Below are positions 1 to 64,000 of a stretch of 64,000 nt of DNA, piece by piece. The DNA is from Fodinicurvata sediminis DSM 21159 (GTDB lineage Bacteria; Pseudomonadota; Alphaproteobacteria; Kiloniellales; DSM-21159), in assembly GCF_000420625.1 (NCBI RefSeq), contig NZ_ATVH01000013.1, positions 62,001 to 126,000 of the forward strand, given 5' to 3'. The position numbers and the translations under genes were made by a program. Within the stretch, counting starts at the first letter, position 1; each line of letters begins with the position of its first letter. The notes under the pieces were generated by a model. That model saw nothing but the letters and a program-made list of their open reading frames with translations, was not told the DNA's origin and did not search any database.

Positions 1-1073
1 GCAAGAAGGCCGAGATGCTGGGAATCAAGCCCGAGAACATCTACATCGAGGACCTGCGCGAGGACTTCGTGCGCGACTATGTCTTCCCAATGTTCCGGGC
101 CAATGCGCTTTATGAAGGCCTCTACCTGCTGGGCACCTCGATTGCCCGCCCCCTGATCTCGAAACGTCAGATCGAGATCGCGCGTGAGACCGGCGCCGAT
201 GCCGCCGCTCATGGCGCCACCGGCAAGGGCAACGACCAGGTACGCTTCGAGCTGGCCTACTACGCGCTCAATCCCGACATCCATGTGATCGCGCCCTGGC
301 GCGAATGGGACCTCAATTCCCGCACAAAGCTGATTGACTTCGCCGAGAAACACCAGATTCCCATCGCCAAGGACAAGCGCGGTGAGGCCCCCTTCTCGGT
401 GGACGCCAACCTTCTGCACATCTCGGCCGAGGGCAAGGTTCTGGAAGACCCCTGGGAAGAGGCTCAGGAATACGTCTATTCCCGCAGCGTGTCCCCCGAG
501 GAGGCGCCCGATCAGCCCACCTACATCGAGGTCGAGTTCGAGAAGGGCGACCCCGTCGCCATCGACGGCCAGCGCCTCAGCCCGGCCGCCCTGCTGACCG
601 AACTCAACCGCCTGGGCGGCACCAACGGCATCGGCCGCCTGGACCTGGTGGAAAACCGCTTCGTCGGCATGAAGAGCCGCGGCGTCTACGAGACGCCAGG
701 CGGCACCGTCCTGCTGGCCGCCCACCGCGGCATAGAACAGCTCACCCTGGACCGGGGCGCGGCACACCTGAAGGACGAGATCATGCCGCGCTATGCCGAG
801 CTGATCTACAACGGCTTCTGGTTCTCACCCGAACGTGAGATGCTGCAGGCCCTGATCGATCGCAGCCAGGAGCATGTGAACGGCACCGTGCGCCTCAAGC
901 TCTACAAGGGCAGCGCCACCGTGGTCGGCCGCAAGTCACCCGACAGCCTCTACAGCATGGCGCACGTCACCTTCGAGGAAGACGACGTCTACGACCAGCG
1001 CGACGCCGAAGGCTTCATCAAGCTCAACGCCCTGCGCCTGCGCCTGCTGAAGCACAACGGCCAGCAAGGCTGA
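1..1073 (+). CDS. argG: Argininosuccinate synthase, 5' end missing
   Basis: This enzyme joins citrulline and aspartate, using ATP, to make argininosuccinate in arginine biosynthesis. It acts in the cytoplasm as a homotetramer. The frame is already open at base 3, so the true start lies before the window. About 356 codons are visible of a family length near 400-405, so roughly 45 residues with the N-terminal ATP loop are missing. The [13 protein letters not shown] block, which contacts ATP and aspartate, is clear, and the protein aligns with the family to its C-terminus. A strong hairpin terminator follows 22 bases after the stop codon. Identification is secure from the conserved blocks. The other arginine gene seen here, argB, lies 55 kb away. 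Confidence 0.97.
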
Positions 1074-1094
1074 CAGAGGCCAAAAGACGCAAGT

Positions 1095-1130
1095 AAGGAA
1101 AAGGGCGGTCTCACGACCGCCCTTTTCCTT
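1095..1130. terminator. Bidirectional hairpin terminator between argG and gshA
   Basis: A perfect 16-bp stem (1095-1110 with 1115-1130) encloses a 4-base loop. The stem is GC-rich at its centre and has A-rich and T-rich outer arms. It can therefore terminate argG on the plus strand and gshA on the minus strand, whose 3' ends converge here. Confidence 0.9.
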
Positions 1131-1154
1131 TTCAGCGCCCATAAGAGTTGAAGT

Positions 1155-2522
1155 TCAGTACTGGAATTCCTCGAAGATGTGGCTGACGTCACCCTGCCAA
1201 CGGCCGTGGTAGAGGGACAGCAGTTCGTCGGCCGGTGTCTGGCCGGTGATGACGATTTCGCGCAGAACGTCCAGGAAGATGCGCTCGTCCATGCCCTCGT
1301 CATTCTGGCGTGATCGGGCCTGCAGGCCCTCCGATGCGATCTCGAGCGCCCGTGTCGCCAGGTCGCCCACCGTTCCCTGGCGGAAAGGCGTGGCCAGTGC
1401 CTGGCGCGGCACCTCGGCGCGCAGGTATTCATGATCCTCCAGTGTCCAGTCGCGCACCAGGTCCTCGGCCGCCGACAGCGCCGTCTCGTCGTACAGCAGG
1501 CCGACCCAGAAGGCCGGCAGGGCACAGAGGCGCCGCCAGGGCCCACCGTCGGCCCCACGCATCTCCAGATAGCGCTTGAGGCGCACCTCGGGGAAAGCCG
1601 TGGTCAGGTGATCTTCCCAGTCGCTCATAAGCGGGATCTCACCTGGAAGGACGTCCAGGCGGCCTTCCATGAAATCCCGGAAGGACAGGCCGCTGCAATC
1701 GATGTACTTGCCGTCGCGATAGACGAAATACATCGGCACATCCAGCATGTAGTCCACGTGGCGCTCGAACCCCATTCCGTCCTCGAAGACGAAAGGCAGG
1801 ATACCGCAGCGATCCGGGTCGGTGTCCGTCCAGATATGGCTGCGATAGCTCTTGAACCCGTTCGGCTTTCCCTCGGTGAAGGGCGAGTTGGCGAACAGCG
1901 CGGTGGCCAGGGGCTGCAGGGCCAGGGAGACGCGGAACTTGCGGACCATGTCGCGCTCGTCGGCGAAGTCCAGGTTGGTCTGCACCGTGCAGGTGCGCAG
2001 CATCATGTCCAGGCCCAGGTTGCCCTTCTTGGGCATGTAGTCGGACATGATCTTGTAGCGCCCCTTGGGCATCCAGTTCATGTCCTCACGCCGCCAGGTC
2101 GGGGCAAAACCCAGCCCCAGCATGCCGACGTTGAGGGGGTCGCAGACCTCCTTCACCTCGGCCAGGTGCGTGTTCACCTCGGCACAGGTCTGGTGCAGGT
2201 TCTCGACCGGTGCACCCGACAGCTCAAGCTGTCCGCCCGGCTCCAGGGTGATGTTGCAGCCCCCTTTCACCAGGGCCACGGGCTTGCCGTTCTCCTTGGA
2301 GAGGGTCCAGCCGAAGCGCTCGGACATGCCTTCCAGGATCGCGCGGATCGAGGCTGTCCCGTCATAGGGCAGCGACTGCAGGGTCGTGCGTTCGAAGCCG
2401 AACTTCTCGTGCTCCGTGCCGATTCGCCAATCGGCGGCGGGTTTGGCGCCCGTTTCCAGATAACGAACGAGCTGCTCCTTGCCGGTGATCGGATCACCCT
2501 TGGATTGGGGAGGGGCTGACAT
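1155..2522 (-). CDS. gshA: Glutamate-cysteine ligase, plant/alphaproteobacterial type
   Basis: This enzyme makes gamma-glutamylcysteine from glutamate, cysteine and ATP, the first step of glutathione synthesis, in the cytoplasm. The 455-residue length and the early block [10 protein letters not shown] match the GCS2 type shared by alphaproteobacteria and plants rather than the E. coli type. Plant enzymes of this type are redox-regulated, but I did not map regulatory cysteines here. It lies downstream of rsmE on the same strand with a gap of about 156 bases, in the ubiA-rsmE-gshA arrangement common in the class. The ribosome binding site before the ATG is weak. Glutathione use elsewhere in the window (gloB, a glutaredoxin domain) fits. 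Confidence 0.95.
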
Positions 2523-2678
2523 GGGAAAGCTTCGGACTCACTGAGCTGTGAACGGATAGGCGATCGATGCAACGTAAACTGCCATGGCCAGCAGTCTGCT
2601 GCGTCCTTGGCCTGCATCAGAGCGACCCTGGACCGTTTTCGTCAAGCACCTTTGCCGCAGGGCAGGCATCCGCCCACC

Positions 2679-3443
2679 TCAACGCGGCTGCAGATTGCGG
2701 AATGCCGGGGCTTCCGCCCAATCGCCACCCAACGCCTGCATCACCGAAAGCGCCGCGATCACGGCCGTATCCGCGCGCAGGATTCGCGGCCCAAGGCCCA
2801 CCGGACAGGCCGCCGGGTGCCGGGCGATCATGGCGTGCTCCTGCGGATCGAACCCGCCTTCGGGTCCGGTCAGCAGGGCGCGCGCCGGCCGCTGCTGCAA
2901 GATCTCTGCAATCGGCTGGCCGCCCCCGCTTTCGTCGGCAAACAGGAACGGATGGTCTGCCGGCCAATCCTGAAGCAGTTGCTCCAGCTTCACTGGCTCC
3001 TCCACCTGCGGCAGGCCAAGGCGCTCACATTGCTCCGCCGCCTCGCGCACGGCCGTGCGCAGACGCTGAACGTTCACCCGGTCCACGACAGTCCGCCGTG
3101 TCAGCACCGGTTGCAGGCGGGTACAGCCGAGTTCCGTCGCCTTTTCCACGATCCAGTCGATTCGCGCGCGTTTCACCGGTGCGAAGCATACGCTCAGCTC
3201 GGGTTCGTCCTCTTGCGGGCGCGACTGGCTTTCCACGGAAAGCGAGGCCCAGCCCTTGCCAAGCGCCTCGACCCGGGCCAGCCACTCCCCATCCCGGCCG
3301 TTGAACAGCGCCAGTTGCGCACCGGGTTTCAGGCGCAGGACCGAGCGCAGAAAATGCGCCTGTTCGGGACTCAGTCCCAGGACAGGTTCCTGTCCAAGGT
3401 CATCTTCCACATAAAGACGCGTGGCCAGCTTGACGTCCTTCAT
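2679..3443 (-). CDS. rsmE: 16S rRNA (uracil(1498)-N(3))-methyltransferase
   Basis: This SPOUT-class enzyme methylates U1498 of 16S rRNA with S-adenosylmethionine, in assembled 30S subunits. The visible family features are an N-terminal PUA-like part (ARLYVEDD-like start, HFLRSVLRLKPG) and the C-terminal knot with TGPEGGFDPQE and LGPRILRADTA, which form the methyl-donor pocket. The frame opens 35 codons further upstream, but the family N-terminus begins at the ATG ending at 3443 (MKDVKLATRLY), so that start is chosen, giving 254 residues. The longer start would run into the 5' end of the divergent ubiA. The gene precedes gshA on the same strand. Confidence 0.93.
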   Translation of the reverse strand: MKDVKLATRLYVEDDLGQEPVLGLSPEQAHFLRSVLRLKPGAQLALFNGRDGEWLARVEALGKGWASLSVESQSRPQEDEPELSVCFAPVKRARIDWIVEKATELGCTRLQPVLTRRTVVDRVNVQRLRTAVREAAEQCERLGLPQVEEPVKLEQLLQDWPADHPFLFADESGGGQPIAEILQQRPARALLTGPEGGFDPQEHAMIARHPAACPVGLGPRILRADTAVIAALSVMQALGGDWAEAPAFRNLQPR

Positions 3444-3514
3444 CCGGGAATCCGCGTTTCTTTTTAACAAGCATGATCTTGAGCCTGAGGCTCGGCCCGC
3501 GCAAGATACGCGCC

Positions 3515-4450
3515 ATGATCTCTTCGGCAAGCAAGCATTCGGACGCAAGCGATATCGTTCCCAACAACTGGCTGGAACGCCAGCTGCCCAGTGCCTGGCG
3601 TCCCTATTCGCGCCTGGCCCGGCTGGATCGGCCGATCGGGACCTGGCTGCTGCTCTTTCCCTGCTGGTGGTCCATCGCCATGGCCCAGGTCGCCAGCGGA
3701 CAGGCGCCGAATCTATGGCTCTACCTGCTGTTCGGACTGGGCGCCATCCTGATGCGCGCGGCCGGCTGCACCATCAACGACATCCTGGACCGACACTATG
3801 ACGGACGGGTTGCCCGCACCGCCACCCGTCCCCTGCCAAGCGGCCAGATCACGCTGAAGCAGGCCATTGCCTTCCTGGCCGCCTTGCTGGCGGGGGGCGC
3901 TGCAATCCTCTTCTCACTCGCGCCAACGGCAATCCTGCTCGGCCTGGCATCCCTGCTTCTGGTCTTCCCCTACCCGCTGATGAAGCGCATCACCTACTGG
4001 CCCCAGCTCTGGCTGGGCCTGACCTTCAACTGGGGGGCGCTCATGGGCTGGGCGGCGGTCCAGGACAGCCTGACCTGGCCACCTGTTCTGCTCTATCTGG
4101 CCGGCATCTTCTGGACCCTGGGCTACGACACGATCTATGCCCACCAGGACAAGGAGGACGATGCCCTGATCGGCCTCAAGTCCAGCGCCCTCAAACTCGG
4201 TCGGAGCACCCGCCCTTGGCTGGTCGGCTTCTACACGGCCTCTGTTCTCCTGATGGGCGCTGCGGGGGAAAGTGCCGGCCTTGCCTGGCCCTATTATCTG
4301 GGCCTTGCGGCCGTGGCCGGCCATTTCATCTGGCAGGTGACGACCCTGGACATGGACGCCCACCGCAACTGCCTGGCCCGTTTTCGTGCCAATCGCTTCG
4401 TGGGCTGGCTGCTTTTGGCCGGCCTAGCCCTGGCCGGCCTGGCCGCCTGA
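3515..4450 (+). CDS. ubiA: 4-hydroxybenzoate polyprenyltransferase
   Basis: This membrane enzyme attaches the polyprenyl tail to 4-hydroxybenzoate in ubiquinone synthesis. Both aspartate-rich magnesium/diphosphate motifs are visible: NDILDRHYDGRVARTATRPL and the later HQDKEDDALIGLKSSAL. About eight hydrophobic membrane spans surround them, ending in a Leu/Ala-rich last helix. Two in-frame ATGs are possible, 3473 and 3515. Neither has a clear ribosome binding site. The later one is chosen because the residues between them are not family-like. The stop codon is followed directly by the ATG of the next gene, so the two are probably co-transcribed. The divergent neighbour is rsmE. Confidence 0.93.
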   Translation: MISSASKHSDASDIVPNNWLERQLPSAWRPYSRLARLDRPIGTWLLLFPCWWSIAMAQVASGQAPNLWLYLLFGLGAILMRAAGCTINDILDRHYDGRVARTATRPLPSGQITLKQAIAFLAALLAGGAAILFSLAPTAILLGLASLLLVFPYPLMKRITYWPQLWLGLTFNWGALMGWAAVQDSLTWPPVLLYLAGIFWTLGYDTIYAHQDKEDDALIGLKSSALKLGRSTRPWLVGFYTASVLLMGAAGESAGLAWPYYLGLAAVAGHFIWQVTTLDMDAHRNCLARFRANRFVGWLLLAGLALAGLAA

Positions 4451-5131
4451 ATGAGCAACCCCGAGAGGGACCCATCGGCCGCGCGGGCTTTCGTGCGCGA
4501 CAACACAGAAATCGAAACACCCTCCCTGGTGCCGGAAATTCCATTGCACCTGGCCAGCAAGGTCATGCCCTTGTGGCAAGCCACCGAAGCGGAACTGGAG
4601 AAACTGGAGATACCTCCGCCCTATTGGGCCTTTGCCTGGGCTGGAGGACAGGCCCTCACGCGTTACCTGCTGGACAATCCCGACAGGGTGCGCGGCAAGC
4701 GGGTACTGGACTTTGCCTCCGGCAGCGGTCTGTCGGCAATCGCAGCCGCGCAATGTGGCGCGCGCGAGGTGACCGCCTCGGAAATCGATCCCCTGGCCCT
4801 GGCCGCAATCCAGCTCAATGCCGAACTCAACCAGGTCGACCTGAACATCCGGGAGGAGGATTTCCTGGACCACGGGAATGGCGAGTGGGACCTGCTGTTG
4901 GCCGGTGACGTCTGCTATGAGCAGCCCATGGCAGAGCGGACCTTCGCCTGGCTCGCCCAGCAGGCTGCTGCGGGCCGAGATGTCATGATGGGGGATCCCG
5001 GGCGCAGTTATCTTCCTGCGCAGGGGCTGGAGGCACTTGCCGTCTACAGGGTGCCGACCAATCGCGAACTGGAGGACAGTGAGGTGCGCCGCACCACGGT
5101 CTGGCGCATTCTGCCCGCCGAGGGGGCATGA
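4451..5131 (+). CDS. ETF beta-subunit lysine methyltransferase-like protein
   Basis: This is a class I S-adenosylmethionine-dependent methyltransferase of 226 residues. The sequence shows the PPYWAFAWAGGQALTRYLL signature, the SAM loop LDFASGSGLSAIAAA, the acidic SEIDPLALAAIQLN strand and the DPGR motif near residue 180. This set is typical of the bacterial relatives of human ETFBKMT (METTL20), which methylate lysines of the electron transfer flavoprotein beta subunit. It starts one base after the ubiA stop, a tight coupling. An ETF-ubiquinone oxidoreductase gene is present 23 kb away, but no ETF genes are in the window. The substrate is inferred from the family. Older annotations would call it a nicotinamide N-methyltransferase-like protein. 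Confidence 0.8.
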   Translation: MSNPERDPSAARAFVRDNTEIETPSLVPEIPLHLASKVMPLWQATEAELEKLEIPPPYWAFAWAGGQALTRYLLDNPDRVRGKRVLDFASGSGLSAIAAAQCGAREVTASEIDPLALAAIQLNAELNQVDLNIREEDFLDHGNGEWDLLLAGDVCYEQPMAERTFAWLAQQAAAGRDVMMGDPGRSYLPAQGLEALAVYRVPTNRELEDSEVRRTTVWRILPAEGA

Positions 5132-5215
5132 CCTCTCCATGCGGAGGGATCGCTCAGGAGTGCGCGGCCCAGGGCAACGATCCATGAACCGCGCGAAAGG
5201 GGACGACCCGTCAGG

Positions 5216-5428
5216 TCAGTCCGTGCAGGGCGGTGCCAGATCCTGGTCCATGCTTTCGATACGATAACGCGTCTGCGCATCGTCAACGGTCGACCAGGCG
5301 CGACGGGCCCATTCGGCCTTGGCCTGGTTGTAACTGCCGAAGGGACCTATCCACTCTTCCCGGCCCTCGCGCGGGACCCGGAAGCTGGTATCCTTGTACT
5401 CACCGCCAACCACCCAGTATTGTTGCAT
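5216..5428 (-). CDS. DUF4170 small protein
   Basis: This 70-residue protein begins MQQYWVVGGEYKDTSF and contains a WIGPFGSYNQAKAEW segment followed by TRYRIES. This is the DUF4170 pattern, a small conserved family found mostly in alphaproteobacteria with no known function. The start at 5428 is chosen because the family begins with this exact N-terminus. The open frame continues upstream, but only as a shadow of ubiD on the opposite strand. The gene is divergent from ubiD with about 180 bases between them. It is soluble in appearance, with many aromatic and charged residues and no signal peptide. Function is unknown. Confidence 0.85.
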   Translation of the reverse strand: MQQYWVVGGEYKDTSFRVPREGREEWIGPFGSYNQAKAEWARRAWSTVDDAQTRYRIESMDQDLAPPCTD

Positions 5429-5471
5429 TTTTAAGGCTATCCCGTTTCTTGCCTTTGAACTCTGCGGTAAC

Positions 5472-5485
5472 ATTAAATACTTAAT
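5472..5485. promoter_or_regulatory. AT-rich palindrome between DUF4170 gene and ubiD
   Basis: The inverted repeat ATTAA-ATAC-TTAAT sits in the shared upstream region of two divergent genes. It could be an operator or part of a promoter. No known binding motif was matched. Confidence 0.3.
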
Positions 5486-5608
5486 ACCCCCGCGCATGGC
5501 ATGCAAGCATGCCCGGATGGGAAGTCCTCTCGCCAGAACCGCGGATTTCCTTGTAGTCTGAGCGCCGACAGCAGCGGAGCACCCCGCCCCGGCAGCGAAG
5601 GAGAATTC

Positions 5609-7111
5609 ATGCCCTACAAGTCCCTGCGTGATTTCATGGAACGCCTGGAGCATACGGGGGGCCTGAAGCGCGTCCAGCATCCCGTTTCGCCCGTGCTGGA
5701 GATGACCGAGATCCAGACTCGCCTGCTGGCCGAGGGCGGACCGGCCGTACTGTTCGAGAATGTCCAGCATGAGGGGCAGCGCTATGACATGCCGGTGCTG
5801 GTCAATCTCTTCGGCACGGTGGAGCGCGTGGCCTCCGGCATGGAACGCACGCCTGAGGAACTTCGCGAGGTGGGCGAAACGCTGGCCTTCCTGCGCCAGC
5901 CGGAACCGCCCGGCGGCTTCCGCGAGGCCTTCGAGATGATGCCCTTGTTGAAGCAGGTCATGGCGATGAAGCCGCGCACGACTTCGCGGGCACCCTGTCA
6001 GGAGGTAGTGCAGGAAGGCGACGAGATCGATCTGGACGCCCTGCCGATCCAGACCTGCTGGCCGGGTGAACCGGCGCCGCTGATCACCTGGCCGCTGGTG
6101 GTGACCAAAGGCCCCGGAAAGGCGCGCGAGGACGATTTCAACCTCGGCATCTACCGCATGCAGAAACTGGACGGCAAACGCACGCTGATGCGCTGGCTGA
6201 AGCATCGCGGCGGCGCCCAGCACCATCGCCGCTGGGGCCAGGAAAAGACCGAGCCTCTGCCCGCCGCGGCCGTCCTGGGCGCCGACCCGGGCACCATCCT
6301 GGCCGCCGTCACACCGGTCCCGGACACCCTCAGCGAATATCAGTTCGCGGGGTTGCTGCGCGGACGAAAGGTGGAACTGGTGGACTGCAAGACCGTGCCG
6401 CTCAAGGTCCCGGCCGAGGCCGAGATCGTCCTGGAAGGCTACGTCAGCCTGGAGGACTACGAGGACGAGGGACCCTACGGCGACCACACCGGCTACTACA
6501 ATTCGGTGGAGTCCTTCCCGGTCTTCCACATCACCGCGATCACCCGGCGGCGCGATCCCATCTATCTCTCCACATTCACCGGCCGGCCGCCCGATGAGCC
6601 CTCGGTCTTGGGCGAAGCGCTGAACGAGGTCTTCATTCCCCTGATCCGCCAGCAGTTCCCGGAGATCACGGATTTCTGGCTGCCGCCGGAAGGCTGCAGT
6701 TACCGCATCGCGGTCGTCTCCATGAAAAAGGCCTACCCGGGCCATGCCAAGCGCGTGATGATGGCTGTCTGGTCTTACCTGCGCCAGTTCATGTACACCA
6801 AGTTCGTTATCGTCGTGGACGACAGCATCAACGCCCGCGACTGGAAGGACGTCATGTGGGCGATCTCCACCCGCATGGACCCGGCCCGCGACATGACGGT
6901 GATCGAGAACACGCCCATCGACTACCTGGACTTCGCCAGCCCGGAATCGGGCCTGGGCTCGAAGGTCGGCTTCGATGCCACCGACAAGTGGCCGCCGGAG
7001 ACTCATCGCGAATGGGGCCAGGAAATCCGCATGGACCCGGACGTGGTGAAGCGCGTCGACGATATCTGGAGCCAGCTCGGCCTGCCCGGCAGCGGCCGGT
7101 CCATCTGGTAG
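5609..7111 (+). CDS. ubiD: UbiD-family decarboxylase (4-hydroxy-3-polyprenylbenzoate decarboxylase)
   Basis: This enzyme removes the carboxyl group from the prenylated benzoate ring in ubiquinone synthesis. The family uses prenylated FMN made by UbiX, which is not in this window. The 500-residue protein starts [14 protein letters not shown] and shows the UbiD blocks: the GIYRMQ segment, [21 protein letters not shown] and the late segment [14 protein letters not shown]. The ATG at 5609 is preceded by GAAGGAGAA, a strong ribosome binding site. An upstream extension of 36 codons is not family-like. A perfect hairpin terminator follows the stop codon. With ubiA 1 kb away it forms part of the quinone pathway, although other UbiD-type substrates cannot be excluded. 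Confidence 0.92.
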
Positions 7112-7136
7112 CCCGGGCGCACCACACGGAAACCGC

Positions 7137-7175
7137 ATGAAAAGAGGGCCGGCGAAACGCCGGCCCTCTTTTCAT
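7137..7175. terminator. Bidirectional hairpin terminator between ubiD and nhaC
   Basis: A perfect 18-bp stem (7137-7154 with 7158-7175) encloses an AAA loop, with A-rich and T-rich flanks. It lies between the converging 3' ends of ubiD and the antiporter gene and can serve both. Confidence 0.92.
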
Positions 7176-7211
7176 GCAAACCGTCTCGTTTATGCCAACC
7201 GTCTCGTGGGC

Positions 7212-8750
7212 CTATTCGGCCGGTTTCGGTTGGGTCTTCATGCCCTTCGTCGGGTCTTCGTAACCCTGGTCGGTCATGTCCTTGATGGCCTCGTTCTGCT
7301 TGTGCCACTGCTGGACTTCCGCTTCCGTCGCCTTGGGCGAGAAGAGGCCGGTCACGGCATAGAGGACGCCGATCACAGGTGCGGTCCAACAAGCAAAGGC
7401 CAGCGGTATGTAGAGGAGGTTCTCGAAGTTCCCATCCGCGATACCGAGACCCAGGGCCGTGATCACAAAAGCACCACCGGCATTCCAGGGAATCAGCGGC
7501 GACATCAGCGTCCCGCCTTCTTCCGTCGCCCGCGACAGGTTCAGGGTCGAATAGCCCATGCCGCGATAGACCGGTGCGTACATGCGCCCCGGCAACGCGA
7601 TCGACAGGTAGGGGTCGCCCGCCACCAGGTTCGTCGCGAAGGAGGTGCCGATGGCAGACGACTGGACGCCTGCAAAGCTGTGCACCTTGACCAGGATCGC
7701 ATTGATGATGGCCTCCAGGCAGCCGGTGCGTTCGAGCGCACCGCCAAAACCCAGTGCAATGAGGATCAGGGAAATGGTCCACATCATGGACTGGATACCG
7801 CCAGAGTTCAGCAGGCTGTCGATCTCCGAGACCCCGGTATCGATGGAATAGCCGCTGTTGGCGTAGCTGAAGACGTCGTGCATGCCGACACCCTGGAACA
7901 GCATCGCCATCAAACCGCCCACGACTACGCCGGCAAACAGCGAGGGAATCGGCGGCTGTTTCATGACCGCAAGTACGATCACCAACAGGGCCGGCAGCAA
8001 CAGCCAGGGCGAAATCAGGAAGTTCTCCTGAAGTGCTGTCGTAATGCTCTCGATCCGCCCGAAGGAACTTTCACCCGCTTCGAGCAGCGTGTAACCCGCC
8101 ACGCCATAGATCACCAACGCGATCAGCATGGCGGGAATCGTGGTCGGCAGCATGTTGCGAATATGATCGAAGATGTTCACGCCGGTCACGGCGGGGGCCA
8201 GGTTGGTGGTATCGGACAGCGGCGAGATCTTGTCGCCGAAGAAAGCACCGGACACCACGGCCCCGGCGGTCCAGTACATGGGAATGCCAAAGCCCTCGCC
8301 AATGCCCATCAACGCCAGGCCGACCGTACCCACCGTACCCCAGGAGGTGCCCAGGGAAACGGAGACCAGGGAACATAGGATCATCGCCGCGGCAAGGAAG
8401 ACTTCCGGGCTGAGGATCACCAAGCCGTAATAGATCAGCGTCGGCACCGTGCCACTGGCGATCCACACGCCGATGATCATGCCGACCACGATCAGGACGG
8501 AAACCGAGGGCAGGGACACGTTGATGACGTGAAAGACACCATCCTGAATGTTGGGCCACTTGTGGCCCAGCTTCTTGCCCACCATGGCCGTGATTGCCAG
8601 GCCGATGGCCAGGGGAATGTGTGGGGTGAAATTGTCGAAAACGAAAAGCTGCAATCCCAGGATCAGGAGTGTCAGGACAACGGGTATAAGGGCCAGCCCT
8701 AACGAAGGCTTCTCGACCGCCCCCTGTTCCGTCTGATCATCACTGCTCAT
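7212..8750 (-). CDS. nhaC: Na+/H+ antiporter, NhaC family
   Basis: This inner-membrane antiporter exchanges sodium for protons. The 512-residue sequence has about a dozen hydrophobic spans and the conserved NhaC stretches SLGTSWGTVGTVG, FFGDKISPLSDTTNLAPA and, later, a repeated half with NLVAGDPYLSIALPGRMY. The start at 8750 follows GAGGGGATTCGC. A 29-codon upstream extension is open but not family-like. The gene stands alone between the ubiD terminator and a methyltransferase gene. NhaC transporters support growth at alkaline pH or in salt, which would fit a halotolerant or marine host, but that is inference. Confidence 0.92.
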   Translation of the reverse strand: MSSDDQTEQGAVEKPSLGLALIPVVLTLLILGLQLFVFDNFTPHIPLAIGLAITAMVGKKLGHKWPNIQDGVFHVINVSLPSVSVLIVVGMIIGVWIASGTVPTLIYYGLVILSPEVFLAAAMILCSLVSVSLGTSWGTVGTVGLALMGIGEGFGIPMYWTAGAVVSGAFFGDKISPLSDTTNLAPAVTGVNIFDHIRNMLPTTIPAMLIALVIYGVAGYTLLEAGESSFGRIESITTALQENFLISPWLLLPALLVIVLAVMKQPPIPSLFAGVVVGGLMAMLFQGVGMHDVFSYANSGYSIDTGVSEIDSLLNSGGIQSMMWTISLILIALGFGGALERTGCLEAIINAILVKVHSFAGVQSSAIGTSFATNLVAGDPYLSIALPGRMYAPVYRGMGYSTLNLSRATEEGGTLMSPLIPWNAGGAFVITALGLGIADGNFENLLYIPLAFACWTAPVIGVLYAVTGLFSPKATEAEVQQWHKQNEAIKDMTDQGYEDPTKGMKTQPKPAE

Positions 8751-8899
8751 GCGAATCCCCTCTGTCTTGTTTTTTCTGGACGCCACCGGGTTGTGAAGGC
8801 CCGGACACGAAAAATGGACGGTCGCACTCATTTGCACTGGCGTACAGCACTAAAATGCAACCGTCCTTGAGGCCCTCTTATTGTCTCGTAGTGTCAGGG

Positions 8900-9640
8900 T
8901 CAATATCTGCGTGAAGCAGGTGTGGGTCGCACTACCTGCGGCAGAGGCCAGGCCAGACGCCGCCGCTCGGCCGCACGCAAGGGGCGCACGGCGTAAACCT
9001 GCTTGCTGACCTCGACAATGTTGACCCCTGCGAAATGCGGCGAAATCTGACGGCCGATCCGCTCCCAGGCTGGCGCCATGCGCAGGAGCGTGCGCGAACG
9101 CGTTGGCGGTATGAAGAGGGCCTGGGTGCTGCGCAGCGGCGTGAAGCTGTGTTCGCGCAGCAGGCGCGACAACTGCATCTGGCTATAGGGATGGCCGAAA
9201 CCGAAGGGGGTGCGCTCCAGTCGAGCCCAGAGGCCACGCCGGTTGGGCGTCACGATGATCAGGCGCCCCTCTCCCTTGAGCACGCGCCAGACCTCCTTCA
9301 GCATATCGCTCAAGTAGTCAGAATTCTCCAGGCAGTGGATCAGCAGCACGCGGTCCAGTGAGAAATTCGTAAGCGGCAATTCCGTCTCGTCCACCAGCGC
9401 GACACGGTTGCGCCCTTCTTCGGGCCAGCGCATGACCCCCTGGGTCAGGGGCATGAAGGCGAACAGGCGGGCGGCCTCGTGGAACTGTTTCAGGTAAGGC
9501 GTGGCATAACCCATCCCCAGGACCTCCATGCCGTGCAGATCCGGCCAAAACGCCCGCAGCCGACGGAGGATGAGATGGCGGGCCATCTCCCCGGTCGGCG
9601 TTTCGTAGAATTCCCGAAAATCAACGGCATCATTCCACAT
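8900..9640 (-). CDS. Class I SAM-dependent methyltransferase
   Basis: This 246-residue protein carries a UbiE/ArsM-like methyltransferase core. The SAM loop region EVLGMGYATPYL lies near residue 40, the acidic turn comes later, and the post-core WRVLKGEGRLIIVTPNRRGLW is the usual motif after the sixth strand. The C-terminal third is basic and less conserved. This gene is commonly found divergent from gloB in alphaproteobacteria, and here the two starts are only 85 bases apart. No ribosome binding site is visible before the ATG at 9640, so it may be leaderless. The substrate is unknown. Confidence 0.85.
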   Translation of the reverse strand: MWNDAVDFREFYETPTGEMARHLILRRLRAFWPDLHGMEVLGMGYATPYLKQFHEAARLFAFMPLTQGVMRWPEEGRNRVALVDETELPLTNFSLDRVLLIHCLENSDYLSDMLKEVWRVLKGEGRLIIVTPNRRGLWARLERTPFGFGHPYSQMQLSRLLREHSFTPLRSTQALFIPPTRSRTLLRMAPAWERIGRQISPHFAGVNIVEVSKQVYAVRPLRAAERRRLAWPLPQVVRPTPASRRY

Positions 9641-9725
9641 AGGGGTACAATAGCACAGTTTTCAGCCTCATATGAATGCTACACGCGTCCCCAAGGCAAC
9701 AGATGATCAAGGTAGAGACCCAGCC

Positions 9726-10496
9726 ATGGCACAGCTCGAGATAAAGCAGATTCCGGTTCTCAGCGACAACTATGTCTATCTGGTTCGAGAGGCCGGCAGC
9801 GGTGCCGTGGCCGTGGTGGACCCGGCTGTATCCAAGCCGGTTCTGGAGACTGCCGACCAGCTCGGCTGGAAGATCACGCATATCCTGAACACGCACCATC
9901 ATCCCGACCACGTGGGCGGAAACCTGGATATCAAGAAGGCGACCGGCTGTCATATCATCGGCCCCGCCCCGGACGAAGCCCGCATTCCCGGGATCGACGA
10001 AGCGGTGAACGAGGGGGATATCGTGAAGCTGGGCCAGGCCGAGGCAGAGGTTTTCTTCGTGCCGGGCCATACCCGTGGCCACATTGCCTTCTGGTTCCCG
10101 GAAAGCCATGCGCTTTTCTGTGGCGACACGCTTTTCGCACTTGGCTGTGGACGCCTGTTCGAAGGCAGCCCGGCCCAGATGTGGGACTCTCTCTGCAAGC
10201 TGCGCGAACTCCCCGACACGGCTGCGGTTTACTGCGCCCATGAATACACGCAGAACAATGCACGCTTTGCCCTGAGCATCGAACCCGACAACAGCCAACT
10301 GCAAGATCGCGCGCAACAGGTCGACAACCTGCGCCGGAATGGCAAGCCGACCGTTCCCTCACGCCTGGGCGAGGAGAAAGCCACGAACCCCTTCCTGCGT
10401 GCCGATGATCCGACCCTGGCAAAGGCCCTGAACCTCCAGGGCCGCTCCGCCCAGGAATGCTTTGCGGAAGTGCGCCGGCGCAAGGACATATTCTGA
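9726..10496 (+). CDS. gloB: Hydroxyacylglutathione hydrolase (glyoxalase II)
   Basis: This metallo-beta-lactamase-fold enzyme hydrolyses S-D-lactoylglutathione to lactate and glutathione, the second step of methylglyoxal detoxification. The binuclear metal motif THHHPDHVGG is present near residue 57, followed by the VPGHTRGH and FCGDTLFALGCGR ligand segments and the CAHEYT histidine. The C-terminal HAGH domain ends with KATNPFLR. The length of 256 residues is normal. The ATG at 9726 gives the family N-terminus (MAQLEIKQIPVLSDNY). An upstream in-frame ATG at 9672 would add an unconserved tail. It shares its upstream region with a divergent methyltransferase gene. Confidence 0.95.
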   Translation: MAQLEIKQIPVLSDNYVYLVREAGSGAVAVVDPAVSKPVLETADQLGWKITHILNTHHHPDHVGGNLDIKKATGCHIIGPAPDEARIPGIDEAVNEGDIVKLGQAEAEVFFVPGHTRGHIAFWFPESHALFCGDTLFALGCGRLFEGSPAQMWDSLCKLRELPDTAAVYCAHEYTQNNARFALSIEPDNSQLQDRAQQVDNLRRNGKPTVPSRLGEEKATNPFLRADDPTLAKALNLQGRSAQECFAEVRRRKDIF

Positions 10497-10872
10497 GCCA
10501 CCCTGCGACCGACCCGCCCGTCGGCTTGCACTCAGAGGGCAGGAGCCATGCAAACTGTCTGCATGTATTGCACTGCAACATAAACTATCAATACGCGTAG
10601 GAACTGAAGCAACACTGCGGATTATGCTCGCAATATTCCTGTGACCGGAATGGTCTCGGAATACCTGCATTGGCCGTCGCATCAATCACCGGATCCCATA
10701 GGGACACCGCCAACCTCGCGGCAATGGGCACAAGCCATTGCGATGGGACTTGGCGGTTTCTGCTTACAGGGCCCTTGAGAGTGAAGCGTATTTGGCTGCT
10801 GCCCCGCAGCCTGGACGACCTGTGTTGCGAATGGAGACCCTGTCTTGCGAGTGGAAACAAGGACCGCCTGCC
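10497..10872. other. Intergenic region before the GAF histidine kinase
   Basis: No supported gene, tRNA or repeat is seen here. The frame of the downstream kinase is open from 10738, but the residues encoded before 10873 do not resemble a GAF kinase. The region presumably carries the kinase promoter. No clear promoter motif was identified. Confidence 0.5.
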
Positions 10873-12120
10873 ATGCCAGCCACTTTGAGAGATGTCCCTA
10901 TGCAGCCCAGCGGGCATGACACGAGGCGCCTGGATGCGCTTGAGGAGTACAAACTCATGGACAGTGGCGCCGATCCGCGCTTCGAGCGCATTGTGGAGAT
11001 GGCCGTCGACCTCTTCGATATGCCCATTGCCTACATCTCCCTGATTGACGGCCAGCGGCAGTGGTTCAAGGCGAGGGTCGGACTGGAGCTATCGGAAACG
11101 CCGATCGAGCAGGCATTCTGCCTGCATACCATACAGCAGTCGGGTATCACGCTTGTCGAGGACGCACGACAGGATGCCCGCTTCGCGCATTTGCCCATGG
11201 TGACAGGCGCGCCGGGTGTTGTTTTCTATGCCGGCATTCCACTGTCCACGCCCGATGGATTCCGACATGGCACACTTTGCCTGATGGACCACAAGCCGCG
11301 CCGGCTTGATGAAAGACAGCGGCGACTCCTGGTTTCGCTGGCCGAAATAACCGTGGACGAGATGGAACTGCGCCGCAGAACCCTGCGGCTGGACGAGGAA
11401 AAGCGCCAGGCCGAACGTGCAGCCCGCATCAAGGACGACTTCCTGGCCATGATGAGCCACGAATTCCGCACGCCGCTCAACGCCATCCTGGGCTTTTCCG
11501 AGGTCATGGGAAGCGAGGCCCTGGGGCCACTGGGTCACGAGAAGTACCGCGACTATACCGCGGATATTCATAGCAGTGGCCGCCACCTGCTCTCCCTCAT
11601 CGATGACCTTCTGGACAGTGCCGGCGACAGTGAGTTCAGCCTTCATGAGAAGCTGTTCGATCCCGCCAGCGTGGCTAGGGAAGCCGTGGACATCATGGCC
11701 CGGAAGGCCGAGGTGGCCAGCCTTGAACTGCAACATGACGTCGGCCCACAGGGCCACCGCTTTCACGGGGATCCGCGTCGCTTCCGGCAGATCGTGCTCA
11801 ACCTGCTGTCCAATGCCATAAAGTTCACCGCACCCGGCGGCCAGGTAAGGCTTCGGCTTAAGCACCTGGAAGACGGGCGCCTGACTCTGAAGGTCGCCGA
11901 CAACGGCGTCGGCATGACGCCAGAGGAACGCCGGCAGGCCCGCGAGATCTTCTATCGCGGGCGCGTCGCCGCCAGCCAGGCACGCGAGGGAACCGGAATC
12001 GGCCTGTCCCTCGTGGATCGCTTCACGCACGCCCACGATGGCCGCCTGCGGATCCTGAGTCGTCCGGGACGCGGCAGCCTGCTGCGCATCGATTTCCCGC
12101 AGGAACGCCTGCTGACTTGA
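10873..12120 (+). CDS. GAF-domain sensor histidine kinase
   Basis: This is a soluble two-component kinase of about 415 residues. An N-terminal GAF domain (about residues 20-165, with ISLIDGQRQWFKAR and VVFYAGIPL) is followed by a short coil, a HisKA dimerisation domain with phospho-acceptor SHEFRTPLNAILGFSEVM, and an ATPase domain with N box NLLSNAIKF, G1 VADNGVGM and G2 GTGIGLSLVDRF. The FGPLG-like segment after the H box (EALGPLGHEKYRDY) is typical of alphaproteobacterial PleC/DivJ-like kinases. No membrane segment is present, so the signal is cytoplasmic. The start at 10873 has CAAGGA about 10 bases upstream. An ATG at 10900 is the alternative. No response regulator lies next to it. Confidence 0.88.
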   Translation: MPATLRDVPMQPSGHDTRRLDALEEYKLMDSGADPRFERIVEMAVDLFDMPIAYISLIDGQRQWFKARVGLELSETPIEQAFCLHTIQQSGITLVEDARQDARFAHLPMVTGAPGVVFYAGIPLSTPDGFRHGTLCLMDHKPRRLDERQRRLLVSLAEITVDEMELRRRTLRLDEEKRQAERAARIKDDFLAMMSHEFRTPLNAILGFSEVMGSEALGPLGHEKYRDYTADIHSSGRHLLSLIDDLLDSAGDSEFSLHEKLFDPASVAREAVDIMARKAEVASLELQHDVGPQGHRFHGDPRRFRQIVLNLLSNAIKFTAPGGQVRLRLKHLEDGRLTLKVADNGVGMTPEERRQAREIFYRGRVAASQAREGTGIGLSLVDRFTHAHDGRLRILSRPGRGSLLRIDFPQERLLT

Positions 12121-12187
12121 CCGCAGGCGGGGCCCAGAGGACTCTCTGGCCGGTTTTTGTCATACAGACATGAAGAAAGGCTCCGAC

Positions 12188-12613
12188 ATGACCAATCCCG
12201 ATGACCTGATCCGCCTGCTCGACCTGGAACCGCATCCCGAGGGAGGTCGTTACCGGGAAATCTATCGCGCCAAGGCCCCAGAAGGCGAGCGCAGCAGCGT
12301 CACGGCCATCTATTACCTTTTGCGGGCCGGTGAACGCAGCCATTGGCACAGAGTGGACGCCACCGAGATCTGGCACTGGTACGCCGGCGGGCCCCTGGCC
12401 CTGCATCTCAACAGCGACGGCCGGACCAGCGAGACACATCACTTGGGCACCGATTTCGAAGCCGGTCAGCGGCCCCAGGTGATTCTGGAGCCCCATGTCT
12501 GGCAATCAGCGGAAAGCCTGGGCGACTGGACCCTGGTGGGCTGCACCGTCGCCCCGGCCTTCGAGTTCTCCGGCTTCGAACTTGCTCCCGAAGGCTGGGC
12601 GCCGGGCCATTGA
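12188..12613 (+). CDS. Cupin-domain protein, DUF985 family
   Basis: This 141-residue single-domain beta-barrel protein belongs to the DUF985/YML079w-like cupin group. Recognisable segments are LDLEPHPEGGRYREIYRA near the N-terminus, ERSSVTAIYYLL, SHWHRVDATEIWHWYAGG and the C-terminal TLVGCTVAPAFEFSGFEL. The His, Glu and His residues of the middle block resemble a cupin metal or ligand site, but no biochemical role is established. The ATG at 12188 is preferred over 12170 because it follows an AAAGG element and matches the family start. The 3' end converges on the acetoacetyl-CoA reductase gene with a 31-base gap. Confidence 0.85.
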   Translation: MTNPDDLIRLLDLEPHPEGGRYREIYRAKAPEGERSSVTAIYYLLRAGERSHWHRVDATEIWHWYAGGPLALHLNSDGRTSETHHLGTDFEAGQRPQVILEPHVWQSAESLGDWTLVGCTVAPAFEFSGFELAPEGWAPGH

Positions 12614-12644
12614 CCGGCCCCGACAGAGTGGGGCAGGACTTGCG

Positions 12645-13367
12645 TCAGTACATGTGCTGACCGCCGTTGATGGACAGAGTCGAACCGGTGATGAACCCGG
12701 CATTGTCGGACACCAGGAAGACCACACCGCGCGCGATTTCCTCCGGCTGGCCCAGTCGACCCACCGGGATTCGCGCGACGATCTTTTCCAGGACGTTCTC
12801 GGGCACGGCACGCACCATGTCGGTTTCGATATAGCCCGGTGCGATGGCATTCACCGTGACGCCCTTGCCGGCGCCTTCCTGGGCCAGGGCCTTTGTGAAG
12901 CCGTGGATGCCCGACTTGGCCGCAGCATAGTTCACCTGGCCGTACTGACCGGCCTGCCCGTTGATCGAGCCGATGTTGACGATTCGCCCGAAATTCTTTT
13001 CGCGCATGGATTCGATGACACAGCGGCAAAGGTTGAAACAGGAGGTCAGGTTGGTGTCGATGACAGCCTGCCACTGCTCCGGTGTCATCTTGTGAATGGT
13101 GCTGTCACGCGTGATTCCGGCGTTGTTCACCAGAACCTCCACCGGGCCGTGTTCCTGCGCGATCTTCTCGACCCCGGCCTTGACTGCTTCGAAGTCGGAC
13201 ACATCGAACTTGGCGACGGCTATCCCGGTTTCCTTCGAGAAAGCCTCGGCCGCTTCATCATTGCCGCCGTAATTGGCGACGACCCGATAGCCTTCGTTCT
13301 TCAAGGCGACACAGATCGCCGCACCGATGCCGCGCGTACCACCGCTTACCAAAGCCACTCTGGACAT
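12645..13367 (-). CDS. phbB: Acetoacetyl-CoA reductase (NADPH)
   Basis: This enzyme reduces acetoacetyl-CoA to (R)-3-hydroxybutyryl-CoA for polyhydroxybutyrate synthesis. It is a 240-residue short-chain dehydrogenase with the nucleotide loop SGGTRGIGAAI, the NNAGITRD block, catalytic Ser/Tyr/Lys in NIGSINGQAGQYGQVNYAAAK, and the ending ITGSTLSINGGQHMY that is diagnostic for PhaB/FabG-like PHB reductases. The start at 13367 follows GGGAGATAAAAATC. The open frame extends 36 codons further upstream without family similarity. It lies downstream of the thiolase gene with a 167-base gap and is probably in the same transcription unit as the PHA synthase. Confidence 0.95.
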   Translation of the reverse strand: MSRVALVSGGTRGIGAAICVALKNEGYRVVANYGGNDEAAEAFSKETGIAVAKFDVSDFEAVKAGVEKIAQEHGPVEVLVNNAGITRDSTIHKMTPEQWQAVIDTNLTSCFNLCRCVIESMREKNFGRIVNIGSINGQAGQYGQVNYAAAKSGIHGFTKALAQEGAGKGVTVNAIAPGYIETDMVRAVPENVLEKIVARIPVGRLGQPEEIARGVVFLVSDNAGFITGSTLSINGGQHMY

Positions 13368-13534
13368 GATTTTTATCTCCCTGTCGTTTTCTGTGTGACG
13401 TCCTGCCCTTCTCTTTAGCGGCCCACTACCTTCGGACCTGTTACCGGATGAACCTGGCTGAAGCCGCCTGCGCATGGGTCAACCCACGTGCAGACGCCTC
13501 TTCCCTGTCAGGAAACGCCAGGCCTTCTCAAGCC

Positions 13535-14710
13535 TCAGTCACGGGCTAGGCACATGGCGATACCCATGCCGCCCCCGATGCAGAGCGTGGCCAGGCCCTT
13601 CTTGGCATCGCGACGGCCCATCTCGTGCAGCAGGGTAATCAGGATGCGCCCGCCTGAAGCCCCGATGGGGTGGCCCAGCGCAATGGCGCCGCCGTTCACA
13701 TTCACCTTCTCGGGATCCCAGCCCATGTCCTTGTTCACAGCCAGGGCCTGGGCCGCAAAGGCCTCGTTGGCCTCGATCAGGTCCAGGTCATCGGCCGACC
13801 AGCCTGCCTTTTCCAGCGCCTTGCGGCTGGAGGGGATGGGGCCGGTGCCCATGATGGCCGGATCCACGCCGCAGGTCGCCCAGGAGGCTATGCGGGCCAA
13901 GGGGGTCAGACCTCGCTTCTCGGCCTCCTTGGCGCTCATCAGGACAACGGCGGCGGCCCCGTCATTGATGCCGCTGGCATTTCCGGCCGTGACCGTGCCC
14001 TCCTTGTCGAAGGCGGGGCGTAACTTGGCCAGACTTTCGGCGGTCGTGCCATGCTTGGGATATTCGTCCTCCTCGACCACGGACTCGCCCTTCCGGGTCT
14101 TGATGGTCACGGGGACGACTTCCTCCTTGAAACGGCCTTCCTTCTGGGCGGCTTCCGCCTTCTGCTGCGAATTGGCGGCAAAGGCGTCCTGCTCGTCGCG
14201 GGTCAGCTGCCATTTCTGGGCCACGTTCTCGGCGGTGTTGCCCATATGATAGCCATTGAAGGCATCCCACAGACCGTCCTTGATCATGGTGTCGACGAAC
14301 TTGACGTCCCCCATCTTGTGACCGTTGCGCAGGTGTGCGCAGTGCGGGGCCTGACTCATGGATTCCTGGCCGCCGGCCACGACGATGGAGCTGTCGCCGG
14401 TCTGAATCGCCTGGTAGCCCAGAGCCACGCTGCGCAGGCCGGAACCACAGAGCTGATTGATCTGGTAGGCGGTCTTCTCCTGGGGGATACCGGCCTCCAT
14501 GGCGGCCTGGCGTGCCGGGTTCTGCCCGGCGCCGGCCGTCAGGATCTGCCCCAGGATGGCTTCGTCCACTTCGCCGCCCTCGACTTTCGCGCGCTCAAGC
14601 GCAGCCCCGATGGCCACCGAGCCCAGATGCGAGGCGGCAACGCTGGACAGGGTCCCACTGAAGGCCCCCACCGGCGTGCGCGCTGCACTGACTATCACAA
14701 CATCCGACAT
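13535..14710 (-). CDS. phbA: Acetyl-CoA acetyltransferase (beta-ketothiolase)
   Basis: This enzyme condenses two acetyl-CoA to acetoacetyl-CoA, the first step of PHB synthesis. The 391-residue length is standard. The acylation cysteine lies in [14 protein letters not shown], the substrate-loop histidine in [17 protein letters not shown], and the C-terminal active-site cysteine in [10 protein letters not shown]. The ATG at 14710 follows CAGGAGGAAG, a strong ribosome binding site. It sits between the PHA-synthase-like gene upstream and phbB downstream, all on the minus strand, so the pathway genes are together. A TTGC-ACC-GCAA inverted repeat lies 83 bases upstream of the start. Confidence 0.96.
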
Positions 14711-14792
14711 TCTGGCTTCCTCCTGGATTTATGTATTCCGTCCATACAGCTTGGGGCGAAATCGCGGAATGTTAAGAAGCCGCCCCTGATTT

Positions 14793-14803
14793 TTGCACCG
14801 CAA
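14793..14803. promoter_or_regulatory. Candidate PhaR operator upstream of phbA
   Basis: The perfect inverted repeat TTGC-ACC-GCAA includes CCGCAAT at 14798-14804. The same heptamer recurs at 16420-16426 between phaR and its divergent neighbour. PhaR repressors of alphaproteobacteria bind TGC-rich repeats, so this is a reasonable operator candidate. Assignment is inference. Confidence 0.4.
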
Positions 14804-14843
14804 TATGACCAGAGAGTACAACCTGCCTCCCGAAAGGGACAAG

Positions 14844-16085
14844 TTAAGAAACCGCTTTTTCCCGCATCCAGTCACGCAATGGCTCCCAAACGCGCGTACG
14901 GGCGCCACGGCTGGCAACCATGCCGATATGCCCCGCCCTGGGCCGGTGAATGGCACAGTCCGGCAGGGCCCGCGCAAGGCACAGGGCCGATTCCGGCGGC
15001 ACGATCCGGTCCTCGGAGGGAACAATGCATAAGCAGGGCAGTTCGACTGTCCTGGGGTCCACTGGCCGGCCGGCCAGGCGCCAGCGCCCTTCACGGGCCG
15101 AGTTGACCGCATACCAGCCACCCAGGCACTCACGGGCCACGGGTGCGGCCAGGGGCACGCCGTCGTTCAGCCAGTCCTCGAGGGCCACAAAGGCATGGGC
15201 CTGCGCACTGTCCTGATCCAGCTTCGCAAAGTGGCGGAACTTGCGCACCGTTGCCATCGGATCCACGAGCGCGAAGAGCGCCTGCAGGATATCCACCGGC
15301 AGCTCTCCGATGATATCCATCAAGGAGCCCCAGGTGGCCAGGGCTGCCCGCCCCAGTGCCGCCTGGCCCGGAGCGGTATGGAAATCCCAGGGTGTCGCGA
15401 GCAGGGCCAGGGCGCTCAGATCGCCCGGGCGGCGCTGCGCCAGTGCCAGGGCCAGCAGTCCGCCCATGCAGTAGCCCAGTAGCAACGGCTTGGTCTGTGT
15501 TTCCCGGTGCAAGGCATCCAGGGCCGCCTCCAGGTATCCGGCGACATAGTCGGTCAATGTGAATGCGCGCTCACTGTCCCCGGGGGCGCCCCAGTCCATG
15601 AGGAAAACGCGGAACCCCTGCCCAGACAGCCAGCGGGCCAGCGAACAGCTTTCCGAAAGGTCCAGGATGTAGCCGCGATTGATCAGCGAGGGGACCAGCA
15701 GAACCGCAGGCCCTTCACCACCATAATCCAGAAGGCGTGCCGTTCCCTCCGCCCAGAGAGCCGGAGGGTCGGCCAGGTTGCGCCGATAGGCATGGCCTCT
15801 GTAGGCGGTGATGCCATCAAGCAGTTCCCCCCGTCTCTTGCGAATCTGACGGTCCAGGGCGCTTGCCAGGCTTGCCGGCGCGTCTGCGCCGCGAGCCAGT
15901 TCCAGCCGCAGGGCTTCCTCTTCGCTGCGCAGGCTCGGCGGCAAGTTCTGCAACCCGCTGCTCCAGCTCGGCCAGGCGGCGCTCGATCCGCTCCAGATCA
16001 TCTGGGCCAGACCCAGATGCAGCATAAGCGGGCGTGGTCCCAGTCTCGGCTTCCCTGAAGCTGCTTGTGCGTCCGCTTCTCCCAT
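14844..16085 (-). CDS. phaC: PHA-synthase-like alpha/beta hydrolase (PhaC family)
   Basis: This 413-residue protein has an alpha/beta-hydrolase core typical of polyhydroxyalkanoate synthases. The nucleophile elbow is GYCMGGLLALAL, with cysteine near residue 205 in place of serine, as in PHA synthases. The supporting segments are LLVPSLINRGYILDL, FLMDWGAPGDSER, the aspartate of PSEDRIVPPESAL and the histidine of RAGHIGMVASRG. The size is between class III PhaC (about 355) and class I (about 590). A basic N-terminal part precedes the core. Its first 269 bases overlap another reading frame that encodes a coiled-coil, PhaE-like protein. The ATG at 16085 has an AGGA element close upstream. Later ATGs at 16025 and 16001 are possible. 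Confidence 0.85.
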   Translation of the reverse strand: MGEADAQAASGKPRLGPRPLMLHLGLAQMIWSGSSAAWPSWSSGLQNLPPSLRSEEEALRLELARGADAPASLASALDRQIRKRRGELLDGITAYRGHAYRRNLADPPALWAEGTARLLDYGGEGPAVLLVPSLINRGYILDLSESCSLARWLSGQGFRVFLMDWGAPGDSERAFTLTDYVAGYLEAALDALHRETQTKPLLLGYCMGGLLALALAQRRPGDLSALALLATPWDFHTAPGQAALGRAALATWGSLMDIIGELPVDILQALFALVDPMATVRKFRHFAKLDQDSAQAHAFVALEDWLNDGVPLAAPVARECLGGWYAVNSAREGRWRLAGRPVDPRTVELPCLCIVPSEDRIVPPESALCLARALPDCAIHRPRAGHIGMVASRGARTRVWEPLRDWMREKAVS

Positions 16086-16347
16086 GCGTCCTGTCTTCTT
16101 CCTTGCCTGGCTCGGACCGATCGCCGGCCGGATCTGCCATCGTCCCGGCAGAGGGCAGACTACCCCAGCCGGTTGCAGCCGCCCAGTTCCGCATATGCGC
16201 CATCCAGGCAGCGGTCAGGTTGTCGAGCGCCTGTCCAAGTTCCGGGTCCGCCGCGCGCAACGAAACCTCTCGCTCCCTGAGATCAAGGTAGCGCTCGGCC
16301 AGATCGTCCAGATGGCTTTCCTGCCGGGTCTTGCCTTCATCTTCCAT
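15817..16347 (-). CDS. PhaE-like coiled-coil protein overlapping phaC
   Basis: This frame encodes about 176 residues from the ATG at 16347. The first half is acidic and helical (SHLDDLAERYLDLREREVSL, then ALDNLTAAWMAHMRNWAA). The second half holds a regular heptad coiled coil, LERIERRLAELEQRVAELA, and a basic low-complexity tail. The length, acidity and C-terminal coil recall the PhaE/PhaR subunits that precede class III and IV phaC genes and activate the synthase. The last 269 bases overlap the start of phaC in another frame, which is unusually long. No strong ribosome binding site is seen. An earlier start codon at 16425 is open. The partner role is inferred from position and shape, not from a family match. 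Confidence 0.55.
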   Translation of the reverse strand: MEDEGKTRQESHLDDLAERYLDLREREVSLRAADPELGQALDNLTAAWMAHMRNWAAATGWGSLPSAGTMADPAGDRSEPGKEEDRTHGRSGRTSSFREAETGTTPAYAASGSGPDDLERIERRLAELEQRVAELAAEPAQRRGSPAAGTGSRRRRAGKPGKRPGPSDSQETGGTA

Positions 16348-16418
16348 GATGGTCGCACTATAGCGTTCCGGTTGCGACAAGGCCATGGCCCAGGCAACAG
16401 ACAGGAAAAGCAGACACT

Positions 16419-16459
16419 CCCGCAATGCGGGGTGATTGACACTGCCCCGCCGGGGGCAG
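16419..16459. promoter_or_regulatory. Two inverted repeats in the phaE-like/phaR intergenic region
   Basis: CCCGCA-A-TGCGGG spans 16419-16431 and CTGCCCC-GCCG-GGGGCAG spans 16442-16459. Both lie between the divergent phaR and phaE-like starts. The first contains CCGCAAT, also seen upstream of phbA. They are candidate sites for autoregulation by PhaR. Confidence 0.4.
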
Positions 16460-16522
16460 CACTATTCCCCTCACACAGCATGTATGCGTGGGCCATGCCA
16501 CAACCCAGTGAGGCGTAGAACC

Positions 16523-17167
16523 TTGGAGAAATCAGAACGGACCGCCGATTCGGCACCGATAACCATCAAGAAGTACGCCAATCGAAGACTGTACAATACC
16601 GCAACCAGTAGTTACGTGACCCTGGATCATCTTTGCCAGATGGTTAAGGATGACGTGAATTTTGTCGTCTACGACGCCAAGAGCGGCGATGACATCACCC
16701 GATCCGTCCTGACTCAAATCATTGTCGAGGAAGAGGCCAAGGGTGAGAATCTCCTGCCCATTTCCTTCCTGCGCCAATTGATCTCATTCTACGGTCACGG
16801 CATGCGCTGGATGCTGCCAAGTTACCTGGAACAGACCATGGATGCCTTTGCCGCCAACCAGGAGGCCATGGCCAAGAACATGCAGGAAACCATGGGCGGG
16901 GTTTTCCCCTTCGGCAACATGGAGGAACTGGGCAAACAGAACATGGCCATGCTGCAGCGAACCATGAGCATGTTCACGCCCTTTGCCGAGGAAGGTGAGC
17001 AGAAGTCTCAGAACAGTCCGGAACAGGATACCACAAGCAGCGCCGGTTCATCGGACAAGGCGGCCGCCTCCAGTGCGCAGAATCGCGAAGAACAGCTGGA
17101 GCAACTGCAAAAGCAGGTCGAAGAACTGCGCAGCGAGCTGGGCAAGCTTTCGAAAAACAAGAAATAG
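16523..17167 (+). CDS. phaR: Polyhydroxyalkanoate synthesis repressor
   Basis: PhaR binds both DNA and PHA granules and represses phasin and PHA genes until polymer accumulates. The N-terminal PHB/PHA accumulation regulator domain is clear: ITIKKYANRRLYNTATSSYV, then ITRSVLTQIIVEEEAKG. Next come the RQLISFYGHGMRWMLPSYLE segment and a C-terminal helical tail with a coiled coil (EEQLEQLQKQVEELRSELGK). No ATG is well placed. A TTG at 16523 has GTGAGG nine bases upstream and gives a normal 214-residue protein, so it is chosen over the ATG at 16436. It is divergent from the phaE-like/phaC/phbA/phbB genes, a typical arrangement for control of that unit. Confidence 0.93.
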   Translation: MEKSERTADSAPITIKKYANRRLYNTATSSYVTLDHLCQMVKDDVNFVVYDAKSGDDITRSVLTQIIVEEEAKGENLLPISFLRQLISFYGHGMRWMLPSYLEQTMDAFAANQEAMAKNMQETMGGVFPFGNMEELGKQNMAMLQRTMSMFTPFAEEGEQKSQNSPEQDTTSSAGSSDKAAASSAQNREEQLEQLQKQVEELRSELGKLSKNKK

Positions 17168-17194
17168 GAATCCAAGGGCTGGCGCACCGGCCCT

Positions 17195-18934
17195 TCAGGT
17201 CAGCTGCAGGTCCTTCTGCCCTCCCAGCAGGAAGGTTGATGGGCGCCGGCCGACACCCAAATCCGGAACAGGTGACTGCTGGCGCCAGTTTGGCGCGACT
17301 TCCGGCATGCCGAAGTAATAACCCTGGATCATGTCCAGGCCTTCCCGCGCCAGGTAAGCCGCTTCCTCGGCCTGCTCGGCCCCTTCAGCCAGGGTTTCCA
17401 GCTTGAAGGCGCGCGCCAGGCTCAGCAGGTTGCGCAGGAACAGCTGATTTTCCGGCGAACGGGAGATATTTCGGATGAAGGAGCGGTCGATCTTCACCAG
17501 ATCGACGGTCAGAGCCTTCAGGTGATTGAAGGTACTGAATCCGGCCCCGAAGTCGTCCAGGGCCACACGGCAGCCCAGGTCGCGCACTTGGGCCACGAAA
17601 TGGGCCGTCTCCTCCACATCCAGCAGGGCTGCTGTCTCAGTGATCTCGACGATCAGGCGCCGCGCCACCTGCGGCCGGCCACTCAGGCGCTGGACCAGGG
17701 TGCGCAGCCAATCGTGATCGCCTGCAGTCAGTCCCGAGATGTTGAGCGCCAGCGTGATGGTGGGATGGCGCTCCAGGTCGGAGAGGACCAGGTTCAGCAC
17801 GTGCAGGTCCAACAGGCGCATGAGGCCCAACTGCTCCACGGCGGGAATGAACTGAGCCGCGGGAATCAGGTTGCCCTCGGTATCCTGCAGCCGTGCCAGG
17901 CATTCATGGAAACGCACGGCATGGGTATTGGCATCGACCACGGGCTGATAGGCCAGGCAAAGACGACCATCCGTCAGCGCATTCTTGACGGCATTGCCGA
18001 CTTCCATGCAGGCACGCACCTGTTGGCGATGCTCCTCGGAGATGGAATAGAAGGAGATGCAATCGCGCCCTGACCTCTTGGCATCGAACAACGCGCTTTC
18101 CGCCTTGGCCATCAGGTCCAGGGCATGCCCCTCGCGATCGGCGAACAGCACGCCGCCTATGGACGCCGAGAGGTGCAGTTCGCCGTTGGGGATCGACACG
18201 GGCGCCTCGCGCACACAGTCCCGCAGGGCCAGTGCAACACGGCGCACCTGATCTTCGGGCGTTGCCCTCAGGATCAGGCCGAAACGATCTCCGCCAATGC
18301 GCCCAAGGCAATCATCGGCGTGCAAGGTTTTCTGGATACGCCGCGCGGCCTCGACCAGGACGGCATCACCGGCCTGATAGCCATAGACGGAATTGATACG
18401 CGCCATGGAATCAAGGCCCAGAACCAGGAAAGCACCCTCGGTTTGGTTCGAGAGGTCTTCCTGAAGCATCTCACTCAAGGACAGGCGATTGGGCAGGGCA
18501 GTCAGATCATCCTGGCAGGCCAGGCGTTCCAGGCGTGCCTCCTGGCGTTTGCGTTCGGTCACACGGCGCATCACGCCGGTCAGGATACCGTGTCCTTCAC
18601 CCCCATCCTTCCACATGGCCCCTCGGTCATGCAGCCAATGATAGCCCCCCTGGCCATCCCGGAAACGGTATTCGCAATCATAGTCTCCCTGGCCCAGAAG
18701 GTGATCGTCCAGAATCATCTGCCGCCGCAGACGGTCTTCCTGCGGTAATCTCTCGAGAAAGGCGGACAGGGTGGCGGGAACCTCTTCTTGGGCAAGACCC
18801 AGGCAGGATTCAGGGTTGCCCAACCATTCCAGCGTGCCGCTGGAAAGGTCGAATCGATAGACCAGGTCACCCGCGGTCTCGACCGCACGGTGCCAGTCCT
18901 GCCATTGCGAAGCGCTTTGTTCTTCCGGCGTCAC
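17195..18934 (-). CDS. PAS-GGDEF-EAL protein with degenerate GGDEF
   Basis: This 579-residue cytoplasmic protein has a PAS domain (about 10-125), a GGDEF domain (about 135-295) and an EAL domain (about 310-565), and should act on cyclic di-GMP. The diguanylate cyclase signature is GGDRF near residue 215, with arginine where the catalytic glutamate belongs, so synthesis is unlikely. The phosphodiesterase half keeps its key residues: the first glutamate in HECLAR (ECL instead of EAL), asparagine in LALNISG, glutamate in VEITETA, both aspartates in DDFGAGFS, lysine in VKIDRSF and the AEGAE glutamate. It is probably a c-di-GMP phosphodiesterase whose GGDEF part may sense GTP. It converges on phaR with only 27 bases between the stops. 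Confidence 0.9.
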   Translation of the reverse strand: MTPEEQSASQWQDWHRAVETAGDLVYRFDLSSGTLEWLGNPESCLGLAQEEVPATLSAFLERLPQEDRLRRQMILDDHLLGQGDYDCEYRFRDGQGGYHWLHDRGAMWKDGGEGHGILTGVMRRVTERKRQEARLERLACQDDLTALPNRLSLSEMLQEDLSNQTEGAFLVLGLDSMARINSVYGYQAGDAVLVEAARRIQKTLHADDCLGRIGGDRFGLILRATPEDQVRRVALALRDCVREAPVSIPNGELHLSASIGGVLFADREGHALDLMAKAESALFDAKRSGRDCISFYSISEEHRQQVRACMEVGNAVKNALTDGRLCLAYQPVVDANTHAVRFHECLARLQDTEGNLIPAAQFIPAVEQLGLMRLLDLHVLNLVLSDLERHPTITLALNISGLTAGDHDWLRTLVQRLSGRPQVARRLIVEITETAALLDVEETAHFVAQVRDLGCRVALDDFGAGFSTFNHLKALTVDLVKIDRSFIRNISRSPENQLFLRNLLSLARAFKLETLAEGAEQAEEAAYLAREGLDMIQGYYFGMPEVAPNWRQQSPVPDLGVGRRPSTFLLGGQKDLQLT

Positions 18935-19564
18935 CGCTTTCTACCCCTACCTGGTACAAGCTTTTGTTGACCGCCAATCCTCGCCTTCTTGCGAGCCACT
19001 GTGCGTAAGGAGAAAGGTCAGCATCGATTCCACGTCTTAATAAATCATGAAGTTTCGCCGGACTCTTTGATCGCCAAGTCTCCTGACAAACACAGGGAAC
19101 ATCAGGACAACTTGATACATAGTTTAACTGCATTCTCTGTAGATGGAGGCAAGCCGTCGAGCCATTTGCATGACCAAAAGGCAGGTACCCTCAAGGAGAG
19201 AACATAAATTATACATTCTTATCAGGGCACTAAGGTTCCTGTGACCATATCGTCCCTTTTGCGCCCGAAAAAAGTCACGGCCGCATCTTTCCATCTTGAT
19301 AACAGGGCAGGAGGCGCCTTGGTTCTACCTGTGATTTTTGCCCGCATTACGCGTATAAACCTTGTTTTCTCTTTCATTTTCACTCAAATGCAAGCTTTTC
19401 CAAAAAGCTAAGATCAGCTGTGACAAAAGCGCTCAGTCATAATCACGTATCAGCTATGCATTTTTTGTTTTAACTTTTGGTTGCTTTCACGAATACAAAA
19501 ACGGCATTGTCCACACGTGGTATACAACCTGAAAAGCAACTTCTGCGTTAACTGTCTGAGAATC
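18935..19564. other. AT-rich intergenic region upstream of the XRE regulator
   Basis: This 630-base stretch is clearly richer in A and T than its surroundings, especially 19200-19480. It has many A and T runs and a short inverted repeat, AGCTTTT-CC-AAAAAGCT, at 19393-19409. No protein-coding frame with family-like sequence was seen on either strand. It may hold promoters for the divergent GGDEF/EAL gene and the XRE gene, or a remnant of transferred DNA. Confidence 0.5.
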
Positions 19565-19930
19565 ATGAATATCCGTAACCGCAATATCGAACAGTCCGTC
19601 GGAACACGCATTCGTCAACGCCGGACGGAACTGGGCTATACACAGCAGCAGCTCGCGCAGCGCGTCGGGCTGACCTATCAGCAGATCCACAAGTATGAGC
19701 GCGGCACCAACCGCATATCGGTTGCACGCTTGGTCGACCTTGCCGAAGCGCTGGAGATCGAGGTTGCCTACTTTATTGCGGACATCTCCGCCGAGCAGGC
19801 ACCGCGCCCCCTGACCCAGCAGCGGCTGGGACTGGACATGGCAAGAAACTTCTCGTCGATTTCCGATGCGAATTGTCGTGAAGCCCTGGCACGCCTCTGC
19901 CGGGCCGTGGCCCGGGTGTCAGAAGGCTAA
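19565..19930 (+). CDS. XRE-family transcriptional regulator
   Basis: This small DNA-binding protein of 121 residues has a Cro/C1-type helix-turn-helix at about residues 9-65. The order is typical: VGTRIRQRRTELGYTQQQLA, then GLTYQQIHKYERGTNRISV, then LVDLAEALEIEVAYFI. The remaining C-terminal part is short and helical (NCREALARLCRAVARV). The ATG at 19565 is chosen because the helix-turn-helix begins shortly after it. An in-frame TTG at 19481 would add an unconserved tail. Alphaproteobacterial relatives are numerous and mostly uncharacterised. A long AT-rich region precedes it. The target is unknown. Confidence 0.88.
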   Translation: MNIRNRNIEQSVGTRIRQRRTELGYTQQQLAQRVGLTYQQIHKYERGTNRISVARLVDLAEALEIEVAYFIADISAEQAPRPLTQQRLGLDMARNFSSISDANCREALARLCRAVARVSEG

Positions 19931-19988
19931 GCCGGCGCCAATTAAAAACAGGGCTGTATCCACAGCCACCAGTCAAGTCTCCCCAGGG

Positions 19989-20396
19989 TCAAGTTTCCGT
20001 ACCCACGGGCTCCGAAATCATCTGAACGGCGCCGTCGCGTACAGCATGGAAAAAGCAGTTCGGACGATTCGTGTGACAAGCTGGCCCCGTCTGCTCGACC
20101 AGAAGCAGAACGGCATCTTGGTCACAGTCATAGCGAAACTCGACAAGACGCTGGGCATGTCCGGAACTTTCCCCCTTGCGCCAAAGCGCCTGCCTTGAAC
20201 GCGACCAGTAGCAGGCCCGCCCCCGGCGTAGTGTCTCGGCAACCGCCTGTGCATTCATCCAGGCAAGCATCAGGACTTCGCCACTGTCATGCTGTTGCGC
20301 AATGGCTGGGATCAGGCCTGACTCGTCGAACTTCAGGACAGCAATGACCTTTTCGATAACGTCCTCGCCGACACGAGCCGTGCATTCATCCGTCAT
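19989..20396 (-). CDS. hisI: Phosphoribosyl-AMP cyclohydrolase
   Basis: This zinc enzyme opens the purine ring of phosphoribosyl-AMP in histidine biosynthesis. The 135-residue protein carries the metal motifs YDCDQDAVLLLVEQ (Mg-binding aspartates and a Zn cysteine) and ACHTNRPNCFF (two more Zn cysteines). The middle block ACYWSRSRQALWRKGESSGH is characteristic. The start at 20396 overlaps the stop of the upstream CobW-type GTPase gene by four bases (ATGA), so the two are co-translated. It is the monofunctional type without a HisE domain. No other his genes are in the window. A 30-codon upstream extension is open but lies inside the GTPase gene. Confidence 0.94.
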   Translation of the reverse strand: MTDECTARVGEDVIEKVIAVLKFDESGLIPAIAQQHDSGEVLMLAWMNAQAVAETLRRGRACYWSRSRQALWRKGESSGHAQRLVEFRYDCDQDAVLLLVEQTGPACHTNRPNCFFHAVRDGAVQMISEPVGTET

Positions 20397-21514
20397 TGTC
20401 CTGCCTTGTCTGCTGTTTGGCTGGCCCCCGCCTGCTCGGAGGCTTCGCGTGGACCAGTCAGGGAATCCAGAAGTTTCTCGATCCATTGCTGCGATACGTC
20501 GCGCGTGATGAAGACCAATCGCGTCGAGCGGTCCTCATCCGGCCAGGCCTCCATCCAGACCACCGGGTGAAAGAGATGCTGCACCCCGTGAATCACGGCC
20601 GGCTTCTCGGGCTTCTCCTCGATGTTCACGATCCCCTTCACGCGCAGGACATCAGGGCCTCGATTGGCCATCAGAAGTTCCAGGAAGAGCGAAAAGCCCG
20701 CCCCCGATACCGGTTCTTCACGCACTATGGAGAAAGCCCGAATGCGATCATCGTGGCGATTTACATCGTGCCCATGACCACCAGGCCCATGACCGCCATG
20801 CTCATGATCGCCATGCCCATGGTCATGAGCCGTGCGATAGGCCTCTTCCTGCAGCCAGCGGCGCACATCCTCGCCGCGCGCCTCCAGGGCATAGAAACCG
20901 GCACCGAACAGATCATCAGGCGCGATTTCTCCCATGATGGCGCGTTGCCGTTGCGCCCCGGGATTGAGGCTGGTCAACCTTGCTTCCAGTGCGGCACACG
21001 CCGCCTCCGGAAGGTCGCACTTTGTAATGACCAGGCGGTCGGCGACGGCGGCCTGCTTTACGGCCTCCTCATGCCGGTCAAGGGTCGCAAGACCGTTTAC
21101 GCCGTCAATCACGGTGATCACACCGTCCAGTCGGAAGCGCGCGGCCAATTTCGGATCGTTCATGAGGGTGTGCAGGACCGGTGCCGGATCTGCCAGCCCC
21201 GTGGTTTCGATGACCACGCGCGAGAAAGCTGCCACCTCGCCGTTCTCGCGCTTGGTGAACAGGTCATCCAGCGTCGTGACCAGATCCCAACGCACGGTAC
21301 AGCAGAGACAGCCGCTGTTGAGCTCGACGATCTTCTCTTCGCTGTCAGCCACCAGAACATGGTCCAGGCCGACCTCACCGAACTCGTTGACGATCACGGC
21401 CGTATCCGACAGTTCCGGACAGGACAGCAGATGACGCAACAGGGTGGTCTTCCCGCTGCCCAGGAAGCCCGTCAGGATGGAAACCGGAATCAGAGACAAG
21501 ACATCACCTCGCAT
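20393..21514 (-). CDS. CobW/COG0523-type G3E GTPase, putative metal chaperone
   Basis: GTPases of this family insert metals or maintain metal enzymes. The P-loop TGFLGSGKTTLL lies near residue 12. The CXCC metal motif is in LNSGCLCCTVR. Switch and base-recognition segments ETTGLADPAPV and ITKCDLPE follow. A histidine-rich loop (HDHGHGDHEHGGHG) separates the GTPase from the CobW C-terminal domain. The protein is 373 residues from the ATG at 21514. An upstream ATG at 21565 adds an unconserved tail. The four-base overlap with hisI, a zinc enzyme, suggests zinc supply as a role. That is inference. No Zur-type palindrome was found in the upstream region. Confidence 0.92.
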   Translation of the reverse strand: MRGDVLSLIPVSILTGFLGSGKTTLLRHLLSCPELSDTAVIVNEFGEVGLDHVLVADSEEKIVELNSGCLCCTVRWDLVTTLDDLFTKRENGEVAAFSRVVIETTGLADPAPVLHTLMNDPKLAARFRLDGVITVIDGVNGLATLDRHEEAVKQAAVADRLVITKCDLPEAACAALEARLTSLNPGAQRQRAIMGEIAPDDLFGAGFYALEARGEDVRRWLQEEAYRTAHDHGHGDHEHGGHGPGGHGHDVNRHDDRIRAFSIVREEPVSGAGFSLFLELLMANRGPDVLRVKGIVNIEEKPEKPAVIHGVQHLFHPVVWMEAWPDEDRSTRLVFITRDVSQQWIEKLLDSLTGPREASEQAGASQTADKAGQ

Positions 21515-21831
21515 GACCTGCTGGCTGCGCAGGCCAGCAGGAAGCCTGCAGCCCGGCAACTTCAATTTCTCTCACCTTGAGCCGCAAGTGTAGCGCGCCT
21601 GCCAGGCAGAACAAGGAAGCCCGTCCTGATAGCAGGTTTTGTTGACTGACTTGATGCTGCACGCTTGGCAAACAGTTCTGTCTTCGTATCATGCCGGCGG
21701 TAGGGGTGAACAGCATTCCAGGCTCGGCCGTCGATACCTGCACGCGATGGACAGGGCGACGTTTGGGCCCGATTATATACCCCTCAACCTTGAGAAGTCC
21801 GCCGCAGCACTGCACTGGAGCCACCTGAAGC
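21515..21831. other. Divergent intergenic region between the CobW gene and the 21.8-kb operon
   Basis: No gene was recognised in these 317 bases. A TTATATA element at 21773-21779, about 52 bases before the plus-strand start, could be a -10 box. No convincing -35 element or repressor palindrome was found. Confidence 0.4.
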
Positions 21832-22563
21832 ATGTCCCTGGGTTTTCGCGATCCCTATGAACGCCGCCGCAAACAGCGGCGCTGGACAGTGATCAAGCTG
21901 TTCATCTTCCTGGGATTCCTCGGCGCTGTCGGATGGATGGCCTATGGCATGGGCTTGCAGATCGGCCAGGGCGAAAGCGATGCGCTGCGCCAGCAACTGG
22001 ACGCCAGTCGAGCGCAGGTGCGTACGCTACAGAGCGAGAACGGACGCCTGGAGAACCAGCAGCAGGCCGCCCAGGAACGTGCCAGGCAATTGGAGCAGCG
22101 CTACGAGGAGGACGTTCCGCAAGGTGAAATGGCGCAACTCCTGGACCTCGCTCGGACAAGGATCGAGGAGGGCGTGGATATCGAGCGGCTGGCTTTCGTC
22201 CTCGAATCCGTCAGCCGTGACCGCGATTGCAGCGGCCCCACCGGAAGCCGGCGCTTCCTGGTCAGCACACCGATATTTGCCAACGAGGGAAACAACAGCG
22301 CCAGCTTTGGCGACGGCGCCGTCACCCTCACGGCCATGGGGGACTCGGCCGTGAACGAAGATGGCAACCCCGAGGCCTGGTTCGATCCGGAACAGCCCCT
22401 GAGCGTAACGGCAACGGTTATCGGAGGAGAGGAGTCCCAGTTCGAGGGCGAACTGCCGCTGCATTTCTCTGTGGTGGAATCTAACCGCGAACACCGCTTT
22501 ACGGTTCAGGCGCAGCAGCGCGGCTATGTCGAGGTCACGCACGAACGCTGCAGCTTCCCCTGA
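21832..22563 (+). CDS. Membrane-anchored coiled-coil protein of unknown function
   Basis: I do not recognise this 243-residue protein. It has a basic cytoplasmic N-terminus (DPYERRRKQRRW), one membrane span at about residues 19-40, and a coiled coil at about 45-95 (ASRAQVRTLQSENGRLENQQ onward). Its C-terminal globular part looks beta-rich, with cysteines in DRDCSGP and at the extreme C-terminus (HERCSFP) that could form a disulfide outside the cytoplasm. The start at 21832 has TGGAG about 12 bases upstream. It ends 14 bases before a glycosyltransferase gene and probably shares its transcript. Its topology resembles other single-span periplasmic scaffold proteins, but no function can be assigned. 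Confidence 0.8.
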   Translation: MSLGFRDPYERRRKQRRWTVIKLFIFLGFLGAVGWMAYGMGLQIGQGESDALRQQLDASRAQVRTLQSENGRLENQQQAAQERARQLEQRYEEDVPQGEMAQLLDLARTRIEEGVDIERLAFVLESVSRDRDCSGPTGSRRFLVSTPIFANEGNNSASFGDGAVTLTAMGDSAVNEDGNPEAWFDPEQPLSVTATVIGGEESQFEGELPLHFSVVESNREHRFTVQAQQRGYVEVTHERCSFP

Positions 22564-22577
22564 GTCCCAACTGCAAC

Positions 22578-23270
22578 GTGCCCAGCCTTTCGGTCATAAT
22601 TCCCACATACAATGCAGGCAAACAGCTGGCGGCCTGTCTGGACAGCCTGCTGGCGCAGCGCGTGACTGCGCGTGAGCAGGAAGTGGAAATCATTGTCTCC
22701 GATGGCGGCTCGAGCGATGAAACGCTTCAATTGGCGCACACTTGGAACTGCCGCCTTATGGAGGGACCACCCGGGCGGGGCGGACAGCTGCACAGGGGCG
22801 CACAGGCAGCCGTCGGCGAGTGGCTGTTCTTCCTGCACGCGGATTGCCAATTGCCAGCCGACTGGCCAACGCCCCTCCAGACCTTCCTGGCAGATGAGAA
22901 AAATCGGGAGAGGGCGGGTTACGGACGACTGCATTTCGCCAGTTCAAAATCCGCGGCCCGGCGCGTGGAGCGCCTGGCCAACTGGCGCACCGAAACGCTG
23001 GGACTGCCCTATGGCGACCAGGGCCTGCTCATACACAGCTCTGCCTATAACAGGCTGGGCGGCTATCGCGACATCCCTCTCATGGAGGATGTGGACCTTG
23101 TCCGGCGGCTTGGACGCAAGCACCTGAAGCCTCTGGACCTGGAGGTGACGACTTCCGCCGAGAAGTACGAGCAGCAGGGCTGGTGGAAACGCCCCAGCCT
23201 CAATCTCTGCCGGCTTGCCCTCTTCCTGCTGGGGGCGTCTCCGGAACGCCTGGCGCGAGGATACCGATGA
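22578..23270 (+). CDS. TIGR04283-type glycosyltransferase (arsenosugar-associated family)
   Basis: This family 2 (GT-A) glycosyltransferase has 230 residues. It shows the N-terminal SVIIPTYN strand, IVSDGGSSDET with the nucleotide-binding aspartate, the GPPGRGGQLHRGA loop, the metal-binding FLHADCQLP and the acceptor-site segment MEDVDLVRRLGR. The PGRGGQ loop and HAD motif are typical of the TIGR04283 group, named for its link to arsenosugar synthesis. The start is GTG at 22578. It precedes and overlaps by four bases a TIGR04282-type gene, the usual partner. The arsenic genes arsM and arsS are not in the window, so involvement with arsenic is uncertain. Confidence 0.88.
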   Translation: MPSLSVIIPTYNAGKQLAACLDSLLAQRVTAREQEVEIIVSDGGSSDETLQLAHTWNCRLMEGPPGRGGQLHRGAQAAVGEWLFFLHADCQLPADWPTPLQTFLADEKNRERAGYGRLHFASSKSAARRVERLANWRTETLGLPYGDQGLLIHSSAYNRLGGYRDIPLMEDVDLVRRLGRKHLKPLDLEVTTSAEKYEQQGWWKRPSLNLCRLALFLLGASPERLARGYR

Positions 23271-23869
23271 GATCGCCCGCTCGCCTGGTCATCATGGCGC
23301 GACAGCCCCTTTTCGGAACGGGAAAGCGGCGTCTGGCCGCTCAATGCGGGGAATTGGCCGCCTGGCAGTTTCAAAGACGGAACCTGGATCGGCTGGTCCG
23401 AAAGCTCGGGAACGACCCACGCTGGCGGCTGGAGCTGGCGCTCACCCCACATTCAGCCCATGCGCCGATCCCTCCGGCCCGGCATTTTCCCCGCCACCGC
23501 CAACAGGCGGGAGACCTGGGCCAGCGGATCCTGGGGGAACTCTTTCCCCCTCATCGGAAAACGATTCCCGGACCCTGCCTGGTCATCGGCGCCGATATTG
23601 CCGCCGTTCGCCCCCGTCACATCCTGCGTGCCCTCAGGGCAGTGCACCGCTGCGACTGGGTCTTGGGACCGGCCGAAGATGGCGGCTTCTGGCTGATCGG
23701 CACAAGAGTGAACAGACGCAAGGCACCAGACTTCACAGGAGTACCCTGGGGAACGGCACAGGCTTTCGAGATCGTGCGGCAACGCCTGCCGGGAAGCTGC
23801 GCCCTGGTCGACAGGCTGTACGACGTCGACGAGGCCAGCGACCTGGAGCGCTGGCGACATGAGGGCTGA
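23267..23869 (+). CDS. TIGR04282-type glycosyltransferase (DUF2064)
   Basis: This 200-residue protein belongs to the DUF2064 nucleotidyl/glycosyltransferase-like family that accompanies TIGR04283 proteins. The start, LVIMARQPLFGTGKRRLAA, corresponds to the family nucleotide-binding loop. LVIGADIAAVRPRHIL replaces the common IGxDxP motif. The segment GPAEDGGFWLIG is strongly conserved in the family. The ATG at 23267 overlaps the TGA of the preceding gene (ATGA), so translation is coupled. The partner gene and an unknown membrane protein complete a three-gene unit. The sugar donor and acceptor are unknown. Confidence 0.87.
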   Translation: MRSPARLVIMARQPLFGTGKRRLAAQCGELAAWQFQRRNLDRLVRKLGNDPRWRLELALTPHSAHAPIPPARHFPRHRQQAGDLGQRILGELFPPHRKTIPGPCLVIGADIAAVRPRHILRALRAVHRCDWVLGPAEDGGFWLIGTRVNRRKAPDFTGVPWGTAQAFEIVRQRLPGSCALVDRLYDVDEASDLERWRHEG

Positions 23870-23882
23870 GACGCGCTGGGCT

Positions 23883-24419
23883 TCAGGCCAACTGTTCGCG
23901 CAGGCGAGGCATCAATTCCACAAGGTTGCAGGGGCGATGCCGGCTGTCCAGCTGGGGACGGAGCACCTCTTCCCAGCCATCGCGACAAGCGCCCGGAGAG
24001 CCTGGCAGGGCGAAGAGATAGGTGCCATTGGCCACACCGCCCAGCGCCCGTGACTGCAGAGTCGAGGTTCCGATCTTCTGGTAGCTGATCCAGCGGAACA
24101 ATTCGCCGAATCCCTCGATCTCCTTTTCAAGAACGCCCCGAAAGGCCTCGGGCGTGACATCCCGGCCGGTGACGCCCGTACCGCCGGTGGAGATCACCAC
24201 ATCCACTTCGGGCGTCGCGATACAGCCGTTCAGAAACGCCGTGATCGCGTCCACCTCATCCCGGCAGATCTCGCGCCGTACGACATGATGGCCATCACGT
24301 CGGATCATCTCCTCCAGGCGGTCTCCGGACTTGTCCTCAGCCCGCGAACGACTGTCGGAGACCGTCAGGATGGCTATGTTCACCGAGAGAAACGGCAGGC
24401 TTTCGTCAATGGGTGCCAT
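23883..24419 (-). CDS. moaB: Molybdenum cofactor biosynthesis protein B
   Basis: MoaB binds molybdopterin and, in some bacteria, adenylylates it. The 178-residue sequence has the family core: ILTVSDSRSRAEDKSGDRL near the N-terminus, STGGTGVTGRDVTPEAF in the middle and the FALPGSPGACRDGW segment at the end. It ends within the normal length range. It follows the lytic transglycosylase gene on the same strand by 42 bases. Its 3' end converges on the glycosyltransferase gene with 13 bases between stops. No other molybdenum cofactor genes are visible in the window. Confidence 0.94.
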   Translation of the reverse strand: MAPIDESLPFLSVNIAILTVSDSRSRAEDKSGDRLEEMIRRDGHHVVRREICRDEVDAITAFLNGCIATPEVDVVISTGGTGVTGRDVTPEAFRGVLEKEIEGFGELFRWISYQKIGTSTLQSRALGGVANGTYLFALPGSPGACRDGWEEVLRPQLDSRHRPCNLVELMPRLREQLA

Positions 24420-24461
24420 GCGGCCTGATCCTTCGCCACCACGCCCCCTGCGAGGGGCCTT

Positions 24462-26315
24462 TCAGTCATGGGAGGCGTAGCGCGGCCAGTCGCCACTGGC
24501 CATATCCTCCAGGGAAGACGGTATTTGACCCAGGCGCTTCCTGTAAATCCACAGATTGGTCAGCACAGACCGGACAAATTGCCGCGTCTCGAAGGACGGC
24601 AGGCTTTCCAGGAACAGCAGCGGATCCTCCAGGATTGTTCCCTTGGCATCGGCCAGTTGCTCCTCCCACTTCTGCAGGTTACCAGGCCCGGCATTATAGG
24701 AAACCATCAGGCGGATCAGGTCCTCACCGACCTGCGGATATTCCATCAGATAGAGCAGGTACTGCTGGGCATAGGCCAGGTTGATGTCGGGCTTGTCCAG
24801 CGGCTGTCCGCTGATCGGTTTCAGACTCTCCCGCTTCTGGGCCAGATAGCGCGCCGTCGCGGGCATTATCTGCATCAGGCCGCGCGCGCCCAAGCCGCTT
24901 CTGACATGTGTCTGGAAATTCGATTCCTGACGCATGAAGGCATAGAGCAGGGCGCGATCGAGCTGGAAACCGCCGTGCGGCTCCCAGGGCGGAATGGGAT
25001 AGAGCCCGACGTCCAGCGAGCCCATCCTGTCATCCGAATCCAGTTCGCCGACCATGACCCCCGCCAAGCGGTAAGCCAACGAAGGAACGCCCGTGCGGTC
25101 GGCCAGATAGAGCACACCCTCTATCTCCTCACCGCTCAGGTTGCCTTCCAGCAGGGCAAATTCCTTGCGGGCCAGCTCCGCCTGTCCGGCCTGGGACAGC
25201 GCCACGGCACGGGCGATGCGCGGCTGCGCCATCAGGGATTCAAGGACATCCGAAGCTGGCGCATAGCGCGCAAAATCGAAGCTGGGCCGTAAGCCCAGGG
25301 CATAATGGGCCATCAACCCATAGAAGGTGCGCGGATACTTCAACGCTGCGCGCAACCACCGGCTCATCTCCTGCGGGCGTTCCTGTTTCAGCGCAGCGCG
25401 GGCCGCCCAATAGGCACCGGCCGCCCGTTGGTTGTCCGCAGCGGAGGCCGAAGAGGCCAGGGCGACGAAATGGCCGCGCGCCCGATCCGGACGCCCCTGC
25501 CGCCAGGCGGAGAGACCTGCGATCCAGTGGGCGCGCGGCGCATGCTTCCAGGCTTTCTCCGTGGCCTTCTCCGCCAATTCCAGGGCCTTGCCCAGATCCC
25601 CCTGGAAATACCATCCGTGCGCCACAGTGCCCAACGCCTGTGCCATCTCGGCACGGCTCAGAATCCTCTGTGTATCCGCCTTGGCCAGCCTTTCCTCGCT
25701 GACCGTCAGGCGTGTATTCAGGACATTGCTGCGAATCTGGGCCAACAGGCTGCGGGCCTGCTCGCGAACAGCCGCGCTGCGGTCATCACTTACCTGTAGC
25801 TCCGGCTCTGGCTCACTGTCCATTTCCAGGCTCAAGCGACCCGCAGTTTTCGGTTCTGGTGGCGCGACCTGGCTGGAAGGGCGGCGTTGCATGGCCAGTT
25901 TGTGAACACGCTTTGCACCGGGATGATCGGCATAGTCCGCCAACCAGTCGGACAGTTCGCTGTAACTCGAGCGATAGTCGGTGGGGTGCATGTAGCGCTG
26001 GTACAGTACATGCCCCATCAGACGGTCATCCCCCAGACGGGCAATCACGGCATCGGCCGCGGACCAGCGCCCGGCTTCCTGAAGCGTGAAGATTTCTCGA
26101 TAACGGCGCTCATCAGGGGCCGACAGAACCTTCGGCAAGCCGCCGCGTTGCGGCGGGCCGATCTGTGGCAAGGCAGCCGTTTTCGTGTCATGGATGATGG
26201 CCGGCGTGGTCTGTGCCGCAGCCCCGTTGTCAAAGACGGTTTGTCCGGACAGGACAGCAAACAGAACCACCACCACTATGGCGCAGGACCTGCGCCATGT
26301 GATTTCTGTCAGCAC
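24462..26315 (-). CDS. slt: Periplasmic soluble lytic murein transglycosylase
   Basis: This enzyme cleaves peptidoglycan between N-acetylmuramic acid and N-acetylglucosamine, forming 1,6-anhydro ends. The 617-residue precursor has an N-terminal signal peptide (about residues 8-35, ending near NGAAAQ). A long alpha-helical, tetratricopeptide-like superhelix follows, and a C-terminal SLT domain carries catalytic glutamate near residue 463 in MRQESNFQT. The domain also shows GARGLMQIMPATARY and YNAGPGN, the standard motifs. This arrangement matches the Slt70 type. The gene lies just upstream of moaB on the same strand. The ORF is intact and of normal length. Confidence 0.94.
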   Translation of the reverse strand: MLTEITWRRSCAIVVVVLFAVLSGQTVFDNGAAAQTTPAIIHDTKTAALPQIGPPQRGGLPKVLSAPDERRYREIFTLQEAGRWSAADAVIARLGDDRLMGHVLYQRYMHPTDYRSSYSELSDWLADYADHPGAKRVHKLAMQRRPSSQVAPPEPKTAGRLSLEMDSEPEPELQVSDDRSAAVREQARSLLAQIRSNVLNTRLTVSEERLAKADTQRILSRAEMAQALGTVAHGWYFQGDLGKALELAEKATEKAWKHAPRAHWIAGLSAWRQGRPDRARGHFVALASSASAADNQRAAGAYWAARAALKQERPQEMSRWLRAALKYPRTFYGLMAHYALGLRPSFDFARYAPASDVLESLMAQPRIARAVALSQAGQAELARKEFALLEGNLSGEEIEGVLYLADRTGVPSLAYRLAGVMVGELDSDDRMGSLDVGLYPIPPWEPHGGFQLDRALLYAFMRQESNFQTHVRSGLGARGLMQIMPATARYLAQKRESLKPISGQPLDKPDINLAYAQQYLLYLMEYPQVGEDLIRLMVSYNAGPGNLQKWEEQLADAKGTILEDPLLFLESLPSFETRQFVRSVLTNLWIYRKRLGQIPSSLEDMASGDWPRYASHD

Positions 26316-26454
26316 GAATCTTCCTTCCGCCCGTTATCCTTTTCAATGCCCCAAGCGCATTTTATTGACTTTTCCGGAATCTTCCAGCCATAGAAGACTC
26401 TTAGTTATCCACAGGCCGTGAACAGCATGCCCCAGGTCTTGAAAACAGCCGGTT

Positions 26455-27372
26455 TCAGCCGATTTCGGGCTTCGTCTCGCCCCGCAGGACGGCACGAAAT
26501 GCCAACATGTCGCGCCAGGCATGGCGTTTCTGCGCGGGCTGGCGCAGAAGGTAGGCTGGATGCAGGCTGGCAATGGCCGGGATGGGTGCCGACAAACCTT
26601 CATGCTGGTAGGCGAACCACTTGCCACGCAGGCGGGTGATCCCCTGGGTCGTGCCCAGCAGGGTCTTGACCGAGACATTGCCGATCATCAGCAGCAGTTC
26701 TGGCCGGATCAACTCGATCTGGCGCTCCACGAAGGGCAGGCACAGGCCGATCTCGCGCGTATCCGGGGTCCGGTTGCCCGGCGGGCGCCAGAAGAGAATG
26801 TTGGTGATATAGACTTCCTCGATGGCGATTCCGGCGCTTTCCAGCATGGTATCGAGCATGCGGCCTGCTGCGCCCACGAAGGGTTGCCCCTGAATGTCCT
26901 CGTCCCGTCCCGGTGCCTCGCCGATCAGCATGACCTTCGCGGACTTGCTGCCGCGATAGATCACGGTGTTGCTGGCCGACCTCTTCAACTCACAGCCTTC
27001 GAAAGTCCGAATTGCTTCGTGCAGACTTTCCAGGTCATTCGCCGCTGCAGCGGCATCGCGTGCGTTCTGCAACACGGCCTCGGCCGGCTGCAGCGGCCCC
27101 TGCTCGCCAGGATGCCAGACCGGTGGCTGAGCGTCAGACATCCCGGGCGCGCTCATGCCCTGTGCCCTGTGCCCGTCACGGGCAGTGGGCGGTGCCGGTG
27201 TCATGGAGTTCTGCGCCTGAGACGAAGCTGCGGGCACGGACGCCTGTTCCGCGCGGGCTTCCGGCGCACGAAAACGGTCGCGAGACGTTTCTTCCAGGGC
27301 CTCATCGGCCCCCATCTCGATCAGCCACTCCAGGGCGGCCCGCGCTTCTCTGTTGGACATTGCAGACGTCAT
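26455..27372 (-). CDS. Uracil-DNA glycosylase, family 4-like
   Basis: This enzyme removes uracil from DNA in base-excision repair. The C-terminal two thirds hold motif 1, IGEAPGRDEDIQGQPFVGAAG, shared with family 4, then NILFWRPPGNRTP and motif 2, SLHPAYLLRQ. The first 110 residues are a low-complexity Ala/Pro/Gln-rich extension. Only two cysteines are visible in the whole protein (FEGCELK and IGLCLPF). The four-cysteine iron-sulfur site of characterised family 4 enzymes is therefore incomplete. The start at 27372 has no clear ribosome binding site, and an ATG at 27360 is close by. It is divergent from the ETF-QO gene. Confidence 0.87.
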   Translation of the reverse strand: MTSAMSNREARAALEWLIEMGADEALEETSRDRFRAPEARAEQASVPAASSQAQNSMTPAPPTARDGHRAQGMSAPGMSDAQPPVWHPGEQGPLQPAEAVLQNARDAAAAANDLESLHEAIRTFEGCELKRSASNTVIYRGSKSAKVMLIGEAPGRDEDIQGQPFVGAAGRMLDTMLESAGIAIEEVYITNILFWRPPGNRTPDTREIGLCLPFVERQIELIRPELLLMIGNVSVKTLLGTTQGITRLRGKWFAYQHEGLSAPIPAIASLHPAYLLRQPAQKRHAWRDMLAFRAVLRGETKPEIG

Positions 27373-27578
27373 GGTCTGAAATTAGCAGCCCTTCCCTCGG
27401 GAAGGAACGGCAATCACCGCCACTGGACGATGATGAAAAGACCAACCGGAAGGCGGACCGGGATAAGAACCGGTCGTCGTGACAGCTTCGCCTTGGAGCG
27501 CTAGTAGGTTTCCTGGGCGAATGAACGGACCCAACCGGGCTGACGGGGCCGAGGATCCAACAAGGGAGAAAGAGATCG

Positions 27579-29231
27579 ATGGAACGCGAATACATGGACT
27601 ACGATGTCGTCATTGTCGGCGCCGGACCTTCCGGGCTGGCCGCGGCCATTCGCCTGCGCCAGATGGCTGCCGAAAGCGGCAACGACATCTCGGTCTGCGT
27701 TCTTGAGAAGGGCTCCGAGGTTGGCGCGCACATCCTTTCCGGCGCCGTGCTGGAACCGCGCGCACTCAACGAACTGATCCCCGACTGGAAGGACAAGGAC
27801 GCCCCGCTCAACACGCCGGTCAGTGAAGAGAAGTTCCTCTTCCTGACCGAGAGCAAGAGCCATTCCGTCCCGATCTCTCTGCTGCCACCCCAGACCCAGA
27901 ATCACGGGAACTACATCGTCTCGCTCGGCAACGTCTGCCGCTGGATGGCCGAGCAGGCCGAGGCCCTGGGCGCCGAGATCTATCCCGGCTTCGCTGCGGC
28001 CGAAGTGCTCTACAACGACGAGGGCGCCGTTGCCGGCGTAGCCACCAACGACATGGGCGTGGCCCGCGACGGCAGCCAGAAGGACGGCTACATGCCGGGC
28101 ATGGAACTGCGCGCCAAGTACACGCTGTTCGCCGAAGGCTGTCGCGGTTCGCTGACCAAGGACCTCGAGGCGCGTTTCAAGCTGCGCGAAGGCAGCGATC
28201 CCCAGACCTACGGCATCGGCCTCAAGGAGCTCTGGGAGCTGGACCCAGCCCAGCACAAGGAAGGTTTCGTTCTACATTCCTCGGGCTGGCCCATGGACGA
28301 CAAGACCTGGGGCGGCTCCTTCATCTACCATCTCGAGAACAACCAGGCCTATGTCGGCTACGTGGTGGGGCTGGACTACCAGAATCCGCACCTCTCGCCC
28401 TTCCACGAGTTCCAGCGTTTCAAGCTGCACCCGGCCATCAAACCCATGCTGAAGGGCGGCAAGCGCATCTCCTATGGTGCCCGCGCACTCAACGAGGGCG
28501 GTTTCCAGTCGGTGCCCAAGCTGGCCTTTCCGGGCGGCGCGCTCATCGGCTGCACGGCCGGTTTCCTCAATGTGCCCAAGATCAAGGGCAGCCACACCGC
28601 CATGAAAACCGGCATGATGGCGGCCGAATCGATTCATGAGCGCATGGCCGGTGGCGACGAAGGCTACGGCACGCTGGACAACTACGAAGAAGCCTATCGT
28701 AACTCCTGGGTCCATGACGAGCTTCACAAGGCCCGCAACCTGCGGCCGGCCACGGCACGCTGGGGCATGACGCTGGGCATGCTCTACGGCGGCCTCGACC
28801 TGAAGCTCTTCGGCGGTCGCCTCCCCTGGACACTGCATCACAAGCACCAGGATCACGAGACGCTGAAAGCGGCCGACCAGATGCCGAAGATCGATTACCC
28901 AAAGCCGGACAACGAGATCACCTTCGACCGCCTGTCCAGCGTCTTCATCTCCAACACCAACCATGAGGAGGACCAGCCGGTCCATCTAAAGCTGAAGGAC
29001 GAGTCGATTCCCATCGAGCACAACCTGCCGCTTTATGACGAACCGGCGCAGCGCTACTGCCCGGCCGGCGTCTATGAGGTGGTGCGCGATGACGACGGCT
29101 CGAACCCGCGCTTCGTGATCAACGCGCAGAACTGCGTGCACTGCAAGACCTGCGATATCAAGGACCCGAAGCAGAACATCGTCTGGACCACACCCGAAGG
29201 TGGCGGCGGGCCCAACTATCCGAACATGTGA
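27579..29231 (+). CDS. Electron transfer flavoprotein-ubiquinone oxidoreductase
   Basis: This inner-membrane protein passes electrons from reduced ETF to ubiquinone, linking fatty and amino acid oxidation to the respiratory chain. The 550-residue sequence shows the FAD loop VVIVGAGPSGLAAAIRLRQ at the N-terminus. The ubiquinone/membrane region follows in the middle (GGFQSVPKLAFPGG). The C-terminal 4Fe-4S site has cysteines in RYCPAGVYEV and NCVHCKTCDIKDP. The ending GGGGPNYPNM is characteristic of the family. The start at 27579 follows AAGGGAGAAAGAGATCG. It is monocistronic, with chrA converging seven bases after its stop. The ETF methyltransferase at 4.5 kb may act on its electron donor. Confidence 0.96.
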   Translation: MEREYMDYDVVIVGAGPSGLAAAIRLRQMAAESGNDISVCVLEKGSEVGAHILSGAVLEPRALNELIPDWKDKDAPLNTPVSEEKFLFLTESKSHSVPISLLPPQTQNHGNYIVSLGNVCRWMAEQAEALGAEIYPGFAAAEVLYNDEGAVAGVATNDMGVARDGSQKDGYMPGMELRAKYTLFAEGCRGSLTKDLEARFKLREGSDPQTYGIGLKELWELDPAQHKEGFVLHSSGWPMDDKTWGGSFIYHLENNQAYVGYVVGLDYQNPHLSPFHEFQRFKLHPAIKPMLKGGKRISYGARALNEGGFQSVPKLAFPGGALIGCTAGFLNVPKIKGSHTAMKTGMMAAESIHERMAGGDEGYGTLDNYEEAYRNSWVHDELHKARNLRPATARWGMTLGMLYGGLDLKLFGGRLPWTLHHKHQDHETLKAADQMPKIDYPKPDNEITFDRLSSVFISNTNHEEDQPVHLKLKDESIPIEHNLPLYDEPAQRYCPAGVYEVVRDDDGSNPRFVINAQNCVHCKTCDIKDPKQNIVWTTPEGGGGPNYPNM

Positions 29232-29237
29232 ACAGCT

Positions 29238-30467
29238 CTAGGTCAGCAAGCTGACTCCGACGCCGGCCGCAGCCGTTATCACCACGACCAGCCAGGCCGG
29301 CAAGCGCCAGATGGCCAACAGTGTGAAGGCCAGCAGCACCAGGGCAAAGTCGCCCGGCGCCCGCACGCCGCTGGTCCAGACCGGATGGTAGAGTGCGGCC
29401 AGCAACAGGCCGACCACCGCCGCATTGACCCCCAGCAGGGCGCGGCGCATGGGCTGGAAATGCCGCAGTCGCTCCCAGAACGGCAGGGCCCCGATCACCA
29501 GAAGGAACGAGGGCAGGAAGATCGCCACCAGGCAGATGGCCGCCCCGATCACTCCGTTCGGCACCGGTCCCATTACCGTGCCCAGGTAGGCGGCGAAGGT
29601 GAACAGGGGTCCCGGCACGGCCTGGGCGGCACCGTAACCGGCGAGGAAGCTGTCCTCGCCGACCCAGCCCGGGGGCACCACCTCGGCCTGCAGCAGCGGC
29701 AGGACGACGTGGCCGCCGCCGAACACCAGTGCGCCGGAGCGATAGAAGCTGTCGAACAGCGCCAGGGCCTGCACAGGGAAGAACCCGGCCAGCAGCGGCA
29801 GGCTCGCCAACAGCAGGAAGAAGACCGCCAGGGCCGTTATCGCCAGGCTGCGCGGCACGGTGATATCGAGCGGCGTGTGGTCGCGCTCTTCTTCGCTCTT
29901 CAGGAACAGCCAGCCAATCACCCCTCCGGCCAGAATTACGCCGACCTGGCCCAGGGGATGCGGCCAGACCACCAGCAGGACGGCCCCCGCAACGGCCAGG
30001 CTCAGGCGCTCCCGATCCGGGCAGAGGCTGCGCCCCATGCCCCAGACGGCATGGGCCACCACCGCCACGGCGGCGGCCTTCAGGCCGCGCAGGTAGTCCC
30101 CGTTCATGTCGCTGCCGAGCGCCAGAACACCGTAGCCAAAGACGGTCAGCAGCAGGGCCGAAGGCAGGGTGAAAGCCGTCCAGGCCGCCAGCGCCCCCGG
30201 CAAGCCCGCGCGTGCCAGGCCGATGCTGAGGCCAACCTGGCTGCTGGCCGGTCCCGGCAGGAACTGGCACAGCGCCACCAGGTCGGCATAGCTCTTCTCG
30301 GTGAACCAGCCGCGCCGTGTGACGAACTCCTCGCGGAAATAGCCCAGGTGCGCCACCGGCCCGCCGAAGGAGGTGAGGCCGAGTCGCAGGAAAGCCAGGA
30401 AGACCTCCAGCCAGTGGCCGCGGCCCTTTCCGGCCGGCTTGCTGTCCTGATCTGCGCGCTTGTTCAT
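29238..30467 (-). CDS. chrA: Chromate transporter, ChrA family
   Basis: This inner-membrane transporter of the CHR family exports chromate. The 409-residue protein is the two-domain form: two homologous halves of about six spans each, with repeated segments SFGGPVAHLGYF (first half) and FGGGHVVLPLLQ (second half). The LCQFLPGPASSQ and AQAVPGPLFTFA motifs of the family are both present. The ATG at 30467 follows GGCAGGGGCGAC and is preferred over 30482. The 3' end abuts the ETF-QO gene. No chrB regulator is adjacent, so chromate-specific regulation is uncertain. Confidence 0.93.
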   Translation of the reverse strand: MNKRADQDSKPAGKGRGHWLEVFLAFLRLGLTSFGGPVAHLGYFREEFVTRRGWFTEKSYADLVALCQFLPGPASSQVGLSIGLARAGLPGALAAWTAFTLPSALLLTVFGYGVLALGSDMNGDYLRGLKAAAVAVVAHAVWGMGRSLCPDRERLSLAVAGAVLLVVWPHPLGQVGVILAGGVIGWLFLKSEEERDHTPLDITVPRSLAITALAVFFLLLASLPLLAGFFPVQALALFDSFYRSGALVFGGGHVVLPLLQAEVVPPGWVGEDSFLAGYGAAQAVPGPLFTFAAYLGTVMGPVPNGVIGAAICLVAIFLPSFLLVIGALPFWERLRHFQPMRRALLGVNAAVVGLLLAALYHPVWTSGVRAPGDFALVLLAFTLLAIWRLPAWLVVVITAAAGVGVSLLT

Positions 30468-30686
30468 GTCGCCCCTGCCCATTCTTCTCTTTTAGGGCAG
30501 ATGACCCTGCCGGGGCCAGCATTCCGGTGCGCCTTGCACTGGTGTCACCCACACCCCGACAGCTTCCGACCGTCATGCACTTTCGGGGACATTGAGACCA
30601 TTGCAGTTCTGACATAGATTCCCTGAGGGGCTGCCAGTGCCTCAAACCCGATTCCCTCGGGCTCCGTCATGCATTAGGTTGTCTTC

Positions 30687-32480
30687 ATGATTGCACGCTT
30701 CCGCACCATCCTGCTCGCCGTCCTGCCCCTTGCATTCCTGGCCTCGGGCTTTGAAGAAAGCGTCGGCAAGGCCGGCGCTGCCGAACCACCGCCTGATGGC
30801 AGCCGCCTTATCGCCTCGGCCTCCAGCCAAGGGGCGACCGGAAGCGGGCTCAGTCTGCTGCGGGGCGGGTCGAAATACGGCCAGTACCTGGCCGCCCTGG
30901 TTGCAGAAGGTGAACAGGATCTGACCAGTGCCGCCGACTTCATGCAGAACGTCCTGTCCCAGGAGCCCGATAACGAGAACCTTCTGGTCCACACCTTCAT
31001 CCTGCAGGCCACCGAAGGCCGTTTCGACAGAGCTGTCGAATTGGCGCAACGCATGGAAGAGCGTGGGATCATCCAGCCGATTGGCCAGCTGGCCCAGGCC
31101 ACGAAGGCCATGATCGATGGTGATGCCGAACGCGCGGAAACCCATATCGCCAAACAACCAGCCCAGGGAATCAACAGCGTCTCCAATCCCTTCCTGCTGG
31201 CTTGGGTAAAGGCCGCCCAGGACGACAAGCAGGGAGCCCTGGAGCAACTGGAGACGCTGGAGCAGGACGGCGCCCTCCTGCCGCTGGTCGAGTTGCACAG
31301 GCTGCTGCTGAACGATTGGTTCGGTGACACGGACGCCGCAGAGGATTCCATCGACACCCTATTGCAAGGATCGAATGAACTTTCCCTGCGCATCATCCGG
31401 GTCGTTGGGAATTATCTGGAGCGACATGGTGCGCGCGAGCAGGCCCGGGAACTCTACGAGGAGCAGCGGGCGCTCGATCCGGAAAGCCTGGTCATTGCCG
31501 ACATGCTGCGGCGCCTGGACGAGGACGGCTCCCCGGCTGCACTGGTGGAAGAGCCCCGGCAGGGCTATGCCCAGGCACTCTTCGATATCGCCAGCATCCT
31601 GGGACAGGAGAACCTGGTCCAGTATGCCATCATCCATGCCCACTTCGCCCTGGCCAGCGAGCCGAACCTGACCCTCACGCGTGTGCTGATCGGCGAAATG
31701 CTTCAACAGGCCGGACGCTCTCGAGCAGCCATCGACGTCTACAGCGCCATGCCTGAGGATTCGCCCTTTTCCTGGTCGACACGGCTGCGCATCGCAGAGG
31801 AGCTCTACAACCTCGATCGCATGGACGAAGCCCTGGCCGAACTTGAGGCCCTGGCGGACATGCGCCCGGAGCGCTTCGAGCCGCACTATCGCATGGGCAA
31901 CTTCTATCGCATGGAGGAACGTTTCGAGGAATCCGCCGAGGCTTACAACAGGACCATCGAACGCCTGGACAACCCCCAGCCGCGGCAATGGACCCTCTAT
32001 TACTTCCGTGGCATCGCCTTCGAGCGCACGGACCGCTGGGACCAGGCTGAGGCCGACTTCCTGAAGGCCCTGGAGCTGCAGCCCGAGCAGCCCTATGTCA
32101 TGAATTACCTCGCCTATTCCTGGGTCGAGCAGAAGCGCAATTACGAGCAGGCCGAAGAGATGCTGCTCAAGGCCGTGGAAATGCAGCCCGAAGACGGGCA
32201 TATCGTGGATTCCCTGGGCTGGGTCTATTACCGGCTGGGCCGTTTCGAGGAGGCTGTGGAGCAGCTTGAGAAGGCGGTGGAACTGCGCCCGCAGGACTCC
32301 GTCATCAACGACCACCTGGGCGACGCCTATTGGCAGACTGGGCGCGAGCGTGAAGCCCGTATCCAGTGGAGTCGCGCGCTCAGCCTCGAGCCCGAGGAAG
32401 ACGAGATCCCGAAGATCGAACGCAAGCTGGAAGAGGGCCTGTCCGAGGACGAGGAACGCGAGGAAGGCCAGCCCATCTGA
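30687..32480 (+). CDS. Exported tetratricopeptide repeat protein
   Basis: This 597-residue protein starts with a signal peptide (about 1-30, LLAVLPLAFLASG). Multiple 34-residue TPR units fill most of the rest. The clearest are near the C-terminus, for example EAVEQLEKAVELRPQDSVI, with DHLGDAYWQTGREREA in the next unit. The tail is very acidic and Glu-rich. Such proteins scaffold periplasmic or outer membrane complexes, but no partner is evident here. It lies 14 bases upstream of ispE and is likely co-transcribed with it, a pairing often seen in alphaproteobacteria. Function beyond protein binding is unknown. Confidence 0.88.
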   Translation: MIARFRTILLAVLPLAFLASGFEESVGKAGAAEPPPDGSRLIASASSQGATGSGLSLLRGGSKYGQYLAALVAEGEQDLTSAADFMQNVLSQEPDNENLLVHTFILQATEGRFDRAVELAQRMEERGIIQPIGQLAQATKAMIDGDAERAETHIAKQPAQGINSVSNPFLLAWVKAAQDDKQGALEQLETLEQDGALLPLVELHRLLLNDWFGDTDAAEDSIDTLLQGSNELSLRIIRVVGNYLERHGAREQARELYEEQRALDPESLVIADMLRRLDEDGSPAALVEEPRQGYAQALFDIASILGQENLVQYAIIHAHFALASEPNLTLTRVLIGEMLQQAGRSRAAIDVYSAMPEDSPFSWSTRLRIAEELYNLDRMDEALAELEALADMRPERFEPHYRMGNFYRMEERFEESAEAYNRTIERLDNPQPRQWTLYYFRGIAFERTDRWDQAEADFLKALELQPEQPYVMNYLAYSWVEQKRNYEQAEEMLLKAVEMQPEDGHIVDSLGWVYYRLGRFEEAVEQLEKAVELRPQDSVINDHLGDAYWQTGREREARIQWSRALSLEPEEDEIPKIERKLEEGLSEDEEREEGQPI

Positions 32481-32494
32481 GTGCCCCGCACAGA

Positions 32495-33379
32495 ATGACG
32501 GAGACTCCTGCCCCAGGGCCGCTTCTGCAGCCCGCGCAAGAACTGCATGAATTCGCACCGGCCAAGGTCAATCTCTGGCTGGAGATAACCGGACGGCGCG
32601 ACGATGGATATCACCTGTTGGACAGCCTTGTGGTTTTCGCCGAGGTGGGAGATTGGTTGGAGATCCGTCCGGCCGAGGCCTTCTCTTTAGATCTTGCCGG
32701 CCCCTTTGCCGCCGCCTTGCAGCAGCAGGAGGAGGACAACCTGGTGACCCGGGCCGTGGACGCCTTCTGTGCCGCAACGGGCCAAACGCCAGCATTCCAT
32801 TTGAAACTGACCAAGAACCTGCCCCTGGCCGCCGGTCTGGGCGGCGGTTCGGCCGATGCAGCGGCAACCCTGCGCCTGCTGGAAAGGATCCAGGGCAAAC
32901 ACCTACCCCCGGATAGGCGACAGGCCCTGGCCCTGGATCTGGGGGCCGATGTCCCTGTCTGCCTGGAAGGCCGATCCATCCACATGCAGGGGATCGGCGA
33001 GCAACTGCTCCCGGTTCCTTTCTTGCCTCCGTTGCACCTCCTGTTGGTCAATCCCGGTGTGCCTGTGTCAACCGGCGCCATTTTCCGCCGGCTGGCCCAG
33101 CCCTGGTCGCAGGGGCAGGACATGCCACGGATCGACACGGACCCGGAGTTCCTGTTCGACGTACTGCGCAAACGCCGCAATGACCTGGAAGGCCCGGCCT
33201 GTGCCCTGGCGCCCGAGATTGCGCAGGCTTTGGCGGCCCTGAAAGAAACGCGCGACTGCGCCCTGGCCCGCATGAGCGGCAGCGGCGCCAGCTGTTTTGC
33301 CCTCTATCGCAGCACCCCGGCCCGGGATCGGGCGGCGGCCCGCTTGCGCCAGGATCATCCCGATTGGTGGATTGCCTGA
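32495..33379 (+). CDS. ispE: 4-diphosphocytidyl-2-C-methyl-D-erythritol kinase
   Basis: This GHMP kinase phosphorylates CDP-methylerythritol in the non-mevalonate isoprenoid pathway. The N-terminal segment EFAPAKVNLWLEITGRRDDGYH is family-typical (14 residues in). The ATP loop LPLAAGLGGGSADAAATL lies at about residue 108, and the C-terminal MSGSGASCFALY completes the GHMP set. The ATG at 32495 follows the TPR protein gene by 14 bases. The open frame continues upstream inside that gene and is not used. The length of 294 residues is normal. Its last 25 bases overlap the end of the convergent MocR gene. It would supply precursor for the ubiquinone tail attached by UbiA. Confidence 0.94.
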   Translation: MTETPAPGPLLQPAQELHEFAPAKVNLWLEITGRRDDGYHLLDSLVVFAEVGDWLEIRPAEAFSLDLAGPFAAALQQQEEDNLVTRAVDAFCAATGQTPAFHLKLTKNLPLAAGLGGGSADAAATLRLLERIQGKHLPPDRRQALALDLGADVPVCLEGRSIHMQGIGEQLLPVPFLPPLHLLLVNPGVPVSTGAIFRRLAQPWSQGQDMPRIDTDPEFLFDVLRKRRNDLEGPACALAPEIAQALAALKETRDCALARMSGSGASCFALYRSTPARDRAAARLRQDHPDWWIA

Positions 33380-34938
33380 CCGCCGTTGCCTGAATTGGTC
33401 TCCCGCAGGGCACTCGCCAGCGCCCGCACGGCCCAGGGCATTTCCGAACGCGCCGTGGCAGCAAAACCCAGCAGCAACCCCTGTTGCCCGGCCTGCCTTT
33501 CCGACGTCAGGCAGTAGCTGCTCAACGCCTGGACCATCAGCCCCTGTGCGCGGGCGCGCGCGGCCACGGCCTGGTCTCGCAGCGCCCGATTTTCAGGCAA
33601 GCGGGCCACCAGGTGCAAACCGGCCTCCAGCCCTTCCAGTCGAGAGTCCCCGGGCAAATGGTCCGCACAGAGCTGTCGCAGGCAGTCCTGACGCCTGGCA
33701 TAGATCAGGCGCATGCGCCGCACATGAGCCGCGAAGTGCCCTTCGCGCATGAAGGCGGCCAACACAGGCTGCATCGCCAGGGGCGGATGGTCTTCGATGG
33801 CCCTTCGCAAGCGGCGCAGGGGCTCTGCCAACTCCGGCGGCACCACCAGATAACCCAGGCGTATACCCGAGAAGAGCACCTTCGAAAAGCTGCCGATGTA
33901 GAGCACCCGCCCCGCCCCCTCGCCCAGACTTTGCAGCGGCGCCAGGGGGCGGCCCGCATAGCGGTACTCGCTGTCGTAATCGTCTTCGATGACCCAGCCA
34001 TCTGTCGCGCGCGCCCAGCGCAGCAGTTCCAGACGGCGCGCCAGCGACAGGGTGGCGCCTGTCGGGAACTGGCGCGCCGGCGCCACGACGGCCAGACGGG
34101 CCTGGGGCCCGGCCAGGGCTTCGTCCACGCAGACGCCCTCACCGTCCACCGAAACCGGAGTGGTTTCGGCTCCGGCAGCCAGCAGCGGCGCACGGAAGCC
34201 GCTGTAACCCGGATCCTCGACCCACACACGGTCGCCTGGATCCAGCAGCAGGCGGCAGGCCCAAGTCAGGGCCTGCTGCGAGCCGCTGGTGATGAAGATC
34301 TGCTCGGGATCCACCTTCAGCGAACGCACTCCGCCCAGATAATCCGTGATGGCCTGGCGCAGTTCGGGTAGGCCCGCCGGATCCCCCTGCTTCAGCAACA
34401 GGGGATCGGGGGCACGCCAGAAACGCCCAGCCAGGCGCCCCCAGACATCGAAGGGGAAATGCCGTCCATCCGGCGCCCCCACGGAAAAGGGTGCAAAGGC
34501 CGGCAGGCCCGTGGGGCGCTGCTGTCGGCTGCCTTCCAGGATACGGCGCGCCCGGCGCGCCAGAAACGGCCCTTCCGGTTCCAGGCCTTCCTGCTGCGAT
34601 GAAGCGGCGCCTGCCTGCCTGCTGTCCTGTTCTTGTTTACTGTCCTGGGGCTGCAGGTCCTCGGGCAGCACCCGGCTGATGTAGGAGCCGGCCCCCACGC
34701 GCCCTACGATATAGCCCTCCGCGGCCAACTGCTCATAGGCGTTCAGGACCGTATTGCGAGAACAGCCGGATTCCTCGGCCAGCAGGCGGCTGGAGGGCAG
34801 GCGTGTGTCCGCCGCCAAACGCCCCTCCAGGACCGCCTGTCGTAATTGCGCATAGATCTGAAGATGAAGCGGAACTGCGTTCGGCCCACGCTCCAGGGAC
34901 AGGGCGATCAGACTGGCCCGAGACGCCTTTCGCGACAT
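33355..34938 (-). CDS. MocR/PdxR-type GntR-family regulator with aminotransferase domain
   Basis: This 527-residue protein combines an N-terminal GntR winged helix (about residues 22-88, GCSRNTVLNAYEQLAAEGYI) with a C-terminal fold-type I aminotransferase domain that binds pyridoxal phosphate but acts as a sensor. The PLP lysine lies in IGSFSKVLFSGIRLGYLV. The aspartate/tyrosine environment is in WVIEDDYDSEYRY. A Gln-rich linker joins the domains. It is divergent from a pyridoxamine phosphate oxidase-like gene with about 118 bases between the starts. That pairing suggests it controls this gene in response to a B6 vitamer or an amine. The 3' end overlaps ispE by 25 bases. Confidence 0.92.
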   Translation of the reverse strand: MSRKASRASLIALSLERGPNAVPLHLQIYAQLRQAVLEGRLAADTRLPSSRLLAEESGCSRNTVLNAYEQLAAEGYIVGRVGAGSYISRVLPEDLQPQDSKQEQDSRQAGAASSQQEGLEPEGPFLARRARRILEGSRQQRPTGLPAFAPFSVGAPDGRHFPFDVWGRLAGRFWRAPDPLLLKQGDPAGLPELRQAITDYLGGVRSLKVDPEQIFITSGSQQALTWACRLLLDPGDRVWVEDPGYSGFRAPLLAAGAETTPVSVDGEGVCVDEALAGPQARLAVVAPARQFPTGATLSLARRLELLRWARATDGWVIEDDYDSEYRYAGRPLAPLQSLGEGAGRVLYIGSFSKVLFSGIRLGYLVVPPELAEPLRRLRRAIEDHPPLAMQPVLAAFMREGHFAAHVRRMRLIYARRQDCLRQLCADHLPGDSRLEGLEAGLHLVARLPENRALRDQAVAARARAQGLMVQALSSYCLTSERQAGQQGLLLGFAATARSEMPWAVRALASALRETNSGNGGQAIHQSG

Positions 34939-34958
34939 CGCTTGGGTTCACCTTGAAA

Positions 34959-35003
34959 ATGGCTCTATGGAATTTCTGATTATGGACCTTTTTAAAAAGC
35001 CAT
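34959..35003. promoter_or_regulatory. Candidate MocR operator: repeated ATGG elements
   Basis: ATGG occurs three times on the plus strand (34959, 34967 and 34982), two of them as TATGGA 15 bases apart. An inverted CCAT lies at 35000-35003. MocR regulators usually bind direct repeats in such divergent regions. This assignment rests on position only. Confidence 0.35.
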
Positions 35004-35056
35004 TCCAGCAACATGATCGCCTCATCATTCCTAATCCGCATCAGACGAGTTCATTC

Positions 35057-35740
35057 ATGTCCGAAAACCAAGGCGGTTCACCCCCGACAGAGTCCTTCGA
35101 AGTCACCGACCGCACGCGCCTGCGCCGGGCGAACAAGCGCGCCGTCACCGAGCGCGAACAGGTTTATCGTGTGCTCGACGCCGGCCTGGAATGTCATGTG
35201 GGTTATGTCGTCGACGGCCAGCCCTATGTCACGCCCACCGCCTATGTGCGCCTGGGCGACCGGGTCTACTGGCACGGTTCCTCGGCCAGCCGCATGCTGA
35301 AGCAGTTGAAGAAGGGCGTGCCGGTCTGTTTCACGGTTAGCTTCCTGGACGGCGTTGTCTTCGCCCGCTCCGGCTTCCACAGCTCCTTCAACTACCGCTC
35401 GGTCATGGCCTACGGCACCGCCGAGCCGGTCGAGGACGAGGCCGAGAAGAGCGCAGTTCTGGAAAGCTTCGTCGAGCGCATCACGCCCGGCCGCTGGGCC
35501 GACCTGCGCCCGGTCACCGGGCAGGAGCTCAAGGCCACCAGCCTGCTCTCCCTCAAGCTGGAGGAGGTCGCCTGCAAGATCCGCGAAGGCGGCCCTATCG
35601 ACGATGACGAGGACTACGAACTGGACATCTGGGCCGGTGTCGTGCCCATTACCCGCGAAATCGGCCAGCCTGAACCGGACAGCCAACTGAAGGAAGGTGT
35701 CGCAACGCCGGAGTACGTGCGGAAGATCCGGCTGGGGTGA
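35057..35740 (+). CDS. Pyridoxamine 5'-phosphate oxidase-like flavin protein
   Basis: This 227-residue protein has the split beta-barrel FMN-binding fold of the Nim/PNPOx-related group. Typical segments are VYRVLDAGLECHVGYVVDGQ, YVTPTAYVRLGDRVYWHGS and SFNYRSVMAYGTAEPV, followed by an E-rich helix and WADLRPVT. The ATG at 35057 is chosen, since the frame is open from 34967 but that part lies in the operator region. The divergent MocR gene probably regulates it. Family members reduce or bind flavins, haems or nitro compounds, so the substrate cannot be told. The acidic C-terminal tail (DDDEDYELD) is common in the group. Confidence 0.87.
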   Translation: MSENQGGSPPTESFEVTDRTRLRRANKRAVTEREQVYRVLDAGLECHVGYVVDGQPYVTPTAYVRLGDRVYWHGSSASRMLKQLKKGVPVCFTVSFLDGVVFARSGFHSSFNYRSVMAYGTAEPVEDEAEKSAVLESFVERITPGRWADLRPVTGQELKATSLLSLKLEEVACKIREGGPIDDDEDYELDIWAGVVPITREIGQPEPDSQLKEGVATPEYVRKIRLG

Positions 35741-35876
35741 GGACGGTCGGGTTCCAGTAACCTCCGGTCAGAACCGAGGCCTATAGGCGCAGGAGCCCTA
35801 CTCGCGTCTTGCGCAGTGGATCATGATGCTGCCAACAAGCTTGGGCAGACCCCTCTTTCATCAGGAGCAGATTTCC

Positions 35877-36767
35877 ATGTTTTCCGGCCTCAGTGCCTTT
35901 CCCTTGACCCCCATGAATGAAAGCAGGGTGGACGAAACCACCTTTGCCGGACTCATGGAACGTCTTGTGTCCGCCGGCGTCGATTCCATAGGCAGCCTGG
36001 GCTCGACCGGAAACTATGCCTATCTCACGCGCTCAGAACGCGCACGAATCGCAGAGCTTTCTGTTCAGCTAGCAGGCGGCATACCGGTGATGGTTGGCAT
36101 TGGCGCCCTGCGAACACGCGATGTCCTTTTCCTGGCCGAAGATGCACAGAAGGCTGGCGCAAGTGGTGTTCTCCTGCCGCCCATGTCCTACCAAAAGCTT
36201 TCCGACGAAGAGGTCTTCCGCCTCTATGAGACTGTATCAGGCAACCTCTCGGTGCCCCTGTGTCTGTACGACAATCCAGCAACCACGCACTTCGCGTTTA
36301 GTGAGGCCCTGCATGTCCGGATTGCACAGCTGCCCAAGGTCGCGTCCATAAAAATCCCGCCCGTGCCAGAGGATCCGGAGACAGCGCGGCAACGGATCGA
36401 GCAATTGCGCAGGGTCATCCCCGCAGATGTTTCGCTGGGCATCAGCGGCGACGCCGTGGCGGCGACAGGACTGAATGCAGGCTGCGAAGCCTGGTACTCG
36501 GTCATTGGAGGGCTTTTTCCCGAAGCCGCCCTGGCCATTACACGGGCAGCACAGGCTGGCCAGACAGCTGAGGCCACACGCTTGAGCGCGCAGCTGGAGC
36601 CAATCTGGAAGCTTTACAAGCGTCATGGCAGCTTGCGGGTGATGGCCACCGCTGCGGAACTGCGCGGACGCGTTGCCCACCCCTGCCTGCCTGAACCCCT
36701 CTTGTCCCTTCAGGGCGCGGATCGAGAAGAACTGAGTGCCTGCCTGGACGAACTGGAACTCTTCTGA
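35877..36767 (+). CDS. Dihydrodipicolinate synthase-family aldolase
   Basis: This 296-residue TIM-barrel lyase of the DapA/NAL superfamily forms a Schiff base with pyruvate or a related keto acid. The Schiff-base lysine is in VASIKIPPV. The catalytic tyrosine is in LCLYDNPATTHF. The substrate loop GSTGNYAYLTRSER takes the place of the GTTGE motif of true DapA. This replacement argues against lysine biosynthesis and for a catabolic role on a sugar acid or hydroxyproline-type substrate. The start at 35877 has CAGGAG 10 bases upstream. It converges on the aldo/keto reductase gene. The true substrate is unknown. Confidence 0.87.
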   Translation: MFSGLSAFPLTPMNESRVDETTFAGLMERLVSAGVDSIGSLGSTGNYAYLTRSERARIAELSVQLAGGIPVMVGIGALRTRDVLFLAEDAQKAGASGVLLPPMSYQKLSDEEVFRLYETVSGNLSVPLCLYDNPATTHFAFSEALHVRIAQLPKVASIKIPPVPEDPETARQRIEQLRRVIPADVSLGISGDAVAATGLNAGCEAWYSVIGGLFPEAALAITRAAQAGQTAEATRLSAQLEPIWKLYKRHGSLRVMATAAELRGRVAHPCLPEPLLSLQGADREELSACLDELELF

Positions 36768-36814
36768 GCATCCCGTAGTTGGAGCAGCCTGGGACGATGC
36801 GCCCAGCTGGTCTC

Positions 36815-37768
36815 CTAGAGCGAGGCCATGGTCTCCCGCATACGCTCGCGCATGGCCTCGTCCGGCAGGGCACCGAAACCGGCCTGCATGTTGTCCATCA
36901 GGTGTTCGGGCTTGCTCGTGGCCGGGATGACCACCGTGACGGCCGGGTGACTCAGGACGTACTTCAGCGCGAACTGGGCCCAGGACTCGCAATCGAATTC
37001 AGCCGCATAGTCCGGCAGCGGCTGGCCTTTCACCAGACCGAAGAAGCGGCCATCGTTGAAGGCCCGGTTGACGATGACGGCAATGCCGCGATCCGCGGCC
37101 AGCGGCAGCAGGCGCTCTTCGGCCTCCGGGGTCATGAGTGAGTAATTGAACTGGACGAAGTCCATGTCCTTGTTCCTCATTTCCTGCTCCAGCTGCTCGA
37201 AGGCGCTGGTGCGGAAATGCGTGAGGCCGATGTAGCGGACGCGACCTTCCTCGCGCATGGATTTGAGGGTCCTCCACTGAGTTTCCAACCCGATGAAGTT
37301 ATGGATCTGCATCAGGTCGATGGGCTCACCCAGCAGCTCGGCCGAACGCGCCATCTGCTCGATGCCGTCCTGCTCGCCCTGGCTGCGCACCTTGGTGGCC
37401 ATGAACAGCCTGTCGCGTACGCCTAGATCCCGTGCGATACGGCCGATATTGGCTTCGGCGTTGCCATAGCTGGGCGAGGTATCCAGAAGCGTGCCACCCA
37501 GCTCCACGAACTCTTCCATGACCTCGGCCAGGGCATCCAGCTTGGCGGGATCCTGGCCTTCAAAGGACCCCGACGACCCCAAACCCATGACGGGTAGCTC
37601 CTCTTCGCTGCCCGGAATTGCGCGTTTGCGCATACCGGAATCGGCTGCTGCCATCATGGCCTTGGTTCTGGTCAAGGGCAGTAAGGCGACTCCGGCAAGT
37701 CCCGCACCGGCCTGAAGCACCTGCCGCCTACCAAACCTCTTGTTCTTTTGTTTCCCGAGCGCGCTCAT
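36815..37768 (-). CDS. Tat-exported aldo/keto reductase
   Basis: This 317-residue protein belongs to the aldo/keto reductase family. The N-terminus has a twin-arginine signal, KRFGRRQVLQAGAGLAGVAL, so it is likely folded with its cofactor and exported to the periplasm. The catalytic tetrad is visible as aspartate and tyrosine in LLDTSPSYG, lysine in FMATKVRS and histidine in DLMQIHNF. The NADP-binding end is suggested by VVIPATSKPEHLMDN. It lies 25 bases downstream of the beta-CASP hydrolase gene on the same strand. The substrate is not evident. Export of this family is less common than cytoplasmic location. Confidence 0.9.
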   Translation of the reverse strand: MSALGKQKNKRFGRRQVLQAGAGLAGVALLPLTRTKAMMAAADSGMRKRAIPGSEEELPVMGLGSSGSFEGQDPAKLDALAEVMEEFVELGGTLLDTSPSYGNAEANIGRIARDLGVRDRLFMATKVRSQGEQDGIEQMARSAELLGEPIDLMQIHNFIGLETQWRTLKSMREEGRVRYIGLTHFRTSAFEQLEQEMRNKDMDFVQFNYSLMTPEAEERLLPLAADRGIAVIVNRAFNDGRFFGLVKGQPLPDYAAEFDCESWAQFALKYVLSHPAVTVVIPATSKPEHLMDNMQAGFGALPDEAMRERMRETMASL

Positions 37769-37793
37769 ATTCTGCCACTCCCTATTCGTCGTC

Positions 37794-39158
37794 TCAGATC
37801 AGATCGACCTGATCGCGATACTCCGGCACCAGGCAACGCCAGCCAAGCTCTTCCTCGATGCGATGACGCAGTGCATCGGCGGCCGCCGGTTCGCCATGAG
37901 TTATGAATGTCGTCTTCGGGGGTTTTTGGAAATGCCCCAGCCAATCCATGATCTGGTCGGCATCCGCATGGGCCGACAGCATCTGCAGATTGACCACCTC
38001 GGCGCGGACGGGAACATAACCGCCGTGAATCTTGACGCTTTCCGCGCCTTCCAGCATGGATGCCCCCCGCGTCCCGCCTGCCTGGAACCCGGTGAAGAGA
38101 ATGGTGTTCTTGGGGTCCGGCGCATAGTGCTTCAGGTGATGCAGCACACGGCCGCCGGTCGCCATGCCGCTGGCCGAAATGATGATCTTCGGCATCGAAT
38201 CCTGATCCAGGGCCTTCGAGTCCTCCACCTCCCGCACATACTGGGCGACATTGCAGGCTCGGCGCCGCTCCTTCAGCGTCAGTCTGTGTTCGCCCACCTC
38301 GCTGCAGAAGATCTCGGTGGCATTGATCGCCATGGGGCTGTCCAGGAACACCGGCAGATCCACGATCCGCTTGGCCGCCTTGAGACGTTCCAGGTGATAG
38401 AGAAGGGATTGCGCGCGACCGACGGCAAATGCGGGAACCACGAGCGTTCCGCCGCGCGCCGCCGTTCGGTTTATGATATCCTCCAGGACATCCTCGGGGT
38501 CCGCGCCGTCGTGACGCCGGTTGCCATAGGTGGATTCCACCAACAGGTACTCGGCCTGCTCCATGATCGTGGGATCCACCATGGTGGCGCTTCCCGGCCG
38601 GCCCAGGTCCCCGGAAAAGACTATAGTCTGCCCGTCGCAGCGCACCTCGACGATCGCCGCACCCAGGATATGCCCCGCCGGCTGGAAACGGATGGACACG
38701 CGCTCGGAAATCCTGTGCCACCGCCGGAAAGCCACGGGGGAGAAATAGGTCAGGGACGCCAAGGCATCTTCCGCGGTATAGAGCGGCAGTGCCGGATGGT
38801 GCTTGGAAAAGCCATGGCGATTGGCGTAGTCGGCATCCTTTTCCTGCAGGTAGCCACTGTCGGGCAGCAACAATCGGCAGAGGTCCCGGGTTGCTTCCGT
38901 GGTCAGCACGGGACCTGAAAAACCCTTCTTCACCAGCAGGGGCAGGTAGCCCGAATGGTCCAGATGCGCGTGCGTGAGCACCACCACATCGATGCTTCCC
39001 GGCTCGACCGGGAAAGGCGCCCAGTTGCGCAGGCGCAGCTGCTTGAACCCCTGGAACAGGCCGCAATCCACCAGGACACGCAGGCCTCCGACTTCGAGGA
39101 GATACTTGGATCCGGTAACGGTTCCGACACCACCTAAAAAGATCAACTGCGGCGCCAT
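37794..39158 (-). CDS. Beta-CASP metallo-hydrolase (RNA-processing type)
   Basis: This 454-residue protein has a metallo-beta-lactamase domain followed by a beta-CASP insert, as in RNA exonucleases/endonucleases of the Ysh1/CPSF-73 type. The metal motif LTHAHLDHSGY lies at about residue 61, followed by FSGDLGRPG and VESTYGNRRHDG. The beta-CASP motifs appear as VFLDSPMAINAT, SASGMATGGRV and SAHADADQIMDW. The C-terminal part is an RNA-metabolising zinc hydrolase domain ending THGEPAAADALRHRI. Alphaproteobacterial homologues are widespread and poorly characterised. It is the first gene of a likely two-gene unit with the reductase. Confidence 0.9.
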   Translation of the reverse strand: MAPQLIFLGGVGTVTGSKYLLEVGGLRVLVDCGLFQGFKQLRLRNWAPFPVEPGSIDVVVLTHAHLDHSGYLPLLVKKGFSGPVLTTEATRDLCRLLLPDSGYLQEKDADYANRHGFSKHHPALPLYTAEDALASLTYFSPVAFRRWHRISERVSIRFQPAGHILGAAIVEVRCDGQTIVFSGDLGRPGSATMVDPTIMEQAEYLLVESTYGNRRHDGADPEDVLEDIINRTAARGGTLVVPAFAVGRAQSLLYHLERLKAAKRIVDLPVFLDSPMAINATEIFCSEVGEHRLTLKERRRACNVAQYVREVEDSKALDQDSMPKIIISASGMATGGRVLHHLKHYAPDPKNTILFTGFQAGGTRGASMLEGAESVKIHGGYVPVRAEVVNLQMLSAHADADQIMDWLGHFQKPPKTTFITHGEPAAADALRHRIEEELGWRCLVPEYRDQVDLI

Positions 39159-39244
39159 GGTTTCCCCCTCAGTTCGCGTTCAGGTATCGCAGCACAAATC
39201 CAGCCTTGCCGAAAGGCTGTAGCGAACATCGGAAGGACTGGAGC

Positions 39245-39742
39245 CTATTCAAACTCACTGTTCTTAATCCTGGGCGTCTCGTGAACCCCAAGCCCTCTTC
39301 GGGACTGATGACGAACTGAAGCCCCCTCAGCGGTTGGCACGGGCCAGATCCAGTCATAGACCCAGTTAAAGACGAAGGCGTAGATCATGTAAAAGAGGGC
39401 AAAGGCGGCATCCATGTAGAATGCCTGCACCAGCGAGACCCCGAGATAGATCGCGATAAAGGGCATCAGGACCAGCAGCAGGCCAAACTCGAAGAGCACG
39501 GCATGGACGATTCGCACCGGCAAGGTTTTCTGCACCCTGCCAATAAGACGGAGCATCGCGTGGTCGAACAGCAGGTTGTAGATGTAGTTCCAGGCCGTGG
39601 CGAGCGTGGCGCTCACCAGGCTGACCATGCCGATGTCATGCAGGGGCATCCCGAACGTCCAGGCGCCCAGCGGCGTGACGATCAGCAGGCCGATAATTTC
39701 AAAGCTGAGCGCATGGCGGATGCGATCACGGGTGGTCCGCAT
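39245..39742 (-). CDS. PACE-family multidrug efflux transporter
   Basis: This 165-residue protein has four membrane spans in two pairs, the layout of proteobacterial antimicrobial compound efflux (PACE/AceI) transporters. Signature segments are RIRHALSFEIIGLLIVTPL, with the membrane glutamate at position 15, and the second copy RIVHAVLFEFGLLLVLMPF. AWNYIYNLLFDHAML lies between them. These transporters export chlorhexidine and similar cationic compounds or, naturally, polyamines. The C-terminal tail beyond residue 140 is extra and polar. The gene stands alone, 250 bases from the next gene on the same strand. Confidence 0.93.
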   Translation of the reverse strand: MRTTRDRIRHALSFEIIGLLIVTPLGAWTFGMPLHDIGMVSLVSATLATAWNYIYNLLFDHAMLRLIGRVQKTLPVRIVHAVLFEFGLLLVLMPFIAIYLGVSLVQAFYMDAAFALFYMIYAFVFNWVYDWIWPVPTAEGASVRHQSRRGLGVHETPRIKNSEFE

Positions 39743-39992
39743 GGTCCTCCCCTCTTATGTCCTCGGGCCGTCCCGAACGCATATCCCGGTTGGGGGAGGT
39801 CGTCCTCTCTTCGCTGATGGATATAAGCTCGCAACACCGCAACGCAAGGATGATTTGCTCAGAGTAGCCGCAGGCTATCACTGACTTGCGTCTACCCGGC
39901 ACTCCCCACGCCGATGCTTGAAGTCAGGCTATAAGCTCCTATGAACTGCGCGCGGCGGAGAATGATTCGTCCGGACACCGCCGGAGCGGACA

Positions 39993-40478
39993 TCACCCCT
40001 TCAAGATGAGTACCACCACCTGCAACACCACGACCCCCAGAGCCAGGAAGAGGCCCATGTGGTGCAAGGTTGCAAGCTGCCCCAGACCGCGACGCACCAC
40101 CTCGATATCTCCTTCGGAGTCTGCGCGCTCCACGGCGGCGATGCGCCCGGACAATTGGCTAAGCAGATATCCCAGGCCCAGCAAAAGGAACACCAGCACC
40201 AACAGAGTGGGCCAGGCGAAGTCCAATTGCCAGACTTGAAGCAGCAGCAGGAGTGTTCCCGACGCCATCGTGGTCTTCATCGTCGGCGGTAGCAGGCGAA
40301 TCACCCGCTTCAACTGCGCATGAACAAGGCGGGCTTCGCCATCGTCCACGCACGCGCTCAGGGGATCTCTCATGAGGCACCAGACAGCTTTCTCGATATA
40401 GGAAAGCGTCAGGAAGATCCCGCAGGCGAACGCAAAACAGGACGTTGCCAGGGCCGTGATGATCGTGGCCATGCTCAT
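39993..40478 (-). CDS. Small four-span membrane protein, operon partner of the glutaredoxin fusion
   Basis: This 161-residue protein has four hydrophobic spans: about 5-30 (LATSCFAFACGIFLTL), 72-92, 93-112 and 140-160 at the end. A charged cytoplasmic loop (DSEGDIEVVRRGLGQL) lies between the last two. I do not recognise a named family with confidence. The ATG at 40478 overlaps the TGA of the upstream glutaredoxin/AhpD gene (ATGA), so translation is coupled. It may work with that redox protein at the membrane. The open frame extends upstream, but only inside the neighbouring gene. Function is unknown. Confidence 0.82.
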   Translation of the reverse strand: MSMATIITALATSCFAFACGIFLTLSYIEKAVWCLMRDPLSACVDDGEARLVHAQLKRVIRLLPPTMKTTMASGTLLLLLQVWQLDFAWPTLLVLVFLLLGLGYLLSQLSGRIAAVERADSEGDIEVVRRGLGQLATLHHMGLFLALGVVVLQVVVLILKG

Positions 40479-42154
40479 CTGGCTCCGTCGACCTCGGACC
40501 GCGAGGCCCTGCCACGCGTTAGCGCAGGATCCGGATAGCGCAGGCACAGCGTATCCGACTCCAGAGCGTGCTCTTGAAGATAGGCGCTGACCTCAGGCTC
40601 CATGACCGGCTTCGTGATCGCCGCGAAGCGTTGAACGAGGCCCGCAACCGAGCAGACCGTGATCAGCTGGACCAGTTCGCGCGCGGTATAGGCCTGGATC
40701 GCCGGTTCAATGAAACGGCGCGGCGTTGTCAGGGGCGATTGTGCGGACAGCCAGGCCAGGGTCAGGGCGGCACCCTCCTGTTCGGTGAAGCAGTCTTCAC
40801 CGACTTTCCGCTGTTTTGCGGCCTCGAAACAATGCCGCACCCGCTCCACGGCCTGCTGCGTCTGTCCGGCCACCTGACAGGCCATCCAGCCTTCCACCGC
40901 CGCAAGATATTCGTGGCCCTTGGCAATGGCCGAGACCCGCGCCATCAGATGCTTGAGCTCGGACGGAATGGAAGAATGCGCCCGGGGCTGCATCATCTCG
41001 GCATAGAAAAGCGCGTGCCGAGCACGCAGGTCTTCCGGCCAGGCTTTCATCCATGATGGCAGAAGGCCGAGTTCCTGCATGGCATAGCGCTCGACACCAC
41101 CGGCCTTGGCGACAACGCCGTCACAGGCGGCAAGCATGTCCTCGAGGCTGGGACCGCCTTCGGACAAGGGGTGATCCAGATTGCCATAGGCGGAGTGCGT
41201 GCTGACGGCATGGCGTCCAGGCTCGATACCGGCCCGTGACTGCGCCTGCCCGGCCCATTCCCGCTCCACGTCCACGCCTGTCAGGTCATTGAAGACGTTC
41301 AGGAAACCGAAGGCCGAGGTCACCATCGCCGTGGCCATGACGGCGTCCTCTGGATTCGTAGCGGACTCACGCGCCTGCGAAGCCAGGGAGCGAATTTCCT
41401 CCAGGAGAAGGGTTGGGACAGCGTTGCGTGCTGCCTCCGCGGCCAGTTCTGTCAGCGCGAGTTCGTAGACTCCCATTTCCGCATTGTCCCCCGCCTTTCC
41501 ACTCCGTACCTGCTGCATGAGTGCCGGAAGGCCAAGCGAGGTCTCGCCCCCGGCCGCTGTCATATGGATCCGGCAGTAGTTGCAGCCATGCGCATCGGAG
41601 GTGGCAAAGCCTGTGGCCATCATCATCCGTTCCCCAAGAACCTCCCGCCCGAAACGGATGGCGCCGAGGTTGTGGGCATAGACGAACAGCTTGTAGGCCT
41701 CGGGCCAGTGATGCATGAAGCGGAAGCAGTTCGGCCAGAACCCGAAGAAACTCTTGTAGAAGTGCAGAATGGGCCATTGCTCGGGATCATCGCTTCTGGT
41801 GCCGTCGCTTTCCGGAATGATCCTGCTCAGGGGCAGGTCCTCTGTCCCGGCCTCCAGTTCCGCGTCCGACAGCCTTTCCGTATCCGGCTGCTCCTCCGCG
41901 CAGGCAATCAGCCGGTCGAGCCGTCCGGCCTCCGCGAGTGCCTGAAGATCCTCCGAGCCATTGATGTGAAGATCGCCAACAAGAATCTGGGGCACCGTGG
42001 CGACACCGGTCAGGTAGACGCTGAGCGCCGCCGTTCGCCGGGCGCTGGTGATATCGCATTCCGCAAAGCGATGCCCCCTTTCCTCGAGTGTTATCTTGGC
42101 TGCCGCGCAAAAGGGGCAGGCGGGCTTCGTGAAGAGTTTTATCGTTTCAGGCAT
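40475..42154 (-). CDS. Glutaredoxin-AhpD-AhpD fusion protein
   Basis: This 559-residue protein fuses three parts. Residues 1-85 form a glutaredoxin domain with CPFC (Cys13 and Cys16) and the cis-proline loop VATVPQIL. Residues 130-330 form a carboxymuconolactone decarboxylase/AhpD-like domain with HGCNYCRIH at 189-197, giving a CXXC pair. Residues 350-545 look like a second AhpD-like domain whose CXXC is lost, with the segment HEYLAAVEGWMACQ in its place. The order suggests an electron relay from glutaredoxin to an alkyl hydroperoxidase-type site. The start at 42154 follows GAGAGTGGGAA. The frame is open further upstream, across the divergent LysR start. The downstream membrane protein gene overlaps it by four bases. 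Confidence 0.88.
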   Translation of the reverse strand: MPETIKLFTKPACPFCAAAKITLEERGHRFAECDITSARRTAALSVYLTGVATVPQILVGDLHINGSEDLQALAEAGRLDRLIACAEEQPDTERLSDAELEAGTEDLPLSRIIPESDGTRSDDPEQWPILHFYKSFFGFWPNCFRFMHHWPEAYKLFVYAHNLGAIRFGREVLGERMMMATGFATSDAHGCNYCRIHMTAAGGETSLGLPALMQQVRSGKAGDNAEMGVYELALTELAAEAARNAVPTLLLEEIRSLASQARESATNPEDAVMATAMVTSAFGFLNVFNDLTGVDVEREWAGQAQSRAGIEPGRHAVSTHSAYGNLDHPLSEGGPSLEDMLAACDGVVAKAGGVERYAMQELGLLPSWMKAWPEDLRARHALFYAEMMQPRAHSSIPSELKHLMARVSAIAKGHEYLAAVEGWMACQVAGQTQQAVERVRHCFEAAKQRKVGEDCFTEQEGAALTLAWLSAQSPLTTPRRFIEPAIQAYTARELVQLITVCSVAGLVQRFAAITKPVMEPEVSAYLQEHALESDTLCLRYPDPALTRGRASRSEVDGAR

Positions 42155-42229
42155 TTCCCACTCTCGTTCTCGTGCATGACCGAGGCCGAGAATGAGGGTA
42201 AGTATCCCTATCGTGAACCGATCGATAGC

Positions 42230-42254
42230 GAACAAATCGTTCCAGAAACGGAAC
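42230..42254. promoter_or_regulatory. Nested inverted repeats in the LysR/glutaredoxin-fusion promoter region
   Basis: GAAC-AAATC-GTTC at 42230-42242 and GTTCC-AGAAAC-GGAAC at 42239-42254 share the half-site GTTC. They lie just before the LysR start at 42261 in a divergent region of about 106 bases. This is a plausible binding site for the LysR regulator. Confidence 0.5.
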
Positions 42255-42260
42255 AATCCA

Positions 42261-43211
42261 ATGAATGACTTCGACCTGAATGACCTGCGCCTCTTTGGCC
42301 TCATCGCCAGTACGGAGGGTCTCAGTTCCGCATCACGCAGGTTCGGGATTCCCAAGGCGAGTCTCTCGCGCGCGTTGCACAGGCTCGAGCAGGCGGCGGG
42401 CGCCCCCTTGTTCGACCGTGTGAACAGGGGCCTGCGCCTGACTCCGCTTGGAACCAGCCTGCTGCCCACGGCCGAAGCGGCCGTCTCCCTGATGCTGGAT
42501 GCCGATGAAGCCCTGCGGGTCAGCAAGGAGGAACCTCAAGGTCCTTTGAGGATTGCCGTCAGCGCCCTGTCCGGACAGACGCTCCTGGCGCCGGTGATTG
42601 CCCGCCTGGCCAGGAACCATCCGAAAGTCAGGACCGAGTTGAAGATCACCAGTCGCGGCCCGGATCCCGTCGCCGAACAGCTTGACGTCGTCATCCGTAT
42701 CGGCCGTCCGAGCGAGCCCTATCTGGTCTCGCGGCGCATCATCGGTTCCCCCTTGGCATTGTATACCCTTCGCGCGCAAACTCGCGATGGTGCCCTCGAG
42801 TGTCCGGAGGACGTGGAGGCCTTGGGACGAATCGTCACCAATGTGGACGACGTGGCTCGGGATTGGGTGCTCAGGAACCGAAAAGGCCATGAGATTCGCA
42901 TGACGCGCGAACCCCTGATCGTGCTCAGCGATCCCTCCGTTGCCCTGAGCCTGCTCAGTGCCGGAACGGGGGTGGCGCTCCTGCCCCGATTATATGCCGA
43001 TCCGCTCGTGCGCGATGGCACTCTGGTCCGCGCCTTGTCCGACTACACGGGACCGGAGGTGGAACTCTATGCCTCCCTTCCGCCCCGGCGCAGCAGCGTT
43101 CCGGCCGTTCGCGCCTTTCTCGACCTGCTGGTTCAGCACACGGCCCGCCTGGAGCGTGCCTGGCACTCCGAGGATCTTCCCGAAGCGGACCTTCCGAGAA
43201 AGAGCCCATGA
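42261..43211 (+). CDS. LysR-family transcriptional regulator
   Basis: This 316-residue protein has an N-terminal LysR helix-turn-helix (about residues 5-64, DLRLFGLIASTEGLSSASRR then FGIPKASLSRALHRLEQ) and a periplasmic-binding-like effector domain to the end. The ATG at 42261 gives the family N-terminus. An upstream ATG at 42192 would cover the operator region. It is divergent from the glutaredoxin/AhpD fusion gene, which it probably regulates, with inverted repeats between them. The effector is unknown. It may be a redox signal, as in OxyR, but no OxyR-like pair of reactive cysteines was identified; the only cysteine seen is in ALECPEDV. Confidence 0.92.
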   Translation: MNDFDLNDLRLFGLIASTEGLSSASRRFGIPKASLSRALHRLEQAAGAPLFDRVNRGLRLTPLGTSLLPTAEAAVSLMLDADEALRVSKEEPQGPLRIAVSALSGQTLLAPVIARLARNHPKVRTELKITSRGPDPVAEQLDVVIRIGRPSEPYLVSRRIIGSPLALYTLRAQTRDGALECPEDVEALGRIVTNVDDVARDWVLRNRKGHEIRMTREPLIVLSDPSVALSLLSAGTGVALLPRLYADPLVRDGTLVRALSDYTGPEVELYASLPPRRSSVPAVRAFLDLLVQHTARLERAWHSEDLPEADLPRKSP

Positions 43212-43278
43212 TTGCACGGCAACCCAACATCTCGGAGACACCGGAAACCTCCTTCCCTGATCACGGCCGGGCGTCCTC

Positions 43279-44283
43279 TCAGAGCCTATCCAGTCCAAGG
43301 TCCCCGGCCTGGGTAAAGAAGCTCGGCACCCCGCCCGTATGGATCAGGCAGGTGGGAGAGTCCGACGCGATCTCGCCGCGTTCGATCAGGTCGAGGGCGC
43401 CGGCGAAGGTCTTGGCCGTGTACGTCGCCTCCAGCAGCATGCCCTCGAGGGCGGCCACGGTTTGCAGGGCGGCTACCGCCTCTGGCGTGGGAATGTCATA
43501 GCCCGCGCCGAGATAGCGCTCGTGATATCGCACGAAGGAGGCCGGCTTCACGGAAGGTGTCACGCCGGTGTGCGCGCAGAGACACGAGAACAGGTCCTCC
43601 ACCAGATAGGCCAGCCTGTCGATCCCGTACTCCACGCTCACCAGGTGCACGCGGAAGGGCGCGCCCGCGAGGGCACAGCCGAACAGGAATCCGGCCTCAG
43701 TCGGCCCCATGGATCCCGGCAGGATCACGTTCTCCAGCGCCGCTTCCTGCTCTCCGGCCTGCACGATCAGCTCCGCGGCACAGGCCACGTAGCCGAGCGC
43801 GCCGACGACCGGATCACCGACGATATAGCATCGATATCCCGAGGCCTCCATCTGCTCCGCGAGCTCGGCCAGACGGCGGCTGCGTTCGTCCTCTTCCATC
43901 GGTCCCAGGAACCTGGTTTCGGCGCCGTAGAGGCGGGACAGCAGCAGATTCCCTTCCGCTCTTTCCGGCGGGTCGTCGTTGTGGAGCACGATGCACCGCA
44001 GGCCGCATTTCGCGGCCGCCGCAGCCGTTAAGCGGCATTGGTTGGATGTCCTCCTGCCGGCCACCAGCAGCGTATCGGCCTGCCGGACCAGGGCTTCGCC
44101 GAGCCAGAATTCCAGACTGCGCAGCTTGTTGCCGCCCATCCCCAGCGCCATGCAGTCGTCACGTTTCGCATAGAGGCCGTGGTGTCCGACGTGGGCGGCC
44201 AGCCGGTCGAGCCGTTCCAGCGGCGTGGGCCCGGGCACCAGCCGATAGCGCGGTAGGCCCGAGAGAGCGGTTTCCACCGGCAT
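43279..44283 (-). CDS. PLP-dependent D-cysteine desulfhydrase/ACC deaminase-family enzyme, divergent
   Basis: This 334-residue fold-type II PLP enzyme is related to D-cysteine desulfhydrase and ACC deaminase. The PLP lysine is Lys53 in MALGMGGNKLRSLEFW. The next catalytic segment reads RRTSNQCRLTAAA, with Gln82 where the family usually has histidine after Ser-Asn. The phosphate loop reads LPGSMGPTEAG instead of the usual SGSGGTxAG. The substrate may therefore differ. It is the last gene after four ABC transporter genes on the same strand, with 19 bases to the permease. This recalls the cystine-uptake and dcyD arrangement of enterobacteria and suggests the enzyme acts on the imported amino acid. 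Confidence 0.82.
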   Translation of the reverse strand: MPVETALSGLPRYRLVPGPTPLERLDRLAAHVGHHGLYAKRDDCMALGMGGNKLRSLEFWLGEALVRQADTLLVAGRRTSNQCRLTAAAAAKCGLRCIVLHNDDPPERAEGNLLLSRLYGAETRFLGPMEEDERSRRLAELAEQMEASGYRCYIVGDPVVGALGYVACAAELIVQAGEQEAALENVILPGSMGPTEAGFLFGCALAGAPFRVHLVSVEYGIDRLAYLVEDLFSCLCAHTGVTPSVKPASFVRYHERYLGAGYDIPTPEAVAALQTVAALEGMLLEATYTAKTFAGALDLIERGEIASDSPTCLIHTGGVPSFFTQAGDLGLDRL

Positions 44284-44302
44284 TAATCTTCCCCTTGCGG
44301 AA

Positions 44303-44986
44303 TTAGCGCATCTTCAGGGTCACGCCACCGATCCGCTTCTCGGCCCAATCCGCGAACTTCAGGACCGGATAGCAATAGACGAAGTACAGAGCGGCAACAC
44401 AGACATAGATCAGCATCAGATCGCCCGGAAAGCGCAAGGAGGCAATTTGGCCCTGCCGAGTCAGTTCCGATAGTCCCACGACGGACAGGATGGCCGTGCT
44501 CTTGATGATGATCACGAAGACCCCACTCATGGGGGGAATGATCATGCGCAGCGCCTGGGGCAGCACGACGTACCAGAGGGACTGTGCCTTGGTCATGCCG
44601 ACCGCCCGTGCCGCCTCGTCCTGGCCTTTCGGCAGCGCGGCGATCGCACTGTTGACGATCTCGGTAACGTAGCTGCCGGTATAAAGGCACAGGGTGATCA
44701 CCGCCGCCTGCATGGAATCGAACTGTAGCCAGGCCACACCGAGCTCGGGCAACAAATAATAGAAGATATAGAGCTGCACCAGGAAGGGAGAGCCGCGGAA
44801 CAGGTGAATGTACAGCCCGATCAACGCCGTCAACCCCGGGATGCGCAGACTGCGGAAGGTCCCCAGCACCAGGCCGATTAGCGAACCGACGACAATACCG
44901 ATGATGGTGATCCGGAAGGTCAGCCACAGCCCCTCGAGCAGGAAGGGCGTGATGCTCTGAATCATCTGTATCTGGTCCTGAAACAT
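44303..44986 (-). CDS. Amino acid ABC transporter permease, HisM/GlnP type
   Basis: This inner-membrane subunit forms part of the channel of a polar amino-acid importer. The 227-residue protein has about five spans, starting after a short N-terminus (LLEGLWLTFRITIIGIVVGS). The ATPase-contact loop near residues 140-165 contains EAARAVGMTKAQSLWYVVLPQA, the EAA motif of the His/Glu/Gln permease family. It follows the other permease gene with 12 bases between them and precedes the PLP enzyme gene by 19. Two different permeases of similar size indicate a heterodimer, the normal arrangement for this class. Confidence 0.93.
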   Translation of the reverse strand: MFQDQIQMIQSITPFLLEGLWLTFRITIIGIVVGSLIGLVLGTFRSLRIPGLTALIGLYIHLFRGSPFLVQLYIFYYLLPELGVAWLQFDSMQAAVITLCLYTGSYVTEIVNSAIAALPKGQDEAARAVGMTKAQSLWYVVLPQALRMIIPPMSGVFVIIIKSTAILSVVGLSELTRQGQIASLRFPGDLMLIYVCVAALYFVYCYPVLKFADWAEKRIGGVTLKMR

Positions 44987-44998
44987 CCTGCTCTCCCC

Positions 44999-45691
44999 TT
45001 ACGCCGGCTGATACCGGCCGCCGTGCAAGCGCCGCTGCACGACATTGGATAGAACGAGCATGCCTGCGTATATGAGCAGATAGCAGACAGCGACGGTCAG
45101 CAGGCCCTCGTTCGGCATGACGTTCTCGTGCATCACGGTAAGGCCGGCTCGCATGAGCTCGAAGACCGCGATCAGGCTCAGTAGTGAGGTGTCCTTGATC
45201 AATACTGCGGTTTGTCCGAGCAGTGTGGGAATCACGTTGGCGAAGGCCTGCGGCAGGATGATCAGCACCATGCGCTGATGGCGTTTCAGACCCAGGGCAG
45301 TGGCGGCCTCGTGCTGGCCTGGGTCAACGGACTGGATGCCCGACCTGATGATCTCGGCCATGTAGGGCGTCGTGTGAAGCGTAAGCGCAATGATGCCCGA
45401 GACGGTCTCCGTCAGGATCCCGACATTGCCGAACAGCTCCGGCAGGCCGTAGTAGACCAGGTAGATCTGCACCAGCAGGGGGGTGGCGCGTATGAACTGT
45501 ATATACGCAGCCGCTGGCCGCCACAGCAGGCCCGTCTTCGACATGCGCAAACCGGCAAGCAGGACCCCGAGGGCAATCGAAAGGACAAGACAGACCGCGC
45601 TGAGCCAAAGCGTCGCCCAGATACCCTGCAGGAAGGTATCGGCATAGTTCAGCACCACGCGCAGGTTATAGAATTGGGCGATATATTCCAT
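44999..45691 (-). CDS. Amino acid ABC transporter permease, HisQ/GlnP type
   Basis: This is the second channel subunit of the importer, with 230 residues. It has the N-terminal TLWLSAVCLVLSIALGVLLAG span and further spans to the C-terminus. The cytoplasmic EAA loop is EAATALGLKRHQRMVLIILP. The segment YIQFIRATPLLVQIYLVYYG is typical of the family. The start at 45691 has only a weak AAGG element. It is separated from the upstream binding-protein gene by 139 bases that hold two strong hairpins, so its expression is probably lower. The following permease gene starts 12 bases after its stop. Confidence 0.93.
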   Translation of the reverse strand: MEYIAQFYNLRVVLNYADTFLQGIWATLWLSAVCLVLSIALGVLLAGLRMSKTGLLWRPAAAYIQFIRATPLLVQIYLVYYGLPELFGNVGILTETVSGIIALTLHTTPYMAEIIRSGIQSVDPGQHEAATALGLKRHQRMVLIILPQAFANVIPTLLGQTAVLIKDTSLLSLIAVFELMRAGLTVMHENVMPNEGLLTVAVCYLLIYAGMLVLSNVVQRRLHGGRYQPA

Positions 45692-45711
45692 CGATGGTCG
45701 GCCTTACAGAA

Positions 45712-45782
45712 GCGGGAGCGCGCTCGCGCGAACGCACTCCCGCCAATGTCACGGATGGCCTGCTGGTTATCGCAGGCCATCC
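45712..45782 (-). promoter_or_regulatory. Tandem intercistronic hairpins between binding-protein and permease genes
   Basis: Two inverted repeats follow the binding-protein gene. One is a perfect 11-bp stem, 45753-45763 with 45772-45782, enclosing 8 bases. The other is a stem of 7 bp, one mismatch and 3 more bp, at 45712-45722 with 45733-45743. Neither has a U-tract. They are likely mRNA-stabilising or partly terminating structures that raise binding-protein yield above permease yield. Confidence 0.65.
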
Positions 45783-45830
45783 CGCATCATGACTTGCGTG
45801 ACCTCGATCCTGAGGGATGGCAAGCCCGGA

Positions 45831-46631
45831 TCAGTGATCCTCCTCCCAATCCTGGGAGTTCCACCAGTAATCGAGAAGCTCACCCAGTTGGCCGGAATGC
45901 TCGGTGAAGCGGATGTAGTTGTCCATGAACATCAGCAAGTGGACCGAATCCGGCCGCGTCGCAAAGCTCAGCGGCTCCTTGCGCAGGGTCCCCTCGAGCA
46001 CCTCGAATTCTGGGTAGTCCTCCAGGAATGCCTTGATGGTGCCGCTGTCGCTGATGCCCGCATCGACACGCCCCGAGGACACGGCCTGGGCGGTGGCCGC
46101 GGTGCCACCCTGATACTCCTTCATGGTCAGGTCCGGCAGCTTGATGTCCGCGGCCGCTGCATAGGTGCTCGCCTCCGGGGCGCCGATCGTGGCGCCTTCC
46201 TGCTTGAGATCTTCCCAGTGCGAGTAGCCCTTGTCCTCATTCGCGAACGCAATAATCTCCGTGAAGAAGATCGGCTCGGTGAACAGCAGCTGCGTGGCGC
46301 GCTTGGGTGTCGGCGTCATGTCAGCCGCAATCAGGTCCGCCTTTCCTGACAACAGCGCGGGAATCAGGCCCTGCCAGCTGTAATCCTGCAGCTCGAGCTC
46401 GACACCCATGTCCTCGGCCATGTTGCGAACGATCTCGACGGCAAGGCCCGCACGCTCCCCATTGGCATCGACGAAGCTGATGGGTGGACCTTGCGTCTGG
46501 ACCGCGACACGCAAGGTGCCGCGTTCCATGATGTCTTCCATCGTGGTCGCACTGGCTGTAGCGGCGGTGCCGAACACGACAAGGAATGCCATGGCCGGCA
46601 ATGCTCGTAACAGTCTCATCAAGGTAGTCAT
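45831..46631 (-). CDS. Periplasmic amino acid-binding protein of the ABC transporter
   Basis: This 266-residue precursor has a signal peptide (residues 1-28, AMAFLVVFGTAATASA). The mature family 3 solute-binding protein has GTLRVAVQTQGPPISFVDANG at its N-terminus, then YSWQGLIPALLSGKADLIAA with the ligand-contacting region, and a late VSSGRVDAGISDSG block. This group binds polar amino acids such as cystine, glutamine or histidine, but the exact ligand cannot be read. The ATG at 46631 follows GGAGAAGGGGAGAA, a very strong ribosome binding site. It lies between the ATPase gene (20 bases upstream) and the permease genes, after which two hairpins follow. Confidence 0.93.
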   Translation of the reverse strand: MTTLMRLLRALPAMAFLVVFGTAATASATTMEDIMERGTLRVAVQTQGPPISFVDANGERAGLAVEIVRNMAEDMGVELELQDYSWQGLIPALLSGKADLIAADMTPTPKRATQLLFTEPIFFTEIIAFANEDKGYSHWEDLKQEGATIGAPEASTYAAAADIKLPDLTMKEYQGGTAATAQAVSSGRVDAGISDSGTIKAFLEDYPEFEVLEGTLRKEPLSFATRPDSVHLLMFMDNYIRFTEHSGQLGELLDYWWNSQDWEEDH

Positions 46632-46651
46632 TTCTCCCCTTCTCCTTTGCG

Positions 46652-47425
46652 TTAGAGGATTTGGTTCAAGAACTCCCTTGTTCTTTCGTTGTTCGGAGCC
46701 TTGAAGAACATTGTCGGGGCTCCTTCCTCGACAATCTTGCCCTGGTCCATGAATATGATCCGGCTGCCCACGTCCTCCGCGAACTTCATTTCGTGGGTCA
46801 CCACCATCATTGTCATTCCTTCATCGGCAAGTTCTCGCATGAGCGCCAGAATTCCCCCGACAGTCTCGGGATCGAGCGCCGAGGTGGCCTCATCGAACAG
46901 CATGACCTTCGGATTCATCGCGAGCGCGCGGGCGATTGCGACGCGTTGCTGCTGTCCTCCGGACAGATCTCCTGAAGGGGCATCCGCTTTTTCCGGGATT
47001 CCGACCCGGGACAACAACTCCCTTGCCCTGGAGATCGCCTCGTCCCGCGAGCGCTTCAGCACGACCGTTTGCGGCAGCACGATATTCTCGAGGGCCGTCT
47101 TGTGCGCAAACAGATTGAAATGCTGGAAGACCATTCCGACGTTGGCGCGCAATCGATTCAGATTGCTTTGCGGATTGGTCACCTCGATGCCATTGACCGT
47201 AATCCGACCTTCATCGACGCGTTCAAGGGCATTGACCGTGCGCAGCAGTGTGCTCTTGCCGGACCCCGAGGCCCCGATAATAACGACGACTTCCCCTTGC
47301 ATGACTGTCGCCGACACCTCGTCCAGCGCCCGGATCTCGCCGGCGCGCGGAAGCTTGAAGCTTCGAGATACGGCCTCAATATTCACCATAATAGCTTCGG
47401 AGTGGTGGCTAAGTGCGTCTTCCAT
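46652..47425 (-). CDS. Amino acid ABC transporter ATP-binding protein
   Basis: This ATPase powers the importer and has the Walker A loop [19 protein letters not shown], the Q-loop [11 protein letters not shown], the ABC signature [16 protein letters not shown], Walker [15 protein letters not shown] and the H-loop VVTHEM. It matches the GlnQ/HisP class. The start is uncertain: ATG at 47425 gives 257 residues, and ATG at 47389 gives 245 and the usual family N-terminus. Neither has a strong ribosome binding site. It is the first gene of a five-gene unit (ATPase, binding protein, two permeases, PLP enzyme). The frame is open further upstream through AT-rich sequence that does not look coding. Confidence 0.92.
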
Positions 47426-47853
47426 TAACCTAGAAAAATAATGCTTTCTTTCTGTTTTTGAGCCTAGTTTCCACATAACGCAGGCGTCAAGGACATCACT
47501 GCGCAATACCAACCCGGACAGGCTGGGCTGTCTTTTTGACGTCCATCCGATTCCCCCCTGAAACCTTAGCTAGTGTGCGGCGCATTCCTCGTGACGTCGC
47601 TGTCGACATTTGGAAGGAAACGAAAGGGAAAAACAGCACCTTTAGTGGGAGTCAATCGCGCTATCTAGACTCACGTGGAATCTTGAAGCGATGTGTCCGC
47701 ATTGCCAGGAAACGGGCGTCTAAAAAGGAGAGATTGGTGCACTAGGGTTGCCCGATCCCTGCAACAGCGGGTCCTGACTTTCGCGTTTTGCTGTGAGTCC
47801 CATGACCTTCTAAGCCGGAGCAATGGTGCACCGGCAAACAATAAGGTCTTGGT
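47426..47853. other. Intergenic region between the ABC operon and the VOC remnant
   Basis: These 428 bases are moderately AT-rich and must hold the promoter of the ABC operon. Short open frames exist but none resembles a known protein. No tRNA, repeat or recognised regulatory motif was found. Confidence 0.45.
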
Positions 47854-48276
47854 ATGCAACAGCAGATTTCCGTCATCACCCTGGGTGTCGCCGATACCCA
47901 AATCTCTTGCCTCTTCTATACCGAGGGGTTCTGCTGGACGCCGGTTTTTGAGAAGCCCGAAATCATCTTCTATCAGATGAACGGGTTCATCCTCGGCACC
48001 TTTCGGAAAGACGCACTGGAGGCTGATATGAACCGGACTGGTCTGAGGTAACCGGGCGCATTCTCACTGGCCCACAACGTTACCGCCAAGGAGGAAGTCA
48101 CACCGCTCGTGGAGTGGCTGGTCGAGGCTGGCGGCCGGATGATTCGCCCGGCTGACGCGCCACCTCATGGCGGGTTTCGAGGCTATGTCACCGATCCGGA
48201 CGAGCACGCCTGGGAGATTGCCTGGAACCCAATCTGGCCGATCGACGACCAGGGTCACGTGACGTTCGGCACTTGA
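47854..48276 (+). pseudogene. VOC/glyoxalase-fold protein with an in-frame stop codon
   Basis: The frame starting at 47854 encodes the first half of a glyoxalase/bleomycin-resistance-type protein (ISVITLGVADTQISCLFY, then FEKPEIIFYQMNGFILGTF). A TAA at 48049-48051 interrupts it. Translation of the same frame after the stop continues directly with the family C-terminal half, PGAFSLAHNVTAKEEVTPLV, then GGFRGYVTDPDEHAWEIAWN, ending at a TGA at 48274. Ignoring the stop, the length is 140 codons, normal for this family. A single base change is enough to explain the loss. A sequencing error, readthrough or a genuine pseudogene are all possible. Confidence 0.85.
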
Positions 48277-48358
48277 AGAAGCACAATCCAGGTACGGCGA
48301 AACAGAACTGTCTTTCGCATAGGGACTTCGCCCGGTAGGAGCCGGAGACACCCTTGCC

Positions 48359-49452
48359 TTGTTCCGCCGAAACCACTTCCATGGACTCGTGGTGCAAAAG
48401 CCTTCTTGTACGAAGATCACGTCCGACCTGCCCACGGCCTTCCTGAAGCAGGCCGAAGCCTGCCGGAAGTTCGGATCGCCCTTCATGGGGCGGCTGATGA
48501 TGCTGCTTGCCGAAAACTGGCCGAACGACACGGCGCTGGCTGGACGCTTTGCACGCTGGGACGGCGATCTGGGCCCCGCTGGTGCCTCACACTGCCCCTG
48601 CGCGTGGCAGGCGGGCTTCAGGCCCTGGTTCTGATGGGCAAGGATGCGCGACTGGCAGCCGCCTATCCGCCCAACCAGGTCGACGATGCTCAACTCTGCG
48701 CAGCCGTCCTGGACGCCCTACGAAAGCACGATGATTTCCTCTGCGAATGGACGGAACGACCGCCACAGACGAACGAAGTCCGGCGCAGCGCCGTGTTGAT
48801 CGCCGCCGCCCACTGGCTCGACGCGCGTTTCGGCCTGCCCCTGCAGCTTTCGGAGCTCGGGGCGTCTGCAGGGTTGAACCTGATGTTCGACCGTTTCACC
48901 TTGGATATCGCCGGACAACGCTGGGGCCCGCAGGATGCCGGCGTGCAACTCACGCCAGACTGGCAAGGTCCCTTGCCGCCCAAGGCCCGGCCACGGATTA
49001 CGGACCGCCGTGGCGTGGATCTGACGCCCCTTCGGGTCGGACAATCTGAGGATGACCTGCGCCTCATCGCCTATCTCTGGCCCGACCAGCCGGAACGCCT
49101 GGTCCGCACCCGAACTGCCATGGCGCTGCAGGAGGCAACGATCGACCGAGGCGACGCCGTGGACTGGCTGGAAGCACGCCTGGCCTCAGGTCAGCCTGAC
49201 TGCCTGCACCTCGTCTTTCACACCATCGCCTGGCAGTACTTTCCACCAGAGCGACAGGCGCGCGGACGTGACCTGCTTGAATCGGCTGGACGCACAGCCC
49301 GCGCGGACAGCCCTCTGGCCTGGCTGGCCATGGAAGACGATGGCACCAGCCACGGAGCCGCCGTGAGCCTCAGGCTCTGGCCGGGCGACTTTCGCCTGGC
49401 TCTAGGGCGCGCCGGATTCCACGGCCAGTGGGTGGAGTGGTATGGCTGTTAA
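48359..49452 (+). pseudogene. DUF2332 protein with a frameshift near 48590
   Basis: DUF2332 proteins of about 350 residues have no known function. The N-terminal family segment FLKQAEACRKFGSPFMGRLM is in the frame starting at TTG 48359. The rest, from about VAGGLQALVLMGKDARLAA onward, is in the frame of a long ORF that can start at 48406. The two segments join in a CACA tract around 48588-48596, where a 2-base insertion would explain the change. The C-terminal part is complete (AHWLDARFGLPLQLSELGAS, HLVFHTIAWQYF). The gene therefore appears frameshifted, next to the broken VOC gene. Which start codon was used is unclear. A sequencing error is an alternative. Confidence 0.75.
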
Positions 49453-49503
49453 AGGGGCAAGCCACGCGGTCAACCCGCCTGCAGCCATAGGCAGGGGATT
49501 GTC

Positions 49504-49713
49504 TCAGAAATCGTAACAGATGCCCTTGCGCTCCCAGTCGCCATAGCGCGTGGGTTCGGGCCCCTCCGGGCCGCCCAACTCCTTGGCTTCTGTCTTGGCG
49601 TCCGTCTTTCCGGGCGCCGCTTCAGGTGCGTTCTGTCCGGTTTGGGCCGTATTCTTATCCGGAACTACGGCGGGCTGTCCGGTCTTGGCACGATGTGAAG
49701 AAAAGCGTTTCAT
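49504..49713 (-). CDS. DUF1674 protein (SdhAF4-like)
   Basis: This 69-residue protein has a variable Ala/Lys/Thr-rich N-terminal part and the conserved C-terminal motif GPEPTRYGDWERKGICYDF. This is the DUF1674 signature found in alphaproteobacteria and in the mitochondrial succinate dehydrogenase assembly factor SDHAF4/Sdh8. That factor binds flavinylated SdhA before assembly of complex II. A similar role here is inference from the family. The ATG at 49713 is chosen because the upstream extension reads into the divergent htpX promoter region. No sdh genes lie nearby. The gene is divergent from htpX by 77 bases. Confidence 0.88.
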   Translation of the reverse strand: MKRFSSHRAKTGQPAVVPDKNTAQTGQNAPEAAPGKTDAKTEAKELGGPEGPEPTRYGDWERKGICYDF

Positions 49714-49790
49714 CCCTTTTATATAGGACATCCACACCCGCAGCGCCAAGTCCTTGAACGGGACCACGACAGACCCATTTTACTAGAGCC

Positions 49791-50663
49791 ATGAGTTACT
49801 TCCGCACCGCGCTTCTGCTCGCCGCAATGACCGGCCTCTTCCTCGCCGTCGGCTTCATGCTGGGCGGGCAGACCGGCATGCTGATCGCCCTCGCCATTGC
49901 CGTGGCGATGAACTTCTATGCCTACTGGAACTCCGACAAGGTGGTCCTGCGCATGTACAAGGCGCGGGAGGTCGACCGGCAGAGCGCACCCGAGTTCTAC
50001 GGCATCGTGGAACAGCTCGCCGAGCGCGCCGAGCTGCCCATGCCCAAGGTCTACCTGATCGAGAATCCGCAGCCCAATGCCTTCGCCACGGGACGCAATC
50101 CGGAGAACGCCGCGGTGGCCGCCACGACAGGGCTGCTGAAACGCCTGTCCTCGCAGGAGGTCGCCGGCGTCATGGCGCACGAGCTGGCGCACGTGAAGAG
50201 CCGCGACACCCTGATCATGACGCTGACCGCGACTCTGGCCGGTGCAATCTCGATGCTGGCCAACTTCGCCCTTTTCTTCGGCGGCAACCGCAACAACCCC
50301 TTGGGGCTGATCGGCACGATCCTGATCATGATCCTGGCCCCGCTGGTTGCCATGCTGGTGCAGATGGCGATCTCGCGCTCGCGCGAGTACGAGGCCGACC
50401 GAATCGGCGCCGAGATCTGCGGCCAGCCGCTCTGGCTGGCCTCGGCACTGGAGAACATCCAGACGGCCGCATCGAAGATCGACAACGAGGCCGCCGAAAA
50501 GAATCCCGCCTCGGCGCACATGTTCATCATCAATCCGCTGCATGCGAATCAGATGGACAGCCTGTTCTCCACGCACCCCAATACGGAGAACCGCGTGGCC
50601 CGCCTGCGAGAGATGGACGGGCAAGCGCCCGCCGCGGCGAAAAGTCCAAGTCCCTGGGGCTGA
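49791..50663 (+). CDS. htpX: Membrane zinc metalloprotease HtpX (M48 family)
   Basis: HtpX degrades damaged membrane proteins, with its active site on the cytoplasmic side. The 290-residue protein has N-terminal spans ([18 protein letters not shown] and the next about residues 34-50), the zinc motif [13 protein letters not shown] near residue 128, two more spans in the middle, and the third ligand glutamate in [15 protein letters not shown]. The C-terminal [17 protein letters not shown] is characteristic. The length is normal. It is divergent from the DUF1674 gene. HtpX is usually heat- or stress-induced, but no heat-shock promoter was identified here. Confidence 0.95.
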
Positions 50664-50781
50664 TCCAAGTTGCCGGCCTGCGGCCGGACTTGCCTTCATC
50701 GTTAATCTTCTTACCCTGACAGTCACGCGGCCGGTTCGATTCGGGACCTGGCCGCGGCTTATTTTGCGCGCGACTCGGGCA

Positions 50782-50819
50782 GGTAAAGGAATTACCGGGG
50801 ATTTTAACGAATCATTTAA
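50782..50819. promoter_or_regulatory. Candidate control sites upstream of the DUF2336 gene
   Basis: GGTAA-AGGAA-TTACC (50782-50796) is a perfect inverted repeat. TTAA-N8-TTAA (50804-50819) resembles the CtrA box TTAA-N7-TTAA with one extra base. Both lie 50-90 bases before the ATG at 50870. Assignment to CtrA is tentative. Confidence 0.35.
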
Positions 50820-50869
50820 GTCTTTGACGCAGAGTCATTTCTCAAACAGGGGTTATATGTTTTCGAGCC

Positions 50870-52105
50870 ATGGAAACACTTGAAAAGCAAACCGAAGAAT
50901 CGGCTAAAGGCATGGGGCGTTCGTCCCGCCATGGCAAAACCGGTAAAGGATACTTCCGCGTCGTGGACAAAGAAGATCTGACAGAACTGCTGGAACTGGC
51001 CCGCGACCGCAGCTCGGAGGGGCGCCGCACCCTCGTGGCCACGATCGGAGACCTGTTCGAAGGCCAGGGCGAAGCGCTGACCGAGCGCGAACGCGCGCTG
51101 ATGACCGACATTCTCAACAAGCTGATCCAGGAAGTGGAAGGCGTCGTCCGCCGGGAGCTCAGCCAGCGCCTGGCCGCACGTGAAGATATCCCCAGGGAAC
51201 TGGTCCTGATGCTGGCCAACGACGAGATCGAGGTGGCCCGGCCCATTCTTCTGGCCAGCGAGGTGCTCAAGGACTCGGACCTGATCGAGATCATCCGGCA
51301 CCGCAGCATGCAGCACCAGTTGTCCATCGCCATGCGCCGGAAGGTCAGCGAATCGGTTTCCGATGCCCTGATCGAGGCGGGACATGTGGATGTCATCAAG
51401 GCTCTTCTGGACAACCCCAACTCCCGTCTGTCAAACGCGGCCATGGAGTACCTGGTCGAGGAATCGCGGCGCGTCGATACCTATCAGGAACCGCTGGTGC
51501 ACCGCAGTGACCTGCCGCAACCTCTGGCACGACGCATATGCCTCTGGGTCAGTGCCGCGCTGCGCTCGCACATCCTGGCAAATCACGAAATCGACCCCAC
51601 GGAACTGGACGACCTGCTCGAAGCCATCATTTCCGACTCCAGCAACGAGAGCTTTGCGCGCGAGGAAATGCCGGAAAGCGCAGCGCGCGAGCTGGCACGT
51701 ACCTACCGCGAGGAAGAGGAGCTCACACCGGAGTTCCTGGTGAAGGTCCTGCGCGAGGGGGAGGTTTCGCTGTTCGAGGCGCTTTTCGCAGAGATGAGCG
51801 GGCTGCGCATGCGCCTGATCCGGCGCATCGTCTATGAGCCAGGCGGCGAAGGACTGGTCATCGTTTGCCGGGCCCTCAAGATCGAGAAACCCGTTTTCAC
51901 CTCGATCTTCCTGATGAGCCGCAAGGGCCGGCCGGGCGATCAGAAGGTGGATCCCAACGAACTTTCCCGTGTCCTGGTGCTGTTCGATCGGGTCAAGCCC
52001 GAGGCTGCCGAAGCCGTCCTGAAACGCTGGCGCAGGGATCCGGAGTATCTCTATGCCGTACAGTGCGTGGAATCGTCGCGCGGAAAATCACGGCGGGGCA
52101 GGTGA
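50870..52105 (+). CDS. DUF2336-domain protein
   Basis: This 411-residue, helix-rich cytoplasmic protein belongs to the DUF2336 family, found in alphaproteobacteria and often in cell-cycle or c-di-GMP contexts. The sequence has a repeat-like arrangement of helices (for example ARPILLASEVLKDSDLIEII, then HQLSIAMRRKVSESVSDALI), reminiscent of HEAT-like scaffolds. No catalytic motif is visible. The ATG at 50870 begins METLEKQTEESAKG. It is followed 61 bases later by a PAS histidine kinase gene, with which it probably forms a unit. The function is unknown. Confidence 0.85.
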   Translation: METLEKQTEESAKGMGRSSRHGKTGKGYFRVVDKEDLTELLELARDRSSEGRRTLVATIGDLFEGQGEALTERERALMTDILNKLIQEVEGVVRRELSQRLAAREDIPRELVLMLANDEIEVARPILLASEVLKDSDLIEIIRHRSMQHQLSIAMRRKVSESVSDALIEAGHVDVIKALLDNPNSRLSNAAMEYLVEESRRVDTYQEPLVHRSDLPQPLARRICLWVSAALRSHILANHEIDPTELDDLLEAIISDSSNESFAREEMPESAARELARTYREEEELTPEFLVKVLREGEVSLFEALFAEMSGLRMRLIRRIVYEPGGEGLVIVCRALKIEKPVFTSIFLMSRKGRPGDQKVDPNELSRVLVLFDRVKPEAAEAVLKRWRRDPEYLYAVQCVESSRGKSRRGR

Positions 52106-52166
52106 AGAAGTCCCGGCACCCCCCCGGCCGGCGGAAGCGAAGATCGGCAACGGAAGGACTCAAGTG

Positions 52167-53729
52167 ATGTCCGGTAACGGACTGCATCTGACCTTTCCAG
52201 GCAAACAGGAAGGCATGGAAATGCGCGCAGGCCAGCGCACGCCAACAGACCTGACTGTCACCGCCCACGATCACCTGCTGGAGCAGGCGGCGCCCTTCTG
52301 TGTTGTGGACAGGCAGGGGCAGATCATCAGTGAGAACGCCGCTTTCGGAGAACTGCTGCCAGAATTGCTGAGCCGGGCCAATGGCGCCGACAACGGCCTT
52401 GGCCCGCTTGCCGCATTCTCCGAAGAAATCAAACAACTCCAGCTCTCGCAGGAACGCTGGAGTCCGGCCCTGGACAGCCGGCTGCGTATTGTGAATGGCG
52501 CAGGACAGGAACTTCATCCCCAGCTGCGGGCCTATGCGGATTCGGAAAATGAACTGCAGCTTTTGGTCGTGCGTTTCCTGCCCGACGAGGACACCACGCG
52601 CCTGAGGCGCCAACGCGCCGAAGCGCGTGAGCGTTTCGAGGATATCTCGCGGCTGGTTTCGGACTGGGTCTGGGAAACGGACCGGGATTTGAAGCTGACC
52701 TACATCTCGAACCGTGTCCTGGAAACCCTCGGCGCACACCCCCGCAGTTTCATCGGCCGCCCCCTCTCCGTCTTGTTCAGCGGCGACACCTCGGCCCTGG
52801 AGAACCTGACACGAGAATCGAGCAGGCATCCCTTCCGTGACCTGTCACTGATGGCAAAGACCACCGATGACAGTACACGTCATATCCTGGTCAGCGCCGT
52901 ACCGGTCTTCAGCCAGACGGACGGTGTCTTCCAGGGCTTTCGTGGAACCGCGCGCGACATCACCGAATTGCTGTCGCGCGAAGCAGCCCTGCGCGAGAGC
53001 ATCGAACTGGCCGAGAGTGCAAACAGGACCAAGAGCCAGTTCCTGGCCACCGTCAGTCATGAGCTGCGCACACCCTTGAATGCCATTATAGGCTTCTCCC
53101 AGCTTATGGAGACGGAAACCTTCGGCCCCCTGGGCAACGATACCTACAAGGGCTATGCACAGGACATCCTGCACAGCGCCCATCACCTGCTGGAACTCAT
53201 CAATGACGTCCTGGACGTCTCCAAGATCGAGGCCGGGCGTATGGAGTTGAACGAAGAGCGCCTGGACTTCGCGCAACTGGTAACCTCGGCCCTGCGCATG
53301 GTGCGCGAAAAGGCCAGCGAGGTACAGATCAGCCTGGAAACGTCGATCGAGGACCTTCTACCTCCAATCCAGGGAGACATGCGCGCCCTACTCCAGGTCC
53401 TGGTCAACCTGCTGGGAAATGCCGTGAAGTTCACCAACGAGGGTGGCCAGGTCCACCTGCACGCCGGCCTCGACTCCGAAGGCTGCCTGGTCTGCCGGAT
53501 CCGGGACAGCGGAATCGGCATGACGCCTGAAGAGATTGAGATTGCCCTGACGCCTTTCGGGCAGGTCGACAGCCAGCTTTCCCGGCGTTATTCCGGAACC
53601 GGTCTCGGCCTTCCGCTCACTCGTGGCCTGATCGAACTGCATGAGGGCGATCTGACGATCGACAGCACACCGGGAGACGGCACGAGCGTCACCTTTGTTC
53701 TACCGGCTTCGCGAGTGCTGCAGGCCTGA
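52167..53729 (+). CDS. PAS-domain sensor histidine kinase, PleC/DivJ-like
   Basis: This 520-residue soluble kinase has two PAS-like regions (about 25-140 and 160-275), a HisKA domain with SHELRTPLNAIIGFSQLMET, and an ATPase domain with N box NLLGNAVKFTNEG, G1 RDSGIGMTPEE and G2 GTGLGLPLTRGL. The segment FGPLGNDTYKGYAQDILHSA after the H box is the hallmark of PleC/DivJ/PdhS kinases that act on DivK-like regulators. No membrane span is present. The start at 52167 follows GGAAGGACTCAAGTG. The open frame upstream lies within the DUF2336 3' end. It is followed by azlC in the same frame, with no response regulator nearby. Confidence 0.9.
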   Translation: MSGNGLHLTFPGKQEGMEMRAGQRTPTDLTVTAHDHLLEQAAPFCVVDRQGQIISENAAFGELLPELLSRANGADNGLGPLAAFSEEIKQLQLSQERWSPALDSRLRIVNGAGQELHPQLRAYADSENELQLLVVRFLPDEDTTRLRRQRAEARERFEDISRLVSDWVWETDRDLKLTYISNRVLETLGAHPRSFIGRPLSVLFSGDTSALENLTRESSRHPFRDLSLMAKTTDDSTRHILVSAVPVFSQTDGVFQGFRGTARDITELLSREAALRESIELAESANRTKSQFLATVSHELRTPLNAIIGFSQLMETETFGPLGNDTYKGYAQDILHSAHHLLELINDVLDVSKIEAGRMELNEERLDFAQLVTSALRMVREKASEVQISLETSIEDLLPPIQGDMRALLQVLVNLLGNAVKFTNEGGQVHLHAGLDSEGCLVCRIRDSGIGMTPEEIEIALTPFGQVDSQLSRRYSGTGLGLPLTRGLIELHEGDLTIDSTPGDGTSVTFVLPASRVLQA

Positions 53730-53798
53730 CATGCAGCCCAGGCCACTGGCGCTATCACACGGGACGGGATAGCTTCCCCCGGAAGTCGAGGGGGAAAC

Positions 53799-54560
53799 AT
53801 CATCACTGCTTCGCACGACCAGTCTGAGTCATCCACCCGGAAACTGACCCAAACGAAGGCCTTCGCACGTGGCTTTCGCGACGGCCTGTCCGTTCCCGGC
53901 TTTGTCCTGATTTCGAGCTTCCTCGGGTTCGGCGCCCTGATCCGCGAAAGCGAGTTCACCCTGTTCCAGGGACTGTTGTCCACGGCAACCGGCTGGGCGC
54001 TTCCGGCGCAGATCGCCATGGTCGAACTCTATACCGCCGGCGCCTCCTTCCTGGTGATCGCCCTGGCCGTGGCGCTGACCAACGTGCGCCTGCTGCCCAT
54101 GACGGTGGTTCTGATGCCGATATTGCGCAGTGCCTCAACTCCCCGATGGCTTCCCTATGTTGCCGTGCACTGGCTAGCGATCACAGGCTGGGCCCAGGCC
54201 CTGCGGGTTTGCCCCGAGCTCCCCCGTCCGGTTCGAATTGCCTATTTCATGGGGTTTTCCATGGTGCTCTGGCCAGGCGCCATGCTGGGCACCCTGCTGG
54301 GCTATTTCCTTGCCGGCAGCGTCCCGCTGGCTGTCTCCCTAGGCTTGGTCTTCCTGAATCCGATCTACTTCATGCTGGTCTTCGCCTCGGACCTGCGCAT
54401 CAAGGCTCGTGTCTGGGCGCTTGGCCTGGGCGCCGTCCTGGGCCCTCTGCTGCACCTCTACCTGCCAGACATGTCGCTGCTGGTCACGGGCCTGGTTGCC
54501 GGCAGCCTGGCCTTCGTCATAGGCGGCGGCCTGTCCCGAAAGAAGCAGGGCGCATCATGA
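53799..54560 (+). CDS. azlC: AzlC-family branched-chain amino acid transporter subunit, no canonical start
   Basis: AzlC and AzlD together form a branched-chain amino acid exporter. The family N-terminus FARGFRDGLSVPGFVLISSF is encoded at 53862-53921. Several membrane spans follow, with the AzlC segment AVALTNVRLLPMTVVLMPIL. No ATG, GTG or TTG occurs in this frame between the kinase stop at 53727 and a TTG at 53976, which is too far downstream and would delete the first conserved block. GAGGGGG lies at 53788-53794, and an ATC codon at 53799 is placed correctly for it. A rare start codon is therefore the best guess. A base error is the alternative. It overlaps azlD by four bases. Confidence 0.75.
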   Translation: MITASHDQSESSTRKLTQTKAFARGFRDGLSVPGFVLISSFLGFGALIRESEFTLFQGLLSTATGWALPAQIAMVELYTAGASFLVIALAVALTNVRLLPMTVVLMPILRSASTPRWLPYVAVHWLAITGWAQALRVCPELPRPVRIAYFMGFSMVLWPGAMLGTLLGYFLAGSVPLAVSLGLVFLNPIYFMLVFASDLRIKARVWALGLGAVLGPLLHLYLPDMSLLVTGLVAGSLAFVIGGGLSRKKQGAS

Positions 54561-54913
54561 AGGAGACACTGACCAGCTGGGGGCCCTATATCGCGCTAGC
54601 AGTGACCTTCGCGGTGACCTATGGCTGGCGCTCCCTTGGCGTCGCTCTGTCCGGGCGCATCCGAACCGATTCACTGATCTTCGAATGGGTGACCTGTGTC
54701 GCCTATGCCCTGCTGGCCGGCCTGGTCGCCCGCATGATCATCCTGCCGCTCGGGGCCCTGGCCGAAACACCCGTCATCGATCGCCTGGGGGCTGCCTTGC
54801 TGGCGCTTGCCGTCTTCTTCCTGACGCGGAAGAATCTCTTCCTGGGTGTCTTCAGCGGCTTTGCGTGCCTCGTTCTGCTGACCTGGGGGCGTGCCGGCTT
54901 TGTGATCGGCTGA
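54557..54913 (+). CDS. azlD: AzlD-family branched-chain amino acid transporter subunit
   Basis: This 118-residue membrane protein is the small partner of AzlC. It has about four short spans (YIALAVTFAVTYGWRSLG, EWVTCVAYALLAGLVARM, then AALLALAVFFLTRKNLFLGV) and the AzlD pattern. The ATG at 54557 overlaps the azlC stop by four bases (ATGA), so translation is coupled. Its stop lies six bases before the convergent pgk gene end, with no obvious hairpin between them. No regulator is adjacent. Confidence 0.9.
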   Translation: MKETLTSWGPYIALAVTFAVTYGWRSLGVALSGRIRTDSLIFEWVTCVAYALLAGLVARMIILPLGALAETPVIDRLGAALLALAVFFLTRKNLFLGVFSGFACLVLLTWGRAGFVIG

Positions 54914-54919
54914 ACTGGC

Positions 54920-56125
54920 TCAGGCAGCCGAATCGCGCAGCGCCTGGACACCTGGCAGTGTCTTGCCCTCCAACCACTCCAGGAAGGCCCCGCCGGCCGC
55001 CGAAACATAGGTCAGGCGATCCAGAACGCCGGCGCGCGCCAGCGCCGCCACGGTGTCTCCGCCGCCGGCCACCGACAGAAGCCGCCCCTCGGCCGTCAGG
55101 TCGGCCACCGCCTCAGCCACCACATTGGTGCCCGCATCGAAGGGCTGTGTCTCGAAGGCACCCAGCGGACCGTTCCAGACCAGCGTGTGGCAATCTCCCA
55201 GACGTTTGCGAATCTGCTCCGTGGTCATCGGGCCCACATCCAGGATCATGCGATCATCGGGCACATCACGCACCGCCACGACATCATGCGGCGTATTGGG
55301 TGCCAGCTTCTCGGCCACGACCGCATCGGTCGGCAGCAGGATATCGCAGTCGGCCTGCTTGGCACGACGGACGATATCCTCGACGGTTTCCGCCATGTCC
55401 TTCTCGCAAAGCGAAGTGCCCACGGGCACCCCGAAGGCGTGCAGGAAGGTATTGGCCATGCCGCCGCCGATCACCAACAGCTGCACCTTTTCCACCAGGT
55501 TGCCCAGCAACTCCAGCTTGGTGGACACCTTCGCACCCCCGACAATGGCGGCCACCGGTCGTTCGGGATTCTCCAGCGCTTTTTCCAGGTGCTCCAGTTC
55601 CTCCTGCATCAGCCGCCCAGCGGCAGCGGGCAGACGCCGCGCCAGGGCCTCCACCGAAGCATGCGCGCGATGGGCTGCCGAGAAAGCATCGTTGACGTAG
55701 AGATCGCCCAGTTCTGCCAGGCTGTCGGCAAAGGAATCGTCATTGGCCTCCTCGCCGGCATGGAAGCGCAGGTTCTCCAGAAGCAGCACCTCGCCGTCGT
55801 TCAGTTGACCCACCGCTTCCTCGGCCGCTGCACCAATGCAGTTGTCTGCGAAGAGCACCTTTCGCTCCTGCAGCAGGGCTTCCAGGGGTTGCAGCAGAGG
55901 GCGCAGCGACAGGGCAGGATCCGCCTTGCCCTTGGGACGTCCGTAATGGCTCAGCAAGATGACTTTCGCGCCGCGCTCCAGCAGGCCCTGCAGGGTCGGC
56001 AGGGCGCGCTCGATCCGGGTGGCATCGGTGACCACTCCGTTCTCCATGGGCACGTTGAAGTCGACGCGCACCAGGACGCGCTTTCCGGTAACGTCCAGGT
56101 CATCCAGGGTACGGAATACGCTCAT
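54920..56125 (-). CDS. pgk: Phosphoglycerate kinase
   Basis: This glycolytic enzyme transfers phosphate between 1,3-bisphosphoglycerate and ADP. The 401-residue length is standard. Motifs include [20 protein letters not shown] at the N-terminus, [10 protein letters not shown] with the substrate-binding residues, [19 protein letters not shown], and the nucleotide-loop segment [12 protein letters not shown] at the C-terminal side. The ATG at 56125 begins [12 protein letters not shown]. It is the last gene of the minus-strand cluster that begins with rpmH, 36 bases after argB. It converges on azlD. Confidence 0.97.
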
Positions 56126-56161
56126 GATCCTTCCTCTCTCGACTGAACAGGCTGGCCAGCC

Positions 56162-57094
<933 letters not shown>

Positions 57095-57108
57095 TCAGCG
57101 GCGCAAGC

Positions 57109-57792
57109 CTATCCCGACTGACGTGGCAATGCCACCGTCGCCAGTTCGGCGCGCAGCTCGGGAATGCCAAGCCCCGCCTGTGAACTGGTCACCATCACGT
57201 CCGGATGGGCGGCGGGATGGGTCTTCAGCTCGCTGGCCGTCGCCACGATGACCTGGGCCAGGGCCTCCTGCTTGATCTTGTCGCTCTTGGTCAGGACCGC
57301 CTGATAGGAAACCGCAGCCTTGTCCAGTTCCTTCATGATCTCGCGATCCGGCGTCTTCAGGCCGTGGCGTGAGTCCACCAGCAGCAGGATACGGCGCAGT
57401 TGAGGGCGCCCCTTCAGGTAGGCCCGGGTCAGGCGCGTCCAGCGGGCCACATCGGCCTTGGGCGCCTTCGCGTATCCATAGCCCGGAAGGTCGGACAGCA
57501 TCAGGCGTCCACCCAGGTCAAAGAAGTTCAGCTGCTGCGTGCGCCCGGGCGTGTTCGACGTGCGCGCCAGGGTCTTCCGGCCCGTCAGCGCATTGACCAG
57601 GCTGGATTTCCCCACGTTGGACCGGCCCGCAAAGGCCACCTCCGGCAGGTCGCTGGCCGGCACCTGCTCGGCATCCACGACTGAAAGCAGGAACCGGCAT
57701 TCGGCGGAGAACAGCAGGCGCCCTTCCTCCAGCCAGGCCTGGTCCGGGCTCTCCGAACCAGCTTCTTCGGCATCAGGATCCCGGCTATCCAT
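57109..57792 (-). CDS. engB: Ribosome biogenesis GTPase EngB/YihA
   Basis: This essential GTPase assists 50S ribosomal subunit assembly. The 227-residue sequence has G1 AFAGRSNVGKSSLVNALTG, the G2 TSNTPGRTQQLNFF, G3 LSDLPGYGYAKAP, G4 LTKSDKI and a G5 region near VTSSQAGLG. A short acidic N-terminal extension precedes the domain. It starts five bases before the yidC gene end and precedes argB by about 30 bases. It belongs to the rpmH-rnpA-yidD-yidC-engB block that is common in this class. Confidence 0.96.
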   Translation of the reverse strand: MDSRDPDAEEAGSESPDQAWLEEGRLLFSAECRFLLSVVDAEQVPASDLPEVAFAGRSNVGKSSLVNALTGRKTLARTSNTPGRTQQLNFFDLGGRLMLSDLPGYGYAKAPKADVARWTRLTRAYLKGRPQLRRILLLVDSRHGLKTPDREIMKELDKAAVSYQAVLTKSDKIKQEALAQVIVATASELKTHPAAHPDVMVTSSQAGLGIPELRAELATVALPRQSG

Positions 57793-57797
57793 GGCAG

Positions 57798-59759
57798 CTA
57801 CTTTTTCTTCTTGCCCGTATTACCGGACCCCTTGTTGCCACCCGAACCCTTCTTCTGCTGCTGGTTCGCGGCTTTCTTCTCTCCCGCATCAGCCTTGCCA
57901 TTCTCTTCATCGGCCGCGGCACCGTCCGTCTTGTCGCCGGCCTCGCCGCCAGCCGGGACCGCCGGCTGCGGGCTCGCCTTGCGGCCGATGGGAGCCCCCG
58001 CCTTCTTCATGATGACGTACTGCTGCATCACCGAAAGCAGGTTGTTCCAGGTCCAGTAGACCACCAGTCCTGCCGGGAAGCCGGCCAGGAAGAAGGTGAA
58101 GATCAGCGGCAGGAACATGAAGACCTTGGCCTGGACCGGATCCGGCGGCTGCGGGTTCAGCAACTGCTGGCCGTACATGGACAGGCCCATCAGGATCGGC
58201 CAGATACCGATGCTGAGAATCTCCAGTGGCCCCAGGTCCGGCACTGCATAGGGCAGCAGGCCGAAAAGATTCAGGATCGAGGTCGGGTCAGGCGCAGACA
58301 GATCCTGGATCCAGCCGAAGAAGGGTGCGTGCCGCATCTCGATGGTGACGAACAGCACCTTGTAGAGCGCGAAGAACACCGGGATCTGCACCAGGATCGG
58401 CAGGCAGCCCGAGGCCGGATTGGCCCCTTCCTTCTTGTAGAGCGCCATCATCTCCTGGTTCAGGCGCTGCCGGTCGTCCGAGAAGCGCTCCTTGAGCCGC
58501 ATCATCTCGGGCTGCAGCTTGCGCATCTTCGCCATCGAGCGATAGGACTTGTTGGCCAGCGGGAAGAACAGGATCTTGATGAAGACCGTCAGGATCAGGA
58601 TCGCAACGCCGAAGTTGCCCACCAGCCCGGCAATCCAGTGCAGCGCCAGAAAGATCGGTTTCGTCAGGAAGTAGAACCAGCCGAAGTCCACGGCCAGGTC
58701 GAACTTGGGAATGCCTTCCTGGTCGCTGTAACGATCCAGCAGCGTCACCTCCTTGGCACCGGCAAACAGCCGTGTCACCTCACTGGTCGTCTGCCCCTCG
58801 GACAGTTGCCGGCCATTGTAGAGGACGTCCGTCTGGTACTTGGCCTGGTTGTTGCGCCCGCTGTAGAGGAAGCGTGTCTCCACCTCCTGCTCCTGGTCGG
58901 GCACCATGGTGACCATCCAGTACTTGTCGGTGATGCCCAGCCAGCCGCCACGGGTCGTTGCGGAAATCCGTCCGTCGTCGCGCAGGTCGCCGTAGCTGAT
59001 TTCGCGCAACTCGTCGTTCAGAACGCCGATCAAGCCTTCGTGCAGGATGAAGAAGTCGGTGGTCTCCGGCGTACCGGTACGTGAGATCAGGCCATAGGGC
59101 GCAAGCGTCACATTGCCGCCGCCCGTGTTCTCCACCTCCTGGGTGACCGTCACCATGTAGTCGCGGTCGATTGCATAGGTGCGTCGGAAGGTCAGCCCCT
59201 CACCATTGTCCCAGGCGATCGTGACCGGCGTGTCGGGGGTGAGTGTTTCACCTTCCTCGACCTCCCATTCGCTGTCCGACTGCGGAACGGGCACACCCTC
59301 GCCGCCGGCCGCCCAGCCGAAATCGGCATAGTAGGGGCGCGCCGAGCCCACCGGATCCAGCAGCTCGATGTTCGGGCTGCCCTCTTCGATGGTTTCGCGA
59401 TAGCGCTTCAGGGTCAGGTCATCCAGGCGGCCGCCGATCAGGGAGATCGACCCCTCGACCTTTGGCGTTTCGATGGCGACACGCGGGCCGCTTTCCAGGA
59501 TTTCGTCACGCGCGGCATCGGGATCGACATCGCTCAAGGCCTCGTCCAGGGCCTCCGGCCGCTCCTGAAGCTGTTGATTGCGCTCGGCATCCCCGGAGTC
59601 CATAGACGGGGCTTCCCCCGGCGTTTGCGACGCCGTCTCTTCCGTGGTTGTGCCTTCCTGGGCCTCCTCCTGCTGCTGTGGCTGCTCGATGAAGTACTGG
59701 AATCCCAACAGGATGACCAGAGACAGCAGGATGGCGAGGAAAAGGTTCTTCTGTTCCAT
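57798..59759 (-). CDS. yidC: Membrane protein insertase YidC
   Basis: YidC inserts and folds inner-membrane proteins, alone or with SecYEG. The 653-residue protein has an N-terminal span (FLAILLSLVILLGFQYFI), a large periplasmic beta-domain (about residues 60-370) and a C-terminal core of five spans with the hydrophilic-groove arginine in SYRSMAKMRKLQPEM and the segment GCLPILVQIPVFFALYKVLF. A basic, Gly/Lys/Gln-rich tail after residue 610 ends GKKKK and probably contacts the ribosome. It is preceded by yidD with a 24-base gap and followed by engB, five bases away. The length is somewhat longer than typical alphaproteobacterial YidC. Confidence 0.97.
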   Translation of the reverse strand: MEQKNLFLAILLSLVILLGFQYFIEQPQQQEEAQEGTTTEETASQTPGEAPSMDSGDAERNQQLQERPEALDEALSDVDPDAARDEILESGPRVAIETPKVEGSISLIGGRLDDLTLKRYRETIEEGSPNIELLDPVGSARPYYADFGWAAGGEGVPVPQSDSEWEVEEGETLTPDTPVTIAWDNGEGLTFRRTYAIDRDYMVTVTQEVENTGGGNVTLAPYGLISRTGTPETTDFFILHEGLIGVLNDELREISYGDLRDDGRISATTRGGWLGITDKYWMVTMVPDQEQEVETRFLYSGRNNQAKYQTDVLYNGRQLSEGQTTSEVTRLFAGAKEVTLLDRYSDQEGIPKFDLAVDFGWFYFLTKPIFLALHWIAGLVGNFGVAILILTVFIKILFFPLANKSYRSMAKMRKLQPEMMRLKERFSDDRQRLNQEMMALYKKEGANPASGCLPILVQIPVFFALYKVLFVTIEMRHAPFFGWIQDLSAPDPTSILNLFGLLPYAVPDLGPLEILSIGIWPILMGLSMYGQQLLNPQPPDPVQAKVFMFLPLIFTFFLAGFPAGLVVYWTWNNLLSVMQQYVIMKKAGAPIGRKASPQPAVPAGGEAGDKTDGAAADEENGKADAGEKKAANQQQKKGSGGNKGSGNTGKKKK

Positions 59760-59783
59760 GAGAGATAGCGGCTCCGAGGTGCT

Positions 59784-60095
59784 TCAGAAGGATCTGCGCG
59801 AAGCGGCGGGTGGCTCAGCGGAGGGATGGCAGGCTGGCTCCGCTCTTTCCGGTACGGGGTCGTATCCCATTCCTCCCCAGGGATGGCAACGTAAAATACG
59901 CCTGAGGGCCAACCAGCCGCCGCGCAAGGGTCCATGACATCGCAAGGACTGGATGGCATAGGCGGAACAGGTCGGGCTGTACCGGCAGGACGCCGGCAAC
60001 AGCGGAGAGATGACCCATTGATAGAAACGCACCGGAACGATCAGTGCCCACACAAGCACCTGTCGCGTGATCCTGAGAAAGCCGGATTGGGTCAT
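59784..60095 (-). CDS. yidD: Membrane protein insertion efficiency factor YidD
   Basis: This 103-residue protein assists YidC. It has an amphipathic N-terminal segment ([20 protein letters not shown]) and the conserved cysteine-rich core [20 protein letters not shown], then [25 protein letters not shown] split by short loops. The ATG at 60095 overlaps the rnpA stop (ATGA). The frame is open upstream through rnpA and not used. Its position between rnpA and yidC is the standard one. The C-terminal tail after residue 80 is variable. Confidence 0.95.
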
Positions 60096-60526
60096 TGTTC
60101 CATTGCCACCTGTTTCCGCCTGTCCTTGCCCGAATTCCTGTGCTCGACCTGCTTCAGGGCCGAACGCAGGTCCGCAAGCAGGGCATCGAAGGGACGCACC
60201 GCCGTTTCTGAGCGCGCGATCAGGACATAGTCCGTCCCTGGCCGGCCGCAGGCCGGCAGGACTTCTGCCGCAGCCGCACGCAGCCGACGCCGGGCGCGAT
60301 TGCGTATCACGGCATTCCCGACCTTGCGGCTGGCCGTCAGGCCGACACGCATGCCGCAAAATGGCGAAGCGCCCTGCCGATCCGACAGAGCGCCATTTTC
60401 CATTTCCCTTTCGCGCGCATAGACCTGGAGCACCAAGCCTGGCCGGGCCGCCTTGCGTCCACGCCGGGCTGCCCGAAGGAACTCGGACCGCTTCAGCAGC
60501 CGCCCTGCCTTCGGGACTGTAGCCAT
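60092..60526 (-). CDS. rnpA: Ribonuclease P protein component
   Basis: This small basic protein supports the catalytic RNase P RNA in processing tRNA 5' ends. The 144-residue sequence has the N-terminal [20 protein letters not shown] and the signature [20 protein letters not shown] followed by [10 protein letters not shown] (RNR motif). It is rich in Arg and Lys. It follows rpmH by four bases and overlaps yidD by four bases. Length and position are standard. The RNA component gene rnpB was not found in the window. Confidence 0.96.
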
Positions 60527-60530
60527 GGGC

Positions 60531-60665
60531 TCAGGCGCTCAGACGCTTGCGTCCCTTGCTGCGACGCCGGGCGATAACCTTGCGGCCATTTGCGGTCGCC
60601 ATGCGGCTGCGAAAGCCATGACGGCGCTTGCGGACCAGCGCGCTGGGTTGATAGGTGCGCTTCAC
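60531..60665 (-). CDS. rpmH: 50S ribosomal protein L34
   Basis: This 44-residue basic ribosomal protein has the invariant L34 pattern: [20 protein letters not shown] then [20 protein letters not shown]. The start codon is GTG (60665-60663), since KRTYQPS must follow immediately after the initiator residue. It is the first gene of the minus-strand cluster. Its promoter must lie in the 60666-60760 area, which is also where the truncated metallophosphoesterase frame begins on the plus strand. Confidence 0.97.
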
Positions 60666-60729
60666 CCTACTTCTCCATCGGTGTTTGGCAGATTGCCGGG
60701 CTGTATAGAACCCGCTTGCCGGCCTGTCA

Positions 60730-61435
60730 ATGTCGCCGGTGGGCAATGTCCGGACAGACCTGCTCACGAAACACTCACTGGGCCGAAGACTGCGGTTGCG
60801 GTTTCGAGGAAGGCTCTGCCTGCGATGTCCTGTCCCGGGAGTGGTACGAGCACGCCCGCAGATGCCTGTCTTCGATAGCGCGCAGCTGGATGCCCGGCCT
60901 GCCCGACTGCATCTTCTTTCGCTACGCGGGACTGCGTGTGGCCGTGCTTCATGCCACGCACAAGGCCAACAACAGCTTCGTGTTTCATTCCACACCAGGC
61001 CATGAAAAGCAGAAAACTCTCCAGGCACTGCAGTGTGACCTGGTCATAAGCGGCCATAGTGGACTGCCTTTCACCCAGCAGCTCGACAGTGGCATCTGGC
61101 ATAACTCCGGCGTTATCGGCATGCCGGCCAACGATGGATCGACCAGCACCTGGTACGCATTGCTCGAGGCGGACGGAAACGGACTGCGCATCGAGCACCA
61201 TCGGCTGACTTATGACCATCAGGAAGCAGCCAACCGGATGCTGTCGGTCGGACTGTCCGAAGCCTATGCCCGAACCCTGGAAACCGGCTTGTGGCCAAGC
61301 CTGGACGTTCTTCCCGAAAGAGAACTCAGTGATACCGGACAGTTCCTGCGACCCGTCTCGCAGGACCCGCATGAACCCGGTTTCATCTTCCGGCCCGGCG
61401 CACTCTCTCAAGCGGCAGGACTCACGCAATCGTGA
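60730..61435 (+). pseudogene. Metallophosphoesterase remnant, 5' truncated and probably frameshifted
   Basis: The C-terminal part of a calcineurin-like (YfcE-type) phosphoesterase is recognisable: [16 protein letters not shown], then ISGHSGLPFT and HNSGVIGMPANDGSTSTWYA. The N-terminal half, with the GDxH and first metal ligands, is absent. The frame runs back into rpmH antisense sequence, which is not family-like. Just upstream, the segment [16 protein letters not shown] in a different frame resembles the GN block expected before DCGCGF. A frameshift near 60785 together with loss of the 5' half is therefore suspected. The remnant precedes an AhpD-like gene by 92 bases. Confidence 0.6.
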
Positions 61436-61527
61436 ACGTCAAGTGTCTTCAAGTTTCCAACCATTGCTTCCCACCTCGTAGCAGAAGCCAGATCACTGGA
61501 AACTCGACACTCGAAGGAGAAACAAGC

Positions 61528-62097
61528 ATGACAAAACCAAGCAACGGCTTTCAGATCCACACGCCGGAAGATGCACCGGAAGAGTCCCGCGAAACCCTCA
61601 ACAACATTGCCCAGGCCTATGGCTTCGTCCCGAATATTCTGGGCATAGCAGCTGAGTCGCCGGCGGCGCTCAAGGCCTATGCCACGCTCAACAGCCTGTT
61701 CAAGGAACAAGGATCCTTCTCCAAAACCGAATCGGAGATCGTGCTGCTGCTCATCAGTGCCTATCATGGCTGCGGCTATTGCGTCGCGGTGCACAGCACG
61801 GGTGCTGAGCGTTCAGGCGTGGATGCGGACACCGTGGAAGCGTTGCGGCAGGGTAAGGAGCTTCCCGATCCCAAGCTTCAGGCATTGGCTGTCTTCACCC
61901 GCCGCATGATCGATACCCGTGGGTGGCTCGAGGAAAGCGATATCCAGGCCTTTCTGGATGCCGGCTATTCACGGCGCCATATCCTGGACCTGATTACGGC
62001 TCTGGCGATGAAGACCATTTCCAACTACACGAACCACATTGCGGATACTCCTCTGGATGACGCCTTTAGCAAGAAGGCTTGGCAGAAGGCCAGCTGA
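61528..62097 (+). CDS. Carboxymuconolactone decarboxylase/AhpD-like protein
   Basis: This 189-residue helical protein belongs to the CMD/AhpD superfamily, whose members reduce peroxides or act as decarboxylases. The catalytic pair is in SAYHGCGYCVAVHSTGAERSG (CGYC near residue 86). The N-terminal ETLNNIAQAYGFVPNILGIA and the C-terminal segment TALAMKTISNYTNHIADTPL match the peroxidase-related group. The ATG at 61528 follows GAAGGAGAAACAAGC. A hairpin follows the gene. It is the second AhpD-type protein in the window, after the glutaredoxin fusion. Its electron donor is unknown. Confidence 0.92.
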   Translation: MTKPSNGFQIHTPEDAPEESRETLNNIAQAYGFVPNILGIAAESPAALKAYATLNSLFKEQGSFSKTESEIVLLLISAYHGCGYCVAVHSTGAERSGVDADTVEALRQGKELPDPKLQALAVFTRRMIDTRGWLEESDIQAFLDAGYSRRHILDLITALAMKTISNYTNHIADTPLDDAFSKKAWQKAS

Positions 62098-62110
62098 AGC
62101 CTGCGGTTTC

Positions 62111-62143
62111 GGCCCCGGAAGCGCGCAAGTGGCTTCCGGGGCC
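62111..62143. terminator. Hairpin after the AhpD-like gene
   Basis: A perfect 12-bp GC-rich stem (62111-62122 with 62132-62143) encloses nine bases just after the stop codon at 62097. No U-tract follows, so it may be a weak terminator or a stability element. Confidence 0.6.
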
Positions 62144-62313
62144 AGCCTGCGACTAGCCTGCAAGGAATAGACTGGACTGCACGCACATATGACATCCAGA
62201 CGCTTCAGCCCTCACATGCCTCTCACTGGAAGGTGAATGGCCTTGCGAAGCGTTTCACTCTAGGCTCGCCGTAAAGGATCAGCCCCACGGCTGAAAAGCC
62301 CTCCCAGGAACAC

Positions 62314-63114
62314 GTGCAGATCATGTCGCAAAAGAACCCCCACCCACTTTCCCCGGGTACGCCGGGATCCGCTCCCAGCCTGAAGACGAAGCTGCTGCGC
62401 AGCCTGCCCCTGGGTTTGCTTCTGGTCACGGGAGCGCTGCTCTGGTTCGGCCTGGGTCTGGGGGATTACGTGTCCTTCGCCGCCCTGCAGGAACATCACG
62501 ACCGCCTCGAAGCTTTCGTGGCCGCGAACTATCTTTTCGCCCTGCTGGGCTTCATGCTGCTCTATGCTCTGAATGTCGCCTTTTCCCTGCCGGTCGGCAC
62601 CTTGCTGACCCTGGGGGGCGGCTTCCTCTTCGGCATTATTCCAGGCACCCTTGCCGTGGTGATCGCCGCCACGCTCGGGGCCATGGCGGTCTATTTGGCC
62701 GCGCGCACCGCCCTGGGCGAAGTCCTGAAGCGCCGTAGCGGAAGTGCCTTCGACAAGCTCCGCGCAGGCTTCCGCGAAGATGCCTTCAGCTACCTGCTGG
62801 TCCTGCGCCTGATCCCGCTGTTTCCCTTCTGGCTGGTCAACCTGGTGCCGGCCTTTGCCGGTGTACGCACTGGTACCTTCTTCTGGGCCACACTGCTTGG
62901 CATACTGCCGGGCACTCTGGTCTATGCATCGGCCGGCAACGGCCTGGGGCGCATTCTCGAGGCCGGGGAGACGCCGAATTTCGGCTTGGTTTTCCAGCCC
63001 GAGATCTTCGGCCCGCTGATCGGTCTGGCTCTGCTGTCCCTGCTGCCGGTTCTCTACCGCCGCTGGAGAGCACAGAGGCACGCCGGCAGCGAACAGGAAA
63101 GGCAGGACTCATGA
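62314..63114 (+). CDS. TVP38/TMEM64 (VTT/DedA-like) membrane protein
   Basis: This 266-residue inner-membrane protein has the VTT/SNARE-associated domain with about six spans. The core GTLLTLGGGFLFGIIPGTLA, followed by a long helix (TLGAMAVYLAARTALGEVL), and LILRLIPLFPF-like sequence (LLVLRLIPLFPFWLVN) are diagnostic. The family is linked to lipid scramblase activity in eukaryotes, but its bacterial function is mostly unknown. The start is GTG at 62314 with AGGA four bases away, or ATG at 62323. Its last four bases overlap the flavoprotein start. The pair TVP38-flavoprotein reductase is frequent in bacteria. Confidence 0.9.
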   Translation: MQIMSQKNPHPLSPGTPGSAPSLKTKLLRSLPLGLLLVTGALLWFGLGLGDYVSFAALQEHHDRLEAFVAANYLFALLGFMLLYALNVAFSLPVGTLLTLGGGFLFGIIPGTLAVVIAATLGAMAVYLAARTALGEVLKRRSGSAFDKLRAGFREDAFSYLLVLRLIPLFPFWLVNLVPAFAGVRTGTFFWATLLGILPGTLVYASAGNGLGRILEAGETPNFGLVFQPEIFGPLIGLALLSLLPVLYRRWRAQRHAGSEQERQDS

Positions 63115-64000
63115 CACTACAGAAGACAGAGGAGACGACCTGCGACATCTGTGTCATCGGCGGCGGTTCGGCCGGCCTCTCCGTGGCGGCCGGGGCGTCC
63201 CAGATGGGCGCCGACACGATTCTGGTCGAACGCGGAGAAATGGGCGGTGACTGCCTGAACAGCGGCTGCGTGCCGTCGAAATCCCTGCTGGCCGCGGCGA
63301 AGGCGGCGCGAAGCGGCGCCAAGGCGGCAGCCTTCGGCATAGCTTACGACCCGCCCCGGATCGACTTCGAAGCCGTTCAGGCCCACGTACAGCAGGTCAT
63401 TGCCGGGATCGCGCCCCATGATTCCGTGGAACGTTTCGAAGGGCTCGGCGTGCGGGTTCTGCGTGACAGTGCAAGCTTTCACTCACCCCATGAGCTTGTC
63501 GTCGGCGAGCAGCGCATCCGGGCCAGGCGCTTCGTCCTGGCCACAGGCTCGCGTGCCCTGGTACCGCCGGTATCCGGCCTTGCCGAGACCCCCTACCTGA
63601 CCAACGAGAGCATCTTTGCGCTGAAGGATTGTCCGGACCACCTGATCGTCCTGGGCGGCGGGCCCATCGGCTGCGAACTTGGCCAGGCCTTCCGCCGCCT
63701 CGGCGCACGCGTCAGCCTTGTCGAAATGAACCGCCTGCTGCCCCGGGAAGACAGGCAGGCGGCAGAACTCCTGCGCGAACGACTGCAAGCGGAAGGCGTC
63801 GAGATTCACGAAAACGCAGGCATGTCCGCCGTCCAAAAGACGCATGATGGTATCCAGGCACAATTGAAGACGGAAAGGGGCGAAGCGACCCTGGAGGGCA
63901 GCCACCTTCTGGTGGCAACCGGACGGCAGCCTGTCACCGACGGTCTGAACCTAGAAGCCGCAGAGGTTATCCACGACAGCCGGGGAATCAAGGTGGACGC
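63111..64000 (+). CDS. Mercuric-reductase-like flavoprotein disulfide reductase, 3' end cut by window
   Basis: About 296 residues of a class I pyridine nucleotide-disulfide oxidoreductase are visible. The FAD loop CVIGGGSAGLSVAAGASQMG, the redox disulfide GGDCLNSGCVPSKSLL and the NAD(P) loop VLGGGPIGCELGQAFRRLGA are in order. The C-terminal dimerisation domain and its HPT-type motif lie beyond base 64000. The ATG at 63111 overlaps the upstream TVP38 gene stop (ATGA) and follows GGAAAGGCAGGA. No N-terminal metal-binding domain or mer genes are present, so mercury reduction is uncertain. Most such TVP38-linked members are annotated as dihydrolipoyl or mercuric reductases without a proven substrate. 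Confidence 0.92.
   Translation, partial: MTLQKTEETTCDICVIGGGSAGLSVAAGASQMGADTILVERGEMGGDCLNSGCVPSKSLLAAAKAARSGAKAAAFGIAYDPPRIDFEAVQAHVQQVIAGIAPHDSVERFEGLGVRVLRDSASFHSPHELVVGEQRIRARRFVLATGSRALVPPVSGLAETPYLTNESIFALKDCPDHLIVLGGGPIGCELGQAFRRLGARVSLVEMNRLLPREDRQAAELLRERLQAEGVEIHENAGMSAVQKTHDGIQAQLKTERGEATLEGSHLLVATGRQPVTDGLNLEAAEVIHDSRGIKVD

Follow-up and report, generated by a model that had tools for sequence, protein, structure and literature searches.

Within a window of 64,000 nucleotides from Fodinicurvata sediminis DSM 21159, the whole stretch of DNA analysed here, one gene joins a glutaredoxin to two AhpD-like domains. It is flanked by genes for a small membrane protein and a LysR-type regulator. 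The question raised by this locus is what the fusion protein reduces and what reduces the fusion protein. The first-pass annotation had suggested a self-contained, glutathione-driven peroxidase or thiol relay.

Architecture of the fusion protein

The features of the locus are compiled in Table 1. The first-pass annotation had described the protein as a glutaredoxin with CPFC, an AhpD domain with a CXXC motif and a second AhpD-like domain deprived of this motif, and its coordinates and motifs were found to be correct. The glutaredoxin part belongs to Pfam family PF00462 (E-value 4.6e-12; 46.4 bits, compared to a cut-off of 22.9) and contains the CPxC motif. At the spot where the second CXXC would be expected, at residue 413, the sequence reads GHEYLAA (HEYL). 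Searches of the window protein with the AhpD/CMD profiles of Pfam, including PF02627, yielded zero matches at E-values up to 1; among members of the fusion family, CMD (PF02627) matched weakly in 5 of 20 (best E-value 3.5e-4). When the two AhpD parts were compared with each other by hhalign, the alignments were in register and nearly of full length, and the P-values of 0.06 and 0.16 were not significant. As a control, the first AhpD domain was compared with the glutaredoxin, which gave a P-value of 0.0038 for a stretch of 47 columns surrounding the CXXC. Elsewhere in the window (positions 61432-62097, plus strand) an ordinary single-domain AhpD-like protein is encoded, which has the motif HGCGYCVAVH and a glutamate at position -12.

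Table 1. Coordinates of the fusion gene, its parts and its neighbours (nucleotide positions in the window; residues for protein parts)
Feature	Position	Strand	Size	Remarks
Glutaredoxin-AhpD-AhpD fusion	40475..42154	-	559 aa	
Fusion, glutaredoxin part	residues ~1-88			CPFC 13-16
Fusion, first AhpD domain (AhpD-1)	residues ~106-312			CNYC 191-194, His197
Fusion, second AhpD domain (AhpD-2)	residues ~336-530			CXXC lost; conserved Cys501
Membrane protein	39993..40478	-	161 aa	start overlaps stop of fusion gene, ATGA
LysR-type regulator	42261..43211	+	316 aa	from likely ATG; longer ORF from 42192
Palindrome CGTTCC-N6-GGAACG	42238..42255		18 bp	between divergent genes; presumed LysR operator

Distribution of the fusion gene

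Species genomes were scanned with two exact peptide patterns, which gave 134 pattern matches and revealed 21 other loci with the fusion, 13 of them alphaproteobacterial, 6 cyanobacterial and 2 from Bacillaceae; owing to the exact patterns this number is a lower bound. As these loci encode the same protein with 39-61% identity (92% in Fodinicurvata fenggangensis), the fusion is, judging by the sequences, no chance reading frame. The nearest relative found is the F. fenggangensis locus L064, which is 92-93% identical over the AhpD part. In this species (L005/L064), a one-base deletion splits the glutaredoxin frame from the remaining fusion, which may be a real frameshift or a sequencing error. 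All 21 loci carry the glutaredoxin part: BLAST detected it in frame with the rest of the fusion in 19 of them, L064 has it in the shifted frame, and in the Bacillaceae locus L081 only the profile revealed it.

In the phylogenetic tree, the Alphaproteobacteria formed one side of a branch with support values of 100/100. The two Bacillaceae sequences were sisters (100/100) on a long branch, which was placed among the cyanobacteria without support, and an AU test of a single cyanobacterial clade gave a p-value of 0.41. Since Martelella, a Rhodospirillaceae MAG and Aquisalinus, members of three alphaproteobacterial families, grouped together (100/99), the tree suggests that lateral transfer took place within this class. 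The gene is rare and its occurrence patchy. In the class, at least 2 of 289 genomes (among the matches listed) contained a full-length fusion, as did 4 of 390 in the order to which genome G352 belongs and 3 of 12 in the family. Plasmid records contained 126 matches, none of which covered more than 80% of the query; the best 30 of the 126 were all confined to residues 1-84, i.e. to the glutaredoxin.

The predicted structure resembles sestrin2

An AlphaFold model of the fusion, calculated with 22 aligned homologs, reached a mean pLDDT of 91.7 and a pTM of 0.93. The structure most similar to this model in VIA-align was human sestrin2 (5t0n_D) with a Z-score of 20.8 and an rmsd of 3.3. The alignment comprised 275 residues (model residues 114-517; 11% identity) and spanned both lobes. 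It was followed by Bmp8 (Z 14.2; 183 residues, model residues 107-309) and by glutaredoxins (Z up to 12.7). Single AhpD-type structures matched the model over residues ~104-311 and 272-527. The latter region, which was aligned with 6k40 at a Z-score of 11.3, comprises lobe 2 plus one helix that belongs to the end of lobe 1. Because of these matches to 272-527, the predicted structure bears out the assumption that the third part of the protein has an AhpD-type fold. Foldseek ranked Bmp8 first and did not return a sestrin among its best 50 rows.

Human sestrin2 (PDB 5t0n, 5dj4) likewise possesses two AhpD lobes per chain, an active N-terminal and a degenerate C-terminal one. By contrast, it has only one catalytic cysteine and lacks a glutaredoxin, it is eukaryotic, binds GATOR2 and contains a hinge with DDYDY in the second lobe (PMC4674687, PMC11429811). 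Lobe-2 features including this hinge are what defines sestrins in the latter (PMC11429811). In the model of the fusion, lobe 2 retains the helices 398-411 and 415-428 as a helix-turn-helix, and a search of its sequence for DDYDY was negative. The Pfam sestrin profile PA26 (PF04636) exceeded its cut-off in none of the 22 genomes. Ten weak matches were listed; seven of the eight that were examined contained the ordinary AhpD motif and one had none, and no match was traced to a fusion. Since the sestrin profile misses the fusion family, the likeness is, as far as the model goes, one of shape and order and not of proven descent. Is the fusion then a bacterial relative or even a forerunner of sestrin, rather than a look-alike? 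The high Z-score across both lobes and the sestrin-like order, active lobe first and degenerate lobe second, would speak for it. On the other hand, the profile and Foldseek results and the missing sestrin-defining features argue against kinship, and an AhpD dimer fused in silico is also reported to resemble sestrin (PMC11429811). Common descent is hence most improbable.

Tandem AhpD proteins are not new in bacteria. YciW and proteins of Corynebacterium ureicelerivorans and Comamonas aquatica are treated as sestrin analogues in a review of 2024 (PMC11429811). They share the fused AhpD pair and, in C. ureicelerivorans and Comamonas aquatica, the loss of the cysteines from one lobe. However, in these two species the cysteine lobe is the C-terminal one, the reverse of the fusion, and the available text of the review mentions no glutaredoxin for them (PMC11429811). 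The fusion has the lobe order of sestrin and, in addition, a glutaredoxin. The first-pass annotation knew of no description of such an operon, and in the listed literature on AhpD, sestrins, Bmp8 and bacterial deiodinases, at the level of titles and opening abstracts, no description of a glutaredoxin-AhpD-AhpD fusion was found. Another protein with a built-in reductant is the peroxiredoxin-glutaredoxin hybrid HI0572 of Haemophilus influenzae (PDB 1nm3), in which a glutaredoxin is also fused to a thiol oxidoreductase. Unlike in the fusion, the glutaredoxin of this hybrid lies at the C-terminus (match 169-237 of 241) and is joined to a peroxiredoxin.

The active site resembles that of Bmp8

The residues C191, Y193, C194 and His197 are invariant in all 22 sequences of the fusion alignment, and Cys501, the third cysteine, located in lobe 2, is invariant in all 21 that reach this position. 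Compared to classical AhpD peroxidases, the CXXC is present in 22/22 sequences, while glutamate at position -12 (counted from C191) and histidine at +4 (counted from C194) are absent. Position -12 is Met179 in the window protein and is occupied by Met, Ser, Phe, Asn, Ile, Cys, Tyr or Gly across the 22 sequences, never by Glu. The histidine is always found at +3, one residue nearer to the cysteines than in classical AhpD. Ordinary AhpD proteins with C-x-[YF]-C from the same set of genomes had Glu at -12 and His at +4 in 8 of 8 cases (L001, L002 and L103, which have no such motif, were left out of this comparison). The same two residues occupy positions -12 and +4 in the AhpD or peroxidase-related proteins 2prr and 6k40, which share the AhpD fold and the CXXC but contain only one AhpD domain per chain.

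A different picture emerged for Bmp8 (PDB 6ohi, 6ohj), a marine debrominase. Read by eye, its sequence in the alignments is GCMYCKSH, which places the histidine at +3, and position -12 is occupied by Trp. Thus, the AhpD fold, the pattern GC-x-YC-xx-H and the lack of Glu at -12 are common to Bmp8 and the fusion, although Bmp8 is a chain of 195 residues with a single AhpD domain and neither glutaredoxin nor second lobe. The value of this pattern as a debrominase mark would derive from a single enzyme, and the identity between the fusion and Bmp8 is only 16-23%. The two-lobe profile A4 gave Bmp8 as its best PDB match (E-value 2.4e-9). With the first AhpD domain alone, however, 2prr (6.3e-6) came out slightly ahead of Bmp8 (1.1e-5). 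Bmp8 acts in the pathway of pentabromopseudilin, and a mechanism with disulfide formation has been proposed for its dehalogenation reaction (PMC5577590).

The glutaredoxin cysteines and glutathione

Of the 21 aligned sequences that hold the glutaredoxin part, 19 have kept its CXXC. The exceptions are the two Bacillaceae, L079 and L081, which have H..S and E..S instead. In 20 of the 22 genomes, glutathione synthetase was matched with 229-256 bits, compared to 34 and 44 bits in the genomes of L079 and L081. This contrast rests on the score, since ATP-grasp relatives pass the Pfam cut-off of GSH-S_ATP and all 22 genomes are positive by it. The co-loss of the cysteines and of a strong synthetase match in both genomes is, on the tree, to be regarded as one evolutionary event. 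It lends support to the idea that glutathione drives the enzyme. Because both Bacillaceae proteins keep the AhpD dithiol in the absence of the glutaredoxin cysteines, the glutaredoxin is not essential in all hosts.

In Jannaschia (L073), a gene for a glutathione-reductase-like protein is located 3′ of the fusion gene on the same strand, separated by 72 bases. Its score of 408.8 bits is below the NCBIfam cut-off of 480, and an intact copy was found in only one of the 21 loci. Damaged reductase-like genes lie 3′ of the fusion in two further loci, one lacking most of the first 87 residues (L068), the other being a 73-residue N-terminal piece (L074). The description of the system as self-contained is therefore unproven.

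A conserved LysR gene and a palindrome in the shared promoter

The divergent orientation of the LysR gene, noted at first reading, was correct, and the likely start is the ATG given in Table 1. It is also a conserved neighbour. In a search whose query began after the first methionine, an ortholog (43-97% identity) was detected in 13 of 22 genomes including the window's; in 12 of these it lies next to the fusion. Eleven of these 12 copies are divergent, the one in L075 is located downstream. In genome G356 (L077), the ortholog lies elsewhere and a different LysR gene precedes the fusion. The Oscillatoria LysR (L072:4668-5618, minus strand) is ~61% identical to the regulator of the window although the fusions are only ~45-49% identical, which may reflect a transfer of the regulator across phyla. 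Beyond the LysR gene, positions 43279-46631 (minus strand) of the window encode a PLP-dependent enzyme (PF00291) beside ORFs which resemble, by eye, a polar amino-acid ABC transporter.

The palindrome was present 74-89 bases before the fusion start in all 11 promoters with a divergent LysR gene, with 0-3 mismatches each. The mismatches added up to 13, whereas in 500 shuffles their sum averaged 49.7 and never fell below 40. This test is not independent since the motif had been read by eye in the same sequences that were scored. The 11 other loci showed 3-5 mismatches each, L075 being the best promoter without a divergent LysR gene. L074, with three mismatches, does not stand out because other loci reach 3-5 as well. 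At five loci (L070, L079, L080, L081 and L082), a divergent TetR gene takes the upstream place of LysR. Other palindromes were seen by eye in four of these promoters: TGACCGAACGGTTCGGTCA between the TetR gene and the fusion in L080 and L082 (one mismatch in L082), and repeated AAACGGAA / TTCCGTTT-like sites in L079 and L081.

The membrane protein and its two partners

The overlap of the fusion and the membrane protein gene, which had been reported before, comprises four bases. Four membrane spans had been assigned to this protein; this number is plausible, with three to four hydrophobic peaks in nine homologs and an all-helical, weak model (pLDDT 73), yet it is unproven. Fold searches with the weak model mostly found helical bundles (best Z 12.0). 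No convincing family was identified in Pfam or NCBIfam. A relation to HemJ (UPF0093) was considered and rejected: Pfam matches were weak only (best E-value 0.0054; two of six members), and hhalign gave a P-value of 0.16 against 10 HemJ sequences taken from 15 loci examined and of 0.24 for a reversed-sequence control, values that mean little for this protein since a comparison with its own reverse gave 0.0096. Directly downstream of the membrane gene, a PACE-type chlorhexidine efflux transporter (PF05232; E-value 5e-47) is encoded at positions 39245-39742 (minus strand), which was not seen at the corresponding place in F. fenggangensis.

Apart from the window, the membrane protein occurs in 8 of 21 fusion genomes. 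In seven of them, its gene lies directly 3′ of the fusion and has the same orientation (one of these fusion genes is split across two contig ends). The expectation that it is a conserved neighbour was thus borne out for a third of the other genomes (7/21) and not for the remaining 14, which makes it an optional partner. In the eighth genome (G353) and at five further loci, which come from four of the 390 genomes sampled in the order to which G352 belongs, the membrane gene is found directly 5′ of a gene for a T4_deiodinase-family protein (6/6). The protein of L109, the one copy that was scanned, matched PF00837 with 61.7 bits (cut-off 27), and the other copies are 82-90% identical to it. It also weakly matched AhpC-TSA (E-value 1.1e-5) and Redoxin (7.6e-5). 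At all six loci (L109 and L117-L121), the set consists of a TetR gene, called by Pfam for L109 and by eye for the others, and the divergent genes of the membrane protein and the deiodinase-family protein; L121 contains an in-frame stop. The 21 neighbourhoods of the fusion yielded no relative of the deiodinase-family protein. Each of the 14 copies of the membrane protein, including that of the window, therefore adjoins one of two unrelated thiol enzymes.

Discussion

Taken together, we favour the reading that the fusion is a one-chain, glutathione-driven thiol reductase of a small hydrophobic electrophile, to which we assign a probability of about 0.6. Glutathione would reduce the N-terminal glutaredoxin at Cys13/Cys16, which in turn would reduce the CNYC disulfide of AhpD-1. 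The CNYC dithiol, together with Tyr193 and His197, would then reduce the electrophile, presumably an organic hydroperoxide or an organohalide, and end as a disulfide. AhpD-2, whose active site is lost, would be a pseudo-partner of AhpD-1 as in sestrin. A LysR regulator, or TetR elsewhere, would control the fusion gene from a palindrome in the shared promoter. Where it occurs, the membrane protein probably assists the enzyme at the membrane. Of this picture, the architecture, the motifs, the neighbours, the palindrome and the co-loss with glutathione synthesis are borne out by sequence or model, whereas the electron flow, the substrate, the regulation and the part played by the membrane protein are inferred.

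As regards the substrate, the first reading as a peroxidase was not supported as it had been written, because the classical relay glutamate is absent and the histidine is shifted as in Bmp8. Nevertheless, peroxidase activity of the fusion is possible. AhpD-1 might act as an alkyl hydroperoxide reductase that reduces organic hydroperoxides directly with glutathione, comparable to sestrin2 with DTT. This tentative but quite conceivable reading agrees with the AhpD fold with its CXXC, and sestrin2, the closest overall structure, is reported to reduce cumene hydroperoxide and not H2O2 (PMC4674687). It is at odds with the position of the histidine and with the replacement of the relay residue at -12, which is Glu in 2prr and His113 in sestrin2, in all 22 sequences. 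A thiol relay, the other function initially considered, would mean that the AhpD dithiol hands its electrons to a partner protein, e.g. a peroxiredoxin, as in the AhpD-AhpC system of Mycobacterium tuberculosis. The AhpD precedent (PMC11429811) and the separate redox modules within one chain are consistent with it. However, among those fusion neighbours that were assigned to families, a set to which many neighbours do not belong, there was no peroxiredoxin, and we consider a relay rather improbable.

Reductive dehalogenation, by which the CNYC site would remove Br, I or Cl from an organohalide like Bmp8 and the glutaredoxin would reset the resulting disulfide, is possible though somewhat doubtful. 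It accords with the site shared with Bmp8, from which all eight ordinary AhpD proteins compared differ, with the top position of Bmp8 among single-domain folds and in the A4 search, and with the other partner of the membrane protein. The disulfide in which Bmp8 is proposed to end could be reset by a fused glutaredoxin. The habitats would also fit, since the organism names hint at mostly marine or saline sources. On the other hand, the low identity to Bmp8 and the narrow lead of 2prr with the first domain alone weaken the comparison. Moreover, the deiodinase-family protein may be peroxiredoxin-like because it also matches AhpC-TSA and Redoxin, and bacterial deiodinase-like proteins are considered likely to differ in function from their animal counterparts (PMC1088965), which weakens the case for dehalogenation further. 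With the Bmp8-type site and with a deiodinase-family protein as the alternative partner of the membrane protein, dehalogenation gains more weight than a first reading would give it; the precedents of AhpD and sestrin point to hydroperoxides. The most far-reaching version would be a so far undescribed reductive dehalogenase of bacteria from saline habitats, powered by glutathione, with a Bmp8-type site on a sestrin-shaped scaffold, its own glutaredoxin to recharge it and a membrane partner that serves the fusion or, elsewhere, a deiodinase-family protein. In this complete form, we regard it as unlikely.

For the favoured thiol reductase, the attached glutaredoxin hints at the electron donor of an enzyme with sestrin shape, and the niche of the antioxidant function of sestrins is described as not yet fully understood (PMC11429811). 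If the substrate is an organohalide, AhpD-type and deiodinase-type chemistry would be linked via one shared membrane protein, and a glutathione-driven dehalogenase would be added whose promoter and presumed operator are at hand. Even as a peroxidase, the fusion would be an unusual enzyme, which carries its own thiol recharging chain within one protein.
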